A stretch of 64,000 bases of DNA, taken from contig NZ_GG694006.1 of assembly GCF_000160695.1 (NCBI RefSeq), forward strand, positions 608,932 through 672,931, read 5' to 3'. The DNA comes from Centipeda flueggei ATCC 43531 (GTDB taxonomy: Bacteria; Bacillota; Negativicutes; Selenomonadales; Selenomonadaceae). Below are positions 1 to 64,000 of this stretch, one piece after another. The notes beneath the pieces are model-generated. The model ran no database searches. It had not been told where the DNA came from and saw only the letters and a program-made list of their open reading frames with translations. Each line of letters begins with the position of its first letter. The stretch's first letter is position 1. The position numbers and the translations under genes are program-made.

Positions 1-51
1 TTTTTACAAGTTTTGTTTTACAATATTTTAAAAGAAAGGCGTGAAGGCTTT

Positions 52-1482
52 ATGTTTTTTAAGAAAAAAACACTGGAAGACTTCAGTGCCCAGCGTAAGG
101 ACAGCGGCATGCTCCGCACGCTGAGCACAGTGGATCTGACCTTCCTTGGCATCGGCGGCATCATCGGTTCAGGCGTGTTCGTCCTGACCGGTATTGGTGC
201 AGCACGCTATGCCGGGCCCGGTATTGTTCTTTCCTTTATTGCAGCAGGTCTCCTCTGTATGCTCGTCGGTCTCGCCTACGCAGAGCTGGCGTCGCTCATC
301 CCTGCAGCGGGCAGTGCATACGCCTATACGTTTGCCTCCCTCGGTGAGGGCATGGCATTCCTCTGCGGATGGTCACTGATCATCGGCTACATCGTTACCG
401 CGAGTGCGGTCGCCGTCGGATTCTCCGCCTACTTCTCCGGGATGATGGCGTCCCTCGGCATGGAGATACCGAAAGCACTCCTCACAACAGCACCGGAGGG
501 CGGTATCATCAATCTGCCCGCCGTTGTCATCACGCTCATCATCGGCGCCATCCTCGCTCATGGCACGAAGGAGAGTTCGCGTCTCAACACGATCCTCATC
601 TCGCTCACGCTGTGCGCGATCGTTGCCTACGTTGTGGTCACGTCGCCCCATGCAGTGGCGGCGAACCTCGATCCGTTCCTCCCGTTCGGTGCCGGCGGCA
701 TCATGGCAGGCGCAGCGGTCGTGTTCTTCTCCTTCATGGGATTCGATACGGTCGCAACCTCCGCCGAGGAGTGCAAAACACCGGAGAAGAGTCTCCCGAT
801 CGGCATTATCGCATCGGTCTTTGTCTGCCTCTGCATCTACTCCGTTGTGGCACTCGTCCTCACGGCGACGATCCCCTACACGGATCTCGATCGCGCAGAT
901 CCTGTCGCCTACTGTCTGCGTCTCATCGGCTACACGAGCCTCGCGAACCTCGTTACGGTCGGCATCCTCTTCGGTATGATCACGACCCTCATCGTCTACA
1001 TCTTCGGTCAGGCACGCGTCTTCTTTGCCATGTCGCGTGACGGCTTCCTCCCAAAGTCGATGGCAAACATCCATCCGAAGTATGGCACGCCGTACTTCAT
1101 CACGCTCGTCGGCTCGGCGCTCATCGCGTTCATCGCAGGCTGCGTGCCGATGCTCTACATCGTCGAGCTCGCGAACACCGGTGTTCTTGCGGCATTCTTC
1201 ATCGTCTTTGTCGGTCTGATCCAGCTCCGCCGCAACTCCCCCGATCTGCCGCGCACGTTCCACTTCCCGGCGCTCTATCTCTTCGCACCGATCGGCATGG
1301 CAGTCTGCCTATATCTGATCTGGGCACTGTCGGCGGTCACAAACATCACATTCATCGTGCTGATGGTACTTGGCTTCTTCTTCTACAACAGCTATGCGCC
1401 AAAGCATCGCTGCTGGGATAAGGCCTCCTCAAGCAGTGCGAACGGTGAATCATCCTACAGTGACAGCACCGCATCGTCCTAA
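52..1482 (+). CDS. APC-superfamily amino acid permease (cationic amino acid transporter type)
   Basis: Integral inner-membrane amino acid transporter of 476 residues, the usual family length. The N-terminal segment LGIGGIIGSGVFVLTG is the glycine-rich first helix that forms the substrate site in the APC family, and about twelve hydrophobic segments follow. The C-terminus is a short polar, Ser-rich tail. Overall it resembles the YfnA/CAT branch of firmicutes. I chose the ATG at 52, which has GAAGG just upstream; a TTG at 13 would add 13 residues and has less support. The gene is monocistronic and ends in a strong terminator. The substrate cannot be told from sequence. Confidence 0.88.
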   Translation: MFFKKKTLEDFSAQRKDSGMLRTLSTVDLTFLGIGGIIGSGVFVLTGIGAARYAGPGIVLSFIAAGLLCMLVGLAYAELASLIPAAGSAYAYTFASLGEGMAFLCGWSLIIGYIVTASAVAVGFSAYFSGMMASLGMEIPKALLTTAPEGGIINLPAVVITLIIGAILAHGTKESSRLNTILISLTLCAIVAYVVVTSPHAVAANLDPFLPFGAGGIMAGAAVVFFSFMGFDTVATSAEECKTPEKSLPIGIIASVFVCLCIYSVVALVLTATIPYTDLDRADPVAYCLRLIGYTSLANLVTVGILFGMITTLIVYIFGQARVFFAMSRDGFLPKSMANIHPKYGTPYFITLVGSALIAFIAGCVPMLYIVELANTGVLAAFFIVFVGLIQLRRNSPDLPRTFHFPALYLFAPIGMAVCLYLIWALSAVTNITFIVLMVLGFFFYNSYAPKHRCWDKASSSSANGESSYSDSTASS

Positions 1483-1506
1483 GTATTTTCTCCTGTAGAC
1501 AGCTGG

Positions 1507-1548
1507 CTGCTGCAGGAAGACGAAATGTCTTCCTGCAGCAGTTTTTTT
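1507..1548 (+). terminator. Rho-independent terminator after the amino acid permease
   Basis: A perfect 15-bp stem (CTGCTGCAGGAAGAC paired with GTCTTCCTGCAGCAG) with a 5-nt loop is followed by seven T residues. Confidence 0.95.
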
Positions 1549-1649
1549 GTCCTCCCGCTGTCATGGAGGATAGATTTCACAACGGACTATGGCACGACGT
1601 TTATTTTTGTGTTAAAATAGAAGTGTTTTGAGTAATGTAGGAGAGTGAC

Positions 1650-2915
1650 ATGAACGAGCGGTACGGATGGATTGGTGCGGCACTTTGTCGTGCATTCGTC
1701 CTCGTCTGTGCCGCCGTGCTTGTGCTCACTGCGACTGCAGCACTGCTCACGCGTGCGGGGATGCCCTTTGCGGGCGCATATACAGGCGGCGTGCTTGCCG
1801 CTGCGGTTGGGACACTCATCGTCTCGCGCAATGGTGCAACGCGGATTCTTCTCCCCTCCCCTGCCATCACGGCATGGCTGGTCTACGAGGAGATCATCGC
1901 GCGCGGCATCGCATGGCAGGATGCGCTCATCGTCTCTGCTGTCACGGCACTCATTGGTGTACTGCTGATGCGTACCGTATTCATGGGGCGCATGATCGAC
2001 GGACTCCCGCCCGTGATTCGCACGGGACTCCTGCTGTCACTCGCACTCGGGATACTGACGCAGGCGGCACAGGCGGCGCGCATTCTCCTGCCGTCGCCAT
2101 GGGCGCTCACGATGGGCGGCATGCTGTCCGATCCACTGACGTACTTCACGCTCGTCGGCATCCTCCTCGTACTCCTGCTGTATGTGCAGCAAAAAACGAC
2201 GGCTCTGCCCGTCGGCATTGGCATCATTCTGCTGCTCACATGGGGAGAAGGGTTCTGGGAAATCCCTGCCGCACCATTTTTGCAGCCCGCGCTTGTCCTT
2301 CCGATGGAAACGATGGTTGGGACACTCGATATTCCCGCTGCCATCGGACTTGGCATAACGCTCCTCATTGCACTAACAGTGGAGAGCACGGCCGTCCTCG
2401 CGGCAGATGTACGCTGTGTACGTACCGCCGATTCTGTGCTCACACGCGTTTTTGCCGTCAGTGGTATCGCCAGCCTCATCGGTGCAGCGCCGCTCATCAT
2501 CGCACCGATCTCTGCGGCACTGCCCGCCGCAGAAGAGCGGCACATCGGCGGCATCCCATCCACGGCGATGTGGGTGGCTTTGCTGCTTCTCCTGCTGCTC
2601 CCCTGCGCGCCGCTTCTCGCGGCACTCGCGGAGTTTCCCGCCGCGCCTGCGCTTGCACTCACTGTGCTGGGGCTCATGCTGCTGCGGCATGCACTCGTGC
2701 AGCTGCGGATAACGACCAGTCTCACACTGCGCGATACCGCCGTCCTCGCTGTCTTCGTTCTCACGTCCTATGACCTGCAAACGGGACTGACACTTGCCCT
2801 CTTGACATGGGTGCTGCTCACGGCAGCGGGTGGGGCTCATCATCATATTCACCGCAGCACAGCCGTGCTGACGGCAGTTCTTGTTCTATCGCAGCTGTTT
2901 CCACAGCTGCGATAA
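1650..2915 (+). CDS. Divergent NCS2/AzgA-like permease
   Basis: A 421-residue, almost wholly hydrophobic protein with about 12 predicted membrane segments. The segment AGAYTGGVLAAAVGTLIV near residues 40-57 and the later IDGLPPVIRTGLLLSLALG resemble AzgA-type purine permeases (the IDAIPxxLK-like motif). A Thr-Val-Glu-Ser-Thr segment follows near residue 245, where family members place substrate-binding residues. Divergence is high, so purine transport is an inference. TAGGAG lies 6 nt before the ATG. It reads with the downstream glucosaminidase gene, about 48 nt away. Confidence 0.6.
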   Translation: MNERYGWIGAALCRAFVLVCAAVLVLTATAALLTRAGMPFAGAYTGGVLAAAVGTLIVSRNGATRILLPSPAITAWLVYEEIIARGIAWQDALIVSAVTALIGVLLMRTVFMGRMIDGLPPVIRTGLLLSLALGILTQAAQAARILLPSPWALTMGGMLSDPLTYFTLVGILLVLLLYVQQKTTALPVGIGIILLLTWGEGFWEIPAAPFLQPALVLPMETMVGTLDIPAAIGLGITLLIALTVESTAVLAADVRCVRTADSVLTRVFAVSGIASLIGAAPLIIAPISAALPAAEERHIGGIPSTAMWVALLLLLLLPCAPLLAALAEFPAAPALALTVLGLMLLRHALVQLRITTSLTLRDTAVLAVFVLTSYDLQTGLTLALLTWVLLTAAGGAHHHIHRSTAVLTAVLVLSQLFPQLR

Positions 2916-2963
2916 GGAACACGGAGCATCTCCGTGCTTCTGAAATATGGGAGGTACATTCTT

Positions 2964-3713
2964 TTGCGTAAGGATATTCTTTTGCGCGGCACTCTTGCCG
3001 CCGCCCTCGGTATTTCTATTTTGGCAGTACATACGGCGGATGCACGCCGCATTCATGATCCAAGTACAGCGACCAAGGTGCACACGGAGCGTGGCTCAGA
3101 TGCGGCAAAGGATGATGATTTCCGCGCACGCATCGGTCATCTGCTCAAAGCGGCAGAAGAAACAGAAGTACATCCACAGTTTAGTGTCCCTAAGACGCTC
3201 TCGGAATACGATACAGCGATCATCGGCACTCCGCTCGCCAGTCAGCAGCAATGTGTGGACTATCTTCTCAGCATAAATCCCTCCCCCGCCATCTCAGTCT
3301 CACCGAAGGAACTTGTCTCCTATTATTATGAGGAGGGGGAACGTGAGGGAATCCGCCCTGATGTTGCCTTTGCACAGGCACTCAAAGAGACGGGGTTTTT
3401 CCGTTACGGCGGTACAGTCACGCCTGACCAGAACAACTATTGCGGACTGGGAACAACGAGCACAGAGGTCAAGGGAGCGTATTTTGCCACCTCACAGCTT
3501 GGTGTCCGCGCTCATATTCAGCATCTGCTTGCCTACGCATCGACGCGGCATCCGGCATTCCCCATCGTTGACCCGCGTTACAGCCTCGTACGCAGCGTCT
3601 ACGGCACGGGCACACTCGGCAACTGGCAGGATCTGAACGGACGTTGGGCAGTACCCGGCGACTCTTATGGACAGAGTATTCTTTCGATGTTCCGCGACAT
3701 CCTTCGCAAGTAG
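2964..3713 (+). CDS. Secreted glucosaminidase-domain protein
   Basis: A predicted peptidoglycan hydrolase of 249 residues. A TTG start at 2964 is preferred because GGGAGG sits 9 nt upstream; a GTG at 2934 would only add a poorly supported leader. The N-terminus has two basic residues, a hydrophobic stretch and an Ala-x-Ala-like site near residue 25, so export is expected. The C-terminal half (about 115-245) carries the glucosaminidase fold signature PDVAFAQALKETGFFRYGG, in which the Glu is the expected catalytic acid, followed by QNNYCGLG. No cell-wall binding repeats are seen. A role in wall turnover is inferred from the family. Confidence 0.8.
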   Translation: MRKDILLRGTLAAALGISILAVHTADARRIHDPSTATKVHTERGSDAAKDDDFRARIGHLLKAAEETEVHPQFSVPKTLSEYDTAIIGTPLASQQQCVDYLLSINPSPAISVSPKELVSYYYEEGEREGIRPDVAFAQALKETGFFRYGGTVTPDQNNYCGLGTTSTEVKGAYFATSQLGVRAHIQHLLAYASTRHPAFPIVDPRYSLVRSVYGTGTLGNWQDLNGRWAVPGDSYGQSILSMFRDILRK

Positions 3714-3730
3714 AAAAGGAGAACGGATAG

Positions 3731-5356
3731 ATGATTACCGTCAACAATCTCAGTCTGCAGTTCGGCAAACGCGTCCTTTACAAAGACGTCAATCTGAAGT
3801 TTACGCCCGGAAATTGCTACGGCATCATCGGTGCAAACGGCGCGGGGAAGTCTACTTTTCTCAAGCTGCTCTCTGGGGATATCGAACCGACAGGCGGCAT
3901 CGTAGATATCACGCCGGGCGAGCGTCTCGCTGTCCTGCAGCAGGATCACTACGCCTATGACGAGGTCGAGGTGCTGCGCACGGTTATCATGGGACATGCA
4001 CGCCTCGTGGAGATCATGGATGAAAAGGATGCACTCTATGAAAAGCCCGACTTCTCCGACGAGGACGGGATGCGTGCCTCTGAGCTCGAAGCGGAGTTCG
4101 CCGAACTCGACGGATGGAATGCGGAAACAGAAGCGGCGCAGCTGCTGAACGGTCTCGGTGTATCGGACGACAAGCACCATCTCAAAATGAACGAGCTTAC
4201 CCCTGCGGAAAAGGTACGCGTCCTGCTTGCACAGGCTCTCTTCGGCTCACCCGATATTCTCCTGCTCGACGAGCCGACAAACCACCTTGACGTTGCCTCG
4301 ATCAATTGGCTCGAGAACTTCCTCGCGGACTTCCCGAATACGGTCATTGTCGTTTCACATGACCGCCACTTCCTCAATCAGGTCTGTACTTACATCTGTG
4401 ATGTGGACTTCGGCAGGATCTCGCTCTACGCCGGCAATTATGACTTCTGGTATCAGTCCAGCCAGCTCGCCCTCCAGATGGCAAAGGATGCAAACAAGAA
4501 AAAAGAAGAGAAGATCAAGGAACTTCAGACCTTCATTCAGCGTTTTGCCGCCAACGCTGCGAAGTCCCGTCAGGCGACCTCGCGCAAGAAGCTGCTCGAG
4601 CGCATCACGCTCGATGACATCAAGCCCTCAACGCGCCGCTATCCGTACATTGCCTTTACACCTGACCGTGAGGCGGGCGATCAGCTGCTCACCGTTGAAG
4701 GGTTGTCCAAAGAGGTGGACGGCCGTCAGCTTCTTAAGAACGTCAGCTTTACCCTAAAGAAAGGTGACAAGGTTGCTTTCGTCGGACCAAACGGCGCGGC
4801 GAAAACGATGCTCTTCAAGATCCTCATGGGCGAGGAGGCGGCGGACGAGGGCACGTTCAAATGGGGCGTCACCACGACGCAAACCTACCTCCCCTCGGAC
4901 AATTCCGCCTACTTCGACGGCGTAAAGCTCAACCTTGTCGATTGGCTGCGCCAGTACTCCAAGGATCCGGATGAAACATTCGTGCGCGGCTTCCTCGGCC
5001 GGATGCTCTTCTCGGGCGAGGAGAGCCAGAAGCGCGCTGAGGTGCTCTCGGGCGGCGAGCGTGTCCGCTGTATGCTCTCGCGCATGATGCTCTCGGGGGC
5101 GAATGTGCTCATCTTCGACGAGCCGACCGACCATCTCGACCTCGAGTCGATCACTGCCCTCAACAATGGGCTGATGTCATTTTCGGGCACGATTCTCTTT
5201 GCCTCGCGCGATCACGAGTTCACACAAACTGTCGCAAACCGCATCATTGAAATTACACCTGTCGGCATCGTTGACCGCATCTCAACCTACGACGAGTACC
5301 TGAGCAACGAAACAGTAAAACAGCAGCTGACAGAAAAGTACAAGACTGTGGGGTAA
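3731..5356 (+). CDS. ABC-F family ATPase (YkpA/YbiT branch)
   Basis: A cytosolic tandem-ATPase protein of 541 residues with no membrane segments, typical of ABC-F translation factors. The first ATPase domain has Walker A GANGAGKS (about residue 36), a degenerate LTPAE-type signature, LLLDEPTNHLD and SHDR. A charged linker follows (about 245-310). The second has an unusual Walker A, GPNGAAKT (about 353), an intact LSGGE, DEPTDHLD and SRDH instead of SHD. From memory, a similarly altered second Walker A occurs in Bacillus YkpA, so the change may be subfamily-specific. AAAGGAG precedes the ATG. Likely acts at the ribosome. Confidence 0.85.
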   Translation: MITVNNLSLQFGKRVLYKDVNLKFTPGNCYGIIGANGAGKSTFLKLLSGDIEPTGGIVDITPGERLAVLQQDHYAYDEVEVLRTVIMGHARLVEIMDEKDALYEKPDFSDEDGMRASELEAEFAELDGWNAETEAAQLLNGLGVSDDKHHLKMNELTPAEKVRVLLAQALFGSPDILLLDEPTNHLDVASINWLENFLADFPNTVIVVSHDRHFLNQVCTYICDVDFGRISLYAGNYDFWYQSSQLALQMAKDANKKKEEKIKELQTFIQRFAANAAKSRQATSRKKLLERITLDDIKPSTRRYPYIAFTPDREAGDQLLTVEGLSKEVDGRQLLKNVSFTLKKGDKVAFVGPNGAAKTMLFKILMGEEAADEGTFKWGVTTTQTYLPSDNSAYFDGVKLNLVDWLRQYSKDPDETFVRGFLGRMLFSGEESQKRAEVLSGGERVRCMLSRMMLSGANVLIFDEPTDHLDLESITALNNGLMSFSGTILFASRDHEFTQTVANRIIEITPVGIVDRISTYDEYLSNETVKQQLTEKYKTVG

Positions 5357-5372
5357 TCCGACAACGTCTGTG

Positions 5373-5401
5373 TTGGACAACACGATAAACATAGATATAA
5401 T
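5373..5401 (+). promoter_or_regulatory. Sigma-70-type promoter for the UbiB-like gene
   Basis: TTGGAC (5373-5378) and TATAAT (5396-5401) are separated by 17 nt, between the ABC-F stop and the next start. The -35 lies within the small inverted repeat GTGTTGGACAACAC, which could be an operator. Confidence 0.65.
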
Positions 5402-5425
5402 CCAATTCTGTCGGGAGGTAAGATC

Positions 5426-7021
5426 ATGCTGGGGGCACTGCTGCACAGCACCGAAAACAAAAACGCCGCACTGCGTCTGCGCGAGATGGTGACGGTACTG
5501 CGCCGCCACGACATCGTCCATGGTCTCACCCCCGCGAAACTGCGCGCCATCTTCGAGGATCTCGGCCCCACCTTCGTCAAGTTTGGGCAGATCATGAGCA
5601 TGCGCCCGGATTTTCTTCCGACGGACTACTGCGACGAGCTGATGAAGCTGCAGACGGCAGCACGGCCCCTCGCCTTCCCCGTCATCCTTTCCATCGTCGA
5701 GCAGGAGTATAACCGCGAGTGGAACAAAGTTTTCCGCATGATCGACAGTACCCCCCTCGGCTCTGCCAGCATCGCACAGGCGCACCGTGCCGCACTTTCC
5801 TCGGGTGAGGAGGTTGTGATCAAGGTACAGCGTCCCGGCATCCACGAGATCATGCGCACCGATCTCACTCTGATGAAACGCGCCGCCACCCTCATCCGCC
5901 TTGTCAGCAGCGACGATGTCGTTGACTTTCGCGCGCTGATGGATGAGATGTGGAACATTGCAAAACAAGAGATGGACTTCCTCATTGAGGCAAGTCACAT
6001 TGAGGAGTTCGCACACCTCAATCGTGATAATCCGTTTGTCTCCTGCCCGCGCGTACTGCGTGATCTCTCCACCCAACATATTCTCGTCATGGAGTACATC
6101 GACGGCATTCCCCTCGATCAGACGGATGCCCTCCGGGCGGCAGGGGTCAACGTCACGCAGATTGGGCGACGGCTCGGTGAGAACTACGCCAAGCAGATCA
6201 TTGAGGACGGTTTTTTCCACGGCGATCCGCATCCCGGCAACATCCGCATCCGCGGCGGAAACATCGTCTGGATTGACCTCGGTATGATGGGGCGCCTCAG
6301 CAACCGTGACCGCACGGCATTGCGGCGGGCGATCTGGGCACTCGCCACGCACGACACCTTTGAAATGAAGGCAGCCGTCCTCGCACTTGGCATTGTCAAG
6401 GGGCGCATTGACCATGCACGACTCTATCAGGACATCGATGTCATAATGGAACAGTATGGTTCTCTTGACTTTACCGACGTACACATGGGGGTACTGACGA
6501 ATCAGATTCTCAGTATCCTGCGTATGCACCACATCGGCTGTCCGAGCGGTCTTGCCATGTTTGCGCGCGGTGTCATGACCGTCGAGATTGTCATGCGCCG
6601 CTGCGCCCCCGAGGTCAGTTTCCTTGAGATCTTTGCACGCAGCCTCTCCTTGGGATTCGTACAAGATATGACATGGCGCGAGGGGCTCTCAAAGGCACGC
6701 CAGGAGGGCATCATGCTCCTGCGCAAGTCCGTACAGATCCCGGAGCAGCTTGCCGACCTCCTCAAGATGACCATGGGCGGACAGACCAAACTCAACATCG
6801 ATCTCACCGGGTCGGAAGAACCCGTGCAGCGTCTCGATAAGATGATCAATAAGCTTATCATCTCCCTCCTCTGCGCGGCACTCCTCATCGCATCGAGCAC
6901 CATCTGCACCACGAATATGCAGCCGCAGATCGGCGGTATCCCCCTTCTCGGCATCCTCGGTTATCTCATCGCATTCATCCTGAGCCTACGGCTCATCTGG
7001 GATATTCACAAGGGAGTGTAG
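5426..7021 (+). CDS. ubiB: UbiB/ABC1 atypical protein kinase-like ATPase
   Basis: A membrane-anchored atypical kinase of 531 residues. Visible motifs are the family KxGQ segment FVKFGQIMSMRPD (about residue 49), the Ala/Ser-rich GSASIAQAH loop, the catalytic HGDPHPGN (about 265) and the metal-binding IDLG (about 283). Two hydrophobic helices end the protein (about 475-530), as in bacterial UbiB. In quinone-making bacteria UbiB supports lipid or quinone biogenesis; whether this organism makes menaquinone is not shown here. GGGAGG precedes the ATG. The next gene, aroH, starts 3 nt after the stop, so the two are probably cotranscribed. Confidence 0.88.
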   Translation: MLGALLHSTENKNAALRLREMVTVLRRHDIVHGLTPAKLRAIFEDLGPTFVKFGQIMSMRPDFLPTDYCDELMKLQTAARPLAFPVILSIVEQEYNREWNKVFRMIDSTPLGSASIAQAHRAALSSGEEVVIKVQRPGIHEIMRTDLTLMKRAATLIRLVSSDDVVDFRALMDEMWNIAKQEMDFLIEASHIEEFAHLNRDNPFVSCPRVLRDLSTQHILVMEYIDGIPLDQTDALRAAGVNVTQIGRRLGENYAKQIIEDGFFHGDPHPGNIRIRGGNIVWIDLGMMGRLSNRDRTALRRAIWALATHDTFEMKAAVLALGIVKGRIDHARLYQDIDVIMEQYGSLDFTDVHMGVLTNQILSILRMHHIGCPSGLAMFARGVMTVEIVMRRCAPEVSFLEIFARSLSLGFVQDMTWREGLSKARQEGIMLLRKSVQIPEQLADLLKMTMGGQTKLNIDLTGSEEPVQRLDKMINKLIISLLCAALLIASSTICTTNMQPQIGGIPLLGILGYLIAFILSLRLIWDIHKGV

Positions 7022-7024
7022 AGT

Positions 7025-7384
7025 ATGCGTGGCATACGCGGCGCCATTACCGTTGGACGCAACGAAAAAGAAGAAATCTGGCAGGCAGCCCAGGAACTCG
7101 TCACGAAAATCCTGTGCACAAACAACATCACGCCTGCCGACATCGGTGCTGCCATCTTCAGCGCCACTGAAGATCTCACGGCGGCATTCCCCACGGCAGG
7201 TGTGCGCCGCATCGCAGGATTTGACCTCGTCCCACTCTTTGACGCGCGGCAGTGCGCCATCGAGGACAGTCTCCCGCACTGCATCCGCGTCCTCCTCCTC
7301 GTCAATACCGATACGCCCCAGAGCAGCATCCACCACGTCTATCTCCGCGCTGCAGCAGATCTGCGGCCGGATCTGGAGGGGTAA
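7025..7384 (+). CDS. aroH: Chorismate mutase, AroH type
   Basis: Converts chorismate to prephenate for Phe/Tyr synthesis. At 119 residues it matches the small trimeric AroH class and aligns without gaps to the Bacillus subtilis enzyme from memory. Arg5 corresponds to catalytic Arg7, Arg88 (in CIRV) to Arg90, and the Tyr in HVYL to Tyr108. The active-site carboxylate Glu78 of B. subtilis is Gln76 here, while the Cys75 position is Asp73. Enzyme function is likely but this centre is atypical. It sits directly after the UbiB-like gene and ends at a bidirectional terminator. Confidence 0.88.
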   Translation: MRGIRGAITVGRNEKEEIWQAAQELVTKILCTNNITPADIGAAIFSATEDLTAAFPTAGVRRIAGFDLVPLFDARQCAIEDSLPHCIRVLLLVNTDTPQSSIHHVYLRAAADLRPDLEG

Positions 7385-7393
7385 GTATAACAC

Positions 7394-7431
7394 AAGAAAA
7401 GCGTCACTGTATTTGCAGCGACGCTTTTCTT
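7394..7431. terminator. Bidirectional terminator between aroH and the sugar alcohol operon
   Basis: The 12-bp stem AAGAAAAGCGTC / GACGCTTTTCTT has T-rich tails on both strands and separates two convergent transcription units. Confidence 0.88.
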
Positions 7432-7471
7432 ATAAACTAAAGCAAGCACAATAGTTCCCACCAAAAATACT

Positions 7472-8191
7472 TTATGAGCACTGCGCAGATTGAATGAGGC
7501 GAACCACATTCTCCTGAATACTGCGCTCTTTCGTAAAGAGTCCGGAGCTTCCCCCAGTAAAGATCCGTGCCCCTGCTTCATACAGCGTGTGCACTGTTTT
7601 CTCATTGACATTACCATCTGCTTGTATACGGCAGCCTATCCCGGCATGAATCAGTCGATCTGACATTTCTCGAATATGCCGAACTGCCGCGTCCTGAATT
7701 TTTTGACCAGAAAACCCAGGATTAACAGTGAGTTTTAATACCCACGCACACTTCTTTGCCAAATCAACAAAATCCTCACCTGGAGGAGTCTCGGCACGAT
7801 AGGCGAGAACAGGCAGTGCACCGCACTCACGAATTCTTCTGAAAACACGCTCCGGTTCGTTCATTGTTTCAGCATGCACGGCAATATAATCGAGTTTATA
7901 GCGCGAAAAGATGTCAATATATCGTTCCGGCTGCTCTACAGCAAGGTGTATCTCTATGGGAAGCCGGCTCTTCTCCTTGAGATATGGATAGAGGAGATCA
8001 CCTAGGATAAGGCACTGGTTAAATACTCCATCCACAACATCGTAATGCCAGAAGGCGACATCCGAACGATTGACTTTATCAATGGCATCACTCAAATGAC
8101 CAATATCCATACAGGAAACAGAGGCAGACACGGCAAGTGCATGATCTGTAAATTTTACACTCCTACCCACGGTCACATCTCTCTTTCTCAT
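7472..8191 (-). CDS. Ribulose-phosphate 3-epimerase family protein
   Basis: A TIM-barrel epimerase of up to 239 residues, expected to interconvert ketopentose 5-phosphates (ribulose-5-P and xylulose-5-P, or a related ketose phosphate). Family landmarks are present in altered form: HYDVVDGVF (usual HxDVMDGxF), EIHLAV (usual DVHLMV), LTVNPGFSGQ and FTGGSSGLF. It is the last gene of the operon and its 5' end overlaps rpiB by 29 nt. The exact start is unsure: the ATG at 8191 lacks a clear ribosome site, and an in-frame GTG about 17 nt inside follows AAAGAGAGAT. The divergence suggests a pathway-specific paralogue rather than housekeeping Rpe. Confidence 0.8.
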   Translation of the reverse strand: MRKRDVTVGRSVKFTDHALAVSASVSCMDIGHLSDAIDKVNRSDVAFWHYDVVDGVFNQCLILGDLLYPYLKEKSRLPIEIHLAVEQPERYIDIFSRYKLDYIAVHAETMNEPERVFRRIRECGALPVLAYRAETPPGEDFVDLAKKCAWVLKLTVNPGFSGQKIQDAAVRHIREMSDRLIHAGIGCRIQADGNVNEKTVHTLYEAGARIFTGGSSGLFTKERSIQENVVRLIQSAQCS

Positions 8192-8627
8192 ATGCCATCA
8201 TATGTGCCACACGAGCCGCATACTTTCCTCCCAATGGCTCTGCAGCAAGCCATGTTTTTGTAATTTCCAATGCCATATTTTCAGCAATAATACGTGCACC
8301 AAGGCAAAGGACATTCGCCGCATTATGCGCCCGCGTCATCTTTGCAGAAAACAAATCAGAAACCAATGAGGCACGGATTCCAACCACTTTATTTGCCATC
8401 ATGGACATACCAATTCCGGTACCGCAGATCAATACCCCCAGTTTTACCTGCGGATGCCGTGCTACTTCCTCAGCAACAGCAATGGCATATATCCCTGAAT
8501 CAACAGGATCTTTACAAAAAGGGCCCCTATCTTCTATTTGATAACCATTCTGTTCAAGTTCTCTAATCAAAAACTCCTTCATATGATAGCCGGCATGATC
8601 TGAACCAAACACGATTACAGGCCTCAT
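8163..8627 (-). CDS. rpiB: Ribose-5-phosphate isomerase B family
   Basis: A sugar-phosphate isomerase of 154 residues (RpiB/LacAB fold), expected to interconvert ribose-5-P and ribulose-5-P. The motifs GSDHAGY at the N-terminus, LICGTGIGMSMMANK with the catalytic Cys, and TRAHNAANVLCLG with the catalytic His are all visible. It follows two polyol dehydrogenase genes and overlaps the epimerase gene, so product ketopentose phosphates can be equilibrated in the same operon. A terminator-like hairpin at 8682-8716 separates it from the upstream dehydrogenase gene. AGGAGG lies just before its ATG. Confidence 0.88.
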   Translation of the reverse strand: MRPVIVFGSDHAGYHMKEFLIRELEQNGYQIEDRGPFCKDPVDSGIYAIAVAEEVARHPQVKLGVLICGTGIGMSMMANKVVGIRASLVSDLFSAKMTRAHNAANVLCLGARIIAENMALEITKTWLAAEPLGGKYAARVAHMMAYEKERCDRG

Positions 8628-8681
8628 GAATATCCCTCCTCTTTCTGCTTAGAACCCCTTTTCTCCAAGGCTGCTGGCAAA

Positions 8682-8716
8682 AGCGGGCACAGCACCCACA
8701 CAGTGCTGTACCCGCT
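8682..8716 (-). terminator. Intra-operon hairpin, possible attenuator
   Basis: On the minus strand AGCGGG-2-CAGCAC pairs with GTGCTG-2-CCCGCT and is followed by TTTTG. It lies between the dehydrogenase stop and rpiB and could lower downstream expression or protect the 3' end of the upstream message. Confidence 0.55.
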
Positions 8717-8735
8717 CAGCATCATCTTTCCTGCA

Positions 8736-9773
8736 TCAGCCGATTGGATGCATGACAATCTTCGTCGCCTCTCCGCTCTTAAGCAGATGATATGCTCGAT
8801 CCCACTCATCGATGCCGACTTCATGTGTAATCATCTTGTCTGCATCAATCTTATGCTCACTCATAAGTTTCAGCGTGGGCTCCCAATCATGCGTGTTTTG
8901 ACTCCGGCTGCCGCAAACGGTTAGTTCCTTCTGGATGATCTTGGAGAAATCGACAGAAACTTCATCTTTTGCAAAAAGACCAATTTGCACATACTGCCCC
9001 TTCTTCTTCAGAAGATCCATTCCAAGGTGCATAGAGGGAACCGCTCCCGTGCAGTCATAACAAACATCAGCACCGTAACCATCTGTCAGTTTTTCGACGA
9101 TCGCCTTGACATCCTCCTTCTGAACGTCAACAATGTGTTCAACACCAAACTTCTCCTTTGCGATTTTAAGGCGTCCCATATCCTGTGTCAGACCTGTCAT
9201 AACAACACGTCCGCCATAAGCCATAACCACCTGAGCAACAAGCAGGCCAATTGGTCCAGGGCCCAGCACCAAGACAATAGCACCTTTGTCGAACTTTGCC
9301 TTATTTACGCCATGGTGTGCACAAGCTGCTGCCTCAGTGATAGATGCCTGTCGCGTCGTTACATTCTCTGGAAGAATATGCAGACTCTTGGCACGCGTCA
9401 GCACATACTGTGCCATAGCGCCATCCTGTTGTGTTCCGAGGCCTTTGCGGCTAGGACACAGATTATATTCTCCGTTTGCACAATAACGGCAATGTCCGCA
9501 GATGGTGAATGTTGTCTCGGAGGTAACACGATCTCCAACCTTGACATTCGTAACGCCAGCTCCCACTTCTGCGACAACTCCGGCAAATTCATGACCAATC
9601 GTCAGACCTTCGGCATTAACATTGTAGTGCCCTTCAAAGGTATGCAGATCACTACCGCAGATTCCAATATATTCGACACGCACCTTTACCTGGCCTTCTC
9701 CGACAGAGGGCTCAGGCTTGTTGAGGATCTCCCAGTTCCCTGCCCCCTTTTGTGTCTTAACTAAAGCTTTCAT
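8736..9773 (-). CDS. Zinc-dependent polyol (phosphate) dehydrogenase, MDR family
   Basis: A medium-chain zinc dehydrogenase of 345 residues, expected to oxidise a polyol or polyol phosphate with NAD(P). Catalytic-zinc residues appear in GICGSDLH and IGHE, structural-zinc cysteines in ICGHCRYCANGEYNLC, and the nucleotide-binding turn in GPGPIG. The start MKALVKTQ at 9773 has GGGAGG 7 nt upstream; an ATG at 9800 overlaps the previous gene and has no ribosome site. It lies 13 nt after the gatD-like gene. From memory, arabitol-phosphate dehydrogenases of PTS operons resemble this protein, but the substrate is an inference. Confidence 0.82.
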   Translation of the reverse strand: MKALVKTQKGAGNWEILNKPEPSVGEGQVKVRVEYIGICGSDLHTFEGHYNVNAEGLTIGHEFAGVVAEVGAGVTNVKVGDRVTSETTFTICGHCRYCANGEYNLCPSRKGLGTQQDGAMAQYVLTRAKSLHILPENVTTRQASITEAAACAHHGVNKAKFDKGAIVLVLGPGPIGLLVAQVVMAYGGRVVMTGLTQDMGRLKIAKEKFGVEHIVDVQKEDVKAIVEKLTDGYGADVCYDCTGAVPSMHLGMDLLKKKGQYVQIGLFAKDEVSVDFSKIIQKELTVCGSRSQNTHDWEPTLKLMSEHKIDADKMITHEVGIDEWDRAYHLLKSGEATKIVMHPIG

Positions 9774-9786
9774 CTGTTTTCCTCCC

Positions 9787-10827
9787 TCACTCCATAACAA
9801 ACAGGATTTTATTATACTCCTCTTTCCTATCCCTGATCATATCAAATACAGTTGCTACATCACACAACGAGAACTTATGTGAAATAAACGGCTTAAAATC
9901 AATCGTCCCATCCTGAAATGCCTCGATGCTCTTCATCCACGCGGGGCCAGGGAATGGTGCCGCATAAGAGTTCCAAAATCCTCGCAGTGTAAGCTCATGG
10001 CGGAAAATACTCTCAAAGGATTTTTCCTTTAACAGAATATCAGAGCGCGCAATACCAAGGAATCCGACTTTGCCACGCTTCTTTGCGACCAGCAGACATT
10101 GCTCCTGCGTAATTTTGGAGCCAGCTGTCTCCATCGCAATATCTACGCCTTTTCCATGTGTCAGTTCAAGAATTGCTTCAACGGTATTCTCTTTCATCCC
10201 ATTGACACATTCATCTGCCCCAAGAGCACGTGCTTCTGACAGCTTGACAGGTGAAATATCTACAGCGATGATACGGCGAACACCGGCAAGACGAAACCAT
10301 CTCAACGCAAGCTGTCCAATCGTTCCGCAGCCAAGAATAGCCACCGTATCACCAAGTACAGGCTGAATACCAAGGACACCATAAAGAGATACAGCACAAG
10401 GCTCAAGGAGTGCGGCTTCGACAAGATTCACATCACCAAGCACAATAGCATTAGTCGCCGGCACTCGGCAGTACTCAGCATATCCGCCCGGCATATCTGC
10501 CCCCAGCATCTGTGCCCCATCACACATGGACACATATCCTGCACGACAATTATCACAAGCATTACATGGAATAAACGGCTGAACAGCTACGTTGTCTCCG
10601 ACATGAAATTTCCTGACATTTTTTCCAATTTCAACAACCGTTCCGGAAAACTCATGCCCGGGAACACCAGGAAGCGGATATTTCCAACCACTCAAGATGC
10701 GCGGCGAATCCGATCCGCAAATACCACACGCTGCAACGCGTACAATAATATCATCCGCACCACAGGTTGGATCTGGAAAATCATCATAACGGATATCACC
10801 GGTGTTATATATAACGCCTGCTTTCAC
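9787..10827 (-). CDS. gatD: Galactitol-1-phosphate 5-dehydrogenase-like zinc dehydrogenase
   Basis: The second MDR dehydrogenase of the operon, 346 residues. It shows GICGSDSPRIL and GHEFSG for the catalytic zinc, PCNACDNCRAGYVSMC for the structural zinc and ILGCGTIGQLA for the cofactor. It is closest in appearance to GatD, which oxidises galactitol-1-P to tagatose-6-P. Because no tagatose-6-P kinase or aldolase is present but RpiB and an Rpe-like enzyme are, a pentitol phosphate substrate is as likely. It starts at GTG (10827) with GGAGGG 9 nt before. Confidence 0.78.
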   Translation of the reverse strand: MKAGVIYNTGDIRYDDFPDPTCGADDIIVRVAACGICGSDSPRILSGWKYPLPGVPGHEFSGTVVEIGKNVRKFHVGDNVAVQPFIPCNACDNCRAGYVSMCDGAQMLGADMPGGYAEYCRVPATNAIVLGDVNLVEAALLEPCAVSLYGVLGIQPVLGDTVAILGCGTIGQLALRWFRLAGVRRIIAVDISPVKLSEARALGADECVNGMKENTVEAILELTHGKGVDIAMETAGSKITQEQCLLVAKKRGKVGFLGIARSDILLKEKSFESIFRHELTLRGFWNSYAAPFPGPAWMKSIEAFQDGTIDFKPFISHKFSLCDVATVFDMIRDRKEEYNKILFVME

Positions 10828-10880
10828 GATTTACCCTCCATATTCAGATAGTGCAAAAACCTGTACCTAAAAGTACCTAA

Positions 10881-10934
10881 CATGAAACCCCAATTGCTCA
10901 ACACCTCAAGGTGTGAACTATCGGGGCTCTCATG
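10881..10934 (-). other. Large intercistronic hairpin between gatC and gatD
   Basis: An outer stem pairs CATGA-x-GCCCC with GGGG-x-TCATG, and an inner stem is ACACC-TCAA-GGTGT. There is no T-run, so RNA processing or message stability is more likely than termination. Confidence 0.5.
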
Positions 10935-10957
10935 TTCAGAACATAGCAATATGTGTA

Positions 10958-12220
10958 TTAGAAAAACTGGAAGACCTTAATAACTGCCCAGTTAAGGAAG
11001 TTGCCGCCAAGATCAAGACTTGAAATCATCGTCGTATTTGCCGGCATCTGGAACTGTGCGTCAATTGCCATGGATGTATGGAACTCTGCAATATTGGTCG
11101 CCATCAGAAGCGCCAGCCCCATAACAATCATCCCTGCCAATACAGAATGCACAATATTTCCGCGTGCTGCACCAACAATGAATGCTACATAGAAACAAAT
11201 CGTAGCAAGATCACCAAACGGAAGAACGTTGTTGCCGGGAATAACCACAGAAAGGAAGAGCGTACAGGGAACTAGTACAAGAGCCGTAGCGATAACAGCT
11301 GGATGACCAACTGCAACAGCTGCGTCGAGACCTATCGTAAGTTCACGATCTTTGCCAAAATCTTTCTTTTGCAGATAGGCTTTAACAGACTCAGATACAG
11401 GGATGAGCCCTTCCATCAGGATCTTGACCATACGCGGCATAAGGAACATGACACCAGCCATGATGACACCGATCTGGAGAATCTTTGCCAGAGGATAGCC
11501 TGCAAGTGCTCCAAGGAGGAGGCCAAGGATCAGCCCCATCATAAGAGGTTCACCGAAAATACCAAACCGCTTCTGAATGGCATCCGGATCCGCTTTAAGA
11601 TCCTTAATAACTGGAATCTTTGAAATTACTTTAACGATAGGAATACCAATTAAGCCCTGTGCACACGTGGATCCCGTTGGGAAGGAAAGCCCCTCCATAC
11701 CGAAATAATCACGTACCATTGGCGCTGTCCAATCAGCAATCTTCAGGACGGCAATCTCGTAAACAACACCCGCGATAATAGCAAGAATCCAATTGCCGCC
11801 AGTGAGCACAAGCACCGTTGCGGAAGCTGCTGCAAAGTGCCAGTAGTTCCAAATATCGATATCGACAACATTGGTTGTCTTGGTCATGAGCATTGCGATG
11901 TTGACGAGCATACTGATTGGAATCATGATCGCGGCAATTGGAGATGCCCATGTCATAGCAGCTGCAGCAGGCCAACCAACATCAATGATGTTCAGCGCAA
12001 GACCATAACGTTCAACCATTTGATGCGTTGCATCACCAAGATTGGAGGTCAGAAGCCCAATAACCAAGTTGATTCCAACAAATCCAACACCGATCGTAAT
12101 GCCAGATTGAAACGCTTTCTTAAATCCCTGACCAAAACACATGCCTATGATCGTTATAACGATCGGAAGCATGACGGTTGGACCTAATCCAAGAATAAAC
12201 TGCACAACTTCTAAAACCAT
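10958..12220 (-). CDS. gatC: PTS galactitol-type EIIC permease
   Basis: The membrane component that moves a sugar alcohol across the inner membrane while the PTS phosphorylates it. It has 420 residues and about ten hydrophobic segments, and starts with an FILGLGPTVMLPIVI-like segment typical of GatC. The polar segment FGIFGEPLMMGLILG near residue 220 is characteristic of the family. GGAGG precedes the ATG. The genes for EIIB and EIIA lie immediately upstream in the same direction, giving a complete enzyme II apart from the general PTS proteins. Confidence 0.9.
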   Translation of the reverse strand: MVLEVVQFILGLGPTVMLPIVITIIGMCFGQGFKKAFQSGITIGVGFVGINLVIGLLTSNLGDATHQMVERYGLALNIIDVGWPAAAAMTWASPIAAIMIPISMLVNIAMLMTKTTNVVDIDIWNYWHFAAASATVLVLTGGNWILAIIAGVVYEIAVLKIADWTAPMVRDYFGMEGLSFPTGSTCAQGLIGIPIVKVISKIPVIKDLKADPDAIQKRFGIFGEPLMMGLILGLLLGALAGYPLAKILQIGVIMAGVMFLMPRMVKILMEGLIPVSESVKAYLQKKDFGKDRELTIGLDAAVAVGHPAVIATALVLVPCTLFLSVVIPGNNVLPFGDLATICFYVAFIVGAARGNIVHSVLAGMIVMGLALLMATNIAEFHTSMAIDAQFQMPANTTMISSLDLGGNFLNWAVIKVFQFF

Positions 12221-12254
12221 AACTTTTCCTCCATTCAGTAAAATTCACACGCAG

Positions 12255-12539
12255 TTACTGCAGTGCCGACAAAATTTCCTGATCCGTTTTCTCCGTCTGC
12301 ATGCCGGTAAGATAGTTCACAGCTTTTACAACGGGAATTTTATATTCACGGGATGGAATCGTTGTCGTCACAAGCAAATCTGCCTGCTCCTCATAAGTAC
12401 CAATTTCAGCAATCTTGCACTGAATCACTTCCGCTTCAATTCCGTTATTTTTGAGAAGATCTTCAACTCGTTTACACACAACTGTCGAAGTTGCTATACC
12501 TGTACCACATGCAACAAGTACGCGCTTTTTATCTGCCAT
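12255..12539 (-). CDS. gatB: PTS galactitol-type EIIB component
   Basis: A cytosolic phosphocarrier of 94 residues. The phosphorylated Cys11 lies in the loop VACGTGIATST, the hallmark of lactose/galactitol-fold IIB proteins. It receives phosphate from the EIIA protein encoded just upstream and passes it to substrate bound by EIIC. GGAGG precedes the ATG. Confidence 0.92.
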   Translation of the reverse strand: MADKKRVLVACGTGIATSTVVCKRVEDLLKNNGIEAEVIQCKIAEIGTYEEQADLLVTTTIPSREYKIPVVKAVNYLTGMQTEKTDQEILSALQ

Positions 12540-12612
12540 TTTAAATTACCTCCATACTGGGTTTAAAAAAATATATTAACTTTTCCACCGCACAAATAAG
12601 ACAGATTAACTT

Positions 12613-13083
12613 CTACTCCGCCACTTGTGACAGGCGCCCCTTTACAAAGGCACAAATTTCCTTTGCCGATGTTCCTTCTTTTACAAGCTTCAGGGCATCA
12701 GCATCCTGGAGGATCCCCATCAGATTCTGCAGCAGTGTCAGCTGGGCGTGAGCCTCCTTCATTGCCAGCATGAAGATGCAGTCCACAGACACTGTCTCTG
12801 TGTCATCCCCCATGATAACGAAATCTACCGGTTTTTTGAGTCGTACAATACAAACTGCAGGGGTATTTACATGTTCCACGTCAGTATGTGGAATCGCTAC
12901 ACCCCCCATCACTGTCGGCAGACCAGTCGCAAATACCTTCTCTCTTTCAATGACCGCATCCGCATAACTTTCCTTAACATAGCCATGCGTTTGAAGACAC
13001 TGCGCTGCCTGGCGAAGAAGATCGAACTTATCTTTTGCATCCACCTCCATGAGTACCAAATCCTCATTAAGTGCAACGTCCAT
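12613..13083 (-). CDS. gatA: PTS EIIA component (fructose/galactitol type)
   Basis: A cytosolic phosphocarrier of 156 residues in the fructose-mannitol EIIA superfamily. The phospho-His is expected to be His66 in GGVAIPHTDVEHV. It is the first gene of the catabolic unit and has its own candidate promoter (13108-13136) downstream of the regulator gene terminator. AGGAGG precedes the ATG. Confidence 0.9.
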   Translation of the reverse strand: MDVALNEDLVLMEVDAKDKFDLLRQAAQCLQTHGYVKESYADAVIEREKVFATGLPTVMGGVAIPHTDVEHVNTPAVCIVRLKKPVDFVIMGDDTETVSVDCIFMLAMKEAHAQLTLLQNLMGILQDADALKLVKEGTSAKEICAFVKGRLSQVAE

Positions 13084-13107
13084 GCTCTTCCTCCTTCCAC
13101 TATAAAG

Positions 13108-13136
13108 AATATAATATTATTATACTGTTTCTACAA
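13108..13136 (-). promoter_or_regulatory. Candidate promoter of the PTS operon
   Basis: On the minus strand TTGTAG (13136-13131) and TATATT (13113-13108) are 17 nt apart in a very AT-rich stretch. A further inverted repeat, TTTCCGCA / TGCGGAAA, lies upstream at about 13213-13235 and could be the activator site of the PRD regulator. Confidence 0.45.
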
Positions 13137-13248
13137 CGCTCTTCATAGACATATCTATTTCCTGAAATATTCCTGTAAAGCGGAAAAGTAAGAATCATGT
13201 TGTCCCTCTTTTCCGCAATTGTAAATGCGGAAATAGGAGTAGCAGCAA

Positions 13249-13272
13249 TAAAAAAGCGGTTATAAAACCGCT
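13249..13272 (-). terminator. Terminator of the PRD regulator gene
   Basis: On the minus strand AGCGGTT-TTAT-AACCGCT is followed by a T-run. The stem overlaps the regulator stop codon. Confidence 0.75.
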
Positions 13273-15179
13273 ATAAAATCTTCCATGAATTGCTCGTATG
13301 ATTTATGCTTCAGCAAAGATTCCAATCCATGATATTCTTTGATAAATGAATAGAGTTTCAGGAACATCTTCTCCCAAAGAGATGCCTTACTTTGTTCAAT
13401 GTTGAGCAGAAACACAACACGTACAGGAAAATCTTCCCACTGAACCGGCTCCTTTAAGATAAGAACTGATATATTGGAAATCATATGTTCTGTGAGCAGT
13501 GCATGAGGGATGGCAACGAAATCGCCTATTGCGGTTGATGACATATGCTCACGCTCAAAGACAGAACTTTTTCCTTCCGCATCCATCCATCCGTTGCGGA
13601 CGGCTTCATCCGTCAGGAAATTTAAGCATTCGTCTCTCGTATGAAATAACTGATCCACGTAGAACCCTTCCGGCCGAAAAAATTGCCGTACAACATTTGC
13701 ATCAAGTGTACTTGCTTGTTTAAACAGGATACGGCGAATTTTTTCAATATCATCCGTACGCAGCATGTGATTAACGCGTATGATTTTCGAGGAATTGGAG
13801 GGAAGAGGAACCGTAGAAATGATATAATCCGCTTCTTCCTGCATTTTTTCTGTCAGTTTATATGCCGGAAGGATGTCAATTACATGGATGCTGCTACGGA
13901 AATGTTCCTTGAGTTTTGCCTTCATAAGAACGGAAACACCTAGTCCTGCTGAGCATACAACATAGACATTTTTCGGCTGTTCCTCTTCTGCAATGCTGTT
14001 TCTGCTCATAGCAGCACAAAAATGCAACGCAATATATCCGATCTCGTTTTCATTGAACTCAATATGATCGATATCCCGAACCAATTTAGCTGCGTAGACG
14101 GCAATCTGAAACGCCAATGGGTAATCCTGTTTAACCGAACTGAGGAGCTCATTGCGGATATTTACATGGAAGTTTACACGGGCAATGGCAATCCGCAAAT
14201 GAAGGGCAAGCCCATCCTTAAGATATTCATCTGCGGTAAAGTCCAAGCCAAATTTTTTATCCACATCAACAAGAACTTTTTCAACAAGTTCCTTGACATG
14301 TTCATCATTGACTCCGCTGCCTGCATCCAACAATTTCTTTCCGGTCAGAAGGCATTGGGTAAGATAAAAGACTTCACTATATGGAATATCCACCCCTATG
14401 CTGTTCAATATTTTATTTAAAATCTCTTTTGCTGCACTATACTCGAATGTATCTTCCAGCTTTTGTGCCATGCTGGAACTGCATTCAATCCCGTGTCCCG
14501 TTAAAGAACGCTGAATGGACAGCGCCGTCTGTACAGCAAGATCATGCCTTGCCGAATCGGTCAACTGAAGTCTGCGAACATTTCCCGCTTGTGACAGAAT
14601 CTCTTCCATTTGGTCATAAGTAATTCTCTCAAAAAGTATATGACACAGTTTTTTATCCTGTACTTCATGCAGGTAATCGACGAAAAAACTCCGTAGAGTC
14701 CCCTCTGCAGCTTCGATGCGCAGACCTTCTGTCTTGTATTGGACGATATGAATGTTGTATGCATCAAAATGTTTGCGTGTGCTGTTGAGATACGATTTGA
14801 TCGTTGACAGCCCGACATACATTTCATCAGCGAGCATCATTTGTGTAACAGATACATTTTTCAAGCAGCATTCCAAGAATCTGCTGATAATATAGTTTTG
14901 CTGATCTTCGGTTCGAATCAATCCCACCTGTCCTGACTCATCATCGACTAGTTTGACAAGGTCTGCCGTACTCTCTTCTTGGACAATTCGATAGCCACGT
15001 TTTGGTGCAGCCAGGATCTCTGTCCGACAATTCGACAATTGCGTCTGGAGCATTTTTATATCCGAGCGAATGGTGCGGGATGAAACATCAAAATGCTTGG
15101 CCAGCGTTTCTCCTGTCATGCCTTCAGGATTGTTGATCAGCACCTCTAAAATTTGTCTGCATCGTTCCTGTTTCTGCAT
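13260..15179 (-). CDS. PRD-domain transcriptional regulator (BglG/MtlR/LicR type)
   Basis: A multidomain sugar-responsive activator of 639 residues. It has an N-terminal helix-turn-helix (MTGETLAKHFDVSSRTIRSDI), two PRD domains (a His is visible in IGYIALHFCAAM), a GatB-like IIB domain (VVCSAGLGVSVLMKAK, about residue 408) and a C-terminal EIIA domain with phospho-His in VAIPHALLTEH (about 558). PTS-dependent phosphorylation of the His and Cys residues tells such proteins whether substrate is present. Start choice is open: ATG 15179 has GGAG 9 nt before it, ATG 15185 is close behind, and ATG 15206 lacks a ribosome site. It probably controls the adjacent PTS operon. Confidence 0.88.
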   Translation of the reverse strand: MQKQERCRQILEVLINNPEGMTGETLAKHFDVSSRTIRSDIKMLQTQLSNCRTEILAAPKRGYRIVQEESTADLVKLVDDESGQVGLIRTEDQQNYIISRFLECCLKNVSVTQMMLADEMYVGLSTIKSYLNSTRKHFDAYNIHIVQYKTEGLRIEAAEGTLRSFFVDYLHEVQDKKLCHILFERITYDQMEEILSQAGNVRRLQLTDSARHDLAVQTALSIQRSLTGHGIECSSSMAQKLEDTFEYSAAKEILNKILNSIGVDIPYSEVFYLTQCLLTGKKLLDAGSGVNDEHVKELVEKVLVDVDKKFGLDFTADEYLKDGLALHLRIAIARVNFHVNIRNELLSSVKQDYPLAFQIAVYAAKLVRDIDHIEFNENEIGYIALHFCAAMSRNSIAEEEQPKNVYVVCSAGLGVSVLMKAKLKEHFRSSIHVIDILPAYKLTEKMQEEADYIISTVPLPSNSSKIIRVNHMLRTDDIEKIRRILFKQASTLDANVVRQFFRPEGFYVDQLFHTRDECLNFLTDEAVRNGWMDAEGKSSVFEREHMSSTAIGDFVAIPHALLTEHMISNISVLILKEPVQWEDFPVRVVFLLNIEQSKASLWEKMFLKLYSFIKEYHGLESLLKHKSYEQFMEDFIAVL

Positions 15180-15191
15180 CCTCATTTTCTC

Positions 15192-15220
15192 CATATACAA
15201 ATACAAACATACGTTGTCAA
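15192..15220 (-). promoter_or_regulatory. Promoter overlapping the regulator start region
   Basis: On the minus strand TTGACA (15220-15215) and TATATG (15197-15192) are 17 nt apart. Transcription would begin about 15185, leaving almost no leader before the ATG at 15179. Confidence 0.55.
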
Positions 15221-15264
15221 GTCTCTTGTGAAAATGCCGTTACAAGGTACTGATACATAAAAAC

Positions 15265-15285
15265 CGCAGGAGAAGATCTCCTGCG
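15265..15285 (-). terminator. Terminator after ftsZ
   Basis: A perfect 9-bp stem CGCAGGAGA / TCTCCTGCG with a 3-nt loop is followed on the minus strand by GGTTTTTAT (T-run 15263-15259). Confidence 0.85.
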
Positions 15286-15359
15286 CTCCTTATTTTATAT
15301 TTCATCCATGAGATGTGGTGTTATTCCGGAACTGCTATATTCCTCTGTCTGCATAAATT

Positions 15360-16601
15360 TTAACGCTTCCGCATCCATGAGGGAATATCAATGATATCCG
15401 AGCCGTCGGCACTGCTGTTTGGCTCAACAATATTCATGCGGCTCTGGCGTTGCTGCGGGCTGCGTCCCGTCGGAGGGACGATCGCAGATGCAGGGCGTGC
15501 CTGCGGCTGTGCAGGTCTTTCGGGTTCTTTTGCCGCGCTCGTCGCACCGCCAAACCCTGGCGGCATACGAATCCAGTCCTCTGTGATAGCGGCAGAAGAT
15601 TCTTCCTGCACGGCAGCATTCACCGAGCCCCCGCCTGAATTACCGCCATCAAATCCCGTCGCAACAACGGTGACACGCACAGTATCGCCAAGGCTCTCGT
15701 CGGTACCAATACCCCAAATGATATTGACCTGATGTCCATTCACTGCATTTGTAATCATCCCATTGAGCCACTCAGACGCCTCAGTCACCTCATACATACT
15801 AAGATCCTTTGATCCTGTAAAGTTGAGAATGACAGAGGTTGCTCCTTCGATACTGGTTTCGAGGAGCGGAGACTCGATGGCCACCTTTGCCGCCGCAATC
15901 GAAGCTCCTTCGCCACGTGCCTCGCCGATGCCCATGATCGCCGCACCGCCGTTCGACATGATCGTCTGTACGTCGGCAAAGTCAAGGTTGACTACGCCCT
16001 GGTTTGTAATGAGATCCGTGATGCCCTTGACACCCTGCCAGAGAACATTATCGACCTTGCTAAATGCCTCAGTGACAGGCGTGCTCTTGTCGATAATTTT
16101 CATCAGGCGGTCATTGGGAATGGTGATGATGGTATCAACATGCTGCTGAAGATTCTCGATGCCGGAGTCTGCATTGCGCGCGCGCGTCATCCCCTCATAG
16201 GAAAAGGGACGCGTAACAACGGCGACCGTCAGTGCACCGACCTCACGGGCACATTCGGCAACGACAGGCGCAGCTCCTGTTCCCGTACCCCCGCCCATCC
16301 CTGCAGTGATAAATACCATATTAGCGTTGCGCAGAGCTGCAACGATCTTCTCACGGCTCTCATTGGCAGCGGCTTCACCGATCTCCGGTTTTGCGCCTGC
16401 ACCAAGACCATTTTTCCCAATCTGGATGCGGACTGCTGCTTTGGATTGAAGCAGTGCCTGTGCATCCGTATTGATTGCAATAAATTCGACGCCCTGCAAA
16501 CCGGAGTCAATCATGTTATTGACCGCATTGCCGCCGCCGCCGCCAACACCGACAACGATGATCTTTGCAACATCCTCAAAGTTATCATCCATTTCGAACA
16601 C
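15360..16601 (-). CDS. ftsZ: Cell division protein FtsZ
   Basis: The tubulin-like GTPase that forms the division ring, 413 residues. The tubulin signature [10 protein letters not shown], the N-terminal [10 protein letters not shown] loop and the C-terminal conserved peptide DIPSWMRKR, which binds membrane tethers, are all present. I place the start at GTG 16601, 8 nt after GGAGG; the ATG at 16616 overlaps that ribosome site. It is the last gene of the dcw cluster, with a candidate promoter (TGGAAA-17-TAGAAT) at 16691-16663. The usual upstream partner gene ftsA is absent here. Confidence 0.97.
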
Positions 16602-16662
16602 AGCTTCAGCCTCCATATATTATCTGTCACGTAATCTGCAATAAACAGCAATTTCCTTTTGT

Positions 16663-16691
16663 ATTCTACCATGAAAATCGTTATATTTCCA
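16663..16691 (-). promoter_or_regulatory. Candidate ftsZ promoter
   Basis: On the minus strand TGGAAA (16691-16686) and TAGAAT (16668-16663) are 17 nt apart, in the 134-nt gap between sbp and ftsZ. Confidence 0.4.
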
Positions 16692-16750
16692 TAGAAAAGT
16701 AAAATTTTTAGACAAAGGCAAGCATTCACTGTGCGGAGAATCTGCAGTTC

Positions 16751-17122
16751 TTAGGGTCTTCTCAGCATCGGCTTCTGTGCATCGTCACGATAATCTTTCA
16801 GCAAGTATCGGCGCAGAATAGCGAGATTCTTAAAGATCCGGAATCCGAAAGCGAGCAGTGCGACATAATAGAGATCAATCGCGAGACGATCACCGATAAA
16901 AACAAGCGTTGCAGCGAGCAGCGTGTTCGAGAAGAAGCCCGTAACGAAGACGCGCTTATCAAAGCGTTCTGCCACGGCCGCCCGAAGTCCACCAAACGCA
17001 GCGTCGAGGGCCGCGACCAGTGCGACAGAGAACAGCTTGGCGTACGCCAACGGTATGACGATCGGGCTGGCATATCCGATGAGCAGGCCGATCACCAAAC
17101 TGACCAAAACAATGTAGATCAT
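16751..17122 (-). CDS. sbp: Small basic membrane protein, Sbp/DUF1290 family
   Basis: A 123-residue protein with three or four hydrophobic segments and a basic C-terminus (RRYLLKDYRDDAQKPMLRRP). It begins MIYIVLVSLVIGLLIGYASP, typical of the Sbp family found beside ftsZ in firmicutes and actinobacteria. Its role is not established; association with cell division is inferred from conserved linkage. Its ATG overlaps the stop of the DUF881 gene (ATGA). Confidence 0.88.
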   Translation of the reverse strand: MIYIVLVSLVIGLLIGYASPIVIPLAYAKLFSVALVAALDAAFGGLRAAVAERFDKRVFVTGFFSNTLLAATLVFIGDRLAIDLYYVALLAFGFRIFKNLAILRRYLLKDYRDDAQKPMLRRP

Positions 17123-17820
17123 TTGCTCTCCTCCTCCCGCTCACTGGTCTCATGTGCATAGGTCTGCCGAATGCTTCCGCGATACGGCGGGATATAGACG
17201 TTATCACTTGTTTTGATGTCAATCTGAATGCCCCACACGCCGAGTGTCTCAGCTACGCCGCCGCGCATACGCAAGGCACTCTCGAGGGATTTCTTGTCGC
17301 CGATGGCACGGATCTCAAACGGCGCAGATGAACGAACATTGTTTACGGAGAGTGTCGGCCCCGCACAGCGGATCTCGGAGATCCCTGTGAGCCTTTGCCC
17401 GTTGACAGAGATCGCCTCTGCGCCGGCAGCACGCAGTTCATTGATGACACGCAGAAGATCGTCATCGTGGATGACATAGAGGTTCGGATTCTCCCCCGCC
17501 TTCACCGTCTTGGTGCTGTCATCCATATGCACAATAACCCCCTCTCCTGCGAGTGGGATGAGTGCCGCCCGATAGCGCAGCATGTCCTGGTCCTGTGTAT
17601 TTTCGGCATCTCCTGTCGCAGTCTGCATCTTGTGCAGCTCCTCGCTCAGCTCATCACGCTCATGTTCCGTTTTCAGCAGGCGATCAGACAGTTCTTCAAT
17701 ACGCTGCTGAGAGAGGCTTCCCTTTGAGTCCTGTGCCGTTCGAAACTGCACGGCAATCATAAAACCAATCAATATACAAACGAGGGCAATAAGCCACCCG
17801 CCTCGACGGAATTGTTCCAT
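17119..17820 (-). CDS. DUF881 family division-cluster protein
   Basis: A 233-residue bitopic membrane protein with one N-terminal membrane helix (about residues 8-24), a coiled-coil stretch (about 38-67) and the conserved DUF881 domain with LIPLAGEGVIVHMDD and LRAAGAEAISVNGQRL. Members often sit next to ftsQ and sbp, but no biochemical function is established. Its ATG abuts the ftsQ stop codon, indicating translational coupling. Confidence 0.88.
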   Translation of the reverse strand: MEQFRRGGWLIALVCILIGFMIAVQFRTAQDSKGSLSQQRIEELSDRLLKTEHERDELSEELHKMQTATGDAENTQDQDMLRYRAALIPLAGEGVIVHMDDSTKTVKAGENPNLYVIHDDDLLRVINELRAAGAEAISVNGQRLTGISEIRCAGPTLSVNNVRSSAPFEIRAIGDKKSLESALRMRGGVAETLGVWGIQIDIKTSDNVYIPPYRGSIRQTYAHETSEREEESK

Positions 17821-18549
17821 TTATTTTCCCTCTGCTGTCTTGTCCGCCAACTTGATAAACGGCGCATCATAACTGAAATCCACATACTCTACGGTATGTC
17901 GTGTGGTTTTTTGATCCCGGAGGAAATCCTGCGTCAGTGCCGACTTGTCCGGAATTCCTGTAATTTTCCCGAGGCGAATGGGAAGGGCTGTCTTCGTGTA
18001 GGCGACAACGGCATCCGGATCAGCAACACTGACTTCCGAAATTCCTCCAATATCTGTGGGGTCAATATGCGCAAGAAAGCTGATCACCTGCGCGACCTGT
18101 GTGTCATTGTTGTCGTCGCCGATATAAAGATCACGCAGCTTCACCCCTGTAATGATAGGAATGTCCGCTCCCTTAAGGGAACGATAGCTTGCAATTACCT
18201 TTCCCTGACGGTCAAAATCGAGATATCCGTAATCGCAGGCAACTGTCGCAACAGGGATGCGCTCGACGATATCCATCTCGATTTTGTGCGGAAGCTGACG
18301 ACGAACGACGGCAGACTCAATGCGCAGGTCCCGCATGAGATTTGTCGTCATCTCATCGGTCTTTAGTTCAAAAAGCCGTTGGCCATAATGAATCCGTGCA
18401 ATCTCACAGAGCTCATCCTCATCGAGATGCACGTTGCCATGGACGACAAGCTGCTGAAAAGTGAAAAGCGGCGAATAAATGAGCGCTGCAATGACGCCGC
18501 ATGCACACAGCAAATAGAAGGCTCCGCGCAGGATGCGACGGGATTTCAT
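17821..18549 (-). CDS. ftsQ: Cell division protein FtsQ/DivIB
   Basis: A bitopic division protein of 242 residues with a short cytoplasmic N-terminus, one membrane helix (about 9-25) and a POTRA domain beginning FQQLVVHGNVHLDEDEL. The FtsQ domain follows. It links early and late division proteins and binds FtsL/FtsB-type partners. Its ATG overlaps the murC-ddl stop (ATGA). Confidence 0.92.
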   Translation of the reverse strand: MKSRRILRGAFYLLCACGVIAALIYSPLFTFQQLVVHGNVHLDEDELCEIARIHYGQRLFELKTDEMTTNLMRDLRIESAVVRRQLPHKIEMDIVERIPVATVACDYGYLDFDRQGKVIASYRSLKGADIPIITGVKLRDLYIGDDNNDTQVAQVISFLAHIDPTDIGGISEVSVADPDAVVAYTKTALPIRLGKITGIPDKSALTQDFLRDQKTTRHTVEYVDFSYDAPFIKLADKTAEGK

Positions 18550-20903
18550 CGATGATACCCCGCCAGTGCGAGGATCTTCTCACACAGCTCTGGAAAGTCA
18601 ATGCCAACGGCACGCGCCGCATCGGGAACAAGCGAGGTCTCCGTCATGCCCGGTACGGCGTTCAGCTCAATGACGTAGGGCTGATTCTCTGCACTCAGCA
18701 AAAGATCAACGCGTGCCAGTCCATTGCAGCCACAAGCGGCATACGCGCGGCGTGCCAGTTGTTCTACTTCTCTTCTGCACTCTGCAGAAATAGGCGCAGG
18801 GACGAGATGTGTCACTCCTCCCGGTGTATATTTACTCTCATAATCGTACCGTCCAGAGGGAACTTCGATTTCAATGATGGGCATTACCTCTGCTGCTGCA
18901 GGGCTTCCCCAGACGACAACAGAGAGTTCCCGTCCTTCGATGTACTCCTCGACAAGCACCTCGTCACCATAAGTGAATGCCGCATCGAGTGCGGGAACGA
19001 GTTCCTTGTCCGCCGCAACAATGTAGACGCCAATGCTCGATCCCTGCTCCGGTGCCTTGACGACGAGCGGTAAGGAGAACGCCGCACGAATCTCCTGAGG
19101 AGTATGCTCCGTGCGTTCGCTCGCATAAAAACTCATACAGCGCGGTGTTGGGATCCCCTCGGCAGCCAGCACTCGCTTTGCCGTAATCTTATCCATTGTC
19201 AGTGCGGCGGCACGCACGCCCGAACCCGTATAGGGTATGCCGAGCATATCGAGCGTGCCTTGAAGGATGCCGTCCTCTCCATATTTTCCATGCAGTGCAT
19301 TGAATACAATCGCAGGATGAAGTGCCTGAATCTCCTCGGCAAATGTGGCAGGGTTCAGTTCCATGCCTACGGCAGGATAGCCCTTTGAGAGAAGTGCCTG
19401 CAGGATGGCCCCGCCCGAGCGGCGCGACACCTCCGCTTCAGACGAAGGACCGCCCATGACGACAACAATCGGATGCGCATCCGATTCCGTGATGCCCGCC
19501 GTTCCTGCCGTTCCCGCACGCAGCTGCGCCACGAGAGCCTCGCCGACCTCGAGGATGTTGCCCGCTCCCATTGTGATGACGAGATCACCCGCACGCACCT
19601 GCTGGGCGAGATAGCGCTCGAGATCCGCGCGGTCGGGCAGGTAGACCGCATCCTGCCCCGTCTGTTTGGCGACCTCCTCCATCACAGTCTCGCCGCTGAT
19701 GCCCGGAATCGGAGCCTCACCGGCCGCATAGATGTCGGTAAGGAGAAGCAGGTCGGCATCTGCGAAGCATCTGCCGAATTCCTCGCGCAGGAGCTGCGTC
19801 CGCGAGTAACGATGCGGCTGAAAGACGCAGATGAGCCGCTCGGGGTTCGTCTGGCGCGCCGCCGCGAGTGTCACGGAAATCTCCGTGGGATGATGCGCAT
19901 AGTCGTCTACAACCCAGACGCCGCGCTCCTTTCCCTTAGTCTGGAAGCGCCGCTTGGCGCCGTGGAACTGTGCAAGGGCAGCACGGATGGCGGGAAACTC
20001 CACGCCCACGAGCCGCGCAACAGCAATACAGGCAAGTGCATTGAGCACGTTGTGCCGCCCTGGGATATTAAGGGAAATGTGGCCCATCTCTGCGCCGCGT
20101 TCGTGAACGGTAAACGAAATGAGTGATCCACGCGTCTCAATGTCCGATGCACGGTAGTCCGCCTCATAGTCAATGGCATAGGAAACGACACAGCGCTTTG
20201 TCTCACGCGCAATATTCCTCAGATTTGCATTTTCAAAGCAGAGCACCGCCGCACCGTCCGTATCCACCTGCTCGATGAACTGACGGAACGCCGCGATGAT
20301 CTTCTCCATCGTGCCGTAGTGATCCATGTGGTCGTCCTCGACGTTGGTCACAACGGCGATATGCGGGCGCAGCTTGAGGAAGGAGCCGTCGCTCTCATCC
20401 GCCTCCGAGACGAGGTAGCGGCTCGTGCCGAGCTTCGCATTCGTCCCGAGGTCGGGCACCTCACCGCCGACGATGATGGTCGGCGATGCGCCGACGTGAT
20501 CGAGAGTCACACCGATCATGGAGGTCGTCGTCGTCTTGCCGTGCGAGCCCGCGACAGCGATGCCGTCGTACTCATTGACGAGTGCTGCATTGATATCCGA
20601 ACGATGAAGTTTTGGAATACGCAGATCCCATGCCGCAATCACCTCAGGATTATCGTACGGGATCGCCGTGGAGACGACAATGGCATCTGCTCCGCGCACG
20701 TGTTCCGCATGCTGACCATCCGTCCACACATGCGCACCGAGACGGGCAAGCTCGCCGATGAGCGGAGAGTCGCCCGTGTCCGAGCCGGATACCGTGTAGC
20801 CGAGCTGGAGGAGGATCTTTGCCAAGGGGCTCATCCCCGCCCCGCCGATTCCAACAAAATGAATCTTCTGAATCCCCTTCAATTCCTTGAGCAACGCCTT
20901 CAC
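18546..20903 (-). CDS. murC-ddl: MurC-Ddl fusion: UDP-MurNAc-L-alanine ligase plus D-Ala-D-Ala ligase
   Basis: A single 785-residue reading frame joins two wall-precursor enzymes. Residues 1 to about 465 are MurC: GIGGAGMSPLA for UDP-substrate binding, AGSHGKTTTTSMIG as ATP loop and DDYAHHPTEI. From about 475 to the end is a complete Ddl: VVMGGPSSEAEVSRRSG, HGKYGEDGILQG, KAPEQGSSIGVY, VEEYIEGRELSV and ELNAVPGMTETSLVP. A Gly/Ala-rich linker joins them. The domain order matches the chlamydial MurC-Ddl protein. The frame is open through the junction and both halves keep their motifs, so a sequencing artefact is unlikely. The stop and start codons overlap murG and ftsQ. Confidence 0.97.
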   Translation of the reverse strand: MKALLKELKGIQKIHFVGIGGAGMSPLAKILLQLGYTVSGSDTGDSPLIGELARLGAHVWTDGQHAEHVRGADAIVVSTAIPYDNPEVIAAWDLRIPKLHRSDINAALVNEYDGIAVAGSHGKTTTTSMIGVTLDHVGASPTIIVGGEVPDLGTNAKLGTSRYLVSEADESDGSFLKLRPHIAVVTNVEDDHMDHYGTMEKIIAAFRQFIEQVDTDGAAVLCFENANLRNIARETKRCVVSYAIDYEADYRASDIETRGSLISFTVHERGAEMGHISLNIPGRHNVLNALACIAVARLVGVEFPAIRAALAQFHGAKRRFQTKGKERGVWVVDDYAHHPTEISVTLAAARQTNPERLICVFQPHRYSRTQLLREEFGRCFADADLLLLTDIYAAGEAPIPGISGETVMEEVAKQTGQDAVYLPDRADLERYLAQQVRAGDLVITMGAGNILEVGEALVAQLRAGTAGTAGITESDAHPIVVVMGGPSSEAEVSRRSGGAILQALLSKGYPAVGMELNPATFAEEIQALHPAIVFNALHGKYGEDGILQGTLDMLGIPYTGSGVRAAALTMDKITAKRVLAAEGIPTPRCMSFYASERTEHTPQEIRAAFSLPLVVKAPEQGSSIGVYIVAADKELVPALDAAFTYGDEVLVEEYIEGRELSVVVWGSPAAAEVMPIIEIEVPSGRYDYESKYTPGGVTHLVPAPISAECRREVEQLARRAYAACGCNGLARVDLLLSAENQPYVIELNAVPGMTETSLVPDAARAVGIDFPELCEKILALAGYHR

Positions 20904-22015
20904 CCTTCTCTTTTCCCGATACGCAGCGCGAGTGCTGCAATTTCCTCCGCCGCCTCTGGTTTTCCGAGGCGTTTCATTGCCGCCGCCATCGCATCCCTGC
21001 GTGCGTCGTCTGCCAGCAGGCGATCGAGCGCCGCTGCAAGCACTGTGCCGTCGAGGCTGCGGTTGAGGATCACCTCAGCTGCGCCCGCCGTCTCCATGGC
21101 GCGTGCATTCTTCTCCTGATGATTCTCCGCCGCATACGGATACGGGATGAGGATCGCGGGCACCCCCCGTGCCGCAAGTTCCGCCAGCCCTGTCGCCCCC
21201 GCACGAAAGACGGCAACATCCGCCATCGCCATCGCCTGCGGCATATTGTAGAGATACGGCACAACGCGCAGATGCGGATACTGCGATACATCGACGCCCG
21301 CATCGCGGATGCGCGCGCACGTGTCCTCGTACTCCTCCGCACCCGTGACGTGGAGGTACTGCACCTCTGTCTGCTGCGCCGCGCGGCAGATCACCTCGAC
21401 CATGGCACGGTTGATCGTGCGTGCCCCACGGCTGCCGCCCGAGACGAGCACTGTTTTCTTCGAGGCGTCAAAACCAAACGCCGCCGCACCCTCCGCCCGC
21501 GTCGCCGTGAGCACCTCGGGGCGGATGGGATTGCCCGTGACGTAGGTCTTTTCCGCCGGAAAGACGCGCCGCGCATCCTCCATCCCGACGGCGATCGCCG
21601 TCGCAAAATGGGAGAGGATGCGGTTCGTCACGCCCGCCACGGCGTTCTGCTCCTGCACGAGCGTCGGGACGCCTGCGAGACTCGCCGCGAGGAGAATTGG
21701 CCCCGCGACATAGCCGCCCGTCCCGATGGCGATATTGGGATGAAAGCCGTGCACGATGCCGCGCGCCCGCGCAACGGCACGCACGGCACGCCATGCCCGC
21801 AGCACATTCTCGAACGAGAGATGCCGCTCGAAGCCTGCGAGATCAACGGCGATGAAGTTCAGCCCCTCGCGCGGCACGATGTCCGCCTCCAAGCCGTGCG
21901 GCGTACCGACGTAGAGGATGCGTGCCGACGGCTCACGCCGCTGGATCGCGCGGATGATCGTGAGTGCGGGATAGATGTGGCCGCCCGTGCCGCCGCCCGA
22001 TACGATGATGTTCAT
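20900..22015 (-). CDS. murG: MurG, lipid II-forming GlcNAc transferase
   Basis: A peripheral membrane GT28 glycosyltransferase of 371 residues that adds GlcNAc to lipid I. It shows the N-terminal GGGTGGHIYPAL, the LVQEQNAVAG acceptor-side loop and the UDP-GlcNAc site around PYPYAAENHQEKNA. It overlaps murD by 4 nt upstream and murC-ddl by 4 nt downstream. No ftsW gene lies between murD and murG, where many firmicutes keep it. Confidence 0.97.
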   Translation of the reverse strand: MNIIVSGGGTGGHIYPALTIIRAIQRREPSARILYVGTPHGLEADIVPREGLNFIAVDLAGFERHLSFENVLRAWRAVRAVARARGIVHGFHPNIAIGTGGYVAGPILLAASLAGVPTLVQEQNAVAGVTNRILSHFATAIAVGMEDARRVFPAEKTYVTGNPIRPEVLTATRAEGAAAFGFDASKKTVLVSGGSRGARTINRAMVEVICRAAQQTEVQYLHVTGAEEYEDTCARIRDAGVDVSQYPHLRVVPYLYNMPQAMAMADVAVFRAGATGLAELAARGVPAILIPYPYAAENHQEKNARAMETAGAAEVILNRSLDGTVLAAALDRLLADDARRDAMAAAMKRLGKPEAAEEIAALALRIGKREG

Positions 22016-23421
22016 AGTTCGTTCACAAGCCTCTTGAAATCGCGCCCGCGCTCCTCGTAGCCGCCGTACATATCGAAGCTGGCACAGGCAGGTGAGAGAA
22101 GGACGATCTGTCCCTCCGCAGCGAGCTCGCGCGCCAGCTGCACGGCCTTTTCCATGTGGTAGCCGACGCGGTGGATCTGTGCCTCCGGAATGCCCGCATC
22201 CCGCGCAGCTGCCGCAAACCGCTCTGCCGCATCACCGACGAGGATCAGCTCATCGACGCGTGCGTGCACGAGCTCCATGAACTCTCCCAGATCGGTCAGC
22301 TTGTCATCACCGCCTGCGATGAGGATGATGTGTCCGTCGAACGCCTCAAGTGCCTTGATCGCGGAGTCCGTATTCGTCGCCTTGGAGTCGTTGTAGTAGC
22401 TGACTCCCGCGAGCGCACGCACAAACTCGATGCGGTGCTCAACGCCCTTGAAGGCGCGAAGCACAGGGCGCATCTCCGCGGGCGTCACCCCGGCAAAGAG
22501 CGCCATCGCCGACGCCGCGAGTACGTTTTCCACGTTATGCGCACCGGGAATGCCCAGTTCATCGGCGGGAATCAGGACGTGCTCCGCGCCGTCCCAGCGA
22601 ATGACGATCATGCCGTCCGCACGAACGCACGCGCCCTCCGCCAGTTCCTCCCTGCGGCTGAACAGGCAGACGCGCCCCGCCGCACGCTCCGCCATGCCGC
22701 GCGTATGCGGGTCATCGGCGTTCAGCACGAGGTAGTCCTCCGCCGTCTGCGCGGCAAAGAGCTTTTCCTTCATCGCCTGATAGACCTCCATCGAGCCATG
22801 GCGCACGATGTGATCCGGCGTGATGTTCAGCTCCGCGACGATGTGCGCATGAAAATGCGTGGTCGCTTCCATCTGATAGCTTGAGATCTCAGCGGCAATT
22901 GCCCCCTCGGCAGGCGTCTCCTGTGCCACGTCGATGAGCGGTACGCCGATGTTGCCGCCCACGCCGACCACAGGAAAATGCGCGCGCAGAAGCTCACCGA
23001 GCAAGGTCGTCGTCGTCGTCTTGCCGTTCGTCCCCGTGATGGCGCAGATCGGTGCACGTGCGATCTCGCCCGCCAGCTCCACCTCGGTCGTGACACGGAT
23101 GCCGCGCGCGCGCGCCGCCTGTACGAGGGGGATGCGCTCGGGTACGGCAGGGGAAAGGACGAGGAGATCCACCCCGCCGAGCAGTTCTTCCCTTTGTGCA
23201 CCAAAGACGCAGGTGATGCCCTGCGCCCTTAAATCCTCAATATGCTGCTGTGTGAGCGGATCGCGTTCAGCATCCGTCTCGTCCTTCACGTCCGAGAGTA
23301 CCACCCGTGCGTCCTGCGCCGCCAGATACTTTGCCGCCGCAAATCCGCTGATGCCCGCGCCGATGACGAGTGCCGACTGATTATGATAGGACAATTCCCG
23401 ATATCTCCCTTGGTGAATCAT
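22012..23421 (-). CDS. murD: MurD, UDP-MurNAc-L-Ala:D-glutamate ligase
   Basis: A cytosolic Mur ligase that adds D-Glu to the peptide stem. It has VIGAGISGFAAAKYL for UDP-substrate binding, the ATP loop GTNGKTTTTTLLG and the later YYNDSKATNTDSAIKAL segment. The frame opens at ATG 23421, but a TTG at 23394, 10 nt after GGGAG, is the better-supported start and gives 460 residues beginning (M)SYHNQSALVIG. It lies between mraY and murG. Confidence 0.95.
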   Translation of the reverse strand: MIHQGRYRELSYHNQSALVIGAGISGFAAAKYLAAQDARVVLSDVKDETDAERDPLTQQHIEDLRAQGITCVFGAQREELLGGVDLLVLSPAVPERIPLVQAARARGIRVTTEVELAGEIARAPICAITGTNGKTTTTTLLGELLRAHFPVVGVGGNIGVPLIDVAQETPAEGAIAAEISSYQMEATTHFHAHIVAELNITPDHIVRHGSMEVYQAMKEKLFAAQTAEDYLVLNADDPHTRGMAERAAGRVCLFSRREELAEGACVRADGMIVIRWDGAEHVLIPADELGIPGAHNVENVLAASAMALFAGVTPAEMRPVLRAFKGVEHRIEFVRALAGVSYYNDSKATNTDSAIKALEAFDGHIILIAGGDDKLTDLGEFMELVHARVDELILVGDAAERFAAAARDAGIPEAQIHRVGYHMEKAVQLARELAAEGQIVLLSPACASFDMYGGYEERGRDFKRLVNEL

Positions 23422-23446
23422 TCAAAAGTTTACGTGACGCAAAACT

Positions 23447-24433
23447 CTACGACACGAGCACAAGCACCCACGCAAGCAGTGCACCGAGGGCGCCGACGCC
23501 CCAGAACGTATAGACCACGCGTGTCTCGCACCAGCCGCCGAGCTCGAAGTGATGATGAATCGGGCTCATGCGGAAAATCCGCTTGCCGCGCGTCTTGAAC
23601 GACGCGACCTGCAGAATGACCGAGAGTGCCTCACAGACGAAGATAATACCCACGATGGGCAGCAGTGCCTCCGTCCGCGAGAGAATCGCTATGCCTGCGA
23701 GCGCACCGCCGAGAGCAAGTGAGCCCGTGTCGCCCATAAAGATGCGTGCCGGATGATGATTATACCATAAAAAGCCGATGCATGCACCTATTATCGCGGC
23801 GGAAAACGCCATCAGGCTGCTGTCTGTCCCATAGAGGAGCATTGCATAAAAGAGCGCGGCGACCGCCACGGTTCCGGCCGCCAGACCATCGAGGCCGTCC
23901 GTCAGATTGACCGCGTTCGACGTGCCCACGAGGACAAAGACAACGAGAACGTAGTACCATGCACCGATATCGAGCGATCTCCCGAGGACGGGCACCCAGG
24001 CGCTCGTATCATGCCCGAGGAGATGCCGTCCGATCAGAATGGTGACCAGGGCAATGCCGAGCTGTCCGAGCAGCTTCTGATAGGCACGCAGCCCGAGGTT
24101 GCGCTTCTTGACCACCTTGATATAGTCGTCCGCAAAGCCGAGCAGAAAATGTCCGAGAAAGATGAAGAGTACGAGCAGGGTCGTCACCGTGAGAGGTGCA
24201 AAGAGCAGTGTCGCTGCGGTCACGGCGAGTACAATCATCACGCCTCCCATCGTCGGCGTGCCGCTCTTCTGCTGATGGCTCGCGGGCCCCTCTTCGCGGA
24301 TGCTCTGCCCGTATTTCAGGCGATGCAGGAGCGGCAGAAAATACACGCCGCTGAAGAGCACAATGGCGAGCGCCGTCACGGCGGACAGCAGGAGACGCAG
24401 CTGCGGGCTCAGGGATTCGAGGAGGGCTTCCAT
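23447..24433 (-). CDS. mraY: MraY, phospho-MurNAc-pentapeptide translocase
   Basis: The integral membrane enzyme that makes lipid I, 328 residues with about ten membrane segments. The catalytic signatures FADDYIKV, NAVNLTDGLDGLAAG and IHHHFELGGW are intact. Its ATG shares one base with the murF stop codon (TGATG). Confidence 0.97.
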   Translation of the reverse strand: MEALLESLSPQLRLLLSAVTALAIVLFSGVYFLPLLHRLKYGQSIREEGPASHQQKSGTPTMGGVMIVLAVTAATLLFAPLTVTTLLVLFIFLGHFLLGFADDYIKVVKKRNLGLRAYQKLLGQLGIALVTILIGRHLLGHDTSAWVPVLGRSLDIGAWYYVLVVFVLVGTSNAVNLTDGLDGLAAGTVAVAALFYAMLLYGTDSSLMAFSAAIIGACIGFLWYNHHPARIFMGDTGSLALGGALAGIAILSRTEALLPIVGIIFVCEALSVILQVASFKTRGKRIFRMSPIHHHFELGGWCETRVVYTFWGVGALGALLAWVLVLVS

Positions 24434-25839
24434 CAGTGCGCTCCCTCCCCCGTCAATGCAGCGATGATCTGCTCCATGCGCATCCCGCGCGAGCCCTTAA
24501 AGAGGACGGTGTCGCCGTCCATGAGATGGCGGCGCAGATAGGCCGCCGCATCGGCATGGGAGGCGGCATGACAGCAGTCAGGACAGCCTGCCGCCTCTGC
24601 CGTCTCATGCGTCCACTGCGCCTGTCTGCCATAGGTCACAACCATGGCAAACCCAAGCTCCGCCACCCGTCTGCCCACGTCGCGATGCGCCGCCTCTGCC
24701 GCCGTGCCGAGCTCGAGCATATCGCCAAGCACAGCGACGCGCCGTCCGGGGTAGAGTGCTGCCGTCGTCTCAAGCGACGCGCGCATCGAGGAGGGGCTGG
24801 CGTTGTAGGCGTCGTTGATCAACGTCCACGCACCGACCTGATGTACTTCATAGCGCATCTTTTCCGCCGTTAGGTGAGTCAGCCCCTCCTGCATCTCCTG
24901 CGGCGTCATGCCGAGGACAAATCCCGCCGCGAGCGCCGCCAGCGCATTGCTTACATTATGCCGTCCCGGCAGGGAAATGGCGTATTCATGACGCTCGCCG
25001 CCCCATGTCACCATAAAGCGTGAGCCGTCTGCCATGCACTGCAGTGCCTCGGCACGCACATCCGCAGCAGCGGAAATGCCATAAGTCATGACGCGCACCC
25101 CATCTGCTGCACTGCTGCGCATTCCCGCGACACGTGGGTCGTCAGCGTTGAGGATCACCGTGCCGCCGGCGGGAATCGCCGTCACCAGCTCCGCCTTTGC
25201 CTTGGCAATGTTCTCGATCGAGCCGAGGAGCTCCATGTGCACCTCGCAGACATTCGTTACAATGCCGATCGAGGGTTCGGCAATCGGCGCGAGCGCAGCG
25301 ATCTGCCCCATCCCGCGCATCCCGATCTCCACGACCGCCGCCGTGTCCTCCGGCGTGATGCTGAGCAGGGTCAGCGGCAGACCGACTTCATTATTGTAAT
25401 TTGCCGCCGTGCGGCAGACCTTGCCGCGCCCCGAGAGCACCGCCGCCGTTAGATCCTTCGTCGTGGTCTTGCCGTTCGAGCCCGTGATCGCAACGACGGG
25501 GATATTGAACTTCATGCGCCATGCGTGCGCGATGTCCTGATAGGCGCGGAGCGTATCCTCCGCCACAAGAACACCGCCGTGCGCGGCATTGAGCGCCGCC
25601 AGTACGGACGCAGGTGTCTTCTGGTCGACGAGAACCGCCGCCGCACCGCGTTCGAGGGCCTCCGCCGCAAATGCCGTTCCGTCAAAGTTCTCCCCGCGCA
25701 GCGCGACAAAGAGATCGCCCGCCTCGACCTTGCGCGTATCCGTCGTAATGGGCAGAACGGTATCCCCTGCGACGCCCCCACGACGAACAGACGCATCCGT
25801 CGCCGCGCAAATCTCGTCCCATGTCAGTCCGTTTTTCAT
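24433..25839 (-). CDS. murF: MurF, UDP-MurNAc-tripeptide:D-Ala-D-Ala ligase
   Basis: A cytosolic Mur ligase of 468 residues that adds the D-Ala-D-Ala dipeptide produced by the Ddl half of the downstream fusion. Motifs include TDTRKVEAGDLFVAL, the ATP loop ITGSNGKTTTKDL and NDAYNASPSSM. It overlaps murE by 4 nt. Confidence 0.96.
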   Translation of the reverse strand: MKNGLTWDEICAATDASVRRGGVAGDTVLPITTDTRKVEAGDLFVALRGENFDGTAFAAEALERGAAAVLVDQKTPASVLAALNAAHGGVLVAEDTLRAYQDIAHAWRMKFNIPVVAITGSNGKTTTKDLTAAVLSGRGKVCRTAANYNNEVGLPLTLLSITPEDTAAVVEIGMRGMGQIAALAPIAEPSIGIVTNVCEVHMELLGSIENIAKAKAELVTAIPAGGTVILNADDPRVAGMRSSAADGVRVMTYGISAAADVRAEALQCMADGSRFMVTWGGERHEYAISLPGRHNVSNALAALAAGFVLGMTPQEMQEGLTHLTAEKMRYEVHQVGAWTLINDAYNASPSSMRASLETTAALYPGRRVAVLGDMLELGTAAEAAHRDVGRRVAELGFAMVVTYGRQAQWTHETAEAAGCPDCCHAASHADAAAYLRRHLMDGDTVLFKGSRGMRMEQIIAALTGEGAH

Positions 25840-27326
25840 GCCCTGCTCCTTATCGCTTCGCGTGCCTGCTCACGATCGTCAAAGTGAATCGTTCCGTCCT
25901 TCAAAATCTGATAGGTCTCATGCCCTTTGCCAAGGATGACGACCGTATCCCCCGCCTGTGCACGCTGAATAGCGTGAAAAATCGCCGTACGGCGGTCAAC
26001 GATCTTTTCGTATGGCTTATCCCCGATCACGGGGAGGACGCCGCGCTCCACCTCATTCACAATCGCGGCAGGATCCTCCGTGCGCGGATTGTCCGAGGTC
26101 AGGATGGCAATATCCGCCATCTCCGCGCCGATGCGCCCCATGATGGGACGCTTGGTCCGATCGCGGTCACCGCCGCAGCCAAAGACGGCAATGATGCGTC
26201 CCTTGGTCACCGCGCGTGCCGTGCGCAGAACATTCTCCATCCCATCCGGCGTATGCGCATAGTCCACGATCACAGCGAAATCCTGCCCTTCGCGCACGAG
26301 CTCAAACCGTCCCGGCACGCCCGTAAACGCCGTGAGCGCGGCAGAAATATCCGCTGCCTCCACGTGCTCGGCAAGGCTCGCACCTACGGCAGCGAGCACA
26401 TTGTGCACGTTGAACAGCCCTGTGATGCCCGTATGCAGATGAAAGAGGCGTTTCCCGCCATGCATCAGCGTCAGCTCCATGCCGTCGCACGCGAGCTGCA
26501 CATCCTGTGCCGTCAGATCGGCAGGATGGTCAACGCCATAGGTGATGACGGGACAGTGCGTATGCGCGCGCATCGTCTCCGATGCAGCATCATCCGCATT
26601 CAGTACCGCCGTTTTGCCTTCTTTCGTTCCGGGCGCGGACACGAGCTCAAAGAGATGTGCCTTGGCAAGCGCGTAATTCTCCATCGTCTTATGGAAGTCA
26701 AGATGATCCTGCGTCAGATTTGTAAAGGCCGCCGTGTCAAATTCGATCCCTGCCACGCGTCCCAGCGCAAGGGCATGAGAGGATACCTCCATGACGACCG
26801 TATCTATGCCGCGCGTGCGCATTTCGGCAAGCATCTGCTGAAGCACGATGATATCAGGCGTCGTATTCGACGTCGGCAGCACCTCGTCCTCGATCATCGC
26901 CTGAATTGTCCCGATCAGCCCGACACGATGTCCCGCATGGCGCAGGATGGCGCGCACGAGATAGCTCGTTGTCGTCTTGCCGTTCGTCCCCGTGATGCCG
27001 ATGACACGCATGGCACGCGCGGGATAGTCATAGAAATACGGCACAATCGTATCCAGAGCCTCCTGCAGATTTGGCACGTAGAGAACGGCAACCCCGTCAG
27101 GAACGTCCACCGATGCCCGTTCTGTCAAAACAGCGCGGGCTCCTGCCCGCGCCACATCCGGTATGAAACTGTGTGCATCTACGTGTGCACCGCTGATACA
27201 GGCGAAAAGGGCCCCCTTCCCTGCCTTGCGTGAGTCACGTTCAATGGAGGTAATCTCTGTCCCCGCATTGCCTGTAACGTGCGCCCCTGGCACGAGGGCA
27301 ACAAGCTCCTCCAATTGCTTCGTCAT
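25836..27326 (-). CDS. murE: MurE, UDP-MurNAc-tripeptide synthetase (meso-DAP type)
   Basis: A cytosolic Mur ligase of 496 residues with ITGTNGKTTTSYLVR as ATP loop and a C-terminal TSDNPRTEDP. The DNPR motif marks enzymes that add meso-diaminopimelate instead of lysine, which fits a Negativicute and the nearby dapB and asd genes. It follows ftsL after a 6-nt gap. Many firmicutes carry a class B penicillin-binding protein gene (ftsI/spoVD) at that point, and it is missing here. Confidence 0.97.
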   Translation of the reverse strand: MTKQLEELVALVPGAHVTGNAGTEITSIERDSRKAGKGALFACISGAHVDAHSFIPDVARAGARAVLTERASVDVPDGVAVLYVPNLQEALDTIVPYFYDYPARAMRVIGITGTNGKTTTSYLVRAILRHAGHRVGLIGTIQAMIEDEVLPTSNTTPDIIVLQQMLAEMRTRGIDTVVMEVSSHALALGRVAGIEFDTAAFTNLTQDHLDFHKTMENYALAKAHLFELVSAPGTKEGKTAVLNADDAASETMRAHTHCPVITYGVDHPADLTAQDVQLACDGMELTLMHGGKRLFHLHTGITGLFNVHNVLAAVGASLAEHVEAADISAALTAFTGVPGRFELVREGQDFAVIVDYAHTPDGMENVLRTARAVTKGRIIAVFGCGGDRDRTKRPIMGRIGAEMADIAILTSDNPRTEDPAAIVNEVERGVLPVIGDKPYEKIVDRRTAIFHAIQRAQAGDTVVILGKGHETYQILKDGTIHFDDREQAREAIRSRA

Positions 27327-27332
27327 AGAACC

Positions 27333-27704
27333 TCATTCCCCTTCATGTGAAAAATATATGTGTTTTGGGATCTGCATATGCAGCTGATCCACAGCAATCG
27401 ATTCGATGCGCGCAGGTGATTTCAGCTGTGCGATCTCGATCTTGAGGCGCTCGTTCTCCTGCTCCAGCTGATCCGCCTTCTGCCGTGTCTCAAGGAGAGT
27501 GTAGGCACTCTTTGCACTGATACCGCCAAGCAATGTCACCGTCATTGCGCCAAATGCAATAAGAAAGAAAACAGCACGCAGACAGTTGCGCAGATTGGTA
27601 TTCAATTCATGACGCACAAGCGGTCCTTTGGGGGGATCAATATGACCCACAGGCGGCTCGATCGGCACATCATAAAGATGTTCTTCCTCTTTCTGCGCCA
27701 ACAT
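27333..27704 (-). CDS. ftsL: FtsL-like cell division protein
   Basis: A small bitopic protein of 123 residues with a cytoplasmic N-terminus, one membrane helix (about 40-60) and a coiled-coil stretch with repeated Leu/Glu (RQKADQLEQENERLKIEIAQL), then a short tail. Size, topology and position between rsmH and murE identify it as FtsL rather than sequence similarity. The start ATG at 27704 has AGGAGG 8 nt upstream. Confidence 0.85.
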   Translation of the reverse strand: MLAQKEEEHLYDVPIEPPVGHIDPPKGPLVRHELNTNLRNCLRAVFFLIAFGAMTVTLLGGISAKSAYTLLETRQKADQLEQENERLKIEIAQLKSPARIESIAVDQLHMQIPKHIYFSHEGE

Positions 27705-27719
27705 GCGCCCCACCTCCTC

Positions 27720-28658
27720 TTATTTGATCTTCTCTGCCACACGCAGCTTTGCACTTCGTGCTCTCGTATTCGCGGCACATTCTTCCTTACCTGCCGCCTT
27801 TGCCTTGCCGACAAGCCGCACTTCGGGGGTATGCCCGCAGACGCAGACCGGCGTATGCGGCGGACAGATACAGCCCTGTGCCAGGCGCCGCAGTGTATTC
27901 TTTACGATGCGATCCTCAAGGGAGTGAAAGGTAATGACGGCAAGTCGTCCCCCGATCCGCAGTGCATTCACAGCCGCAGACAGCGCTCCCTCCAAAATTC
28001 CGAGTTCATCATTTACTTCAATGCGGATCGCCTGAAATACACGCTTTGCGGGATGTCCGCCGCGCGCGCGCACCTCCTTCGGTACGGCACGGTCAATCAC
28101 GGCAACGAGGTCTCCCGTCGTCGCAATGGGATGCGCCTGACGTTCCTTTTCAATAAAGGCGGCGATGCGCTTCGCCCAGCGTTCCTCTCCATACGTGTAG
28201 AAAATCTCCGTGAGCTGCTCCGCCGTATAGGCATTGACTACATCGTACGCACTGAGCCGCGCTCTCTGGTCCATGCGCATATCGAGCGGTGCGTCCTGCA
28301 TATAGGAGAAGCCGCGCTCCGGCGTATCGATCTGCGGTGACGACACGCCGAGGTCAAAGAGCACGCCATCCACAGAGAAAACGCCCTCCGCCGCGAGAAT
28401 CGCAGACAGATTGCGGAAATTATCCCGCACGAGTGAGACCTGACAGCGGACATCCGCCAGCCGCTCATGCGCGGCAGCGATTGCCGTCTCGTCCTGATCG
28501 ATGCCGATCAGACGTCCGTGTTCCGACAGATGCGCAGCGATACGCCGTGCGTGTCCCGCGCCGCCGAGCGTTGCATCCACATAGATGCCGTCTGGCATGA
28601 CGTTCAGCGCACCGACCGTCTCCTCCAACAGAACACTCACATGATGAAACTCTGTCAT
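27720..28658 (-). CDS. rsmH: RsmH (MraW), 16S rRNA m4C1402 methyltransferase
   Basis: An S-adenosylmethionine-dependent rRNA methyltransferase of 312 residues. It has HVSVLLEETV at the N-terminus, the cofactor loop VDATLGGAGHA and LFDLGVSSPQID. I place the start at 28658, where ATG overlaps the mraZ stop (ATGA); the longer frame upstream only reads through mraZ. It is second in the dcw cluster, as usual. Confidence 0.96.
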   Translation of the reverse strand: MTEFHHVSVLLEETVGALNVMPDGIYVDATLGGAGHARRIAAHLSEHGRLIGIDQDETAIAAAHERLADVRCQVSLVRDNFRNLSAILAAEGVFSVDGVLFDLGVSSPQIDTPERGFSYMQDAPLDMRMDQRARLSAYDVVNAYTAEQLTEIFYTYGEERWAKRIAAFIEKERQAHPIATTGDLVAVIDRAVPKEVRARGGHPAKRVFQAIRIEVNDELGILEGALSAAVNALRIGGRLAVITFHSLEDRIVKNTLRRLAQGCICPPHTPVCVCGHTPEVRLVGKAKAAGKEECAANTRARSAKLRVAEKIK

Positions 28659-29098
28659 ATCGTAATCCCGTAGCCCGCAAGCTGGGTCGAGATCTCCGTA
28701 ATGTTGGGATCCACCTCGCCCGCATAGCGCGTCCACTTCTCCTTATCCCAGACCTCGATGCGCGTATCTGCCCCCGTAAGGATAACGTCCTGCTTCAATC
28801 CGATACTTGCATAAGCACGCAGATTCGCAGGCACGAGAAAACGACCTTGTTTATCACACTCCAGCGTCCGTGCTCCTGCGATAAAGAATCGCGCAAAGGC
28901 GCGTGCATTTGGATCAGCAATGGACAGCGTACGCAGCTTTGCTGCAAACTCATCCCATGCCGCCTGTGGGAAAAGAAACAGACTGCCGTCCAGTCCCTTC
29001 GTAATGATAAAGGAGACGCCGAGTTCCTGGCGAAAGTCCGCCGGCAGGATGACGCGGCCCTTGGCATCGATGCTGTGGGCGTACTCCCCCATAAACAT
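28655..29098 (-). CDS. mraZ: MraZ, dcw-cluster transcriptional regulator
   Basis: A DNA-binding protein of 147 residues with two AbrB-like halves, each with a D-x-K/Q-GR motif (IDAKGRVILP and CDKQGRFLVP). In other bacteria it binds short direct repeats in its own promoter and represses the cluster. A matching array of 10-bp repeats lies directly upstream at 29123-29162, supporting autoregulation. Confidence 0.95.
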   Translation of the reverse strand: MFMGEYAHSIDAKGRVILPADFRQELGVSFIITKGLDGSLFLFPQAAWDEFAAKLRTLSIADPNARAFARFFIAGARTLECDKQGRFLVPANLRAYASIGLKQDVILTGADTRIEVWDKEKWTRYAGEVDPNITEISTQLAGYGITI

Positions 29099-29122
29099 CC
29101 GACCGCACCACCTTTCAGGTTC

Positions 29123-29162
29123 TTATCGCCACATCATGACACAATCCACCACAATTCACCAC
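29123..29162 (-). promoter_or_regulatory. MraZ operator: four 10-bp direct repeats
   Basis: On the minus strand four consecutive 10-mers begin with GTG: GTGGTGAATT, GTGGTGGATT, GTGTCATGAT and GTGGCGATAA. They start right after the -10 box and end 24 nt before mraZ, the arrangement of known MraZ boxes. Confidence 0.75.
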
Positions 29163-29173
29163 TTTTATCTACA

Positions 29174-29202
29174 GTTATAGCAAAAAAGACATTTTTTTTC
29201 AA
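29174..29202 (-). promoter_or_regulatory. Promoter of the dcw cluster
   Basis: On the minus strand TTGAAA (29202-29197) and TATAAC (29179-29174) are 17 nt apart, just upstream of the MraZ repeats. Confidence 0.75.
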
Positions 29203-29302
29203 GAAAACAGACATTCGTTTTTCTCTGTATACAATGGATGAAATCTTCTGTAAGCCCTAATATACAAGACTTTCTTTCCATTTCTCGGAGATGAGACAAA
29301 CA

Positions 29303-29344
29303 TAAAAAAGGACTTACTTCCTACCGGAAGCAAGTCCTTTTTTA
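29303..29344. terminator. Terminator after asd
   Basis: On the minus strand AAGGACTTgCTTCC pairs with GGAAGtAAGTCCTT around a 4-nt loop and is flanked by A- and T-runs, so it can act on both strands. It separates asd from the dcw promoter. Confidence 0.85.
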
Positions 29345-29353
29345 TGCTGTCGT

Positions 29354-30385
29354 TCAAACGAGATCGTGTGCGATCATGTATTCTGCGATCTGGAGTGCAT
29401 TGAGTGCCGCGCCCTTGCGGATCTGGTCGCCGCAGATCCAGAAGTTCAGCGTATTCTCCTGCGACTCATCGCAGCGCAGGCGGCCGATCTCCACATCGTA
29501 CTTGTTCGAGGTGAAGAGCGGCATCGGATACTCCTGCTCTGCGGGGTTGTCACGCAGGATAATGCCCGGGAACGCCGCAATGGCCGCACGTGCCGCCTCG
29601 AGCGTCACCTTGTCCTCAAACTCGACGTTGACGGACTCGGCGTGGCTGCGGTAGACGGGCACGCGCACCGTCGTCGCCGTGATGCGCATACGATCGTCCC
29701 CCATGATCTTCTTCGTCTCGTCGATCATCTTCATTTCTTCTTTGGTGTAGAGGTTGTCCTTGAAGACGTCGATCTGCGGAATGAGGTTGAACGCGATCTG
29801 ATAGTGCTTTGGCAGTTTGCCGACGGGCAGAACCTTTGCCACGGGCTCTTTGCCGGAGGCGAGGGCGGCGACCTGCTCCTCGAGCTCCGCCATGCCCTCC
29901 TTGCCTGCCCCCGAGACCGCCTGATAAGTCGACACAACGATGCGGCGGATCTTCGCGATATCGTAAAGTGGCTTCAGCCCCATCACCATAATGATGGTCG
30001 AGCAGTTCGGGTTTGCGATGATGCCCTTGTGCGCCTTAATTGCCTCGGGGTTGACCTCGGGGACGACGAGCGGCACCTCGGGGTCCATGCGGAAGGCACT
30101 TGAGTTGTCGATAACGATCGCCCCTGCCTTGACGGCATGGGGCGCAAACTCTTTGCTTGCCGCACCGCCCGCAAAGAGTGCGATATCAATCCCCGCAAAG
30201 GAGTCCGGCGTTGTCTCCTGCACCGTGTACTCCTTGCCCATAAACGCGATTTTCTTCCCTGCAGAACGGCTGGACGCAAGCAGGCGCAGCTCCGAGAACG
30301 GGAACTTGCGCTCCTCGATGAGCGTCAGGAATTCCTGTCCGACCGCACCCGTTGCGCCGAGTATCGCGACACGATATTTCTTCAT
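29354..30385 (-). CDS. asd: Aspartate-semialdehyde dehydrogenase
   Basis: Reduces aspartyl phosphate to aspartate semialdehyde for Lys/DAP, Thr and Met synthesis; 343 residues. It begins MKKYRVAILGATGAVGQEFL (cofactor loop), and the catalytic Cys is in ANPNCSTI. The start at 30385 has AAGGGG upstream. The same frame is open far upstream, but that part overlaps dapB and reads as Arg/Ser-rich noise. It follows dapB by 10 nt, forming a small DAP-supply operon that fits the DAP-type MurE. Confidence 0.97.
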   Translation of the reverse strand: MKKYRVAILGATGAVGQEFLTLIEERKFPFSELRLLASSRSAGKKIAFMGKEYTVQETTPDSFAGIDIALFAGGAASKEFAPHAVKAGAIVIDNSSAFRMDPEVPLVVPEVNPEAIKAHKGIIANPNCSTIIMVMGLKPLYDIAKIRRIVVSTYQAVSGAGKEGMAELEEQVAALASGKEPVAKVLPVGKLPKHYQIAFNLIPQIDVFKDNLYTKEEMKMIDETKKIMGDDRMRITATTVRVPVYRSHAESVNVEFEDKVTLEAARAAIAAFPGIILRDNPAEQEYPMPLFTSNKYDVEIGRLRCDESQENTLNFWICGDQIRKGAALNALQIAEYMIAHDLV

Positions 30386-30395
30386 ATTCTTCCCC

Positions 30396-31184
30396 TTACA
30401 GCAGCTTATCCAATCCGACCGTGAGCGAGGTGAGCGAGCGCACCTTCTTCGCGGCGAGCACAACCCCCGGCATGAACGACTCACGATTGATCGAGTCATG
30501 GCGGATCGTGAGGGTCTGCCCGAGCCCGCCGAAGATGACTTCCTGATGTGCGACATAGCCCGGCAGGCGCACGCTGTGGATGCGCATGCCCTCATAGTCC
30601 GCACCGCGCGCACCGTCGAGCGTCTCCTTCTCACAGGGATGCCCCTGCTCATGTGTCTCACGCACCTCGGCGATCATCTCCGCCGTCCGCACGGCCGTCC
30701 CTGAGGGCGCATCGAGCTTGTTGTCGTGATGCAGTTCGATGATCTCCACCTCGGGCATGTACTTCGCTGCCATGCGGCTCATCAGCATCATCAGCACCGC
30801 ACCGATGGCAAAATTCGGTGCGATGAACGCCGGCGTATCGTTCTTCTCCGCCGTTGCCTTGATCTCCCGCTGCTGTTCCTCCGAGAGCCCCGTCGTCCCA
30901 ACCACAGGCGACACCTTATGCGTGAGTGCCAGCAGGACATTCTGATAGACGACATCGGGACGCGTGAAGTCGATCATTACGTCCGGATGCAGACGATCGA
31001 ATGCTGCCGCGAGATCGGTCTCCACGAGCACGCCGTTCTTCGTCAGCCCTGCAAGTTCCCCACTGTCTGCTCCCTCAGAGACATCCACCGCACCGACAAG
31101 AGCAAGTTCCGGATCCTCGATCACAGCTTTCAGTACAGCGCGCCCCATGCGCCCGCAGGCACCGTTGACCAAAACATTTGTCAA
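30396..31184 (-). CDS. dapB: 4-hydroxy-tetrahydrodipicolinate reductase
   Basis: A DAP/lysine pathway reductase of 262 residues. It has the cofactor loop VNGACGRMGRAV and the catalytic region ELHHDNKLDAPSGTA. I prefer a TTG start at 31184, 6 nt after GGAGGAG; the ATG at 31208 would put this ribosome site inside the coding region. A consensus promoter lies just upstream. Confidence 0.95.
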   Translation of the reverse strand: MTNVLVNGACGRMGRAVLKAVIEDPELALVGAVDVSEGADSGELAGLTKNGVLVETDLAAAFDRLHPDVMIDFTRPDVVYQNVLLALTHKVSPVVGTTGLSEEQQREIKATAEKNDTPAFIAPNFAIGAVLMMLMSRMAAKYMPEVEIIELHHDNKLDAPSGTAVRTAEMIAEVRETHEQGHPCEKETLDGARGADYEGMRIHSVRLPGYVAHQEVIFGGLGQTLTIRHDSINRESFMPGVVLAAKKVRSLTSLTVGLDKLL

Positions 31185-31215
31185 GGCAATCTCCTCCTCT
31201 GTTATCATTTGTCCT

Positions 31216-31245
31216 ATTCTATCGCAGAGAATCCACTGCTGTCAA
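31216..31245 (-). promoter_or_regulatory. dapB-asd promoter
   Basis: On the minus strand TTGACA (31245-31240) and TAGAAT (31221-31216) are 18 nt apart, in the short gap after recG. No riboswitch-like leader precedes dapB. Confidence 0.7.
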
Positions 31246-31254
31246 GGAATACAC

Positions 31255-33321
31255 TCATACCTCCCGTATATGCTCAAACTGCTCTCGATACTGCTGCAGG
31301 AGTGCCGGCCGGACAAAATCGAGTGCCGCAGGATCATCGACAGTCGCAAGTGCCGCACGCCGCGCCAGAAGCAGCAGATCCATGTCGGCGAGCACGTCGG
31401 CGATCTTCAGGTCACCCAGCCCATGCTGCATTGCGCCGAAGAACTGTCCCGGCCCGCGCAGCCGCAGATCCTCCTCTGCCAGGCGAAATCCGTCGCTCGT
31501 CTCCTCGATCACGCGCAGCCGCTCCGCTCCCGCCGCCTGCCGCCCCGCGATGAGAATACAGTAGGACGCATCACTGCCGCGTCCCACGCGGCCGCGCAGC
31601 TGATGCAGCTGGGCAAGGCCGAACCGCTCCGCATGCTCGACCACGAGAACCGTCGCGTTCGGCACATTGACGCCCACCTCAATCACGGTCGTCGCCACGA
31701 GCAGCTTGATCTCCCCTGCGTAGAAGCCACGCATCACGGCCTCCTTATCGGACGCCTTCAGCCGGCCATGGACAAGCCCGCAGCGGATGCCGCGAAAGGA
31801 GCCGCATGAAAGTTCATTGTAAACTTCCTCCGCCGACGGCAGATCACTCTCCTCATTTGCCTCAATGAGGGGGCAGACGACATACGCCTGACGCCCGCGC
31901 TCGATCTCACGGCGGACGAAGGCGTAGATCTTCGCCCGCGCCGTCTCGTCGCGCAGGAAGGTACGGATGGGCTGGCGCCCCGGCGGAAGATGTTCGATGC
32001 GCGAGACATCCAGATCACCGTAGACCGTCAGCGTCATCGTCCGCGGAATCGGCGTCGCCGTCATGACGAGCACATCGGGCACGATGCCGCTCTTTTTTTC
32101 GAGCGCGGAACGCTGCGCCACGCCGAAGCGATGCTGCTCATCCGTCACCACGAGCCCGAGACGGTCAAACGCCACCCCCTCCTGAATCAGCGCGTGGGTT
32201 CCGATGACGACGTCGGACTCATGTGAGGCAAGAGCGGACAGCACCTCCGCGTGCTCCTTCTTCGTGAGCCGCCCCGAGAGGAAGCCCACGCGGATGCCGA
32301 GCGGCGTCAGGAATTCCCGCAGGCCGTCATAGTGCTGGCGCGCAAGAATCTCCGTCGGTGCCATCAGCGCGCCCTGACAGCCGCTCTCCACTGTCTTGAC
32401 GAGGGCAAGGAGCGCAATCGCCGTCTTGCCCGAGCCAACGTCGCCCTGCACGAGGCGCCGCATGGGCAGCGGAGCCTCCATATCGCGCGAGATCTCCGCC
32501 CAAACCTTCTCCTGATCCTCGGTCAAGGCAAAGGGAAGCGCATCGCGTACACGCGCAACGAGTGCACCATTTGCACGATGAGCAATCCCCTCCTCATCCT
32601 CCGCCGTCTGCTTTTTAAGTGCCAGCAGCCCGCATTGGATGAGGTAGAGTTCCTCAAAGGCGAGCCTTCGCCGCGCCGCTGCGAGCTCCTCCGTATCCTT
32701 CGGGAAATGGATCTGGGAAAATGCCGCCGAACGCCCAATCAGATGATACTCTGCCCGAATCTGCTCCGGCAGAGTCTCCGTCAGCTCCTCGCCCGCGTGC
32801 GCGAGTACATCTGCCGTCATCTGCCGCAGCTGTTTCTGCGTCAGTCCCTCCGTTGCTGCATAGATGGGCAGAATGCCGAGATGCGCCGCGGCGTCCTCCT
32901 GTGCACCGAGCAAAACAAAGGATGTGACGGGCGAGAATGCCATCTGCCCGCCTCCGCCATAGGCATAATCCACCTTCCCCGTGAGGAGGATACGCTGCCC
33001 TGTGCGCAGCTTTCCTTTCAAAAAGCGTTGGTTGAACCAGACCGCCTGCGCATACCCTGTCCCATCACCGACGAGCGCCGTGAGGACAGTAAAGCCGCGC
33101 CGCCGCGTCTGCCGCTCTGTCACCTGCTGAATCATGCCGAGCACGGTCGCGCGCGTCCCTGCCGCGAGATCCATGATGCGCGTGATGCGGCTCTGATCCT
33201 CATAGGCGCGCGGATAGAACGTCAGAAGGTCGTACACCGTCCGTACGCCGAGCCGTGCCAAGAGGGCTGCCTTCCTGACGCCGACGCCGCGCACGGCATT
33301 CACACTGTCCGTCAGCTTCAC
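31255..33321 (-). CDS. recG: ATP-dependent DNA helicase RecG
   Basis: Branch-migrating helicase that restarts stalled forks, 688 residues. It has an N-terminal wedge/OB region, Walker A in GDVGSGKTAIAL, a DEQHRFG box and C-terminal motif VI GRVGRGSDASYC. A GTG start at 33321 with GGAGG 6 nt before is preferred; the longer frame from 33375 would run through the pckA terminator. Probably its own short transcript or read-through from pckA. Confidence 0.96.
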   Translation of the reverse strand: MKLTDSVNAVRGVGVRKAALLARLGVRTVYDLLTFYPRAYEDQSRITRIMDLAAGTRATVLGMIQQVTERQTRRRGFTVLTALVGDGTGYAQAVWFNQRFLKGKLRTGQRILLTGKVDYAYGGGGQMAFSPVTSFVLLGAQEDAAAHLGILPIYAATEGLTQKQLRQMTADVLAHAGEELTETLPEQIRAEYHLIGRSAAFSQIHFPKDTEELAAARRRLAFEELYLIQCGLLALKKQTAEDEEGIAHRANGALVARVRDALPFALTEDQEKVWAEISRDMEAPLPMRRLVQGDVGSGKTAIALLALVKTVESGCQGALMAPTEILARQHYDGLREFLTPLGIRVGFLSGRLTKKEHAEVLSALASHESDVVIGTHALIQEGVAFDRLGLVVTDEQHRFGVAQRSALEKKSGIVPDVLVMTATPIPRTMTLTVYGDLDVSRIEHLPPGRQPIRTFLRDETARAKIYAFVRREIERGRQAYVVCPLIEANEESDLPSAEEVYNELSCGSFRGIRCGLVHGRLKASDKEAVMRGFYAGEIKLLVATTVIEVGVNVPNATVLVVEHAERFGLAQLHQLRGRVGRGSDASYCILIAGRQAAGAERLRVIEETSDGFRLAEEDLRLRGPGQFFGAMQHGLGDLKIADVLADMDLLLLARRAALATVDDPAALDFVRPALLQQYREQFEHIREV

Positions 33322-33340
33322 GCACTGCCTCCATCCTTTC

Positions 33341-33370
33341 AAAAAAGGCTGCCGCATTTCTGCGGCAGCC
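33341..33370 (-). terminator. Terminator after pckA
   Basis: The 10-bp stem GGCTGCCGCA / TGCGGCAGCC with a 4-nt loop is followed on the minus strand by six T residues. Confidence 0.9.
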
Positions 33371-33392
33371 GTCATTTATATCTAATGAATCA

Positions 33393-35012
33393 TCAGAGCT
33401 GAGGGCCCGCGGCAACAAGCGCGTCTGCGTCCTCGTTGCCTGCATACTTGTCAAAGTTCTTGATAAAGCGTGCGGCGAGATCCTTTGCCTTCTCCTCCCA
33501 CTCCACGCGACTTGCGTAGGTGTCACGCGGATCGAGAATCTTCGGATCGACCCCCGGCAGCTCCGTCGGGATCTCAAAGTCAAAGTACGGGATCTTCTTC
33601 GTCGGTGCGCTGTCGATCGCACCGCTCTGGATCGCGTGGATGATGCCGCGCGTATCCTGGATGGAAATACGCTTGCCCGTACCGTTCCAGCCTGTATTGA
33701 CGAGATAGGCGCGCGAGCCATGTGCCTGCATCTTGCGGACGAGCTCATGTGCATACTTCGCCGGATGGAGTTCGAGAAAAGCCTGACCGAAGCATGCAGA
33801 GAACGTCGGCGTCGGCTCGGTGATGCCGCGCTCCGTACCTGCAAGTTTCGAGGTGAAGCCCGAGAGGAAGTAATACTTCGTCTGCTCCGGCGTCAGAATC
33901 GAGACCGGCGGCAGGACGCCAAACGCGTCGGCAGAAAGGAAGATCACGTGCTTTGCATGAGGACCCGCCGACTTCTTCGCGACTTTGCCCAGAACGATAT
34001 GCTCAATGTGATTGATCGGATAGGAGACACGCGTATTCTCGGTCACAGTCTTATCCGCAAAGTCCACATGTCCGGCGAGATCAACCGTCACATTCTCAAG
34101 AAGAGCGTTGCGGCGGATGGCGTTGTAGATGTCCGGCTCTGCCTTGGGATCAAGGTTGATGACTTTTGCATAGCAGCCGCCCTCATAGTTGAAGATTCCC
34201 TCATCATCCCAGCCATGCTCATCATCGCCAATCAGCAGACACTCGGGATCCGTCGAGAGCGTCGTCTTGCCTGTACCGGAGAGGCCGAAGAACAGTGTCG
34301 TGTTCTCCCCCTTCATATCCGTATTCGCCGAGCAATGCATGGAAGCGATGCCCTTCAGCGGGAGGTAGTAGTTCATCATCGAGAACATACCCTTTTTCAT
34401 CTCGCCGCCATACCACGTATTGACAATGATCTGCTCACGGCTAGTGAGATTGAACATGACCGCCGTCTCGGAGTTCAGTCCAAGATCGCCAAAGTGCATG
34501 ACACGCGCCTTTGCCGCATTGTAAACCACAAAGTCGGGTTTGAAGTGCTCCAACTCCTCCTCTGTCGGACGGATGAACATATTCGTGACGAAATGTGCCT
34601 GCCACGGCACCTCGACAATAAAGCGAACCGCCATGCGCGTATTCTCGTTGGCACCACAGAACGCATCGACAACGAAAAGGCGCTTGTTGCAGAGTTCGCG
34701 GATGGCAATTTCACGAACAGAGTTCCACGCTTTCTGCGAGGCGCGATGGTTGTCGTTCTTGTAGGCGTCGGATGTCCACCACACTGTATCGTGCGATGTC
34801 TCGTCATCCACGATGTATTTGTCCTTCGGCGAACGTCCCGTGTAGATGCCCGTCATGACGTTGACGGCATCCTTCATATTCGTGACCTGTCCGCGCTCAT
34901 AGCCCTCGAGATCAGGGCGCAGTTCCTCGCGGAACAGCTGATCGTAGTCTGGATTGTGGACAATCTCCGTCGTCCCCGTGATACCATATTGTGTCAGATC
35001 AATTGTTGCCAT
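33393..35012 (-). CDS. pckA: Phosphoenolpyruvate carboxykinase (ATP)
   Basis: Interconverts oxaloacetate and phosphoenolpyruvate, 539 residues. The ATP loop [14 protein letters not shown] and the [13 protein letters not shown] segment are clear. In succinate- and propionate-forming Negativicutes this enzyme may also run in the carboxylating direction; that is an inference. The ATG at 35012 has GAGG 5 nt before; the frame extends further upstream without support. It is monocistronic with its own terminator. Confidence 0.97.
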
Positions 35013-35146
35013 AGTTACCTCTTCCTTCCAAAAGATCGGCGTCATGGATGCGGGATGAGTGATTTTTTCTCTCATCTCACACTCTGTCACAATTCTACAT
35101 AAATACGAAAAACCCTCTTTTATTGTGAAAAAATTCCGCGATTCAA

Positions 35147-35305
35147 GGAATCGCTGATAAAACAGTCCCTTGGATTGGTGCAGATTTTTTGTCCTGTCAA
35201 AAAGACAAACCGGACGCATAGCCAAAGCTATGTGGAGGATTCTAGGGCACAGACAGGGCGAAAAAGATATACTAAGACGGCGGTGCTGAGTTTATCAGTG
35301 CTTCC
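35147..35305 (-). repeat. Fold-back repeat element, copy A
   Basis: A non-coding 159-bp element with inverted ends GGAATCGCTGATAAA and (reverse complement of the right end) GGAAGCACTGATAAA. It is flanked by a 4-bp duplication TCAA (35143-35146 and 35306-35309). The orientation is opposite to copies B and C. The right-hand TCAA contains the complement of the thrC stop codon, so the element begins immediately after thrC. A central hairpin CATAGC-CAAA-GCTATG is present. The rest of the pckA-thrC gap (35013-35142) is AT-rich and I see no confident promoter in it. Confidence 0.85.
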
Positions 35306-36790
35306 TCAAACGCTACGTGCAAAGTCCAGCACGGCGTCGCGCATCCCGTCCTTTTCACAGACCTCCTTGTGACGGACAGGTGCTGTACGAAGTGCGGCAA
35401 GACGCGTTGGGATCGGCATGCCGCTGTGCTTTTGCAGGCGTTCCATCAGCGTGAACTCATCCAGCCCGTCCGTATCCTTGCCCAGTGCCTGAAGCACACT
35501 CGCGCCGAATTTGTACGGACTTGCCGTCGAAAGAACGATCATCGGTCGCATGTCCCCCGTCTCGCATCGATAGTCTTCCGCCACACGATAGGCAACCGCC
35601 GTATGCGTGTCGAGGGTATAGCTTGTCCGCTCGCAGACGATACGGATTTCCTCCTCCGTCATCATATCGCTTGTGAATGCCGCCCAGAAATTCTCACGGA
35701 GGACGGGCAGGAGACCGCTCGCGTCATAGGTTCCGTTCTCTGCAAGTTCCCTCATCCACGCAGCAACCTGTGCCGTGTCCTCCGTCAGATGATAGAGCAG
35801 ACGCTCAAGATTGCTCGAAACGAGGATGTCCATGGACGGTGACATCGTCTGATAGAAGGGACGGCGGCGATCATAGATGCCGCGGCGCAGAAAATCCGTG
35901 AGCACGTTGTTCTCGTTTGATGCACAGACGAGTTTGCCCACGGGCAGCCCCATGCGTTTTGCATAGTAGCCCGCGAGGATATTGCCGAAGTTCCCCGTCG
36001 GCACGGTGAAGTTCACAGCGTCGCCTGCCTGAATCTTCTGCGCCGCAAGGAGATCGGCGTAAGCGCTGAAATAGTAGACAATCTGCGGGACAAGGCGCCC
36101 CCAGTTGATGGAGTTCGCTGAGGAGAGCTTGGTATGGGCGGCGGCGAGCTCCGCTGCCATCGCCGCATCACCGAAGATCTCCTTCACGCCGCGCTGTGCA
36201 TCGTCAAAGTTGCCGCGCACGGCCACGACGCGGACATTTTCTCCCGCCTGCGTCACCATCTGGAGTCCCTGGATGGGGCTGACGCCGCCGTCGGGGTAAA
36301 ATACCATGATGCGGATTCCCTCGGCATCGGCGAAACCTTCGAGTGCCGCCTTGCCCGTATCGCCCGAGGTGGCGACAAGGATGAGAATCGTGTCCTTCTC
36401 TCCCTGTTTCACGCGTGCTGTGCTCATCAGCTGCGGGAGAAGCTGGAGTGCCATGTCCTTAAAGGCGCTCGTCGGACCGTGCCAGAGTTCGAGCACCTCG
36501 AGCTCACCGACCGACGTCACGGGGGCACGGCGTACGTCGTCAAACGTATGACTGTAGGCGCGGCGCACGCAGCCCTCGATTTCCTCCTCCGTATAATCCG
36601 TCAAAAAAAGGCGCAGGATGCGTACGGCACGCTCCTCGTATGAGAGCCCCGCCAGTTCCTCGATGGCGGAAAGCGGCATCTGCGGAAATGACGCAGGCAC
36701 AAACAGCCCGCCGTCCGAGGCAAGCCCCTTGAGAATCGCTGCAGCAGAGGAAACACGCTCCGCGCCTCCGCGCGTGCTGAAGTAATCCAT
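35306..36790 (-). CDS. thrC: Threonine synthase
   Basis: A PLP enzyme of 494 residues that turns O-phosphohomoserine into threonine. The PLP lysine lies in TSAFKDMALQ, and the phosphate-binding loop is near VPTGNFGNILAGYYAKRMG. The N-terminal domain of the long type (YFSTRGG) is present. The ATG at 36790 has AAAGGA 8 nt before and is preferred over the ATG at 36799. Its stop codon coincides with the duplicated target site of repeat copy A. Confidence 0.95.
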   Translation of the reverse strand: MDYFSTRGGAERVSSAAAILKGLASDGGLFVPASFPQMPLSAIEELAGLSYEERAVRILRLFLTDYTEEEIEGCVRRAYSHTFDDVRRAPVTSVGELEVLELWHGPTSAFKDMALQLLPQLMSTARVKQGEKDTILILVATSGDTGKAALEGFADAEGIRIMVFYPDGGVSPIQGLQMVTQAGENVRVVAVRGNFDDAQRGVKEIFGDAAMAAELAAAHTKLSSANSINWGRLVPQIVYYFSAYADLLAAQKIQAGDAVNFTVPTGNFGNILAGYYAKRMGLPVGKLVCASNENNVLTDFLRRGIYDRRRPFYQTMSPSMDILVSSNLERLLYHLTEDTAQVAAWMRELAENGTYDASGLLPVLRENFWAAFTSDMMTEEEIRIVCERTSYTLDTHTAVAYRVAEDYRCETGDMRPMIVLSTASPYKFGASVLQALGKDTDGLDEFTLMERLQKHSGMPIPTRLAALRTAPVRHKEVCEKDGMRDAVLDFARSV

Positions 36791-36868
36791 TGTATACATC
36801 CTTTCATTTGGGCATTGCCCTGCATCTGTGCTATACTATGATTCGTGTTTTGGGCGATGTTGTCGTGC

Positions 36869-37354
36869 TTAGCGTGCGAGATGTGCCGTCTGTGCCTCGG
36901 CCGCACGAATGAGATCGGCGGGCGGGAGCGAGAGCTGCTCGCCGCGCCGCCCCGCGCTCACACAAATGCGCTCCTGCTGCATCATGCTTTCGTCGCAGTA
37001 GACGGGATAGCTTTTCTTCGCGCCGAGCGGGGAACACCCGCCGCGCACGTAGCCTGTGAGGTCAAAAACCTCCTTCAGATGCACCATCTCCGCACGCTTG
37101 TTTCCGCTTGCGGCGGCGGCAGCCTTCAGGTCAAGCTCCCCCGTACCCGGGATGACCGCCATAAACACGCCCGTGCGGTCGCCGCGCACCACGAGCGTCT
37201 TATAGATGCGCTCAGGCGGGATGCCCGTCACCTCTGCCACATGCGCCGCCGAAAGATCGCTCTCATCGACGGGATAGGTCAGAAGCTCGTAGGAAATGCC
37301 AAGGCGATCCAAGATACGTGCCGCATTGGTCTTTGGAATTTTCTTCTTTGCCAT
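36869..37354 (-). CDS. ybaK: YbaK/EbsC-type Cys-tRNA(Pro)/aminoacyl-tRNA deacylase
   Basis: A small trans-editing protein of 161 residues that removes mis-charged amino acids from tRNA. It shows KTNAARILDRLGI at the N-terminus, YKTLVVRGD with the conserved Lys, and GYVRGGCSPLGAKK, the YbaK active-site loop. The start at ATG 37354 has GGAG 11 nt upstream. It lies between thrC and the divergent nadE. Confidence 0.9.
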   Translation of the reverse strand: MAKKKIPKTNAARILDRLGISYELLTYPVDESDLSAAHVAEVTGIPPERIYKTLVVRGDRTGVFMAVIPGTGELDLKAAAAASGNKRAEMVHLKEVFDLTGYVRGGCSPLGAKKSYPVYCDESMMQQERICVSAGRRGEQLSLPPADLIRAAEAQTAHLAR

Positions 37355-37398
37355 ATTACTCACCACTCCGGATTATACCATTGAGCCGGAATAAAAAT

Positions 37399-37416
37399 CA
37401 AACGCTATCGCGTTTG
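37399..37416 (+). promoter_or_regulatory. Palindrome directly upstream of the nadE ribosome site
   Basis: CAAACGC-TATC-GCGTTTG is a perfect 7-bp inverted repeat ending just before AAGGGAG. It could be an operator or an RNA hairpin limiting ribosome access. Confidence 0.4.
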
Positions 37417-37431
37417 GAAGGGAGCATCACT

Positions 37432-39099
37432 ATGAAAATTGCACTCATCTCCATGGAAGTCGTCCCCGGTCGTCCCGATCGGAACGCTGCAACAATGCGC
37501 GGAAAGATTGCAGAGGCAAAGGCGGCGGGTGCCGACCTCGCCCTTTTCCCCGCACTCAGTCTCTCGGGGCTCTTCCTCGGCGGCGGGTGGAAACAGCCCG
37601 CATTCCTGGGCGACTGCGCGACATACGCCGAGGAGATTGCCGCTGCGGCAGATGGGATCACCGTCATGTTCGGCAACGTCGCCGCAGGCGGGGAGGGCTG
37701 CTGCGGACTCGCGCGCACTCTCCTGCACGCGCGCGGCGGCGTCCTGCGCGAGGTCGCACGTCGTCCGCTCCATGGTGCGAGTACGCGTTTCTCACCACTG
37801 CTCTACGAGCTGCCGGGAGAACGTGTGATCCTCGCTGCCGACGCCAGTCCCTTCCCGCTCTGCTTTGAGGCGCGCACCCTCGCCAAGACGGCGCAGGAAC
37901 AGAACGCCGTGCTCCTCTATGTCAACGCGCTTGGCATTCAGGACAAGGGCAAGACCGTCTACACCTTTGCGGGCAGTGCACAGGCATTCCGCGCGGACGG
38001 TGCGCGCGCCCTCATCACGCCCGCCTATAAGGACGGCATAACCATCGTCGACACGGCGGCACTCCCTGCCCCTCCCAACAAACCCGCAGAACCTGCCATC
38101 GCACCCATCTATCGCACACTCCGCTACGCCGTGCAAAAATTCCTTGCACGCATCCATATGGAACGCGTTGTCATCGGCATCTCGGGCGGCATCGACTCTG
38201 CCGTCGCCGCCGCTCTCTACGTCGACGCGATCGGCGCGGAGAACGTTCTGCTCGTCAATATGCCGAGCCGTTTCAACTCTGCAACAACGAAGGGGCTTGC
38301 GGCACAGCTTGCGGACAATCTTGGCAGCCGCCACATGATCGTCCCCATCGAGGAGAGCGTCTCGTACACAGCAAAGCAGCTCAGCGAGATCCCCATCGAG
38401 GGGGCAGCTGCGGCTCCCGGTGAGCATCTGACAATCTCCTCCTTCGTCCGTGAGAATATGCAGGCACGCAACCGCAGCGGCCGCGTCCTCGCGACAATTG
38501 CCGCCGCATGGGGTGCCGGCTTTACCTGCAACGGGAACAAGGCAGAGACCACCGTCGGCTATGCGACTCTCTACGGCGACCTCGCAGGCTTTCTCTGTGC
38601 GCTCGCCGATCTTTGGAAATATCAGGTCTATGACCTTGCGCGCTACCTGAACGAACATGTCTACGGGCGCGAGGCCATCCCGCAGGGCATCATCGACATC
38701 GTGCCGAGTGCCGAACTCTCCGACGCGCAAAATGTCGACGAGGGCAAGGGCGATCCCATCCGCTATCCGTATCACGATCATCTCTTCCGCGCCTTTGCGG
38801 AAAACAATGAAACGCCTGAGGAAATTCTGGAATACTATGCCAAAAACGCGCTCGAAGCACATATCGGCTGTAAGAAAGGGCTTGTCGCAGACTATTTCCC
38901 GACGGCGGCAGACTTTATCGCCGATCTCGAACGCTGGTGGGGGCTCTATACGGGCATGGCAGTCGCCAAGCGCATCCAGTCACCGCCGCTGCTGTCCGTC
39001 AGCGGTCGTGCCTACGGCAGCGACCATCCAGAATCACAGATCGGCGCGTACGAGACGATTCGTTATCGCGCACTCAAAGAGAAGCTGCTCGGAAAATAA
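37432..39099 (+). CDS. nadE: NAD+ synthase with degenerate amidase domain
   Basis: Makes NAD from deamido-NAD and ATP, 555 residues. The C-terminal synthetase part (about 230-555) is intact: VIGISGGIDSAVAA is the pyrophosphatase loop, and TCNGNKAETTVGY and PSAELSDAQNVDEG follow. The first ~240 residues keep the fold of a nitrilase-type glutamine amidase, but the catalytic Glu position is Ala41 (FPALSLSG), and neither the Lys nor the Cys motif (ICEDIW-like) is recognisable (ILAADA instead). It is therefore probably ammonia-dependent. The ATG at 37432 has AGGGAG upstream. Confidence 0.93.
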   Translation: MKIALISMEVVPGRPDRNAATMRGKIAEAKAAGADLALFPALSLSGLFLGGGWKQPAFLGDCATYAEEIAAAADGITVMFGNVAAGGEGCCGLARTLLHARGGVLREVARRPLHGASTRFSPLLYELPGERVILAADASPFPLCFEARTLAKTAQEQNAVLLYVNALGIQDKGKTVYTFAGSAQAFRADGARALITPAYKDGITIVDTAALPAPPNKPAEPAIAPIYRTLRYAVQKFLARIHMERVVIGISGGIDSAVAAALYVDAIGAENVLLVNMPSRFNSATTKGLAAQLADNLGSRHMIVPIEESVSYTAKQLSEIPIEGAAAAPGEHLTISSFVRENMQARNRSGRVLATIAAAWGAGFTCNGNKAETTVGYATLYGDLAGFLCALADLWKYQVYDLARYLNEHVYGREAIPQGIIDIVPSAELSDAQNVDEGKGDPIRYPYHDHLFRAFAENNETPEEILEYYAKNALEAHIGCKKGLVADYFPTAADFIADLERWWGLYTGMAVAKRIQSPPLLSVSGRAYGSDHPESQIGAYETIRYRALKEKLLGK

Positions 39100-39117
39100 T
39101 TTGGAAAACACATATTG

Positions 39118-39149
39118 GCGTCCCTGTGTATTCGTGCAGGGACGCTTTT
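39118..39149 (+). terminator. Terminator after nadE
   Basis: The 9-bp stem GCGTCCCTG / CAGGGACGC with a 10-nt loop is followed by TTTTC. Confidence 0.8.
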
Positions 39150-39170
39150 CATTTATAAAAATATCATCAT

Positions 39171-39185
39171 TGAGAAATTTTCTCA
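39171..39185 (+). promoter_or_regulatory. Fur-family-like operator (7-1-7 palindrome)
   Basis: TGAGAAA-T-TTTCTCA is a perfect 7-1-7 inverted repeat, the architecture of Fur/Zur/PerR boxes. It lies against a candidate -35 (TTTACA, 39186-39191); the paired -10 (TATTCT, 39209-39214) overlaps a half-site ATTCTCAA. Confidence 0.6.
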
Positions 39186-39214
39186 TTTACAAGATTCAAT
39201 TTTTGTGCTATTCT
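39186..39214 (+). promoter_or_regulatory. Promoter of the metal transporter operon
   Basis: TTTACA and TATTCT are 17 nt apart, 28 nt before the lipoprotein start. Confidence 0.55.
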
Positions 39215-39241
39215 CAATACAAATGAAAGGATGGTGCTGTC

Positions 39242-40192
39242 ATGCACGCAAAAAAATTTTCCCTGCATCTCTTACTCACCCTTGCTCTTGCCCTTACGGC
39301 ACTGATCGCCGTCGGCTGCGGCGGAGGAGGCACAGGCGGCGACAAGGCAGCCGACACGAAGAAAACCGTAACGGTCACGACCTCATTTTTACAGGATATG
39401 ACAAAGCAGCTCGCGGGCGATTATGTGAACATCGAACTGATTATCCCCGCAGGCGAGGATCCGCATCTCTACGTCGCACAGCCGGCCGACCTTGAGAAGA
39501 TCAAGAAGGCAGATCTCCTCCTCTACCACGGCCTGCACTTCGAGGGCAAGATGGCAGAGGTGCTTGAGAAGAAGGGCATCGCCGTGACAAAGAACTTCGC
39601 GGATGCAAACATCAACTACATGGAGGAGGACGGCAAGAAGATTGTCGATCCGCATTTCTGGTTTGATGTCGCACTCTACAAGCAGGCAACGGAGGAGGCG
39701 GCAGCGCAGCTCATCAAGCTGCTCCCCACGCATGAAAAGGAGATTCAGGAGAATCTGAAGAAGTATCTTGCAGACCTCGACGCGCTCGATGCCGAGATCA
39801 CACAGAAGATCGCACAGATTCCCGAGGGGCAGCGCAATCTCGTCACGCCGCACGATGCGTTCAACTACTTCTCCCACCGCTACCACGTGAATGTCATCGC
39901 GCCGCAGGGGGTCAGCACGGACTCCGAGGTTGCGAATGCCGACATCGAGAAGACGGCAAACTACATTGTCGAGCACAAGGTCAAGGCGGTATTCGCCGAG
40001 AGTACGACGAACCCAGAGCGCATGAAGAAGCTGCAGGAGGTCTGCAGGACGAAGGGCTTCGATGTCGAGATTGTTGGCGGTGAGGGCAATGAGCTCTTCT
40101 CGGATTCTCTTGCACCCGAGGGCCAGAAGGGCGATACCTATATCACGATGTACCGCAGCAACATCGATCTGATTGTTTCACATTTGAAGTAG
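39242..40192 (+). CDS. Metal-binding lipoprotein of an ABC transporter (TroA/ZnuA family)
   Basis: A periplasm-facing substrate-binding protein of 316 residues. The signal peptide ends in the lipobox AVGC (Cys26), so it is lipid-anchored. Predicted metal ligands are His75 (DPHLY), His138 (DPHFWF), His204 (TPHDAFNYF) and Asp288 (LFSDSL), the 3 His + 1 Asp set of TroA-type zinc/manganese binders. A Fur-like palindrome lies in the promoter. The genes for the ATPase and two permeases follow, after a 247-nt gap that holds a large fold-back repeat. Confidence 0.93.
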   Translation: MHAKKFSLHLLLTLALALTALIAVGCGGGGTGGDKAADTKKTVTVTTSFLQDMTKQLAGDYVNIELIIPAGEDPHLYVAQPADLEKIKKADLLLYHGLHFEGKMAEVLEKKGIAVTKNFADANINYMEEDGKKIVDPHFWFDVALYKQATEEAAAQLIKLLPTHEKEIQENLKKYLADLDALDAEITQKIAQIPEGQRNLVTPHDAFNYFSHRYHVNVIAPQGVSTDSEVANADIEKTANYIVEHKVKAVFAESTTNPERMKKLQEVCRTKGFDVEIVGGEGNELFSDSLAPEGQKGDTYITMYRSNIDLIVSHLK

Positions 40193-40238
40193 CAGAAAAA
40201 TGTTCGCTGTCAGATGTTATGAACAAACGGAAACGTAA

Positions 40239-40411
40239 CCATACGACACTCCTAAGCAAACCCTAGTGGAGCAAGCGGAAGCGAGTGTGCGACCCGCCCC
40301 CTGCGGATTTCTTTCGTTCAAGCGCAGCGCGTTTAAGAAGTCCGCAGGTATTTAGGCGGACGAGCACACGACCGCTTGCGTAACGAGGCGTTTGCGTGGA
40401 GTTCGTACGGA
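40239..40411. repeat. Long imperfect fold-back sequence in the metal transporter operon
   Basis: Two arms of about 60-80 bp face each other. Matched blocks from outside in are CATACGA / TCGTACG, ACTCC / GGAGT, GCAAAC / GTTTGC, GCAAGCGG / CCGCTTGC, GTGTGC / GCACAC, CCGCC / GGCGG and CCTGCGGA / TCCGCAGG. Ends and internal sequence differ from the 160-bp family, and I see no target duplication or coding frame. In the transcript it would form a long hairpin between the lipoprotein and ATPase genes. Confidence 0.7.
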
Positions 40412-40439
40412 TAAAGAAACCATACAGAAGAGGCGCAGA

Positions 40440-41162
40440 ATGGAAGGAACGAACAGCGTGATCCACGTCGAAGACCTTACAATGGCATACCGTGAGACGC
40501 CCGTGCTCTGGGACATCGACCTCGATGTGCCGGAGTGCGTACGCTGTGCGATCGTAGGGCCGAACGGCGCGGGCAAATCCACCCTGCTGAAGGGGATCCT
40601 CGGGCTGCTGAAGCCCGTCTCAGGTGCAGTGCTCCTCTGGGGCAAGGCACTCTCCGCCGTGCACAAGCAGATCGCCTATGTGCCGCAGCGCGGCTCGGTG
40701 CACTGGGACTTCCCAACGACGGTCTTCGATGTTGTGCTCATGGGACGCTATGCCCATCTGGGGCTCGTTCACCGCCCCGGCAAGGAGGATCGCGCGCTTG
40801 CGATGGAGGCACTCGACAAGATGAAGATGGCAGACTTCGCCGACCGTCAAATTTCTGAACTCTCTGGCGGACAGAAGCAGCGGGTCTTCATCGCACGCGC
40901 ACTCGCGCAGGACGCGCAGCTCTACATCATGGACGAGCCGCTTGCGGGTGTTGACGAGACAACGGAACGCATCATCATGGAGAAGTTTATGGATTTACAG
41001 AAGGAAAAGCGCACCGTCATCGCCGTCCACCACGATCTCAGCACACTCGATGCCTATTTCGACTATCTCGTCGTACTGAACCGCACGGTAAAGGCATCGG
41101 ACTATCTCGCAGATATCGACAAGGAGGCGGCACTCGCGCGCGCCTACCGCGTGAAGGAGTGA
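40440..41162 (+). CDS. Metal ABC transporter ATPase
   Basis: A cytosolic ATPase of 240 residues that drives zinc/manganese/iron import. Walker A GPNGAGKST, the Q-loop region YVPQRG, signature LSGGQKQRV, Walker B LYIMDEP and the switch His in AVHHDL are intact. The start ATG at 40440 follows GAGG by 6 nt. The first permease gene starts 3 nt after its stop. Confidence 0.94.
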   Translation: MEGTNSVIHVEDLTMAYRETPVLWDIDLDVPECVRCAIVGPNGAGKSTLLKGILGLLKPVSGAVLLWGKALSAVHKQIAYVPQRGSVHWDFPTTVFDVVLMGRYAHLGLVHRPGKEDRALAMEALDKMKMADFADRQISELSGGQKQRVFIARALAQDAQLYIMDEPLAGVDETTERIIMEKFMDLQKEKRTVIAVHHDLSTLDAYFDYLVVLNRTVKASDYLADIDKEAALARAYRVKE

Positions 41163-41165
41163 GCG

Positions 41166-42041
41166 ATGGACATTCTGACGAACTACACCTTTCAGATCGT
41201 CGCGCTCGGCAGCGTCATCCTCGCCGTCGCCGCCGCTCCCGTCGGCGCACTCAGCGTCTACAAGGGACAGAGCCTCATCGGCGATGCAATCGGGCACTCG
41301 ACCTTTCCCGGCATCATCCTTGCCTACATGGCGTTCGCGACGCGCAGCCCCGTCATCCTCCTCGCGGGAGCAATTCTGGCAGGTGCGGCAAGCTACGCGC
41401 TCATTCAGCTCGCGCACAGGGACAAGCGTCTGGGGCTCGATGCAAATCTTGCAATCTTCCTCTCGGGCTTCTTCGGGCTTGGTATGGCGCTCAAGAGTTT
41501 TATCCAAGGAAATCCTGACTACGCGGGCGCGTCACAGGCGGGGCTCGGGACGTACATCTTCGGACAGGCGGCGTACATGCTTGAGGCGGATGTCCTGCTG
41601 ATCGCCGTCGTTTCTGCCCTCGTGCTCACGCTCCTGCTGCTCTTTTACAAGGAGCTGAAGCTCTTCGTCTTTGACGCGGAGTATGCGGAGGTGGTCGGAC
41701 TGCCCTGCCGTTTACTGAACCTCCTCCTGCTCGTCATGACGATTGCCGTCATCGGCATCGGGATCAAGGCGGTCGGCGCAATCCTCATCAGTTCCTTCCT
41801 CATCATTCCCTGCGTTGCGGCAAATCAGTGGTCGAACAACTTTGTACGCGTGCTCCTGCTGAGCAGTCTCATCGGTGCGGTCTCCGCGCTCGTCGGAACG
41901 TACATCAGCACGCTCGAACAGGGCATGTCGACGGGGCCCTCCATCATCCTCGTTGCCTCGCTGATCGCCTTTTTTTCCATTGTTTTCGGGACAAAGGGCA
42001 TCCTCGGCAGCGTGTTGAAACGGAGGCACTCACATGGATGA
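41166..42041 (+). CDS. Metal ABC transporter permease (ABC-3 family)
   Basis: An inner-membrane permease of 291 residues with about eight hydrophobic segments. The family motif GDAIGHSTFPGIILAY and GIKAVGAILISSFLIIPCVAA are clear. It overlaps the next permease gene by 8 nt, so the two are translationally coupled and likely form a heterodimer. Confidence 0.92.
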   Translation: MDILTNYTFQIVALGSVILAVAAAPVGALSVYKGQSLIGDAIGHSTFPGIILAYMAFATRSPVILLAGAILAGAASYALIQLAHRDKRLGLDANLAIFLSGFFGLGMALKSFIQGNPDYAGASQAGLGTYIFGQAAYMLEADVLLIAVVSALVLTLLLLFYKELKLFVFDAEYAEVVGLPCRLLNLLLLVMTIAVIGIGIKAVGAILISSFLIIPCVAANQWSNNFVRVLLLSSLIGAVSALVGTYISTLEQGMSTGPSIILVASLIAFFSIVFGTKGILGSVLKRRHSHG

Positions 42042-43134
42042 CGCACTGCTCGTACTCCTGCTGACGGCGGCAGCGTGCGCACCGCTCGGCGTATTCCTCA
42101 TCCTGCGCCGTCTCTCCATGATGGCGGACGCAATCAGTCACACCGTTCTGCTCGGCATCGTGCTCGCTTTCTTCGTAACGCATGACCTCGGCTCGCCGTG
42201 GCTGCTCTTCGGGGCGGCACTTATGGGCGTTGTCACGGTGTCTCTCGTCGAGCTGCTCGGCAAGACACGCCTTGTCAAATACGACGATGCAATCGGTGTC
42301 ATCTTTCCCCTGCTCTTTGCACTCGCCGTCATCCTCATCAGTAAATATGCGGGGAATGCCCACCTCGATACCGATATGGTACTCATGGGCGAAGTCATCT
42401 ACGCTGGGCTGAACACGGTCGAGATCGGCGGCGTGGAGATTCCTGCAGCGGCGCTCAAGATGGGCGGGCTCGCCCTCCTGATTGCAGTGTTTATCACCGT
42501 GTTCTACAAGGAGCTCAAGGTCTCCACATTTGACGGCGAATACGCACGGCTCATCGGCGTACCGACGGGCATCCTCTTCTACGCCTTTATGTCTCTGACC
42601 TCACTGACCACGGTCGCAGCATTCGATGCGGTCGGTGCGATTCTCGTCATCTCGTTTTTCATCGCCCCCGGTGCGGCGGCTCTGCTCTTTACAAAGCATC
42701 TGTCGCACACGCTCCTCCTCGCCCTCCTCGTCAGCATGGCGAACTCCGCGCTCGGCTACGCGCTTGCCGTGCATATGAACGCCTCGATTGCAGGACTCTG
42801 CGCGGTCATAAATATGCTTGTCTACCTGCTTGCCCTGCTCATGGGGCCGAAAGGGGCAGTCACGACTTACATCCGCCGCAAAAGAAGTATGCAGCAGATG
42901 CAGCGCGACCTCTTCCTGCTCCACATCGGCAGACACACGGCAGAACGCGTTGAGAGTGCAGAAAACCACGCGAACGAGATTGGCGACCATCTGAAATGGG
43001 ATGCGTCGAAGGTGCGCCGCGTCAGCCGCGAGCTGATCGATCAGCACCTCCTCCATCGCGCGGGCAGCTACTATCTGCTGACCGATACGGGGGCGGCGGC
43101 GTACAAGGCGCTCTGCGAGCGATATTTCATCTAA
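42034..43134 (+). CDS. Metal ABC permease with C-terminal winged-helix-like tail
   Basis: The second ABC-3 permease, 366 residues. The first ~285 residues match a full permease (ADAISHTVLLGIVLAF; AVGAILVISFFIAPGAAA). About 75 extra residues follow, starting RRKRSMQQMQRDLFLLHIG and ending LLTDTGAAAYKAL. They look like a winged helix: a helix pair (NEIGDHLKWDASKVRRVSREL), then a wing (LLHRAGSYYLLTDTG), as in DtxR/MntR N-terminal domains. The tail could sense cytosolic metal or bind DNA or protein; this is an inference. Its TAA stop abuts repeat copy B. Confidence 0.88.
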   Translation: MDDALLVLLLTAAACAPLGVFLILRRLSMMADAISHTVLLGIVLAFFVTHDLGSPWLLFGAALMGVVTVSLVELLGKTRLVKYDDAIGVIFPLLFALAVILISKYAGNAHLDTDMVLMGEVIYAGLNTVEIGGVEIPAAALKMGGLALLIAVFITVFYKELKVSTFDGEYARLIGVPTGILFYAFMSLTSLTTVAAFDAVGAILVISFFIAPGAAALLFTKHLSHTLLLALLVSMANSALGYALAVHMNASIAGLCAVINMLVYLLALLMGPKGAVTTYIRRKRSMQQMQRDLFLLHIGRHTAERVESAENHANEIGDHLKWDASKVRRVSRELIDQHLLHRAGSYYLLTDTGAAAYKALCERYFI

Positions 43135-43294
43135 GGAATCACTGATAAATTCAGCACCATCATCTTGACGCATCTTTTTTGCCCGTACTTCGGCGGAAAA
43201 TCCTCCACAGAGCACCACTCTGCGTCCGGTTTTCCACCTTGTTCGGACGAAAAATCTACGCCAATCTGACGGGCTTCATTTTATCAGTGATTCC
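43135..43294 (+). repeat. Fold-back repeat element, copy B
   Basis: A 160-bp non-coding element with perfect 15-bp inverted ends GGAATCACTGATAAA and a 4-bp duplication CTAA on both sides (43131-43134, 43295-43298). The left CTAA includes the TAA stop of the permease gene. The central hairpin is CAGAG-CACCA-CTCTG, differing from copies A and C on both sides of the stem. The 445-nt gap to purL holds this copy, a terminator and copy D. Confidence 0.88.
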
Positions 43295-43345
43295 CTAAGA
43301 CAATGCCGCCGATATGACGAACCGCCGAAGACCATCCATACGCAA

Positions 43346-43375
43346 AAAGCGCAGGAAATCGCTTTCCTGCGCTTT
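43346..43375. terminator. Bidirectional terminator between the metal operon and purL
   Basis: The 13-bp stem AAAGCGCAGGAAA / TTTCCTGCGCTTT has a 4-nt loop. It lies between convergent genes and between repeat copies B and D. The T-runs are only three bases long. Confidence 0.7.
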
Positions 43376-43393
43376 CTAGTCCAACGGATAAAA

Positions 43394-43549
43394 GGAAACA
43401 CGGATATCCACCCAGCACTGGCATCTTAGTACATCTCTTTGCCCGCACTTCGGCGGAAATCTAGTGCAGAGCATCACTCCGCATTCGGTTTTCCTCCCTG
43501 TCGGACGAAACATTTACACCAATCTGAAGGACTGTTTTATCCGTACTCC
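43394..43549 (+). repeat. Fold-back repeat element, diverged copy D
   Basis: The interior follows copy B closely (AGCAC..CATCTTA..CTTTGCCCG..TTCGGCGGAAAT..TCGGACGAAA..CCAATCTGA). The ends have drifted to GGAAACACGGATA and, from the right, GGAGTACGGATAA. No target duplication is evident. The CGGATA end variant is shared with copy E. Confidence 0.75.
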
Positions 43550-43579
43550 CTAAAACGAGGGAGGAATGTTTTTCGTCTT

Positions 43580-46500
43580 TTACCGTATAAAATATCCCAC
43601 GCCCGATTCAAAGATCATCTGATTCATCTCACCGGGTACATTCATGCCAATATTGGGTCCAATGCGCTCGGCATGCGCCATGCGCCCGTAGATGCGGCCG
43701 TCGGGACTCGTAATGCCCTCGATGGCGTTGACAGAGCCATTCGGATTGTACGGCTGATCGAGCGTTGGATCGCCCTTCTCGTTCACGTACTGTGTGGCGA
43801 TCTGACCACGGACACGCAGTGCTGCCACCGTATGTCCATCCGCATAGAAGCGCCCCTCTCCATGGGACACCGCCAATGTATGCGTATCACCGACATTGAC
43901 CCCCGAGAGCCACGGTGAAAGATTCGACGCAACGCGCACGCGCACGGTCTGTGAGACATGCCGCCCAATATTGTTGTACGTCAGAGTCGGCGTATTCTCG
44001 TCGAGATCCGTAATTTTTCCGTAGGGCAGCAGTCCGAGTTTCAGGAGTGCCTGGAAGCCGTTGCATATCCCAAGGATCAGGCCGTCGTGATCATGCAGAA
44101 GGCGATGCACTGCCTCGGCAATCTGCGGGGCACGGAACATCGCTGCGATGAATTTGCCCGTGCCGTCGGGCTCATCGCCGCCGCTGAAACCGCCCGGCAG
44201 CATGAGAATCTGTGCGTGCTTGATCGCCTCAGCCATCGCCGCTACCGTCTCCTCGACCGCCTGTGGAGTGAGATTCCGCACGACCAGGATCTCAGGCTTT
44301 GCACCGACACGCTCCCACGCGCGTGCCGAGTCATACTCGCAGTTCGTCCCCGGAAATACGGGGATGCAGACACGCGGTTTTGCGATTTTGAAAGAACTTG
44401 CCACATGCTTTCCCTTCGTATAGGGAGCGTATGTCGGGCGATCGATCTGCCGCATGGAGTGCGGTACCGTCGTCGGGAAAATCTTCTCAAGCGGCTCGGT
44501 ATACGCCGTCTTCACATCGGCGAGCACAATGGTATCAAGATCTGTGATGATGCTCGGCACATCACGTGTGACACCGATCTCAACTGCGCCCGTTCCCGCA
44601 AGATTTTCTGCCAGATGAAACGAGGATGCTACCTCGAGCAGAATCGTTCCATAAAGAGGCTTAAAGAGATCATCCTGCGGGATGAATGACGTAAAGCGGA
44701 AGCCCAAGTTATTCCCTAAACACATCTTTGACAGTGCTGCTGCAATACCGCCGCGCCCGACGCTCTGCGCCGAGAATACTTTCTGGGCTGCAATCAGATG
44801 GTGTACCTTTTCAAAGTTCTTGCGCAGTTGCTCAAAAACAGGCAGATCCTGTGCATCGTGTGCAACCGGGATCATAATAACACGATTGCCGGGGTACTTG
44901 AACTCGGGTGAGAGCACCTGATCCGCATGAACCGTCGCCACGGCGAATGCAACGAGTGTTGGAGGAACATTCAGCTGCTCAAATGTACCGGACATCGAAT
45001 CCTTGCCGCCAATGGCAGGAATTCCCAGTTCATGCTGAACACGCAGTGCACCGAGAAGTGCGGCAAACGGCTTGCCCCACTTCTTGGGATCCGTGCCAAG
45101 ACGCTCGAAATACTCCTGCAGCGTCAGGCGCACTGTATCCGCCTTCCCCCCTGCGGCGACAATCTTTGCCACTGCCTCGACAACGGCATAGACAGCACCG
45201 TGAAAGGGACTCCACGTAGAAAGATCGGGGTCAAAGCCGAACGCCATCGCCGATGCCGTATTCGTTGTGCCATGGCGCACGGGAATCTTTGCCACCATCG
45301 CCTCCGAAGGGGTCAGCTGGTACTTTCCGCCGAACGGCATGAGGACAGATGCCGCTCCCACTGTTGCATCAAACCGCTCCCCCAGCCCCTTTTGACTGCA
45401 TATATTCAGATCCCGCAGATTTGCGAGCCACATGGACTCAAGTGCGCGTCCTGCCTTGCGCACGAGCTGCGGAACACACTGCATATACGGTGTTTTCTCA
45501 TTGGGTGACTCGACAATGACACGCACATGCTGACGCACTCCGTTTGTTGCGAGGAAGCTGCGGGCAATCCGTACAATCTCTTTGCCGCGCCACCGCATGA
45601 CCAAACATGGATCCTCTGTCACCACAGCGACACGTGTCGCCTCCAGATTTTCTGCATCCGCATAATTCAAAAAAGCAGGGACATCCTTGGGAGCCAGCAC
45701 GACCGCCATACGTTCCTGGGACTCGGAGATCGCAAGTTCCGTACCATCCAGCCCCTCATACTTCTTCGGAACGGCATCAAGATCGATCGTCAGCCCATCC
45801 GCAAGCTCACCGATTGCCACGGCGACACCGCCTGCACCGAAGTCGTTGCAGCGCTTGATCAAACGACTGACCTCGGGATTGCGGAAAAGGCGCTGCAGCT
45901 TGCGTTCCGTCGGCGCATTGCCCTTCTGCACCTCCGCTCCCGAAGTCGTCAGCGACTGCTCTGTATGCTGCTTGGACGAACCAGTCGCACCGCCGATGCC
46001 GTCACGCCCCGTGCGCCCGCCGAGGAGGATGATGACATCGCCGGGCACAGGGCGCTCACGCACAACCTGTGCCGCAGGCACTGCGCCGATCACTGCGCCG
46101 ATCTCCATACGCTTTGCAAGATAGCCCTGATGGTAAATCTCACGCACTTGGCCCGTGGCAAGACCGATCTGGTTGCCGTAGGAACTGTATCCCTCCGCTG
46201 CGCCAAGTGTAATCTTCTTCTGCGGGAGCTTCCCTGGCAGCGTATCCTCGATTGGTGTACGCGGATCGGCGGCTCCAGTCACGCGCATCGCCTGATAGAC
46301 ATAGGAACGCCCTGAAAGCGGATCGCGGATTGCACCGCCCAGACAGGTCGCCGCACCGCCGAACGGCTCGATCTCCGTCGGATGGTTATGTGTTTCATTC
46401 TTGAACATGAGGAGCCAGTCCTCGTTCTTGCCATTGACATCCACCGTGATCCGTATGCTGCAGGCATTGATCTCCTCCGAGGCATCGAGATCGTCCAGTT

Positions 46501-47368
46501 TCCCCTCCGCACGCAGCGCCTTCATCCCGATCACAGCGAGATCCATCAGCGTCATGTCGCGTTTCTTCCCCGTATAGAGAGCCTTGCGGTCGTCGGTGTA
46601 TTTCTGATACGTTTCCATGATCGGCAGGGAGAACAAGCCGTTCTCTATATTCACCGCATCAATTGCCGTGGTAAACGTCGTGTGACGACAGTGATCCGAC
46701 CAGTAGGTGTCAATCACACGCAGTTCTGTGATCGTCGGCGCGCGGTGTTCAGTATCGCGGAAATATTCCTGCACAAAGACAAGATCTTCCTCGCTCATGG
46801 CAAATCCCTGTGCCGCGTGAAAGCGCTCGAGCTCGATGCGGGACATCTGCGTAAACTGCGTCAGCGTCTCTACATCCCCCGGCATGGTAATCCGCATCTC
46901 AAGCGTCGCTGGTGTTTCAAGAGACGCCTCACGGCTCTCCACGCGATTGATGAGATATCCCTTGATCTTTTCAAAGACGAGGTCACTGATCTTGCCGATC
47001 AGCACGATAATGCGCGCTGTGCGCACATCGGGGCGCTCCCCCTGCGTCACGAGCTGTACGCACTCCGCTGCCGCAGCCGCCGTCGGGTCGAACTGCCCCG
47101 GCAGCGGCTCAATGGCAAAGACCCGCGCATCGGAGAAAGCGGGCAGTGCATCCTCATAGACAGTGTCGACAGGCGGATCGGCAAAGACAATATCCCGTAC
47201 CTGTTCAAACTCCTCGTCGCTCAGGCCCTCCACATCATAGCGCGTAATCATGCGTACTGCGCGCAGGTCGGTCAGACGGAACGTCTCCACAAGATCACTG
47301 CAAAGGCGCTGTGCCGGAACGTCGAAAAAGCCCTGCCGCTTCTCGACGAAGATTCGCTTGACGGCCAT
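43580..47368 (-). CDS. purL: Phosphoribosylformylglycinamidine synthase, single-chain
   Basis: Catalyses the fourth step of purine synthesis (FGAR to FGAM), 1262 residues, the long single-chain form that joins synthase and glutaminase. The AIRS-type catalytic halves contain FKNETHNHPTEIEPFGGAAT and later GGKDSMSGTF. The C-terminal glutaminase has the nucleophile Cys in ILGICNGFQALL and the His in AHAERIGPN. GGGAG lies 6 nt before the ATG. It is transcribed alone from a consensus promoter; no purine riboswitch is seen in the 147-nt leader region. Confidence 0.97.
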   Translation of the reverse strand: MAVKRIFVEKRQGFFDVPAQRLCSDLVETFRLTDLRAVRMITRYDVEGLSDEEFEQVRDIVFADPPVDTVYEDALPAFSDARVFAIEPLPGQFDPTAAAAAECVQLVTQGERPDVRTARIIVLIGKISDLVFEKIKGYLINRVESREASLETPATLEMRITMPGDVETLTQFTQMSRIELERFHAAQGFAMSEEDLVFVQEYFRDTEHRAPTITELRVIDTYWSDHCRHTTFTTAIDAVNIENGLFSLPIMETYQKYTDDRKALYTGKKRDMTLMDLAVIGMKALRAEGKLDDLDASEEINACSIRITVDVNGKNEDWLLMFKNETHNHPTEIEPFGGAATCLGGAIRDPLSGRSYVYQAMRVTGAADPRTPIEDTLPGKLPQKKITLGAAEGYSSYGNQIGLATGQVREIYHQGYLAKRMEIGAVIGAVPAAQVVRERPVPGDVIILLGGRTGRDGIGGATGSSKQHTEQSLTTSGAEVQKGNAPTERKLQRLFRNPEVSRLIKRCNDFGAGGVAVAIGELADGLTIDLDAVPKKYEGLDGTELAISESQERMAVVLAPKDVPAFLNYADAENLEATRVAVVTEDPCLVMRWRGKEIVRIARSFLATNGVRQHVRVIVESPNEKTPYMQCVPQLVRKAGRALESMWLANLRDLNICSQKGLGERFDATVGAASVLMPFGGKYQLTPSEAMVAKIPVRHGTTNTASAMAFGFDPDLSTWSPFHGAVYAVVEAVAKIVAAGGKADTVRLTLQEYFERLGTDPKKWGKPFAALLGALRVQHELGIPAIGGKDSMSGTFEQLNVPPTLVAFAVATVHADQVLSPEFKYPGNRVIMIPVAHDAQDLPVFEQLRKNFEKVHHLIAAQKVFSAQSVGRGGIAAALSKMCLGNNLGFRFTSFIPQDDLFKPLYGTILLEVASSFHLAENLAGTGAVEIGVTRDVPSIITDLDTIVLADVKTAYTEPLEKIFPTTVPHSMRQIDRPTYAPYTKGKHVASSFKIAKPRVCIPVFPGTNCEYDSARAWERVGAKPEILVVRNLTPQAVEETVAAMAEAIKHAQILMLPGGFSGGDEPDGTGKFIAAMFRAPQIAEAVHRLLHDHDGLILGICNGFQALLKLGLLPYGKITDLDENTPTLTYNNIGRHVSQTVRVRVASNLSPWLSGVNVGDTHTLAVSHGEGRFYADGHTVAALRVRGQIATQYVNEKGDPTLDQPYNPNGSVNAIEGITSPDGRIYGRMAHAERIGPNIGMNVPGEMNQMIFESGVGYFIR

Positions 47369-47403
47369 AAGAATCTCCCTTCATCCATGTTGTCTACATT
47401 TCT

Positions 47404-47432
47404 ATTCTAACGAAGTTCAGCGTATTTTGCAA
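47404..47432 (-). promoter_or_regulatory. purL promoter
   Basis: On the minus strand TTGCAA (47432-47427) and TAGAAT (47409-47404) are 17 nt apart, 36 nt before the purL ATG. Confidence 0.7.
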
Positions 47433-47460
47433 CGATGGATTCATGCGGCAACCAGAAAAT

Positions 47461-47498
47461 GGGCACCGCACGAAGTTTTTTGCTTCATGTAGTGCCCC
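47461..47498 (-). terminator. Terminator at the end of the galactoside operon
   Basis: On the minus strand GGGGCACTACATGAAG pairs, with two mismatches, with CTTCGTGCGGTGCCC around a 7-nt A-rich loop, followed by ATTTTC. Confidence 0.65.
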
Positions 47499-47515
47499 AA
47501 TATCGTCAATCTGTC

Positions 47516-49741
47516 TTATTCCACGGCGTTCAGCACGTAGAGACGCGAGTCGAAGTCCGTCGTCAGGCCGTCCTCGGGATGCGGCTCACCCGTCGTCCCG
47601 TCCGTCGTAATCAACCCGTAGTGCATCAGCTCGTCTCCGTAGCAGCGCGCACCGCTGCGGCTGTCCTCATAGAGCGTGTCCGGCAGCAGTCCCGCAAGGC
47701 GCACGCGCGCAAAGCGGTCATTCACGCGGTTCAGCGTGCGGTACCATCCGACAATCGCCGTCTTTTGATCGCCGCTCACGCACATCCACGCCATAACATT
47801 GTGCTCGAATGGGCTCTGCAGGCGGTAGAATGTACCAAACTGGAAGATCTCACGATATTCTTTCATAAAGGCGATCTCATCCTTGACCTCGGCGATCTCC
47901 TCTGCACTGAGTTTGCCTAGATCAAGCTCGTAGCCGAATATACCAAAGTACGCCGTGTTCGCACGCGTGTGGAGCGGCGTCACGCGGTTCACCTGATGGT
48001 TCGGCACGACCGAGACGTGACTGCCCATGCTGCTCAGCGGATAGCACATCGACGTGCCGTACTGGATCTTCTGCCGCTCGACGGCATCCGAGTTGTCGCT
48101 CGTCCATGCCTGCGGCGCGTAGTAGAGCATCCCGGGGTCGAAGCGGTTGCCGCCCGACGCACAGGACTCGAAGAGCACGTGCGGAAATGCCGTCGTCAGC
48201 CGCTCATAGAGATCGTACAGTCCGAGAATATAGCGGTGAAACACCTCACCCTGCCGTGCGGCAGGCAGCGCGTGCGACCAGCACTCCGTAATGCTGCGGT
48301 TCATATCCCACTTTACGTAGGAGACCTTGCCGCTCGAGAGGATCGCCGCCATCTGCTCATAGATATTATCGACGACATCCTGACGGGAGAAATCAAGCAC
48401 GCACTGCGAGCGTCCGAGTGATTTTCTCCGCCCCGGGACGGAGAGCACCCAGTCGGGATGTGCGCGGTAGAGATCGGAGTCCTCATTGACCATCTCGAGC
48501 TCGACCCAAATGCCAAACTTCATGCCGCGCGCCTCGATCTTCTCCGCGAGCCCGTCAATCCCGTTCGGCAGACGGTCGGGGTTGACCGTCCAGTCACCGA
48601 GCCCCGCATGATCCGACGTGCGCGCACCGAACCAGCCGTCATCGAGCACGAAGAGCTCCACGCCGCACTTCGCCGCCACATCCGCAATCGCGAGCAGCTT
48701 CTCCTCCGTAAAGTCGAAGTAGGTCGCCTCCCAGTTGTTGATGAGGATGGGGCGTACCTTGTCGCGCCATGTGCCGCGTGCCAGCCGCCGCTGGTAGAGG
48801 CGGTGATACGTGCGGCTCATGCCGTTCAGCCCCTCGTTCGACCAGACGAGCACTGCCTCCGGCGTCTGGAACGTCTCGCCCGTAGCGAGGATCCAGTCAA
48901 AATCCGTGCTGTGAATGCCCGCCTGCAGGCGCGTCACGCCGTGGTTGTCCACCTCGGCAAGCATCTCGAAATTACCGCTGTAGACAAGGCTCACGGCGAG
49001 CACCTCGCCCTGCATCTCCGTCGTCTCGGGGCGCACGAGGGCGACGAAGGGATTGTACTGCCCCGAGGAGTGTCCGCGGCGGCTGCCAATCGCCGTAATG
49101 CCCGTGGCGAGCGCGCGCCGCTCCACGTGGCGCTCACGCGCCCACGCCCCTGTCAGCTCCAGCCACTCATAGTCCGTATCGGGCAGGTCAATCGAGAGAC
49201 TCATCACCTTCTGCAGGTGCAGCATCTCCATCCCCGCATTGTGGCAGCGCATACTGCGCGCAATCGCGTTCCCCTCGGCAAAGATCGTGTAGAGGAGCTC
49301 CACGCACAGCCCCGTCGGCACATCCTCCAGTGTGATGATGAGCGTCTTTGCCTCGCTTGGCGACTCCACATAGGTGGCGGGCAGCCCCGCGAGCTTCGGC
49401 TTGCCGTCCTCCACACGCCAGTCCTTGAACTGCAGATCGAGAATGCGGCTGCCGTTCTCCTGCAGCACATTCAGCGCAGGACGGCGAAAATCCGACGAGC
49501 CGTAGGTCGGCAGCTCCTGTCGGATCGCATCGAGCGAGTAGTCGCGGCTGTCCGCAAAGACACACGTCGTCATCCCGCGATGTGCACGCTCAAAGAGATG
49601 CTCGAAACCCTCGCGATCGCGGAGTGCCGCACCGAAGTAGAGACTCCCCAGCCCGCCGTGCGGCAGCACCATAAGGATGTAGCTGACGGTGTCGTTGAAA
49701 AGGTGAAAGACCTTGCCCTGTTCATGATAGATGATATTCAT
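47516..49741 (-). CDS. Alpha-galactosidase, glycoside hydrolase family 36
   Basis: Releases galactose from alpha-galactosides such as melibiose or raffinose, 741 residues, no signal peptide, so cytosolic. The catalytic nucleophile Asp lies in YVKWDMNRS (about residue 477), the acid/base Asp in WTSDNSDAVER (about 550), and VLDDGWFGAR and MKFGIWVELEMVN are family landmarks (ELE replaces the common EPE). It is the last gene of the galactoside operon, 33 nt after the repressor gene. Confidence 0.95.
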   Translation of the reverse strand: MNIIYHEQGKVFHLFNDTVSYILMVLPHGGLGSLYFGAALRDREGFEHLFERAHRGMTTCVFADSRDYSLDAIRQELPTYGSSDFRRPALNVLQENGSRILDLQFKDWRVEDGKPKLAGLPATYVESPSEAKTLIITLEDVPTGLCVELLYTIFAEGNAIARSMRCHNAGMEMLHLQKVMSLSIDLPDTDYEWLELTGAWARERHVERRALATGITAIGSRRGHSSGQYNPFVALVRPETTEMQGEVLAVSLVYSGNFEMLAEVDNHGVTRLQAGIHSTDFDWILATGETFQTPEAVLVWSNEGLNGMSRTYHRLYQRRLARGTWRDKVRPILINNWEATYFDFTEEKLLAIADVAAKCGVELFVLDDGWFGARTSDHAGLGDWTVNPDRLPNGIDGLAEKIEARGMKFGIWVELEMVNEDSDLYRAHPDWVLSVPGRRKSLGRSQCVLDFSRQDVVDNIYEQMAAILSSGKVSYVKWDMNRSITECWSHALPAARQGEVFHRYILGLYDLYERLTTAFPHVLFESCASGGNRFDPGMLYYAPQAWTSDNSDAVERQKIQYGTSMCYPLSSMGSHVSVVPNHQVNRVTPLHTRANTAYFGIFGYELDLGKLSAEEIAEVKDEIAFMKEYREIFQFGTFYRLQSPFEHNVMAWMCVSGDQKTAIVGWYRTLNRVNDRFARVRLAGLLPDTLYEDSRSGARCYGDELMHYGLITTDGTTGEPHPEDGLTTDFDSRLYVLNAVE

Positions 49742-49774
49742 GTATATCCCCCCTTCGATTGTGTGATGAAATTG

Positions 49775-50824
49775 CTATGCAAGGCGGCCAAACCTCTGCA
49801 GCCCCATATCTTCCTCTACGTGAACCCCCGTCGTCTCACGCTCCACCACGGTGTTTGCGCGTACGATATTCTCCGCCGTTCCTTCCTCGATCCGCTTCCG
49901 CATGAGGCGTGCCGCCTCCCGCCCAAGATCGCCCATGTGCTGATCGATGGTCGTGAGCTGCGGCGCCGTGTACCTGCTGAGCGCCGTGTTGTCATAGCCG
50001 ATCACCGAGATGTCCTGCGGAACGCGCCGTCCCATACGCTGACAGGCGTTGACCGCCCCCATCGCCATGAGGTCGTTGCAGCAGAAAATCGCTGTTGGTG
50101 CAAAATCAAGCATCTGATCCATGAGGATGAACATGGTGTTCTCGACCGTCTCAATGCGATTGCCGTCGCCGATGCTGACGATATCCTCCGCATGGAACAT
50201 CCCCCGCTCCTGCATAACGGCACGGTAGACGTCCTCCTTCACACGATAGGAATCGCTGTTCTCGCCTCGGACAAAGAGAATACGCTCGTGCCCGTAGCGA
50301 AATAGATGTTCGAGTGCCGCACGGGCGCCGCCGCGCTGATCGCTCGTCACATGCGATATGCCCGGAATTTCCCGCGCGCTGTTGATAAAGACCATGGGAA
50401 GCCGCGCCGCCGTCGTCTCGTAGAACTCCGTCGCTGCCGTCTCCGTGTTCGGGCTGACGACGATCACCCCTGAGACATTGCGCGTGATGAAGTCCCGCAC
50501 GCACGCCTCCTCGCGCTGAGGATCGTTCTGCGCACAGGCAAGCAGCAGCGAGTAGGAACTCTGCCGCAGATGCTCCTCCACCCCGTCCAGCACCTCGGCA
50601 AAGAACATATTGTCAAAGCCCGGTACGACGACGCCGATGCTCGAGGAACGCTGCGTGTTCAGCTCACGCGCCTGAAGGTTCGGCACGTATTCCAGCTTTG
50701 CAATCGCGCGTTCCACCTTCTCGCGCGTCTTCGCGCGCACGGGATAGCTGCCGTTCACCACGCGGGAGACCGTCGCCACCGAGACGCCCGCCTCCTGTGC
50801 CACATCGATAATCGTCGCCTTCAT
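49775..50824 (-). CDS. LacI-family transcriptional repressor
   Basis: A sugar-responsive repressor of 349 residues. The N-terminal LacI helix-turn-helix (TIIDVAQEAGVSVATVSRVVNGSYPV) and hinge are followed by a periplasmic-binding-protein-like ligand domain with IGVVVPGFDNMFFAEVLDGVEE. It is encoded inside the operon and probably binds the two palindromes at 59949-59960 and 59999-60010, which match the AACGTT core usual for the family. The inducer is likely a galactoside or galactose. Confidence 0.93.
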   Translation of the reverse strand: MKATIIDVAQEAGVSVATVSRVVNGSYPVRAKTREKVERAIAKLEYVPNLQARELNTQRSSSIGVVVPGFDNMFFAEVLDGVEEHLRQSSYSLLLACAQNDPQREEACVRDFITRNVSGVIVVSPNTETAATEFYETTAARLPMVFINSAREIPGISHVTSDQRGGARAALEHLFRYGHERILFVRGENSDSYRVKEDVYRAVMQERGMFHAEDIVSIGDGNRIETVENTMFILMDQMLDFAPTAIFCCNDLMAMGAVNACQRMGRRVPQDISVIGYDNTALSRYTAPQLTTIDQHMGDLGREAARLMRKRIEEGTAENIVRANTVVERETTGVHVEEDMGLQRFGRLA

Positions 50825-50915
50825 TCCATTCCTCCCGGTGTATCTCCGATCATCATGCCGTTATGAATTCTGCTCCTATCGCGATGCGAAGATGCACACG
50901 CGCAGAATGACAGGA

Positions 50916-52424
50916 TTACACCTGCTCCACGCTCTCAATCCAGCGATCGAACGCAGCCATCCCCTCGGGCGTCCGCTTAAAGACGCCTGCGTGAACGAGC
51001 ACCTCGAGGAACACCGCACCGATCTCATCGCGCAGAATCCCATCCACATTCTCCGCCGTCACCGACGGATGTGCCGCGCGCACCTTGCGGTACCAGTCCG
51101 CATGCTTTGCGATATCCGCCCTGTCCGCAATATCTGCCGTCCCTGTGAGCAGCGCCGTACGCACGGCATCCATCTCATCGCGCAGACGCGCGGGCAGAAT
51201 GGCGAGCCCGAGCACCTCAATGAGGCCGATATTCTCCTTCTTGATGTGATGCACCTCGGCGTGCGGGTGAAAGAGCCCGAGCGGATGCTCTGCCGTCGTC
51301 CGATTGTTGCGGAACACGAGATCAAACTCAAAGTCCTCGCCGCGCCGCCGCGCAATCGGGGTAATCGTATTGTGCGGCGTGCCGTCCGTCTCCGCGAGAA
51401 TCTCCACCGACGCATCGCTGTAGACGCGCCATGCCGCGAGAATCTTCTCCGCGAGGTCGATGAGCGCATCCGCATCCGGTGAGGTGAGCCGCAGGGTCGA
51501 CATCGGCCACTTGACGCGTCCCGCACGCACCGTCGGATAGTTCTGGAACGCGTACTCCTTCTCCGTCGCCGCACGCTCCATCGCGAACGTATAGCGTCCG
51601 CCCTGATAGTGATCGTGCGAGAGAATCGAGCCGCCCACAATCGGCAGATCGGCATTTGAGCCGGCAAAGTAATGCGGGAACAGCCGTAAGAAACACGCCA
51701 GATTCTCAAACGTATGGCGTGAAATCTGCATTGGCACATGATCGCCGTTCAGGATGATGCAGTGCTCGTTGTAGTAGGTATAGGGCGAGTACTGGAGGAA
51801 CCACGGCGCTCCGCACAGATCGAGCGGAATGAGGCGGTGCGTCTCGCGCGCGGGATGGTTCGCCCGTCCTGCATAGCCCTCGTTCTCACGGCAGAGCAGA
51901 CATTTCGGATAGGAGGAAGCCTTCGCTAGTTTCGCCTTTGCGATGTCGCGCGGATCCTTCTCGGGCTTCGAGAGATTGATCGTCACATCGAGGTCACCGT
52001 ACTCCGTCGCCGTCTTCCACGCGATGTTCCGATCAATGCGCGTCTTGCGGATGTAGTTCGATGCGATGCTCAGACGGTAGTACCAGTCCGTTGCCTCCTG
52101 CGGCGATGCCGCATAATGCGCGCGGAACTCCCGCACGACCTCCGAGGGACGCGGCATCACACAGTCCATGATGCGCGTATCGAACAGGTCGCGCTCGTTC
52201 ACCGTATTTTCGATCAAGCCGCGCGCCGCCGCATCGTCAAGCATCTCCTCGAGCACGGGCGTCGCCGTCTTGAGCGTCTCATCGACGGCGTGCGGCACAT
52301 ACTCCTCCACGCCGAGCACGTCGATCAGACGGTTCGCGGCATACACCTCATCGGCAGGGGCGATCAGCCCCTTTTGCTGCGCAAAATGCAGGAGGCGGCT
52401 GATGCTGCGCTGTATGTCACTCAT
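50916..52424 (-). CDS. galT: Galactose-1-phosphate uridylyltransferase (firmicute type)
   Basis: A Leloir enzyme that swaps UMP between UDP-glucose and galactose-1-P. At 502 residues it is the long GalT2 form of lactic acid bacteria and clostridia rather than the short HPHPQ form. GGSILSHDHYQGG holds the likely active His residues. It overlaps no neighbour but lies 12 nt after galE in the operon. Confidence 0.94.
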   Translation of the reverse strand: MSDIQRSISRLLHFAQQKGLIAPADEVYAANRLIDVLGVEEYVPHAVDETLKTATPVLEEMLDDAAARGLIENTVNERDLFDTRIMDCVMPRPSEVVREFRAHYAASPQEATDWYYRLSIASNYIRKTRIDRNIAWKTATEYGDLDVTINLSKPEKDPRDIAKAKLAKASSYPKCLLCRENEGYAGRANHPARETHRLIPLDLCGAPWFLQYSPYTYYNEHCIILNGDHVPMQISRHTFENLACFLRLFPHYFAGSNADLPIVGGSILSHDHYQGGRYTFAMERAATEKEYAFQNYPTVRAGRVKWPMSTLRLTSPDADALIDLAEKILAAWRVYSDASVEILAETDGTPHNTITPIARRRGEDFEFDLVFRNNRTTAEHPLGLFHPHAEVHHIKKENIGLIEVLGLAILPARLRDEMDAVRTALLTGTADIADRADIAKHADWYRKVRAAHPSVTAENVDGILRDEIGAVFLEVLVHAGVFKRTPEGMAAFDRWIESVEQV

Positions 52425-52436
52425 GACAGTCCTCCC

Positions 52437-53426
52437 TCAGTCCCCATAGCCGTTCGGATGCTTCTCGTGCCACGTCCACGCCGTGCCGATGACCTGCTCC
52501 ACGTCCGTAAACTGCGGATTCCAGCCGAGCACCGTACGTGCCTTCTCGCTCGATGCGATCAGCTGTGCCGGATCGCCCGCACGGCGTGCACCGATCTCCA
52601 CCTTGATCGAGCGTCCCGTCGCCTTCTGCGCGGCGGCGATCATTTCCTTGACCGAGAACCCCTGCCCGTTGCCGAGGTTGAAGATATTGCTCTCGCCGCC
52701 CTGCCGCAGATAGTCCAGCGCACGCACATGTGCATCCGCGAGATCGACCACGTGGATGTAGTCACGCAGGCACGTTCCGTCGGGCGTCGGGTAGTCCTCG
52801 CCAAAGACCGTGATATGGTCGCGCTTTCCGAGCGGCACCTGCAGGATGAGGGGGATGAGATGCGTCTCCGTCGCATGATCCTCACCGATCGAGCCGTCGG
52901 GGAGCGCCCCCGCCGCATTGAAGTAGCGCAGGGAGACATAGCGCACACCGTTCGCACGGCTGACCCACTTCATCATCTTCTCCATCGTGAGCTTTGTCTC
53001 TCCGTACGGATTCGTCGGGTGCGTCTCGTCGTCCTCGTGAATGGGAACGCGCTTCGGCTCGCCGTAGACCGCCGCCGTCGAGGAGAAGACAATCTTGTCG
53101 ATGCCATGGCGCACCATCGCCTCGAGGAGCACCTGCATCCCGTAGACATTGTTGTTGAAATAGAGCAGGGGCTTTTCGACACTCTCCCCCACGAGGGAGT
53201 TCGCCGCAAAGTGGATGACCGCCTCGATCTTGTTCTCCGTGAAAATCTTATCGAGCACCGCCGCATCGCGAATATCGCCCTCATAGAACGTGGCCGCAGG
53301 ATTCAGCGCCCCACGGTGCCCCGTCTGGAGATTGTCCACGATCACGACCTGCTCGCCCTTTTCCACCAGTGCATGAACGGCATGAGAGCCGATGTATCCT
53401 GCGCCGCCGCAGACCAAAATAGCCAT
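52437..53426 (-). CDS. galE: UDP-glucose 4-epimerase
   Basis: An SDR-type epimerase of 329 residues that interconverts UDP-galactose and UDP-glucose. The NAD loop GGAGYIGSH, Ser-Thr in FSSTAAVYG and catalytic Tyr-x3-Lys in PYGETK are intact. It follows galK by 18 nt. Confidence 0.96.
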   Translation of the reverse strand: MAILVCGGAGYIGSHAVHALVEKGEQVVIVDNLQTGHRGALNPAATFYEGDIRDAAVLDKIFTENKIEAVIHFAANSLVGESVEKPLLYFNNNVYGMQVLLEAMVRHGIDKIVFSSTAAVYGEPKRVPIHEDDETHPTNPYGETKLTMEKMMKWVSRANGVRYVSLRYFNAAGALPDGSIGEDHATETHLIPLILQVPLGKRDHITVFGEDYPTPDGTCLRDYIHVVDLADAHVRALDYLRQGGESNIFNLGNGQGFSVKEMIAAAQKATGRSIKVEIGARRAGDPAQLIASSEKARTVLGWNPQFTDVEQVIGTAWTWHEKHPNGYGD

Positions 53427-53444
53427 GTATATCCTTCCCCTTTC

Positions 53445-54614
53445 TTATGAGAGACGGCGTGCGCCGTCCGCGATATTTGCCACGTAGAAACTCGGCGCAT
53501 AGCCGATCTTTGCCGTATAGGCATCGCCCACATTCTTCTCAAATGCGGGAATCGCCGCGTCGCGCACGATGCTGACCGTGCATCCTGCAAATCCGCCGCC
53601 CGTCATGCGCGAGCCGAGGACACCGTCCTGCTGCCATGCGAGCTCCGCGAGTGTATCGAGCTCAGGCCCCGTCACCTCGTAGTCATCGCGCAGGGAGACG
53701 TGGGACGCATTCATCAGTTCACCGAAACGCTTCACATCGTTTGCCTCGAGTGCCTTTACCGCCTCCAGCGTGCGGTTGTTCTCGTAGACGGCATGGCGTG
53801 CGCGCTGACGCTCGACGGGATTGGAGATCGCCGAGGCAATGGCATCGAACTCCGCATTCGTCAGCTCGCCGAGAGCCTTGATCGGCTTTACTTTTTGCAG
53901 AGCCTTCAGTGCCGACTCACACTGGGCGCGCCGCTCATTGTACGCCGAGGTGACGAGGCTGTGCGTCTTGTTCGTATTCGTGATGACGATGCTGCAGCCG
54001 TCGAGCGCCAGCTTGCTGTACCGATAGGAAAGCGTATTGCAGTCGAGGAGGATCGCACAGTCCTTTTTCCCCATGCCGACGGCGAACTGATCCATGATGC
54101 CGCAGTTCATGCCGACGAATTCATTCTCTGCCTTCTGCGAGAACTTCACTAGTTCCACCATATCAATGCCGAGGTTCAGCTCATCGTTCAGGATGACCGC
54201 CATCAGCACCTCGATGGAGGCCGAGGAGGAGAGCCCTGCGCCGTTCGGCAGCGTACCATAGAGGACAATGTCAAAGCCGTGCGCTGCCCGATGCCCCGCA
54301 TCCTCCATCACGCGCACAACGCCGATGGGATAGTTCGCCCAGCCGTAGGCATCGCTCTTCACCGCGCCGTGCATGGGGAACTGCACCACGCCCTGCTCCG
54401 GCAGATTCATCGAGTAGAGCCGCGAGATGCCGTCCGTGCGCGGTGCAACGAGCGCATACGTCCCGAGGGAGATCGCACAGGGGAAGACGTGCCCGCCATT
54501 GTAGTCCGTGTGCTCACCGATGAGATTCACGCGTCCCGGCGAGAAATACGCATGCGTCTGTGCCGCACCAAATTTCTCCCGAAAGACTTCCTGCATTTCG
54601 TCCAATATCTTCAT
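53445..54614 (-). CDS. galK: Galactokinase
   Basis: A GHMP kinase of 389 residues that phosphorylates galactose. The signature GRVNLIGEHTDYNGG, ATP loop LPNGAGLSSSAS and C-terminal RMTGGGFAGC are present. The start ATG at 54614 has GGAGG 8 nt before; the ATG at 54629 lies ahead of that ribosome site. Confidence 0.96.
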   Translation of the reverse strand: MKILDEMQEVFREKFGAAQTHAYFSPGRVNLIGEHTDYNGGHVFPCAISLGTYALVAPRTDGISRLYSMNLPEQGVVQFPMHGAVKSDAYGWANYPIGVVRVMEDAGHRAAHGFDIVLYGTLPNGAGLSSSASIEVLMAVILNDELNLGIDMVELVKFSQKAENEFVGMNCGIMDQFAVGMGKKDCAILLDCNTLSYRYSKLALDGCSIVITNTNKTHSLVTSAYNERRAQCESALKALQKVKPIKALGELTNAEFDAIASAISNPVERQRARHAVYENNRTLEAVKALEANDVKRFGELMNASHVSLRDDYEVTGPELDTLAELAWQQDGVLGSRMTGGGFAGCTVSIVRDAAIPAFEKNVGDAYTAKIGYAPSFYVANIADGARRLS

Positions 54615-54653
54615 ATCAGCGCCCTCCATTTATTATCATTTCGCCAAAGGTCG

Positions 54654-57600
54654 TTAGATTCCCTGCATCGTAAAGCGCAGATGCCGCGCCGTATTCGGAT
54701 GCGTATACTCCGTGAGGACAGGAGCGCCCCAGCTGTCGTCGCCGCCGACGCCGCACATCCCCGCCGATGCACGCAGATAGGTGTGCGCGCTGCGCGGCAG
54801 ATCGTATGCGTGACGCGCATTCTCAAGCTCGTGTGGGCTATAGGGCAGTGCCGACGCCTCCATGGGCGCTGCCCCCGTGAGGCGCAGCCCGTGTCCGCTG
54901 CGGTCACGCAGTTCGATCCAGCGCACACCGCCGTGATTGCCCGTTTCCTGCGGGCGCAGATACGGCTCAACCTCCTCTGCCGCCGTGCTCTCGTAGATGC
55001 CAAGACGCGCACCGCGATGGCGGTCGGCGTAGTTCTCCTTTGGACCATAGCCGTAGTAGCGGATGCGGTCATAGTCCGCCGCGAGCGTAAAGAGCATCGC
55101 AAAATCCGGCAGCGCGGGCATCCCGTCCGTCGGCTCGTAGTCCAGTGCGACATCCACCGCGCCCGCAGCGTCCACCGTATACGTGACCGTGCAATGGGCG
55201 GCGGGCTGTGCCGCGAGTGCATAGGTAAAGCGCACGGTAACGCGCGCGGCACGCCGCTCGCCTGTTCCCGCCTTGCCGAAATATCCGTCAATGACGGTGA
55301 GCGGCGCATCGTCCGTGCTCCACGCGATCTGCGTGCAGCGGCGGTAGAGACTCGCGAGCTTCCACTGCGCCGTATCCGCCGGCGCATGACAGCCGTAGTC
55401 GTTATCCGTCGGCGCACGCCAGAAACTCGGCTGCGGCAGTTCCTCGATCAGCTCGCGCCCGCCATAGCGGTAGGAGACGAGATTTCCCTGCGCACTCGAG
55501 AACATGAGGGAAAAGCCCGCCCCCTGCACGCCGAGGTTGATGTCGCTCACGACGATGCGCAGATCTCCGCAGGCGGCAAGCGGCACGCAGCATGGTGCGG
55601 CATCACAGCGCCCGAGAACATCAAAGAGGCGCGACGCCGCTCCTGCGGGCGGTACGACGACCGCCTGTCCAAAGGCAATCTCATGGCCGACAGGGGCCCA
55701 CGGCTCCTCATACTTCAGACAGAGCGATGCCGTCAGCACATACTCCCCCGTGCCGAGATACGGCATCTTGTAGATCACCGCATCAATGAATTTAGTTTCC
55801 CCCGGCTCCACATGATGTCCTTGCTGCCGCGTCTTCCAGACCTTTCGCCCGTCGAGGAGGAGCGTCATCCGCAGCTCATAGTCATCCGCATCGGAGAAGA
55901 GGCTCTTGTTTTCGATCTCCACCCCGTTCCATGCAGGGCGCAGGGTGAAGTCCTGATAGTTATACTTCACCTCCTGCAGCTTCGCCGTCGCTCGGCGGTC
56001 GGCAAAGAAAATGCCGTTGCCGCTGAAATTGTAGTCCGACGGGCGGTCGCCAAAGTCGCCGCCGTAGAGGAACACCTCCTCCCCATCGCGTCCGCGCCGA
56101 CGGATCGCCTGATCGCCGAAGTCCCAGATAAAGCCGCCCTGATAGCGCGGCTCGCGCTCTGCCAGCTCCGTGTACTTGTGCATGCCGCCGCAGCTGTTGC
56201 CCATCGCATGCGTGTACTCACACGCGATAAAGGGCTTGTCCCTGTGCTCCTTGAGGAACGCCTCGATATCCGCCGCCTTCGTATACATCTGGCTCTCCAT
56301 ATCGCTCGACATCGGATAGCTGCGAGCCCAGAAAATTCCCTCGTAGTGCACGAGTCGCGTGGGGTCAGCACGGCGGAAGTACTCACTCATCTCGTAGATA
56401 TTGCGCCCGCCGCAGGACTCATTGCCGCACGACCAGATCAGGATGCACGGATGGTTCTTGTCGCGCTCGTACATCGACTGTGCACGGTCGAGCACGGCGG
56501 GCAGCCACTCCGCATGATCGCCCGGCAGACTGTTCGCATCCTTTTCACACGCGCCGTTCCTCATCCACGAGCCATGCGTCTCGAGATTGGTCTCGTCGAT
56601 CACATAGAAGCCGTAAAGATCCGCGAGCTCATAGAGGCGGCTGCTGTTCGGGTAATGTGACGTGCGGATCGCGTTGACATTGGCACGCTTCAGCGCGATG
56701 AGATCCTGCTCAAAGAGCGCAGGATCCATCGCCCGCCCATGGTCGCAGTCGAACTCGTGACGGTTGACACCCTTGAACACAATGCGCTTCCCGTTGATCT
56801 GCATCAGTCCGTCGCGCAGGCAGAACGCACGGAAGCCAACGCGTATGCGCACGACCTCCTGCAGCGTCCCCGCCGCGTCGCGCACACGAATCAGAAGATG
56901 ATAGAGGAAAGGATACTCTGCGCTCCACAGGTGCACAGCGAAGGGCTCCCCCGAAATCGTATGCGTCTTTGCGGAGATGCTCGCCTCATCCTCCCATATA
57001 CAGTCCCCATCCTCATCGCAGAGCAGGATCTCGACCTCCTTCTCTGCCGCATCGCCGAACGTGAGATGCACATCAAGCTGTCCGTCCGTGTATCCGTCCC
57101 GTTCCATCGGCACTGCACGGACAGCGACATCCTCGATGTGGTGCTGCGGCTTTGTATAGAGCGTGACATCACGGTAGATCCCCGAGAACCGCCAGAAGTC
57201 CTGATCCTCCAGCCAGCTCGCGCTCGCATAGCGGAACACCATCGCCGCCAGCTTATTTTCGCCTGACACGAGATACGGCGTCAGATCAAAGTCCGACGGC
57301 GTGCAGCTGTCCTCGCTGTAGCCGACAAAATGCCCGTTGAGATAAAGGGCGAGTGCCGCATCGACGCCGGCAAAGGAGATGAACACATTGTCCCAGCCCT
57401 CGGGTACGGCGAAGTACTTCACATAGCAGCCGACGGGGTTCTCCCGCGTCGGAATCTCCCCCGGCACAATGCTCTCGTGCCCGTCCCACGGATACGTCGT
57501 ATTCGTATAGTGCGGGACGCCATGCCCCTCCATCTGGATGTGCGCGGGCACATGGATCGTCTCCCAGTCATGGCAGTCATAGTCCGCCGCCGTAAAGCCC

Positions 57601-57785
57601 TGTGGGATAGCGTCGATGTTCCGCGCATAGGCGAACTGCCAGACACCGCCAAGCGTATGCTCAAAGGACGATATGCCGCGCGCGAGCTCTGTCTCATCGC
57701 GGTAAAAACGATGATCGCTGTGGGCGGGCAGACGATTCTCCGCGAAATAACGCGGGTCACTCAGTTTGCTGAAATCAAAGCTCAT
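54654..57785 (-). CDS. lacZ: Beta-galactosidase, glycoside hydrolase family 2 (LacZ)
   Basis: Hydrolyses lactose to galactose and glucose, 1043 residues with full LacZ architecture. The acid/base Glu lies in IWSCGNES (about 455) and the nucleophile Glu in FIACEYTHAMGN (about 522). There is no signal peptide. It follows the permease gene after a short gap holding a hairpin (57809-57830). Confidence 0.96.
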   Translation of the reverse strand: MSFDFSKLSDPRYFAENRLPAHSDHRFYRDETELARGISSFEHTLGGVWQFAYARNIDAIPQGFTAADYDCHDWETIHVPAHIQMEGHGVPHYTNTTYPWDGHESIVPGEIPTRENPVGCYVKYFAVPEGWDNVFISFAGVDAALALYLNGHFVGYSEDSCTPSDFDLTPYLVSGENKLAAMVFRYASASWLEDQDFWRFSGIYRDVTLYTKPQHHIEDVAVRAVPMERDGYTDGQLDVHLTFGDAAEKEVEILLCDEDGDCIWEDEASISAKTHTISGEPFAVHLWSAEYPFLYHLLIRVRDAAGTLQEVVRIRVGFRAFCLRDGLMQINGKRIVFKGVNRHEFDCDHGRAMDPALFEQDLIALKRANVNAIRTSHYPNSSRLYELADLYGFYVIDETNLETHGSWMRNGACEKDANSLPGDHAEWLPAVLDRAQSMYERDKNHPCILIWSCGNESCGGRNIYEMSEYFRRADPTRLVHYEGIFWARSYPMSSDMESQMYTKAADIEAFLKEHRDKPFIACEYTHAMGNSCGGMHKYTELAEREPRYQGGFIWDFGDQAIRRRGRDGEEVFLYGGDFGDRPSDYNFSGNGIFFADRRATAKLQEVKYNYQDFTLRPAWNGVEIENKSLFSDADDYELRMTLLLDGRKVWKTRQQGHHVEPGETKFIDAVIYKMPYLGTGEYVLTASLCLKYEEPWAPVGHEIAFGQAVVVPPAGAASRLFDVLGRCDAAPCCVPLAACGDLRIVVSDINLGVQGAGFSLMFSSAQGNLVSYRYGGRELIEELPQPSFWRAPTDNDYGCHAPADTAQWKLASLYRRCTQIAWSTDDAPLTVIDGYFGKAGTGERRAARVTVRFTYALAAQPAAHCTVTYTVDAAGAVDVALDYEPTDGMPALPDFAMLFTLAADYDRIRYYGYGPKENYADRHRGARLGIYESTAAEEVEPYLRPQETGNHGGVRWIELRDRSGHGLRLTGAAPMEASALPYSPHELENARHAYDLPRSAHTYLRASAGMCGVGGDDSWGAPVLTEYTHPNTARHLRFTMQGI

Positions 57786-57808
57786 CAGAAACCTCCATTT
57801 GGCAAAGA

Positions 57809-57830
57809 AAGCGGTCGCAAACGACCGCTT
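57809..57830 (-). other. Intercistronic hairpin between lactose permease and lacZ
   Basis: The perfect 9-bp stem AAGCGGTCG / CGACCGCTT with loop TTTG is followed by TCTTTG on the minus strand. It may stabilise the permease message or partly terminate. Confidence 0.55.
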
Positions 57831-57839
57831 CCTATCCTG

Positions 57840-59261
57840 TCACTGATTCATCTCATGCCACTTGTCTTCGAGCTCCTCGACAATGCGTGCGTGCTCCGCC
57901 TCCGTCAGCGTCACCTTTGCGCGGTAGATGACCGCACCGATCAGGATGAGTGCAAAGGGCGCCGCAAACATCACGAGTTTGAAGTTGAAAAGGTTCTCCG
58001 GCGTAATCGTCGCCGCCGTCGCGCCGCTCGTCATGCCGACCCAGATCGCCGTGATGCCGATGAGACCGCCCGTGACGGCACCCGCGAGTTTATCCACCAA
58101 CGGACGCACGCAGAGGACAAGTGCTTCGTCACGATGTCCGAGTTTCAGCTGGCCGTATTCCACCGTATCTGTGATTGTCATGAGCACGACGAGGAAGATC
58201 AGCGGCTGCGGGAGGGCGAAGAGGCCGGCCGCAAAGAGCGTCATGATGACGCTCGTCCCCGCAAGCGCATAGAGGATGATGCCGACCAGCATCACCGAAA
58301 CCGAGCCGAAGAAAAGCCGCCGACGGCTGAACTTCATCGTGAGCGTCGGGAAGAGTGCCACGGCGAGCAGCCCGATGATGACATTGATCACGCCGAGGAA
58401 CGAGAACTGCTTCGCGTCGCCGAGCACATAGATGAAATAGTAGAGGTTGAAATTGTTGACGAGGTTCTGCCCAAGGCCAAACACGAGGTAGGCTATCGCC
58501 ACCCAAAGAAGCTGATCGTTCTTCAGCAGGATGGAGAACACATCCTTGAACGACGTCTCCGTCTTGTTCTCACGCAGGGCGGAGGTCTCCTCCTTTGTCC
58601 CGAGGCCGAGGATCACCGCGCCGAGCGTTGCAATGCCGCCGCCGATCACGGCAAAGGCGAACCAGCCCGTCCCATCGCCTGCACCGCCGTTTTCATTCAG
58701 CGAGAAGTAGAGGACGACGGGCATGACAATCGCCGTAATCATCTGCGCGCCGAAGACCGAGCCGATACGTGCATACGTCGCCGTGATCTCGCGCTCATGC
58801 GAGTCGAACGAGAGCGCGGGGATCATCGACCAGATCGCAACATCCTTTGCCGAGTAGAACACGTCCATAATGAGATAGATGAGAGCAAAGAGCACGAGGT
58901 AGAGCATCGGGTTCGACACCGTCAGGCCGCCCATATCCGTGAAGAGAATCGCGAGCGAGATCGCCGCAACGAATGCACCGACGAGCACCCACGGCTTGAA
59001 CTTGCCCCAGCGCGTCTTGGTCTTATCAATCGTATTGCCGATAAAGGGATCAATGAACAGCTCGACGATACGCAGAACGAGGATGATCGTCGTCACAATA
59101 CCGATCATATAGGCATCGTGCTCATGGTTGTCGGAGTGGAACAGATTGCTCGTGACGAAAATCATGAAGTACGTCGCCAGCATCATGTAGAACACATCGT
59201 GCCCGAACGTACCGCAGGCATAGGCGATGCGTGACCAGAACTTGCTCTTCGGAGATGCCAT
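57840..59261 (-). CDS. lacS: Lactose/galactoside:cation symporter, GPH family
   Basis: An inner-membrane sugar symporter of 473 residues with about twelve hydrophobic segments. Asp residues and the motif FIDPFIGNTIDKTKTRWGKFKPW in the first third are typical of MelB/LacS. It lacks the C-terminal PTS EIIA domain of streptococcal LacS, so direct PTS control is not expected. The gene stands between the cytidylate-kinase-like gene and lacZ; lactose import is inferred from that context. Confidence 0.9.
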   Translation of the reverse strand: MASPKSKFWSRIAYACGTFGHDVFYMMLATYFMIFVTSNLFHSDNHEHDAYMIGIVTTIILVLRIVELFIDPFIGNTIDKTKTRWGKFKPWVLVGAFVAAISLAILFTDMGGLTVSNPMLYLVLFALIYLIMDVFYSAKDVAIWSMIPALSFDSHEREITATYARIGSVFGAQMITAIVMPVVLYFSLNENGGAGDGTGWFAFAVIGGGIATLGAVILGLGTKEETSALRENKTETSFKDVFSILLKNDQLLWVAIAYLVFGLGQNLVNNFNLYYFIYVLGDAKQFSFLGVINVIIGLLAVALFPTLTMKFSRRRLFFGSVSVMLVGIILYALAGTSVIMTLFAAGLFALPQPLIFLVVLMTITDTVEYGQLKLGHRDEALVLCVRPLVDKLAGAVTGGLIGITAIWVGMTSGATAATITPENLFNFKLVMFAAPFALILIGAVIYRAKVTLTEAEHARIVEELEDKWHEMNQ

Positions 59262-59273
59262 AAGAGTTCCTCC

Positions 59274-59879
59274 TTACCCCTTTACCGCATGCATATAGGC
59301 GATGATGCCGTCCGCGATCTGCGCAAGCGGTGCACGCCCCGTCTTGACCACGAGATCGTAGTTCGCGCCGTCGCCCCACTTGCGCCCCGTGTAGTAGTCG
59401 TAGTAGCGCGCGCGCTTCTCGTTCTCGCGGTTCAGCTCCTTCAGCGACTTCCCCTCGTAGACCGTCCGTCCGCGCTCCTCACGGAACTCATCATCTGCGC
59501 AGACGAAGATCGAAAAAACATCGTCGCGCTTGCGCAGTGCATAGTCCGCACAGCGGCCGAGGAAAATGCACGGGCCGTCATCTGCGAGCTTGCGCACGAC
59601 ATTCGACTCTGCCATGAACATCCCCTGACTCGACTCCCCCATCGCCATGCCAAAGGAATGAAACGGAATGAAGCGTGACGAGAGCGGTTTCACCGTATTC
59701 TCGAGCTCCAAGAGATCCCTCTCGTTCAGATCGTTGATCCCGAGCTTTGCCGCCGCCATGTGCACGATCTGACGATCGTAGAGATGCACGCCGAGTTTCT
59801 CCGCAAGAATCTCAGCGAGCTCACGGCCGCCGCAGCCATACTGACGGCCGACCGTGATGATGAACTTCTTCTCCTCCAT
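59274..59879 (-). CDS. Cytidylate kinase-like P-loop protein
   Basis: A 201-residue nucleoside-monophosphate-kinase-fold protein beginning FIITVGRQYGCGGRELAEILAEKLGVHLYDRQI. The P-loop is the atypical GRQYGCGGRE form of the cytidylate-kinase-like family, which differs from housekeeping Cmk. Its substrate is unknown. It is the first gene of the galactoside operon, 12 nt before the permease gene, and the operon promoter with both operators lies directly upstream. ATG 59879 has GGAGG 7 nt before. Confidence 0.85.
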   Translation of the reverse strand: MEEKKFIITVGRQYGCGGRELAEILAEKLGVHLYDRQIVHMAAAKLGINDLNERDLLELENTVKPLSSRFIPFHSFGMAMGESSQGMFMAESNVVRKLADDGPCIFLGRCADYALRKRDDVFSIFVCADDEFREERGRTVYEGKSLKELNRENEKRARYYDYYTGRKWGDGANYDLVVKTGRAPLAQIADGIIAYMHAVKG

Positions 59880-59948
59880 GCAGTTCCCTCCTTTAAATGG
59901 ATGCAGCATCGTTATGCGCGCGATGTCGCTCCTTCCAAAACCGCTATA

Positions 59949-59960
59949 GTAAACGTTTAC
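59949..59960. promoter_or_regulatory. LacI-type operator O2
   Basis: GTAAACGTTTAC is a perfect 12-bp palindrome 13 nt downstream of the -10 box, where bound repressor would block transcription. Confidence 0.75.
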
Positions 59961-59973
59961 ATTTACGGTTTTT

Positions 59974-60002
59974 ATTATACGATATGTTTTTCAAAAATGC
60001 AA
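59974..60002 (-). promoter_or_regulatory. Promoter of the lactose/galactoside operon
   Basis: On the minus strand TTGCAT (60002-59997) and TATAAT (59979-59974) are 17 nt apart. The -35 overlaps operator O1. Confidence 0.7.
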
Positions 60003-60010
60003 ACGTTTTC
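59999..60010. promoter_or_regulatory. LacI-type operator O1
   Basis: GCAAACGTTTTC shares the AAACGTTT core with O2 and overlaps the -35 box. The two centres are 50 bp apart, suiting cooperative binding. A CcpA-type cre site is an alternative reading. Confidence 0.65.
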
Positions 60011-60055
60011 TTTTTGAAATCGCGAAAAAATGATTACGTTTCCACACAAAAATAA

Positions 60056-60080
60056 CGCACGAGAATCGCGTTCCCGTGCG
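60056..60080 (-). terminator. Terminator after deoD
   Basis: On the minus strand CGCACG-x-GA pairs with CTCGTGCG around a 7-nt loop, followed by TTATTTTTG. Confidence 0.75.
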
Positions 60081-60106
60081 CTGTTTGTGTGTGCTGTCTT
60101 TGTCTA

Positions 60107-60814
60107 TTACCCGACTGCTGTCTCAAGGGCAATCTTGATCATATCGTTGAACGTCGTCTGCCGTTCCCCCGCCGTGCACTTCTCGCCCGTCAGCAGATGA
60201 TCGCTCACGGTAAAGAGTGCGAGTGCCTGCCGCCCGTACTTTGCCGCAAGGGTGTAAAGTGCCGCCGCCTCCATCTCCACAGCGAGCACACCATAGGCGC
60301 GGAGTTTGTTGTTGTCGATCTCCTCATCGTAGAAGCGGTCAACGGAGATCACATTGCCGACGCGCACGGGGAGATTCATGCGCTTTGCATTCTCCACGGC
60401 GGCAGAGAGAAGTTCGTAGTCCGCGAGCGGCGCATAGTTGATCGAACTGCCGAAGATGCTGCGGATCATGCCCGAGTCCGTCGTCGCGCCCTGTGCGATG
60501 AACACGTCGCGCAGCTTGACCTTCTCATGCATTCCGCCGCATGTGCCGACGCGGATGAGCTTCTGCACGCCGTAGCAGTCCATCAGCTCATTCACATAGA
60601 TCGAGATCGACGGCATCCCCATTCCTGTCCCCTGCACGGAGACGGGTACGCCATGATATGTCCCCGTATACCCGAGGATATTACGGATGGACGTGTACTC
60701 CTTCGCCCCATCGAGAAAATGTTCCGCGATGTACTTCGCACGCAGCGGATCACCCGGCAGCAGGATGCGCTCCGCGACCTCTCCCTTTTCGGCAGCAATA
60801 TGCAGTGAACTCAT
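60107..60814 (-). CDS. deoD: Purine nucleoside phosphorylase, DeoD type
   Basis: Phosphorolyses purine nucleosides to base and pentose-1-P, 235 residues of the hexameric DeoD class. [33 protein letters not shown] and the catalytic Asp in [10 protein letters not shown] are visible. AAGGAG lies before the ATG and is only a few bases after the stop of a 28-codon ORF on the same strand, so the two are likely cotranscribed. Confidence 0.96.
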
Positions 60815-60829
60815 TATCGTTCTCCTTCC

Positions 60830-60916
60830 TTAGTCCTCATCATCTGCGGCAAGCTCTGCCTTCTCCTTGATCCTTGGATCAACACGCGCATGCAGATTCG
60901 CCGATTTTGCGAGCAT
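60830..60916 (-). pseudogene. Truncated RelB/DinJ-like antitoxin remnant or leader micro-ORF
   Basis: A 28-residue ORF, MLAKSANLHARVDPRIKEKA followed by ELAADDED, matches the start of RelB/DinJ antitoxins (compare their ANLHVRVDPELKEKAE-type N-termini, from memory) and then stops. A strong AGGAGGAGG ribosome site precedes it. A candidate promoter (TTGCGT-17-TATAAT) lies upstream. No toxin gene is nearby. The stop is 15 nt before deoD. It may be a deletion remnant, or kept as a translated leader of deoD. Confidence 0.6.
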
Positions 60917-60943
60917 ATACCATCCTCCTCCTGCTAGGCTTTC

Positions 60944-60972
60944 ATTATATGATGATGTCAGGGCAAACGCAA
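60944..60972 (-). promoter_or_regulatory. Promoter for the micro-ORF and deoD
   Basis: On the minus strand TTGCGT (60972-60967) and TATAAT (60949-60944) are 17 nt apart. The -35 ends next to the TAAA target duplication of repeat copy C. Confidence 0.6.
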
Positions 60973-60976
60973 TAAA

Positions 60977-61138
60977 GGAAGCACTGATAAATTCAGCACC
61001 GTCATCTTAGCGCATCTTTTTTGCCCGCTTTTTGTCGGCAAATCCTCCACATAGCTTTGGCTATGCGTCCGGTTTGCCTCCTCAATCGGACGAAAAAATC
61101 TACGCCAATCTGACGGACTTCATTTTATCAGCGATTCC
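60977..61138 (+). repeat. Fold-back repeat element, copy C
   Basis: A 162-bp non-coding element with ends GGAAGCACTGATAAA and, from the right, GGAATCGCTGATAAA. It is flanked by the 4-bp duplication TAAA (60973-60976, 61139-61142). The centre holds CATAGC-TTTG-GCTATG. The outer ~50 bp of both sides are complementary throughout, so the whole element can fold back. It separates the deoD promoter from the htpX terminator. Nothing else is seen in the 386-nt deoD-htpX gap apart from the listed sites. Confidence 0.88.
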
Positions 61139-61150
61139 TAAATGGAATGT

Positions 61151-61189
61151 AAAAAGTCTCGAACACCACAGGAATCGGTGTCCGAGACT
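61151..61189 (-). terminator. Terminator after htpX
   Basis: On the minus strand AGTCTCGgACACC pairs with GGTGTtCGAGACT around a 9-nt loop, followed by TTTTTA. Confidence 0.85.
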
Positions 61190-61200
61190 CTTACATACAC

Positions 61201-62070
61201 TCAGCGAATGTGCATCCGCTGTGCCTGCTCGCGCAGACGCGCGATGCGTTCCGCCGTCGCAGGATGCGTCGAGAACAGGCTCTTGAACGAGAAGTCATGT
61301 CCCGAGAACGGATTGATGATGCACATGTGTGCCGTCTCCGGCGTTGCCTCCGGGAGAGGCGCGCCGTGCACGGCATAGTACTCGATCTTTTCGAGTGCCG
61401 ATGCGAGGTAGTTCGGGTTGCCGCAGATCTCTGCGCCGCCCTCATCCGCGCTGTACTCACGCGAGCGCGAGATCGCCATCTGGATGAGAGCTGCTGCGAT
61501 CGGCGCAATAATCGCCGTTGCGATCATTCCGATGATGCCGCCGCGGTCGTCGTCGCTCGAGCGTCCGCCGCCGAAGATCGCCGCAAACTGGGCGATGTTC
61601 GCCGCGTATGAGATCACGGTCGCCATCGTCGCGGCGATGGTCGAGATGAGGATGTCGCGATGCTTGACGTGTGCCAGCTCATGCCCGAGCACGCCCGAGA
61701 TCTCGTTGTAGTCGAGGACGCGCATCAACCCCGTCGTAACGGCGACAGCCGCATGGGACGGATTGCGCCCCGTCGCAAATGCGTTCGGCGCGTCCTCATT
61801 GATGATGCAGACGCGCGGCATCGGAAGCCCCGCGTTCCCCGCGAGCTTCTCGACCAGACCGTAGAGCTCCGGCGCATCCGTACGGTCGATCTCCCGTGCA
61901 TTGTACATGCGCAGCACCATGCTGTCGGAGAACCAGTACGAGAAGAAGTTCATCCCTAACGCAATGATGAGCATGATGGTCATGCCTGTATGTCCGCCGA
62001 ATACGCCGCCAAGAGCGACCATCAGCGCCATCAGGAGCGCCATGAGCATTGTTGTTTTCAGTGTGTTCAT
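61201..62070 (-). CDS. htpX: Membrane zinc protease HtpX (M48 family)
   Basis: An inner-membrane metalloprotease of 289 residues for membrane protein quality control. The zinc motif HELAH ([14 protein letters not shown]) and the third ligand Glu in REYSADE are intact. Two hydrophobic segments stand at the N-terminus and another pair after the HELAH motif. AAAGGAG precedes the ATG. Confidence 0.95.
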
Positions 62071-62158
62071 AGCTTCATTTCTCCTTTATCTGTCAAATCT
62101 TTGTCCTTTTGACTATATCATACAGTGCATTTATGGAAAAAGGCTGAAATCCTTGCAG

Positions 62159-62216
62159 GGAATCGCTGATAAAAGGATACGTCAACGCCGATCGTGCTGA
62201 ATTTATCCGTGCTTCC
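62159..62216 (+). repeat. Fold-back repeat element, internally deleted copy E
   Basis: A 58-bp relic with end GGAATCGCTGATAAAA on the left and, from the right, GGAAGCACGGATAAATTC. Most of the interior is lost. It lies one base from the serA stop codon (62218-62220), and I see no target duplication. Confidence 0.65.
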
Positions 62217-62217
62217 C

Positions 62218-63798
62218 TTAAATTGCCTCGAAATTGACCAGCTTCGCATCAAAGATGCCCTCGACAGCGAGCACGCGCGCGAGCACATCATCGGAGATGT
62301 CGTGATCGATGGTGAGTACCATGATGTTCATGCCCTTGCGATCGGACTTTCCCACCTGCATAGAGGAGATGTTGATGCCTGCCGCGCCCATGATCGAGCC
62401 AATCGTGCCGATGACACCGGGGCGGTTGATGTGCGGGCAGATGAGAATGCGTGCGTGCGGGTCAACGTCGACACGGAAGCGGTTGATGCGAACGATGCGC
62501 CCCTCCTCGCCGAAGAGCGCGCCCTGCACCTCGGAAGTGCCGCCCGATGCCGTCACGCGCACGGTGATGAGCGTCGAGTAGTGCGACGTCTCCTTCTCGC
62601 GAATCTCAGATACCTTGATGCCGCGCGACTTCGCCACACTCGGTGCGTTGACGTAGTTGATCTCGCTCTCGAGGATGGGGTTGAGCATCCCCTTGAGAAT
62701 GGCCGTCGTGAGGAAGCTCGTATTGACCTCAGTGATCTCGCCGTTGTAGACGACCTCGACCTGCGAGATGGGTCCCTCGGCGAGAGAGCACGCTGTACAC
62801 CCGAGCTGTTCGGCGAGCGCGATGTAGGGGCGGATCACACGCATGACTTCCTTTGAGACAGGCGCCATGTTGACCGCCGCGAGCACCGGCTCACCGCGCA
62901 GTGCGGCACAGATGCCCTTTGCCACGTCCACTGAGACGCCGATCTGTGCCTCCACCGTGGACGCGCCGAGGTGCGGCGTGAGGACGATGCCGGGCACGCT
63001 GCGCAGAGGGCTGTCCTCCGCGAGCGGCTCACTCTCAAACACGTCGATCGCCGCCCCCGCGACAATTCCCTCGCGCACGGCCTCGGCGAGATCGTGCTCG
63101 TTGATGATGCCGCCGCGCGCGCAGTTCACGAGGCGGACGCCCTGCTTCATCCGCCGCATCTGCGCCATGGAGATCATGCCGCGCGTCTCCTTCGTGAGCG
63201 GCATGTGCACCGTGATGAAGTCCGCCTGCTCGATGATGTCATCGAGCGTCCCGACGGTCACGCCGAGTGCCTTTGCCCGCTCCTCGTTGATGTAGGGATC
63301 ATAGGCGATCACATTCATGTCAAAGGCAAGGGCGCGCTTTGCGACGCCGCCGCCGATGCGCCCCATGCCGATGACACCGAGTGTCTTGCCGCGCAGCTCA
63401 ACGCCGACGTATGCCTTGCGGTTCCACTGCCCCGCGTGCATGGTCGCATCCGCTGTCGGGATGTTGCGCGCCATGGCAAGCATCATCGCAACTGTATGCT
63501 CCGTCGCGGCAATCGTATTGCCGCCCGGCGAGTTGATGACGATGATGCCGCGCTCCGTCGCCGCCTTTACGTCAATGTTGTCCACACCGACGCCGGCGCG
63601 CCCGATGATCTTCAGTTTCCCCGCGCGTTCCAGGACGTCCGCCGTTACCTTCGACGCCGAGCGTACCATCAGCGCGTCATAGTCTCCGATCACATCCAGC
63701 AGTTCCTCATGCGAGATCTTATCGCGCACATCGACCTCATAGTCCGTCAAAAGACCGATTCCCTCAGGTGAAATCCCATCCGCAGCCAAAATCTTCAT
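62218..63798 (-). CDS. serA: D-3-phosphoglycerate dehydrogenase, long form with ACT domain
   Basis: First enzyme of serine synthesis, 526 residues. The NAD loop GMGRIGGGVAKRAL, the catalytic Arg/Glu/His regions (NCARGGIINEHDL and LTPHLGAS) and GRAGVGVDNID are present. An intervening ASB-type domain and a C-terminal ACT domain (PGVIGTIGSIMGAAGINISSM) suggest serine feedback. The start ATG at 63798 follows GGGAGGG; an upstream frame extension has no support. Confidence 0.96.
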   Translation of the reverse strand: MKILAADGISPEGIGLLTDYEVDVRDKISHEELLDVIGDYDALMVRSASKVTADVLERAGKLKIIGRAGVGVDNIDVKAATERGIIVINSPGGNTIAATEHTVAMMLAMARNIPTADATMHAGQWNRKAYVGVELRGKTLGVIGMGRIGGGVAKRALAFDMNVIAYDPYINEERAKALGVTVGTLDDIIEQADFITVHMPLTKETRGMISMAQMRRMKQGVRLVNCARGGIINEHDLAEAVREGIVAGAAIDVFESEPLAEDSPLRSVPGIVLTPHLGASTVEAQIGVSVDVAKGICAALRGEPVLAAVNMAPVSKEVMRVIRPYIALAEQLGCTACSLAEGPISQVEVVYNGEITEVNTSFLTTAILKGMLNPILESEINYVNAPSVAKSRGIKVSEIREKETSHYSTLITVRVTASGGTSEVQGALFGEEGRIVRINRFRVDVDPHARILICPHINRPGVIGTIGSIMGAAGINISSMQVGKSDRKGMNIMVLTIDHDISDDVLARVLAVEGIFDAKLVNFEAI

Positions 63799-63906
63799 CC
63801 GTATGCCCTCCCCCATCCTATCATACACAGTAACGCCCCTATTATAGACAAAAGAAGAAAACAGGTCAAATCTTTCCGACAGACGACCGTACTCCTTCAC
63901 ATATAC

Positions 63907-63925
63907 ATAATACATATCGTATTAT
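63907..63925. promoter_or_regulatory. Palindrome upstream of serA
   Basis: ATAATAC-ATATC-GTATTAT is a 7-bp inverted repeat overlapping a candidate serA promoter (minus-strand TTGATA, 16 nt, TACGAT). It is a possible operator. Confidence 0.4.
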
Positions 63926-63969
63926 TCTGAGAGAAATTATCAAAGAGTATGGGATATTTTTATTTCTCG

Positions 63970-63999
63970 TTGACAATGTTCGACGCGTGACGATATACT
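63970..63999 (+). promoter_or_regulatory. Divergent promoter for a gene beyond the window
   Basis: TTGACA (63970-63975) and TATACT (63994-63999) are 18 nt apart on the plus strand. No coding region follows before the window ends. Confidence 0.55.
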
Positions 64000-64000
64000 A

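Follow-up and report, generated by a model that had tools for sequence, protein, structure and literature searches.

A palindromic IS5-type MITE of oral Selenomonas bacteria, with a stop-like target and an apparent excess at gene stop codons

In the window, which is the whole stretch of 64,000 nt analysed here, two copies of a repeat (A and B, Table 1) lie directly against neighbouring genes, and in each case the exactly duplicated 4 bp that flank the repeat contain the stop codon of the gene. A third, shortened copy (relic E) ends 1 nt from a serA-like gene. All three observations were part of the original prediction and hold as described. It went on to propose that the copies are inserted exactly at stop codons, that this follows from an NNAA target, that the element thereby spreads without killing genes, and that the hairpin left behind could act in the stability of the message. 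The question is whether stop codons really are preferred sites for this element, and if so, why.

Table 1. Copies of the repeat in the window, their target sites and the genes next to them.
Feature	Position	Strand	Remarks
Copy A of the MITE, 159 nt	35147..35305	-	GGAAGCAC end adjoins thrC
TCAA target duplicate left of copy A	35143..35146	.	exact 4-bp match
TCAA target duplicate right of copy A	35306..35309	.	contains thrC stop TGA, minus strand, 35308-35306
thrC-like ORF	35306..36799	-	stop inside the right duplicate of copy A; named as in the original prediction
Empty site TTAG	36869..36872	.	contains stop TAA of ORF 36869-37354 (-); copy in G003 at exactly this site
Metal-permease-like ORF	42034..43134	+	stop inside the left duplicate of copy B; function as given in the original prediction
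CTAA target duplicate left of copy B	43131..43134	.	contains permease stop TAA, 43132-43134
Copy B of the MITE, 160 nt	43135..43294	+	fold -61.5 kcal/mol, z -8.2
CTAA target duplicate right of copy B	43295..43298	.	exact 4-bp match
Degenerate copy directly downstream of copy B	43394..43547	+	sequence-model match G000:C8:652325-652478, E 1.3e-18
Copy C, 162 nt	60977..61138	+	TAAA duplicated at 60973-60976 and 61139-61142; not at a stop; the neighbouring gene's 3' end is 62 nt off
Relic E, 58-nt short form, two ends	62159..62216	-	flanks GCAG/CTTA, no target duplication
serA-like ORF	62218..63798	-	end at 62218, 1 nt from relic E

The repeat is a palindromic, non-coding sequence of about 160 nt, present in many copies in oral Selenomonas bacteria, and its ends are GGAAKCRCTGATAAA (GGAA...TTCC). 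In the genome that contains the window (G000), the end motif is found with up to two mismatches at 119+100 places, compared with 5+6 in a reversed control, and 64 two-ended copies from sampled stretches of this genome were used for the placement counts. Six of 14 genomes of the genus carry an IS5-family element of about 1,245 bp with the same ends and a match to PF05598 in each. In the seven such loci in these six genomes, the MITE ends (0-1 mismatch) are 1,235-1,251 bp apart around PF05598; one locus (L135) has a MITE nested within it, and six of the seven are without an exact target duplicate. Two of the transposases were tested against NCBIfam IS5_4 (NF033581), giving E values of 5.7e-91 and 1.5e-87. 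Judging from the shared ends, the transposase of this larger element is most likely what mobilises the MITE. G000 itself has no match to PF05598 (E <= 0.001) or to NF033581 (E <= 1e-20) and no autonomous partner was found there, so its copies are perhaps stranded or moved by something else, and the present mobility of the MITE in G000 is uncertain. A partner in the same genome is no requirement for calling an element a MITE.

Other classes of repeat were considered. A REP/RAYT palindrome (20-40 bp, with a GTAG or CGTC tag) is ruled out by the length and ends of the element, and an ERIC/NEMIS-type MITE with TA termini by the GGAA end and by a duplication of four bases, which is also seen at the TA-less sites TCAA, TGAA and CTTG. 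The Rfam structured RNAs gave no match at the gathering score in the whole window, and three sub-threshold matches within 34900-43700 were taken as chance.

The pooled target weights are T/C, T, A and A/G, that is, about Y-T-A-R (Py-T-A-Pu), which rules out the NNAA target first proposed. The target recorded for IS5 is likewise Py-T-A-Pu, with a 4-bp duplication (PMC5493358). An exact duplicate, identical at all four positions, flanks 80 of the 140 full-length copies that lie outside called genes and have no more than one mismatch in their ends; the other 60 have no exact duplicate. Mismatches in the outer bases had prompted the idea that only TA is duplicated, and this was dropped because TAAA, TGAA, TCAA, CTTG and TATA are all duplicated across four bases. 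In the wider context the one signal is a weak preference for A/T two bases beyond the target (A-2/T+2). Filled and empty versions of the same site could be compared, between species only, in two cases: a second genome, G003, has a copy in TTAG at the site that is empty in the window (flanks 98.3% identical), and G000 has a copy in CTAG at C8:554013, where G003 is empty.

The stops predate the insertions. Occupied and empty orthologues share the same stop codon in 31 of 43 pairs and end within one codon of each other in 39 of 43, compared with 85% and 91% for 2,265 control pairs; the 43 pairs are partly non-independent, since G000 and G003 have common sites, and one of them is the mapping artefact at relic E. 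The near-identical ends expected of empty-site orthologues were thus borne out. At window position 36869 the stop is the same with and without the element. Relative to the three empty orthologues examined, thrC has one extra codon in both G000 and G003. It is extremely unlikely that the insertions themselves created the stops by truncating or extending genes. The end of the element does encode TGATAA in one frame, and a called gene ends 11 nt inside the end at a two-ended copy (C7:156044) and a 44-nt partial pair (C6:302568), but the orthologue pairs and the empty/filled sites rule this out as the general case.

In G000, the 4-bp target was at first scored as containing a gene stop for 16 of the 64 two-ended copies. 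Two of these were mapping artefacts (relic E, and a 117-nt form with differing flanks), leaving 14 of 62. Placement exactly at stop codons is therefore true of A and B, but only of a minority of copies, amounting to 38 of 219 (roughly one in six) when three sample sets are combined. When copies were compared with identical 4-mers elsewhere in intergenic DNA, the 14 of 62 in G000 stood against 3.7 expected (P 1.1e-5). In a second set, consisting of G002, G003, G005 and G011 minus the copies common with G000, 12 of 55 were at stops against 3.4 expected (P 7.1e-5). Pooling these two sets gives 26 stop hits in 117 copies (7.9 expected); limited to exact duplicates, the figures are 13 in 55 (3.4 expected). 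A third set, of 109 named loci biased towards copies with an intact left end, is weaker, with 12 of 102 against 6.8 (RR 1.9, P 0.037; P 0.087 when limited to 80 of the 109 loci). An excess at stops of about 2- to 5-fold over identical intergenic 4-mers therefore appears in three sample sets. We consider it very unlikely that this is chance or an artefact of gene calling. The genes were called with a purpose-written script based on codon usage, run on G000 without removing the elements, the first two sets included the two mapping artefacts among their 28 stop hits, and the third set reaches P 0.037 at best; against this, two separate sets are highly significant, the third goes in the same direction, and the genes involved are mostly long and well scored.

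Part of this pattern follows from the target itself. A short target preference does favour stops, as originally suggested, but together with gene avoidance it explains, of the copies found at stops, only about 30% in the first two sets and more than half in the third. A cruder null, which used raw target weights blind to the abundance of each 4-mer, had explained about half (16 hits against 7.6 expected in the same gap, or 4.6 within 1.5 kb), and was superseded by the 4-mer-stratified test; a 9.9-fold ratio was discarded as dependent on the pseudocount. The excess is unchanged by stratification for local GC or for A-2/T+2 (RR 5.0 and 4.7), and drops to RR 2.6 (P 0.009) when targets 2-20 nt past a stop are the baseline. 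Copies with exact duplicates and with perfect ends do not differ in their stop placement.

We therefore regard it as very probable that the element is a non-autonomous IS5-family MITE with a 4-bp Py-T-A-Pu target, for which stops are tolerated targets and at which there is some extra excess. As the empty and filled sites show, what insertion duplicates is a 4-bp sequence close to Py-T-A-Pu. Such targets include TAA or TAG, so that gene stops are commonly targeted, and a hit at a stop preserves the reading frame because the stop remains intact on the gene side. Insertions within genes are rare (8 of 68 and 15 of 117 copies lie in called genes) and were presumably removed by selection, which would leave stop codons among the best-tolerated targets. 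The expectation that the element spreads while mostly sparing genes, with the stop retained, is thus upheld. There is also a mild surplus of copies up to 60 nt upstream of starts (16 vs 8.5).

The further excess could arise either from a preference at insertion or from early survival. Under the first, something beyond the 4-bp sequence would direct insertion to stops, either the transposase complex itself or a property of gene ends in the host (such as local melting, supercoiling or coupled transcription-translation); we give this explanation some credence while thinking it unlikely. It fits the excess over identical 4-mers and its indifference to GC and flanks, and the youngest copies, those of full length with perfect ends and an exact duplicate, are at stops in 13 of 72 cases, compared with 23 of 122 for the remainder. 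Best-class targets are occupied at 16 of 192 sites at offset 0, and at 9 of 612 at offsets 4-30 past a stop, and IS5 is reported to require DNA structure beyond its target (PMC5493358). However, early purifying selection would look alike, the excess is smallest in the third set with its bias to intact left ends, and short and partial forms tend to be commoner at stops than full-length ones (11/35 vs 25/159, Fisher P 0.052), which fits slow selection or sheltered decay.

The hairpin proposed for the repeat is real. In a comparison of 27 copies, changes on both sides are seen in 12 of the 35 pairs, and the covariation score is 0.211, compared with 0.093 when shuffled and 0.010-0.050 when slid. 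Downstream of a stop it would probably lie in 3' untranslated RNA, where an effect is possible. It is improbable, in our judgement, that copies at stops are retained as domesticated 3' UTR elements whose hairpin would stabilise or end the message. The strong covariation, the stable fold of copy B and the retention of A, B and relic E in G003 could be read in this way. Set against them, the fold of copy A is far weaker (z -2.3), copies at the exact A, B or E sites were seen in G000 and G003 only, and the end facing the gene has no clear bias (L end in 9 of 15 cases in G000 and 7 of 14 in the others). The 27 covarying copies include many away from stops, and the structure therefore also fits a need at the level of DNA or transposition.

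The element is of a known kind, an IS5-type MITE, with a placement bias that is unusual and measurable. In the literature searched, we recognised no MITE from Selenomonas and no report of an IS5-type element targeting stop codons. RUP of Streptococcus pneumoniae differs in its IS family and its ends. Like the present element it is a MITE, and an IS transposase is believed to mobilise it in trans (PMC2229807). A close parallel is MITEPsy1 of Pseudomonas syringae (ISPsy2, IS5 family), which is also small and non-coding, with one GGAA... end, the ends of an IS5-type IS and a 4-nt duplication, its target being CTAG or YTAA (PMC3189936). In that account MITEPsy1 is 100 nt long and occurs in six copies, of which two interrupt loci, whereas the present element is about 160 nt, strongly palindromic, found in more than 60 copies and in called genes at the proportions given above. 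IS5 of Escherichia coli shares the Py-T-A-Pu duplication (mostly CTAG, then CTAA/TTAG) and differs in being autonomous; the text available from PMC5493358 makes no mention of a stop-codon bias. ERIC and YPAL of enterobacteria and NEMIS/Correia of Neisseria are likewise short intergenic repeats that form hairpin RNA, ERIC having been connected with mRNA stability and NEMIS with processing by RNase III, but ERIC/NEMIS have TA ends and YPAL duplications of 3-26 bp, in contrast to the 4-bp YTAR-type duplication and IS5-type ends here (PMC2229807). GTAG-tagged REP palindromes also lie near genes, and their terminus often gives the flanking ORF a TAG stop; in these 20-40 bp sequences the repeat supplies the stop, whereas here it is already in the target (PMC3733652).

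One caution for these genomes is that a hairpin found where a gene ends can be a mobile repeat and not a conserved terminator. We would suggest, tentatively and with more doubt than conviction, that the IS5-type machinery of oral Selenomonas uses stop codons as safe harbours at insertion, through a codon-shaped target and a local feature of translation stops; if so, high copy number would be reached with little damage. More generally, a stop-like target motif is a simple way for a transposon to become harmless, and the excess that goes beyond the motif can be measured. Empty and filled sites in close species allow selection and targeting to be separated.

The approximately 160-nt palindromic repeat, a non-coding element with IS5-type ends (here called the MITE), had been noted to sit exactly at the stop codons of genes, and this is confirmed for two of its copies in the window. 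The stop TGA of the thrC-like ORF lies entirely within a TCAA duplicate of copy A, and the stop TAA of the permease-like ORF entirely within a CTAA duplicate of copy B. The observation also holds, as worded, for relic E at the serA-like ORF.

Copies of the MITE in the window
Copy	Position	Description
A	35147-35305	Intact ~160-nt palindromic repeat; perfect 4-bp duplication TCAA on both sides
B	43135-43294	Intact ~160-nt palindromic repeat; perfect 4-bp duplication CTAA on both sides
C	60977-61138	Duplication TAAA; away from any stop
Relic E	62159-62216	58-nt short form, 1 base from the serA-like stop; without duplication

Two further features of these regions can be noted. At 35138-35154 (minus strand), past thrC, the end of copy A and its flank form a terminator-like site, a stem of 7 bp with a run of T after it; the insertion supplies half of this site. 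A second repeat, apparently unrelated to the MITE, separates two ORFs of the metal-transport cluster at about 40238-40415. A similar sequence is found past the serA stop in G011, with probable remnants in G013 and G008, and one MITE in G003 has flanks that match it at 82% and is therefore nested in another copy of it (G000 is the genome of the window; the other G numbers are genomes of the 14-genome genus set to which it belongs).

To quantify the placement, genes were called by codon usage, the elements were removed, and stop codons were compared with identical 4-mers elsewhere in intergenic DNA. The first count gave 16 of 64 copies at stops in G000 (3.8 expected) and 12 of 55 in four other genomes, G002, G003, G005 and G011 (3.4 expected, P = 7.1e-5), or 28 of 119 against 8.0 when pooled, a ratio of 4.6. 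Two of the G000 matches were mapping artefacts; their removal leaves 14/62 against 3.7 (P = 1.1e-5) in G000 and 26/117 against 7.9 (P = 2.7e-8) for the pooled sets, where copies with exact duplicates alone give 13/55 against 3.4. With the artefacts still included, the ratio is 2.6 when the comparison is with targets lying 2-20 nt beyond a stop (P = 0.009), 2.9 for those 2-60 nt beyond one (P = 2e-4) and 3.0 for those within the 100 nt upstream of a start (P = 4e-5). Among targets of the best class, 16 of 192 are occupied where the stop forms the last three bases and 4 of 189 where it forms the first three; elsewhere the figures are 9/612 at offsets 4 to 30, 1/78 at -1 and 0/151 at -12 to -2. 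A third set, drawn from 109 named loci among the matches listed and biased toward copies with an intact left end, gives 12/102 against 6.8 (ratio 1.9, P = 0.037), or 8/75 against 4.6 (P = 0.087) with 80 of the 109 loci. Over the three sets together, 38 of 219 copies are at stops.

Dropped from these sets were, in G000, four pairs that were alternatives for copies already paired (reducing 70 pairs to 66), one of the two overlapping pairs C8:819992/820049 and the 44-nt pair C6:302568; in G003, six copies common to G000; and in the third set, 11 duplicates, 13 too close to the locus end and 15 within called genes, with three loci lacking a pair. Gene calling in G000 kept the elements in place, and its count leaves out intragenic copies. 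Called genes make up 83-88% of the DNA in the four-genome stretches and hold 8 of its 68 copies.

The excess may be read as a preference at the time of insertion, or as early disappearance of copies that had landed in promoters, leaders or terminators. The youngest copies (full length, with perfect ends and an exact duplicate) do not differ from the others in how often they sit at stops (13/72 and 23/122), which counts against slow selection, whereas short or partial forms are at stops more often than full-length ones (11/35 against 25/159, P = 0.052), which points the opposite way.

Stop positions are nearly always the same in genomes with an empty site. An unoccupied TTAG at 36869-36872 of the window contains the stop of the ORF at 36869-37354, and G003 has a copy exactly at the matching site, with flanks 98.3% identical; conversely, G000 has a copy in CTAG at C8:554013 where the equivalent G003 site is empty. 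Of the 14 genomes, only G000 and G003 are occupied exactly at A and B. In G008 a copy begins 11 nt beyond the thrC stop, where the contig breaks off, and apparent end remnants are found beyond that stop in G004 and farther beyond the permease stop in G005 and G007. Twelve genomes lack copy B; in the aligned tails, 11 of them have the permease stop in the identical column, and the reading frame of G002 continues past it. For stop-sited copies, occupied and empty orthologues end at the identical codon in 31 of 43 pairs and within one codon in 39 (controls: 1,923 and 2,066 of 2,265); these pairs, at 60% identity or above and from sampled stretches, include sites common to G000 and G003, and so are not all independent. 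The stop predates the element, and insertion leaves the protein unchanged. It is worth adding that one frame of the end motif reads TGATAA, a built-in stop for insertions at a gene's tail; two called G000 genes run 11 nt into an element before they end, as at C7:156044 and C6:302568.

The pooled target weights are T/C, T, A, A/G, which is the Py-T-A-Pu (YTAR) target recorded for IS5 (PMC5493358). The nearest described element that we found is MITEPsy1, of 100 nt, with target CTAG or YTAA, whose proposed source is the IS5-family ISPsy2 (PMC3189936). Matches to the transposase model PF05598 occur in 6 of the 14 genomes; in these six, seven loci of the presumed parent IS have the MITE's ends 1,235-1,251 bp apart. 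Their flanks are mostly YTAR, with an exact duplicate at only one, and one locus contains a nested MITE. Two 332-aa proteins of this IS match NCBIfam IS5_4 (NF033581) with E values of 5.7e-91 and 1.5e-87; neither model matches in G000. Comparison of the ends shows that MITE and IS have only some 15-18 terminal nucleotides in common.

When up to two mismatches are allowed, the end motif is found at 119+100 places in G000 (2.16 Mb, 8 contigs), against 5+6 for a reversed control; a model built on sequence alone has 119 matches, antisense duplicates included, from the 150 scored out of 1,021 candidates. With up to one mismatch the motif is present in 13 of the 14 genomes, G009 being the sole exception. 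A scan of named genomes found at least 109 stretches with the element, and all 80 of 80 among the matches listed are Selenomonas or Centipeda; the exact 18-nt end is present in 9 of 61 genomes of a family-wide sample (by genus, 6 of 30). Besides the full length, G000 has two shorter classes, near 52-59 and 101-108 nt, that keep identical ends and in some cases have exact duplications, which suggests several deletion forms. Of full-length copies from several genomes, 60/140 lack an exact duplicate; the commonest mismatches are at the outer bases, C/T (25) and A/G (14), so that both flanks still fit YTAR, and could reflect simple C-to-T decay or the transfer of sequence from one copy to another.

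The long hairpin had been proposed to act in mRNA stability. Copies B and A have predicted folds of -61.5 kcal/mol (z = -8.2) and -44.1 kcal/mol (z = -2.3), and 27 aligned copies show changes on both sides in 12 of 35 pairs, with a covariation score of 0.211, compared with 0.093 after shuffling and no more than 0.050 in slid versions. ERIC and NEMIS are related repeats with known effects on mRNA (PMC2229807). Many of the aligned copies are away from stops and we found no clear orientation bias relative to the gene, so the structure is equally well explained by a role in transposition or as a cruciform and by one in mRNA. The arms covary chiefly through double Watson-Crick changes and G-U changes are few, a pattern that could arise by copying between DNA-hairpin arms rather than from RNA selection.

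The proposal of a gene-sparing target preference stands in outline, with YTAR in place of NNAA as the motif, and is not the whole explanation of the placement. A transposase would act at Py-T-A-Pu, the target observed; stops ending TAA or TAG after a pyrimidine would be ready-made targets; the target duplication preserves the stop; and insertions within genes would mostly be lost by selection. The element is an ordinary, real kind of mobile element, whose placement is unusual and is quantified here.
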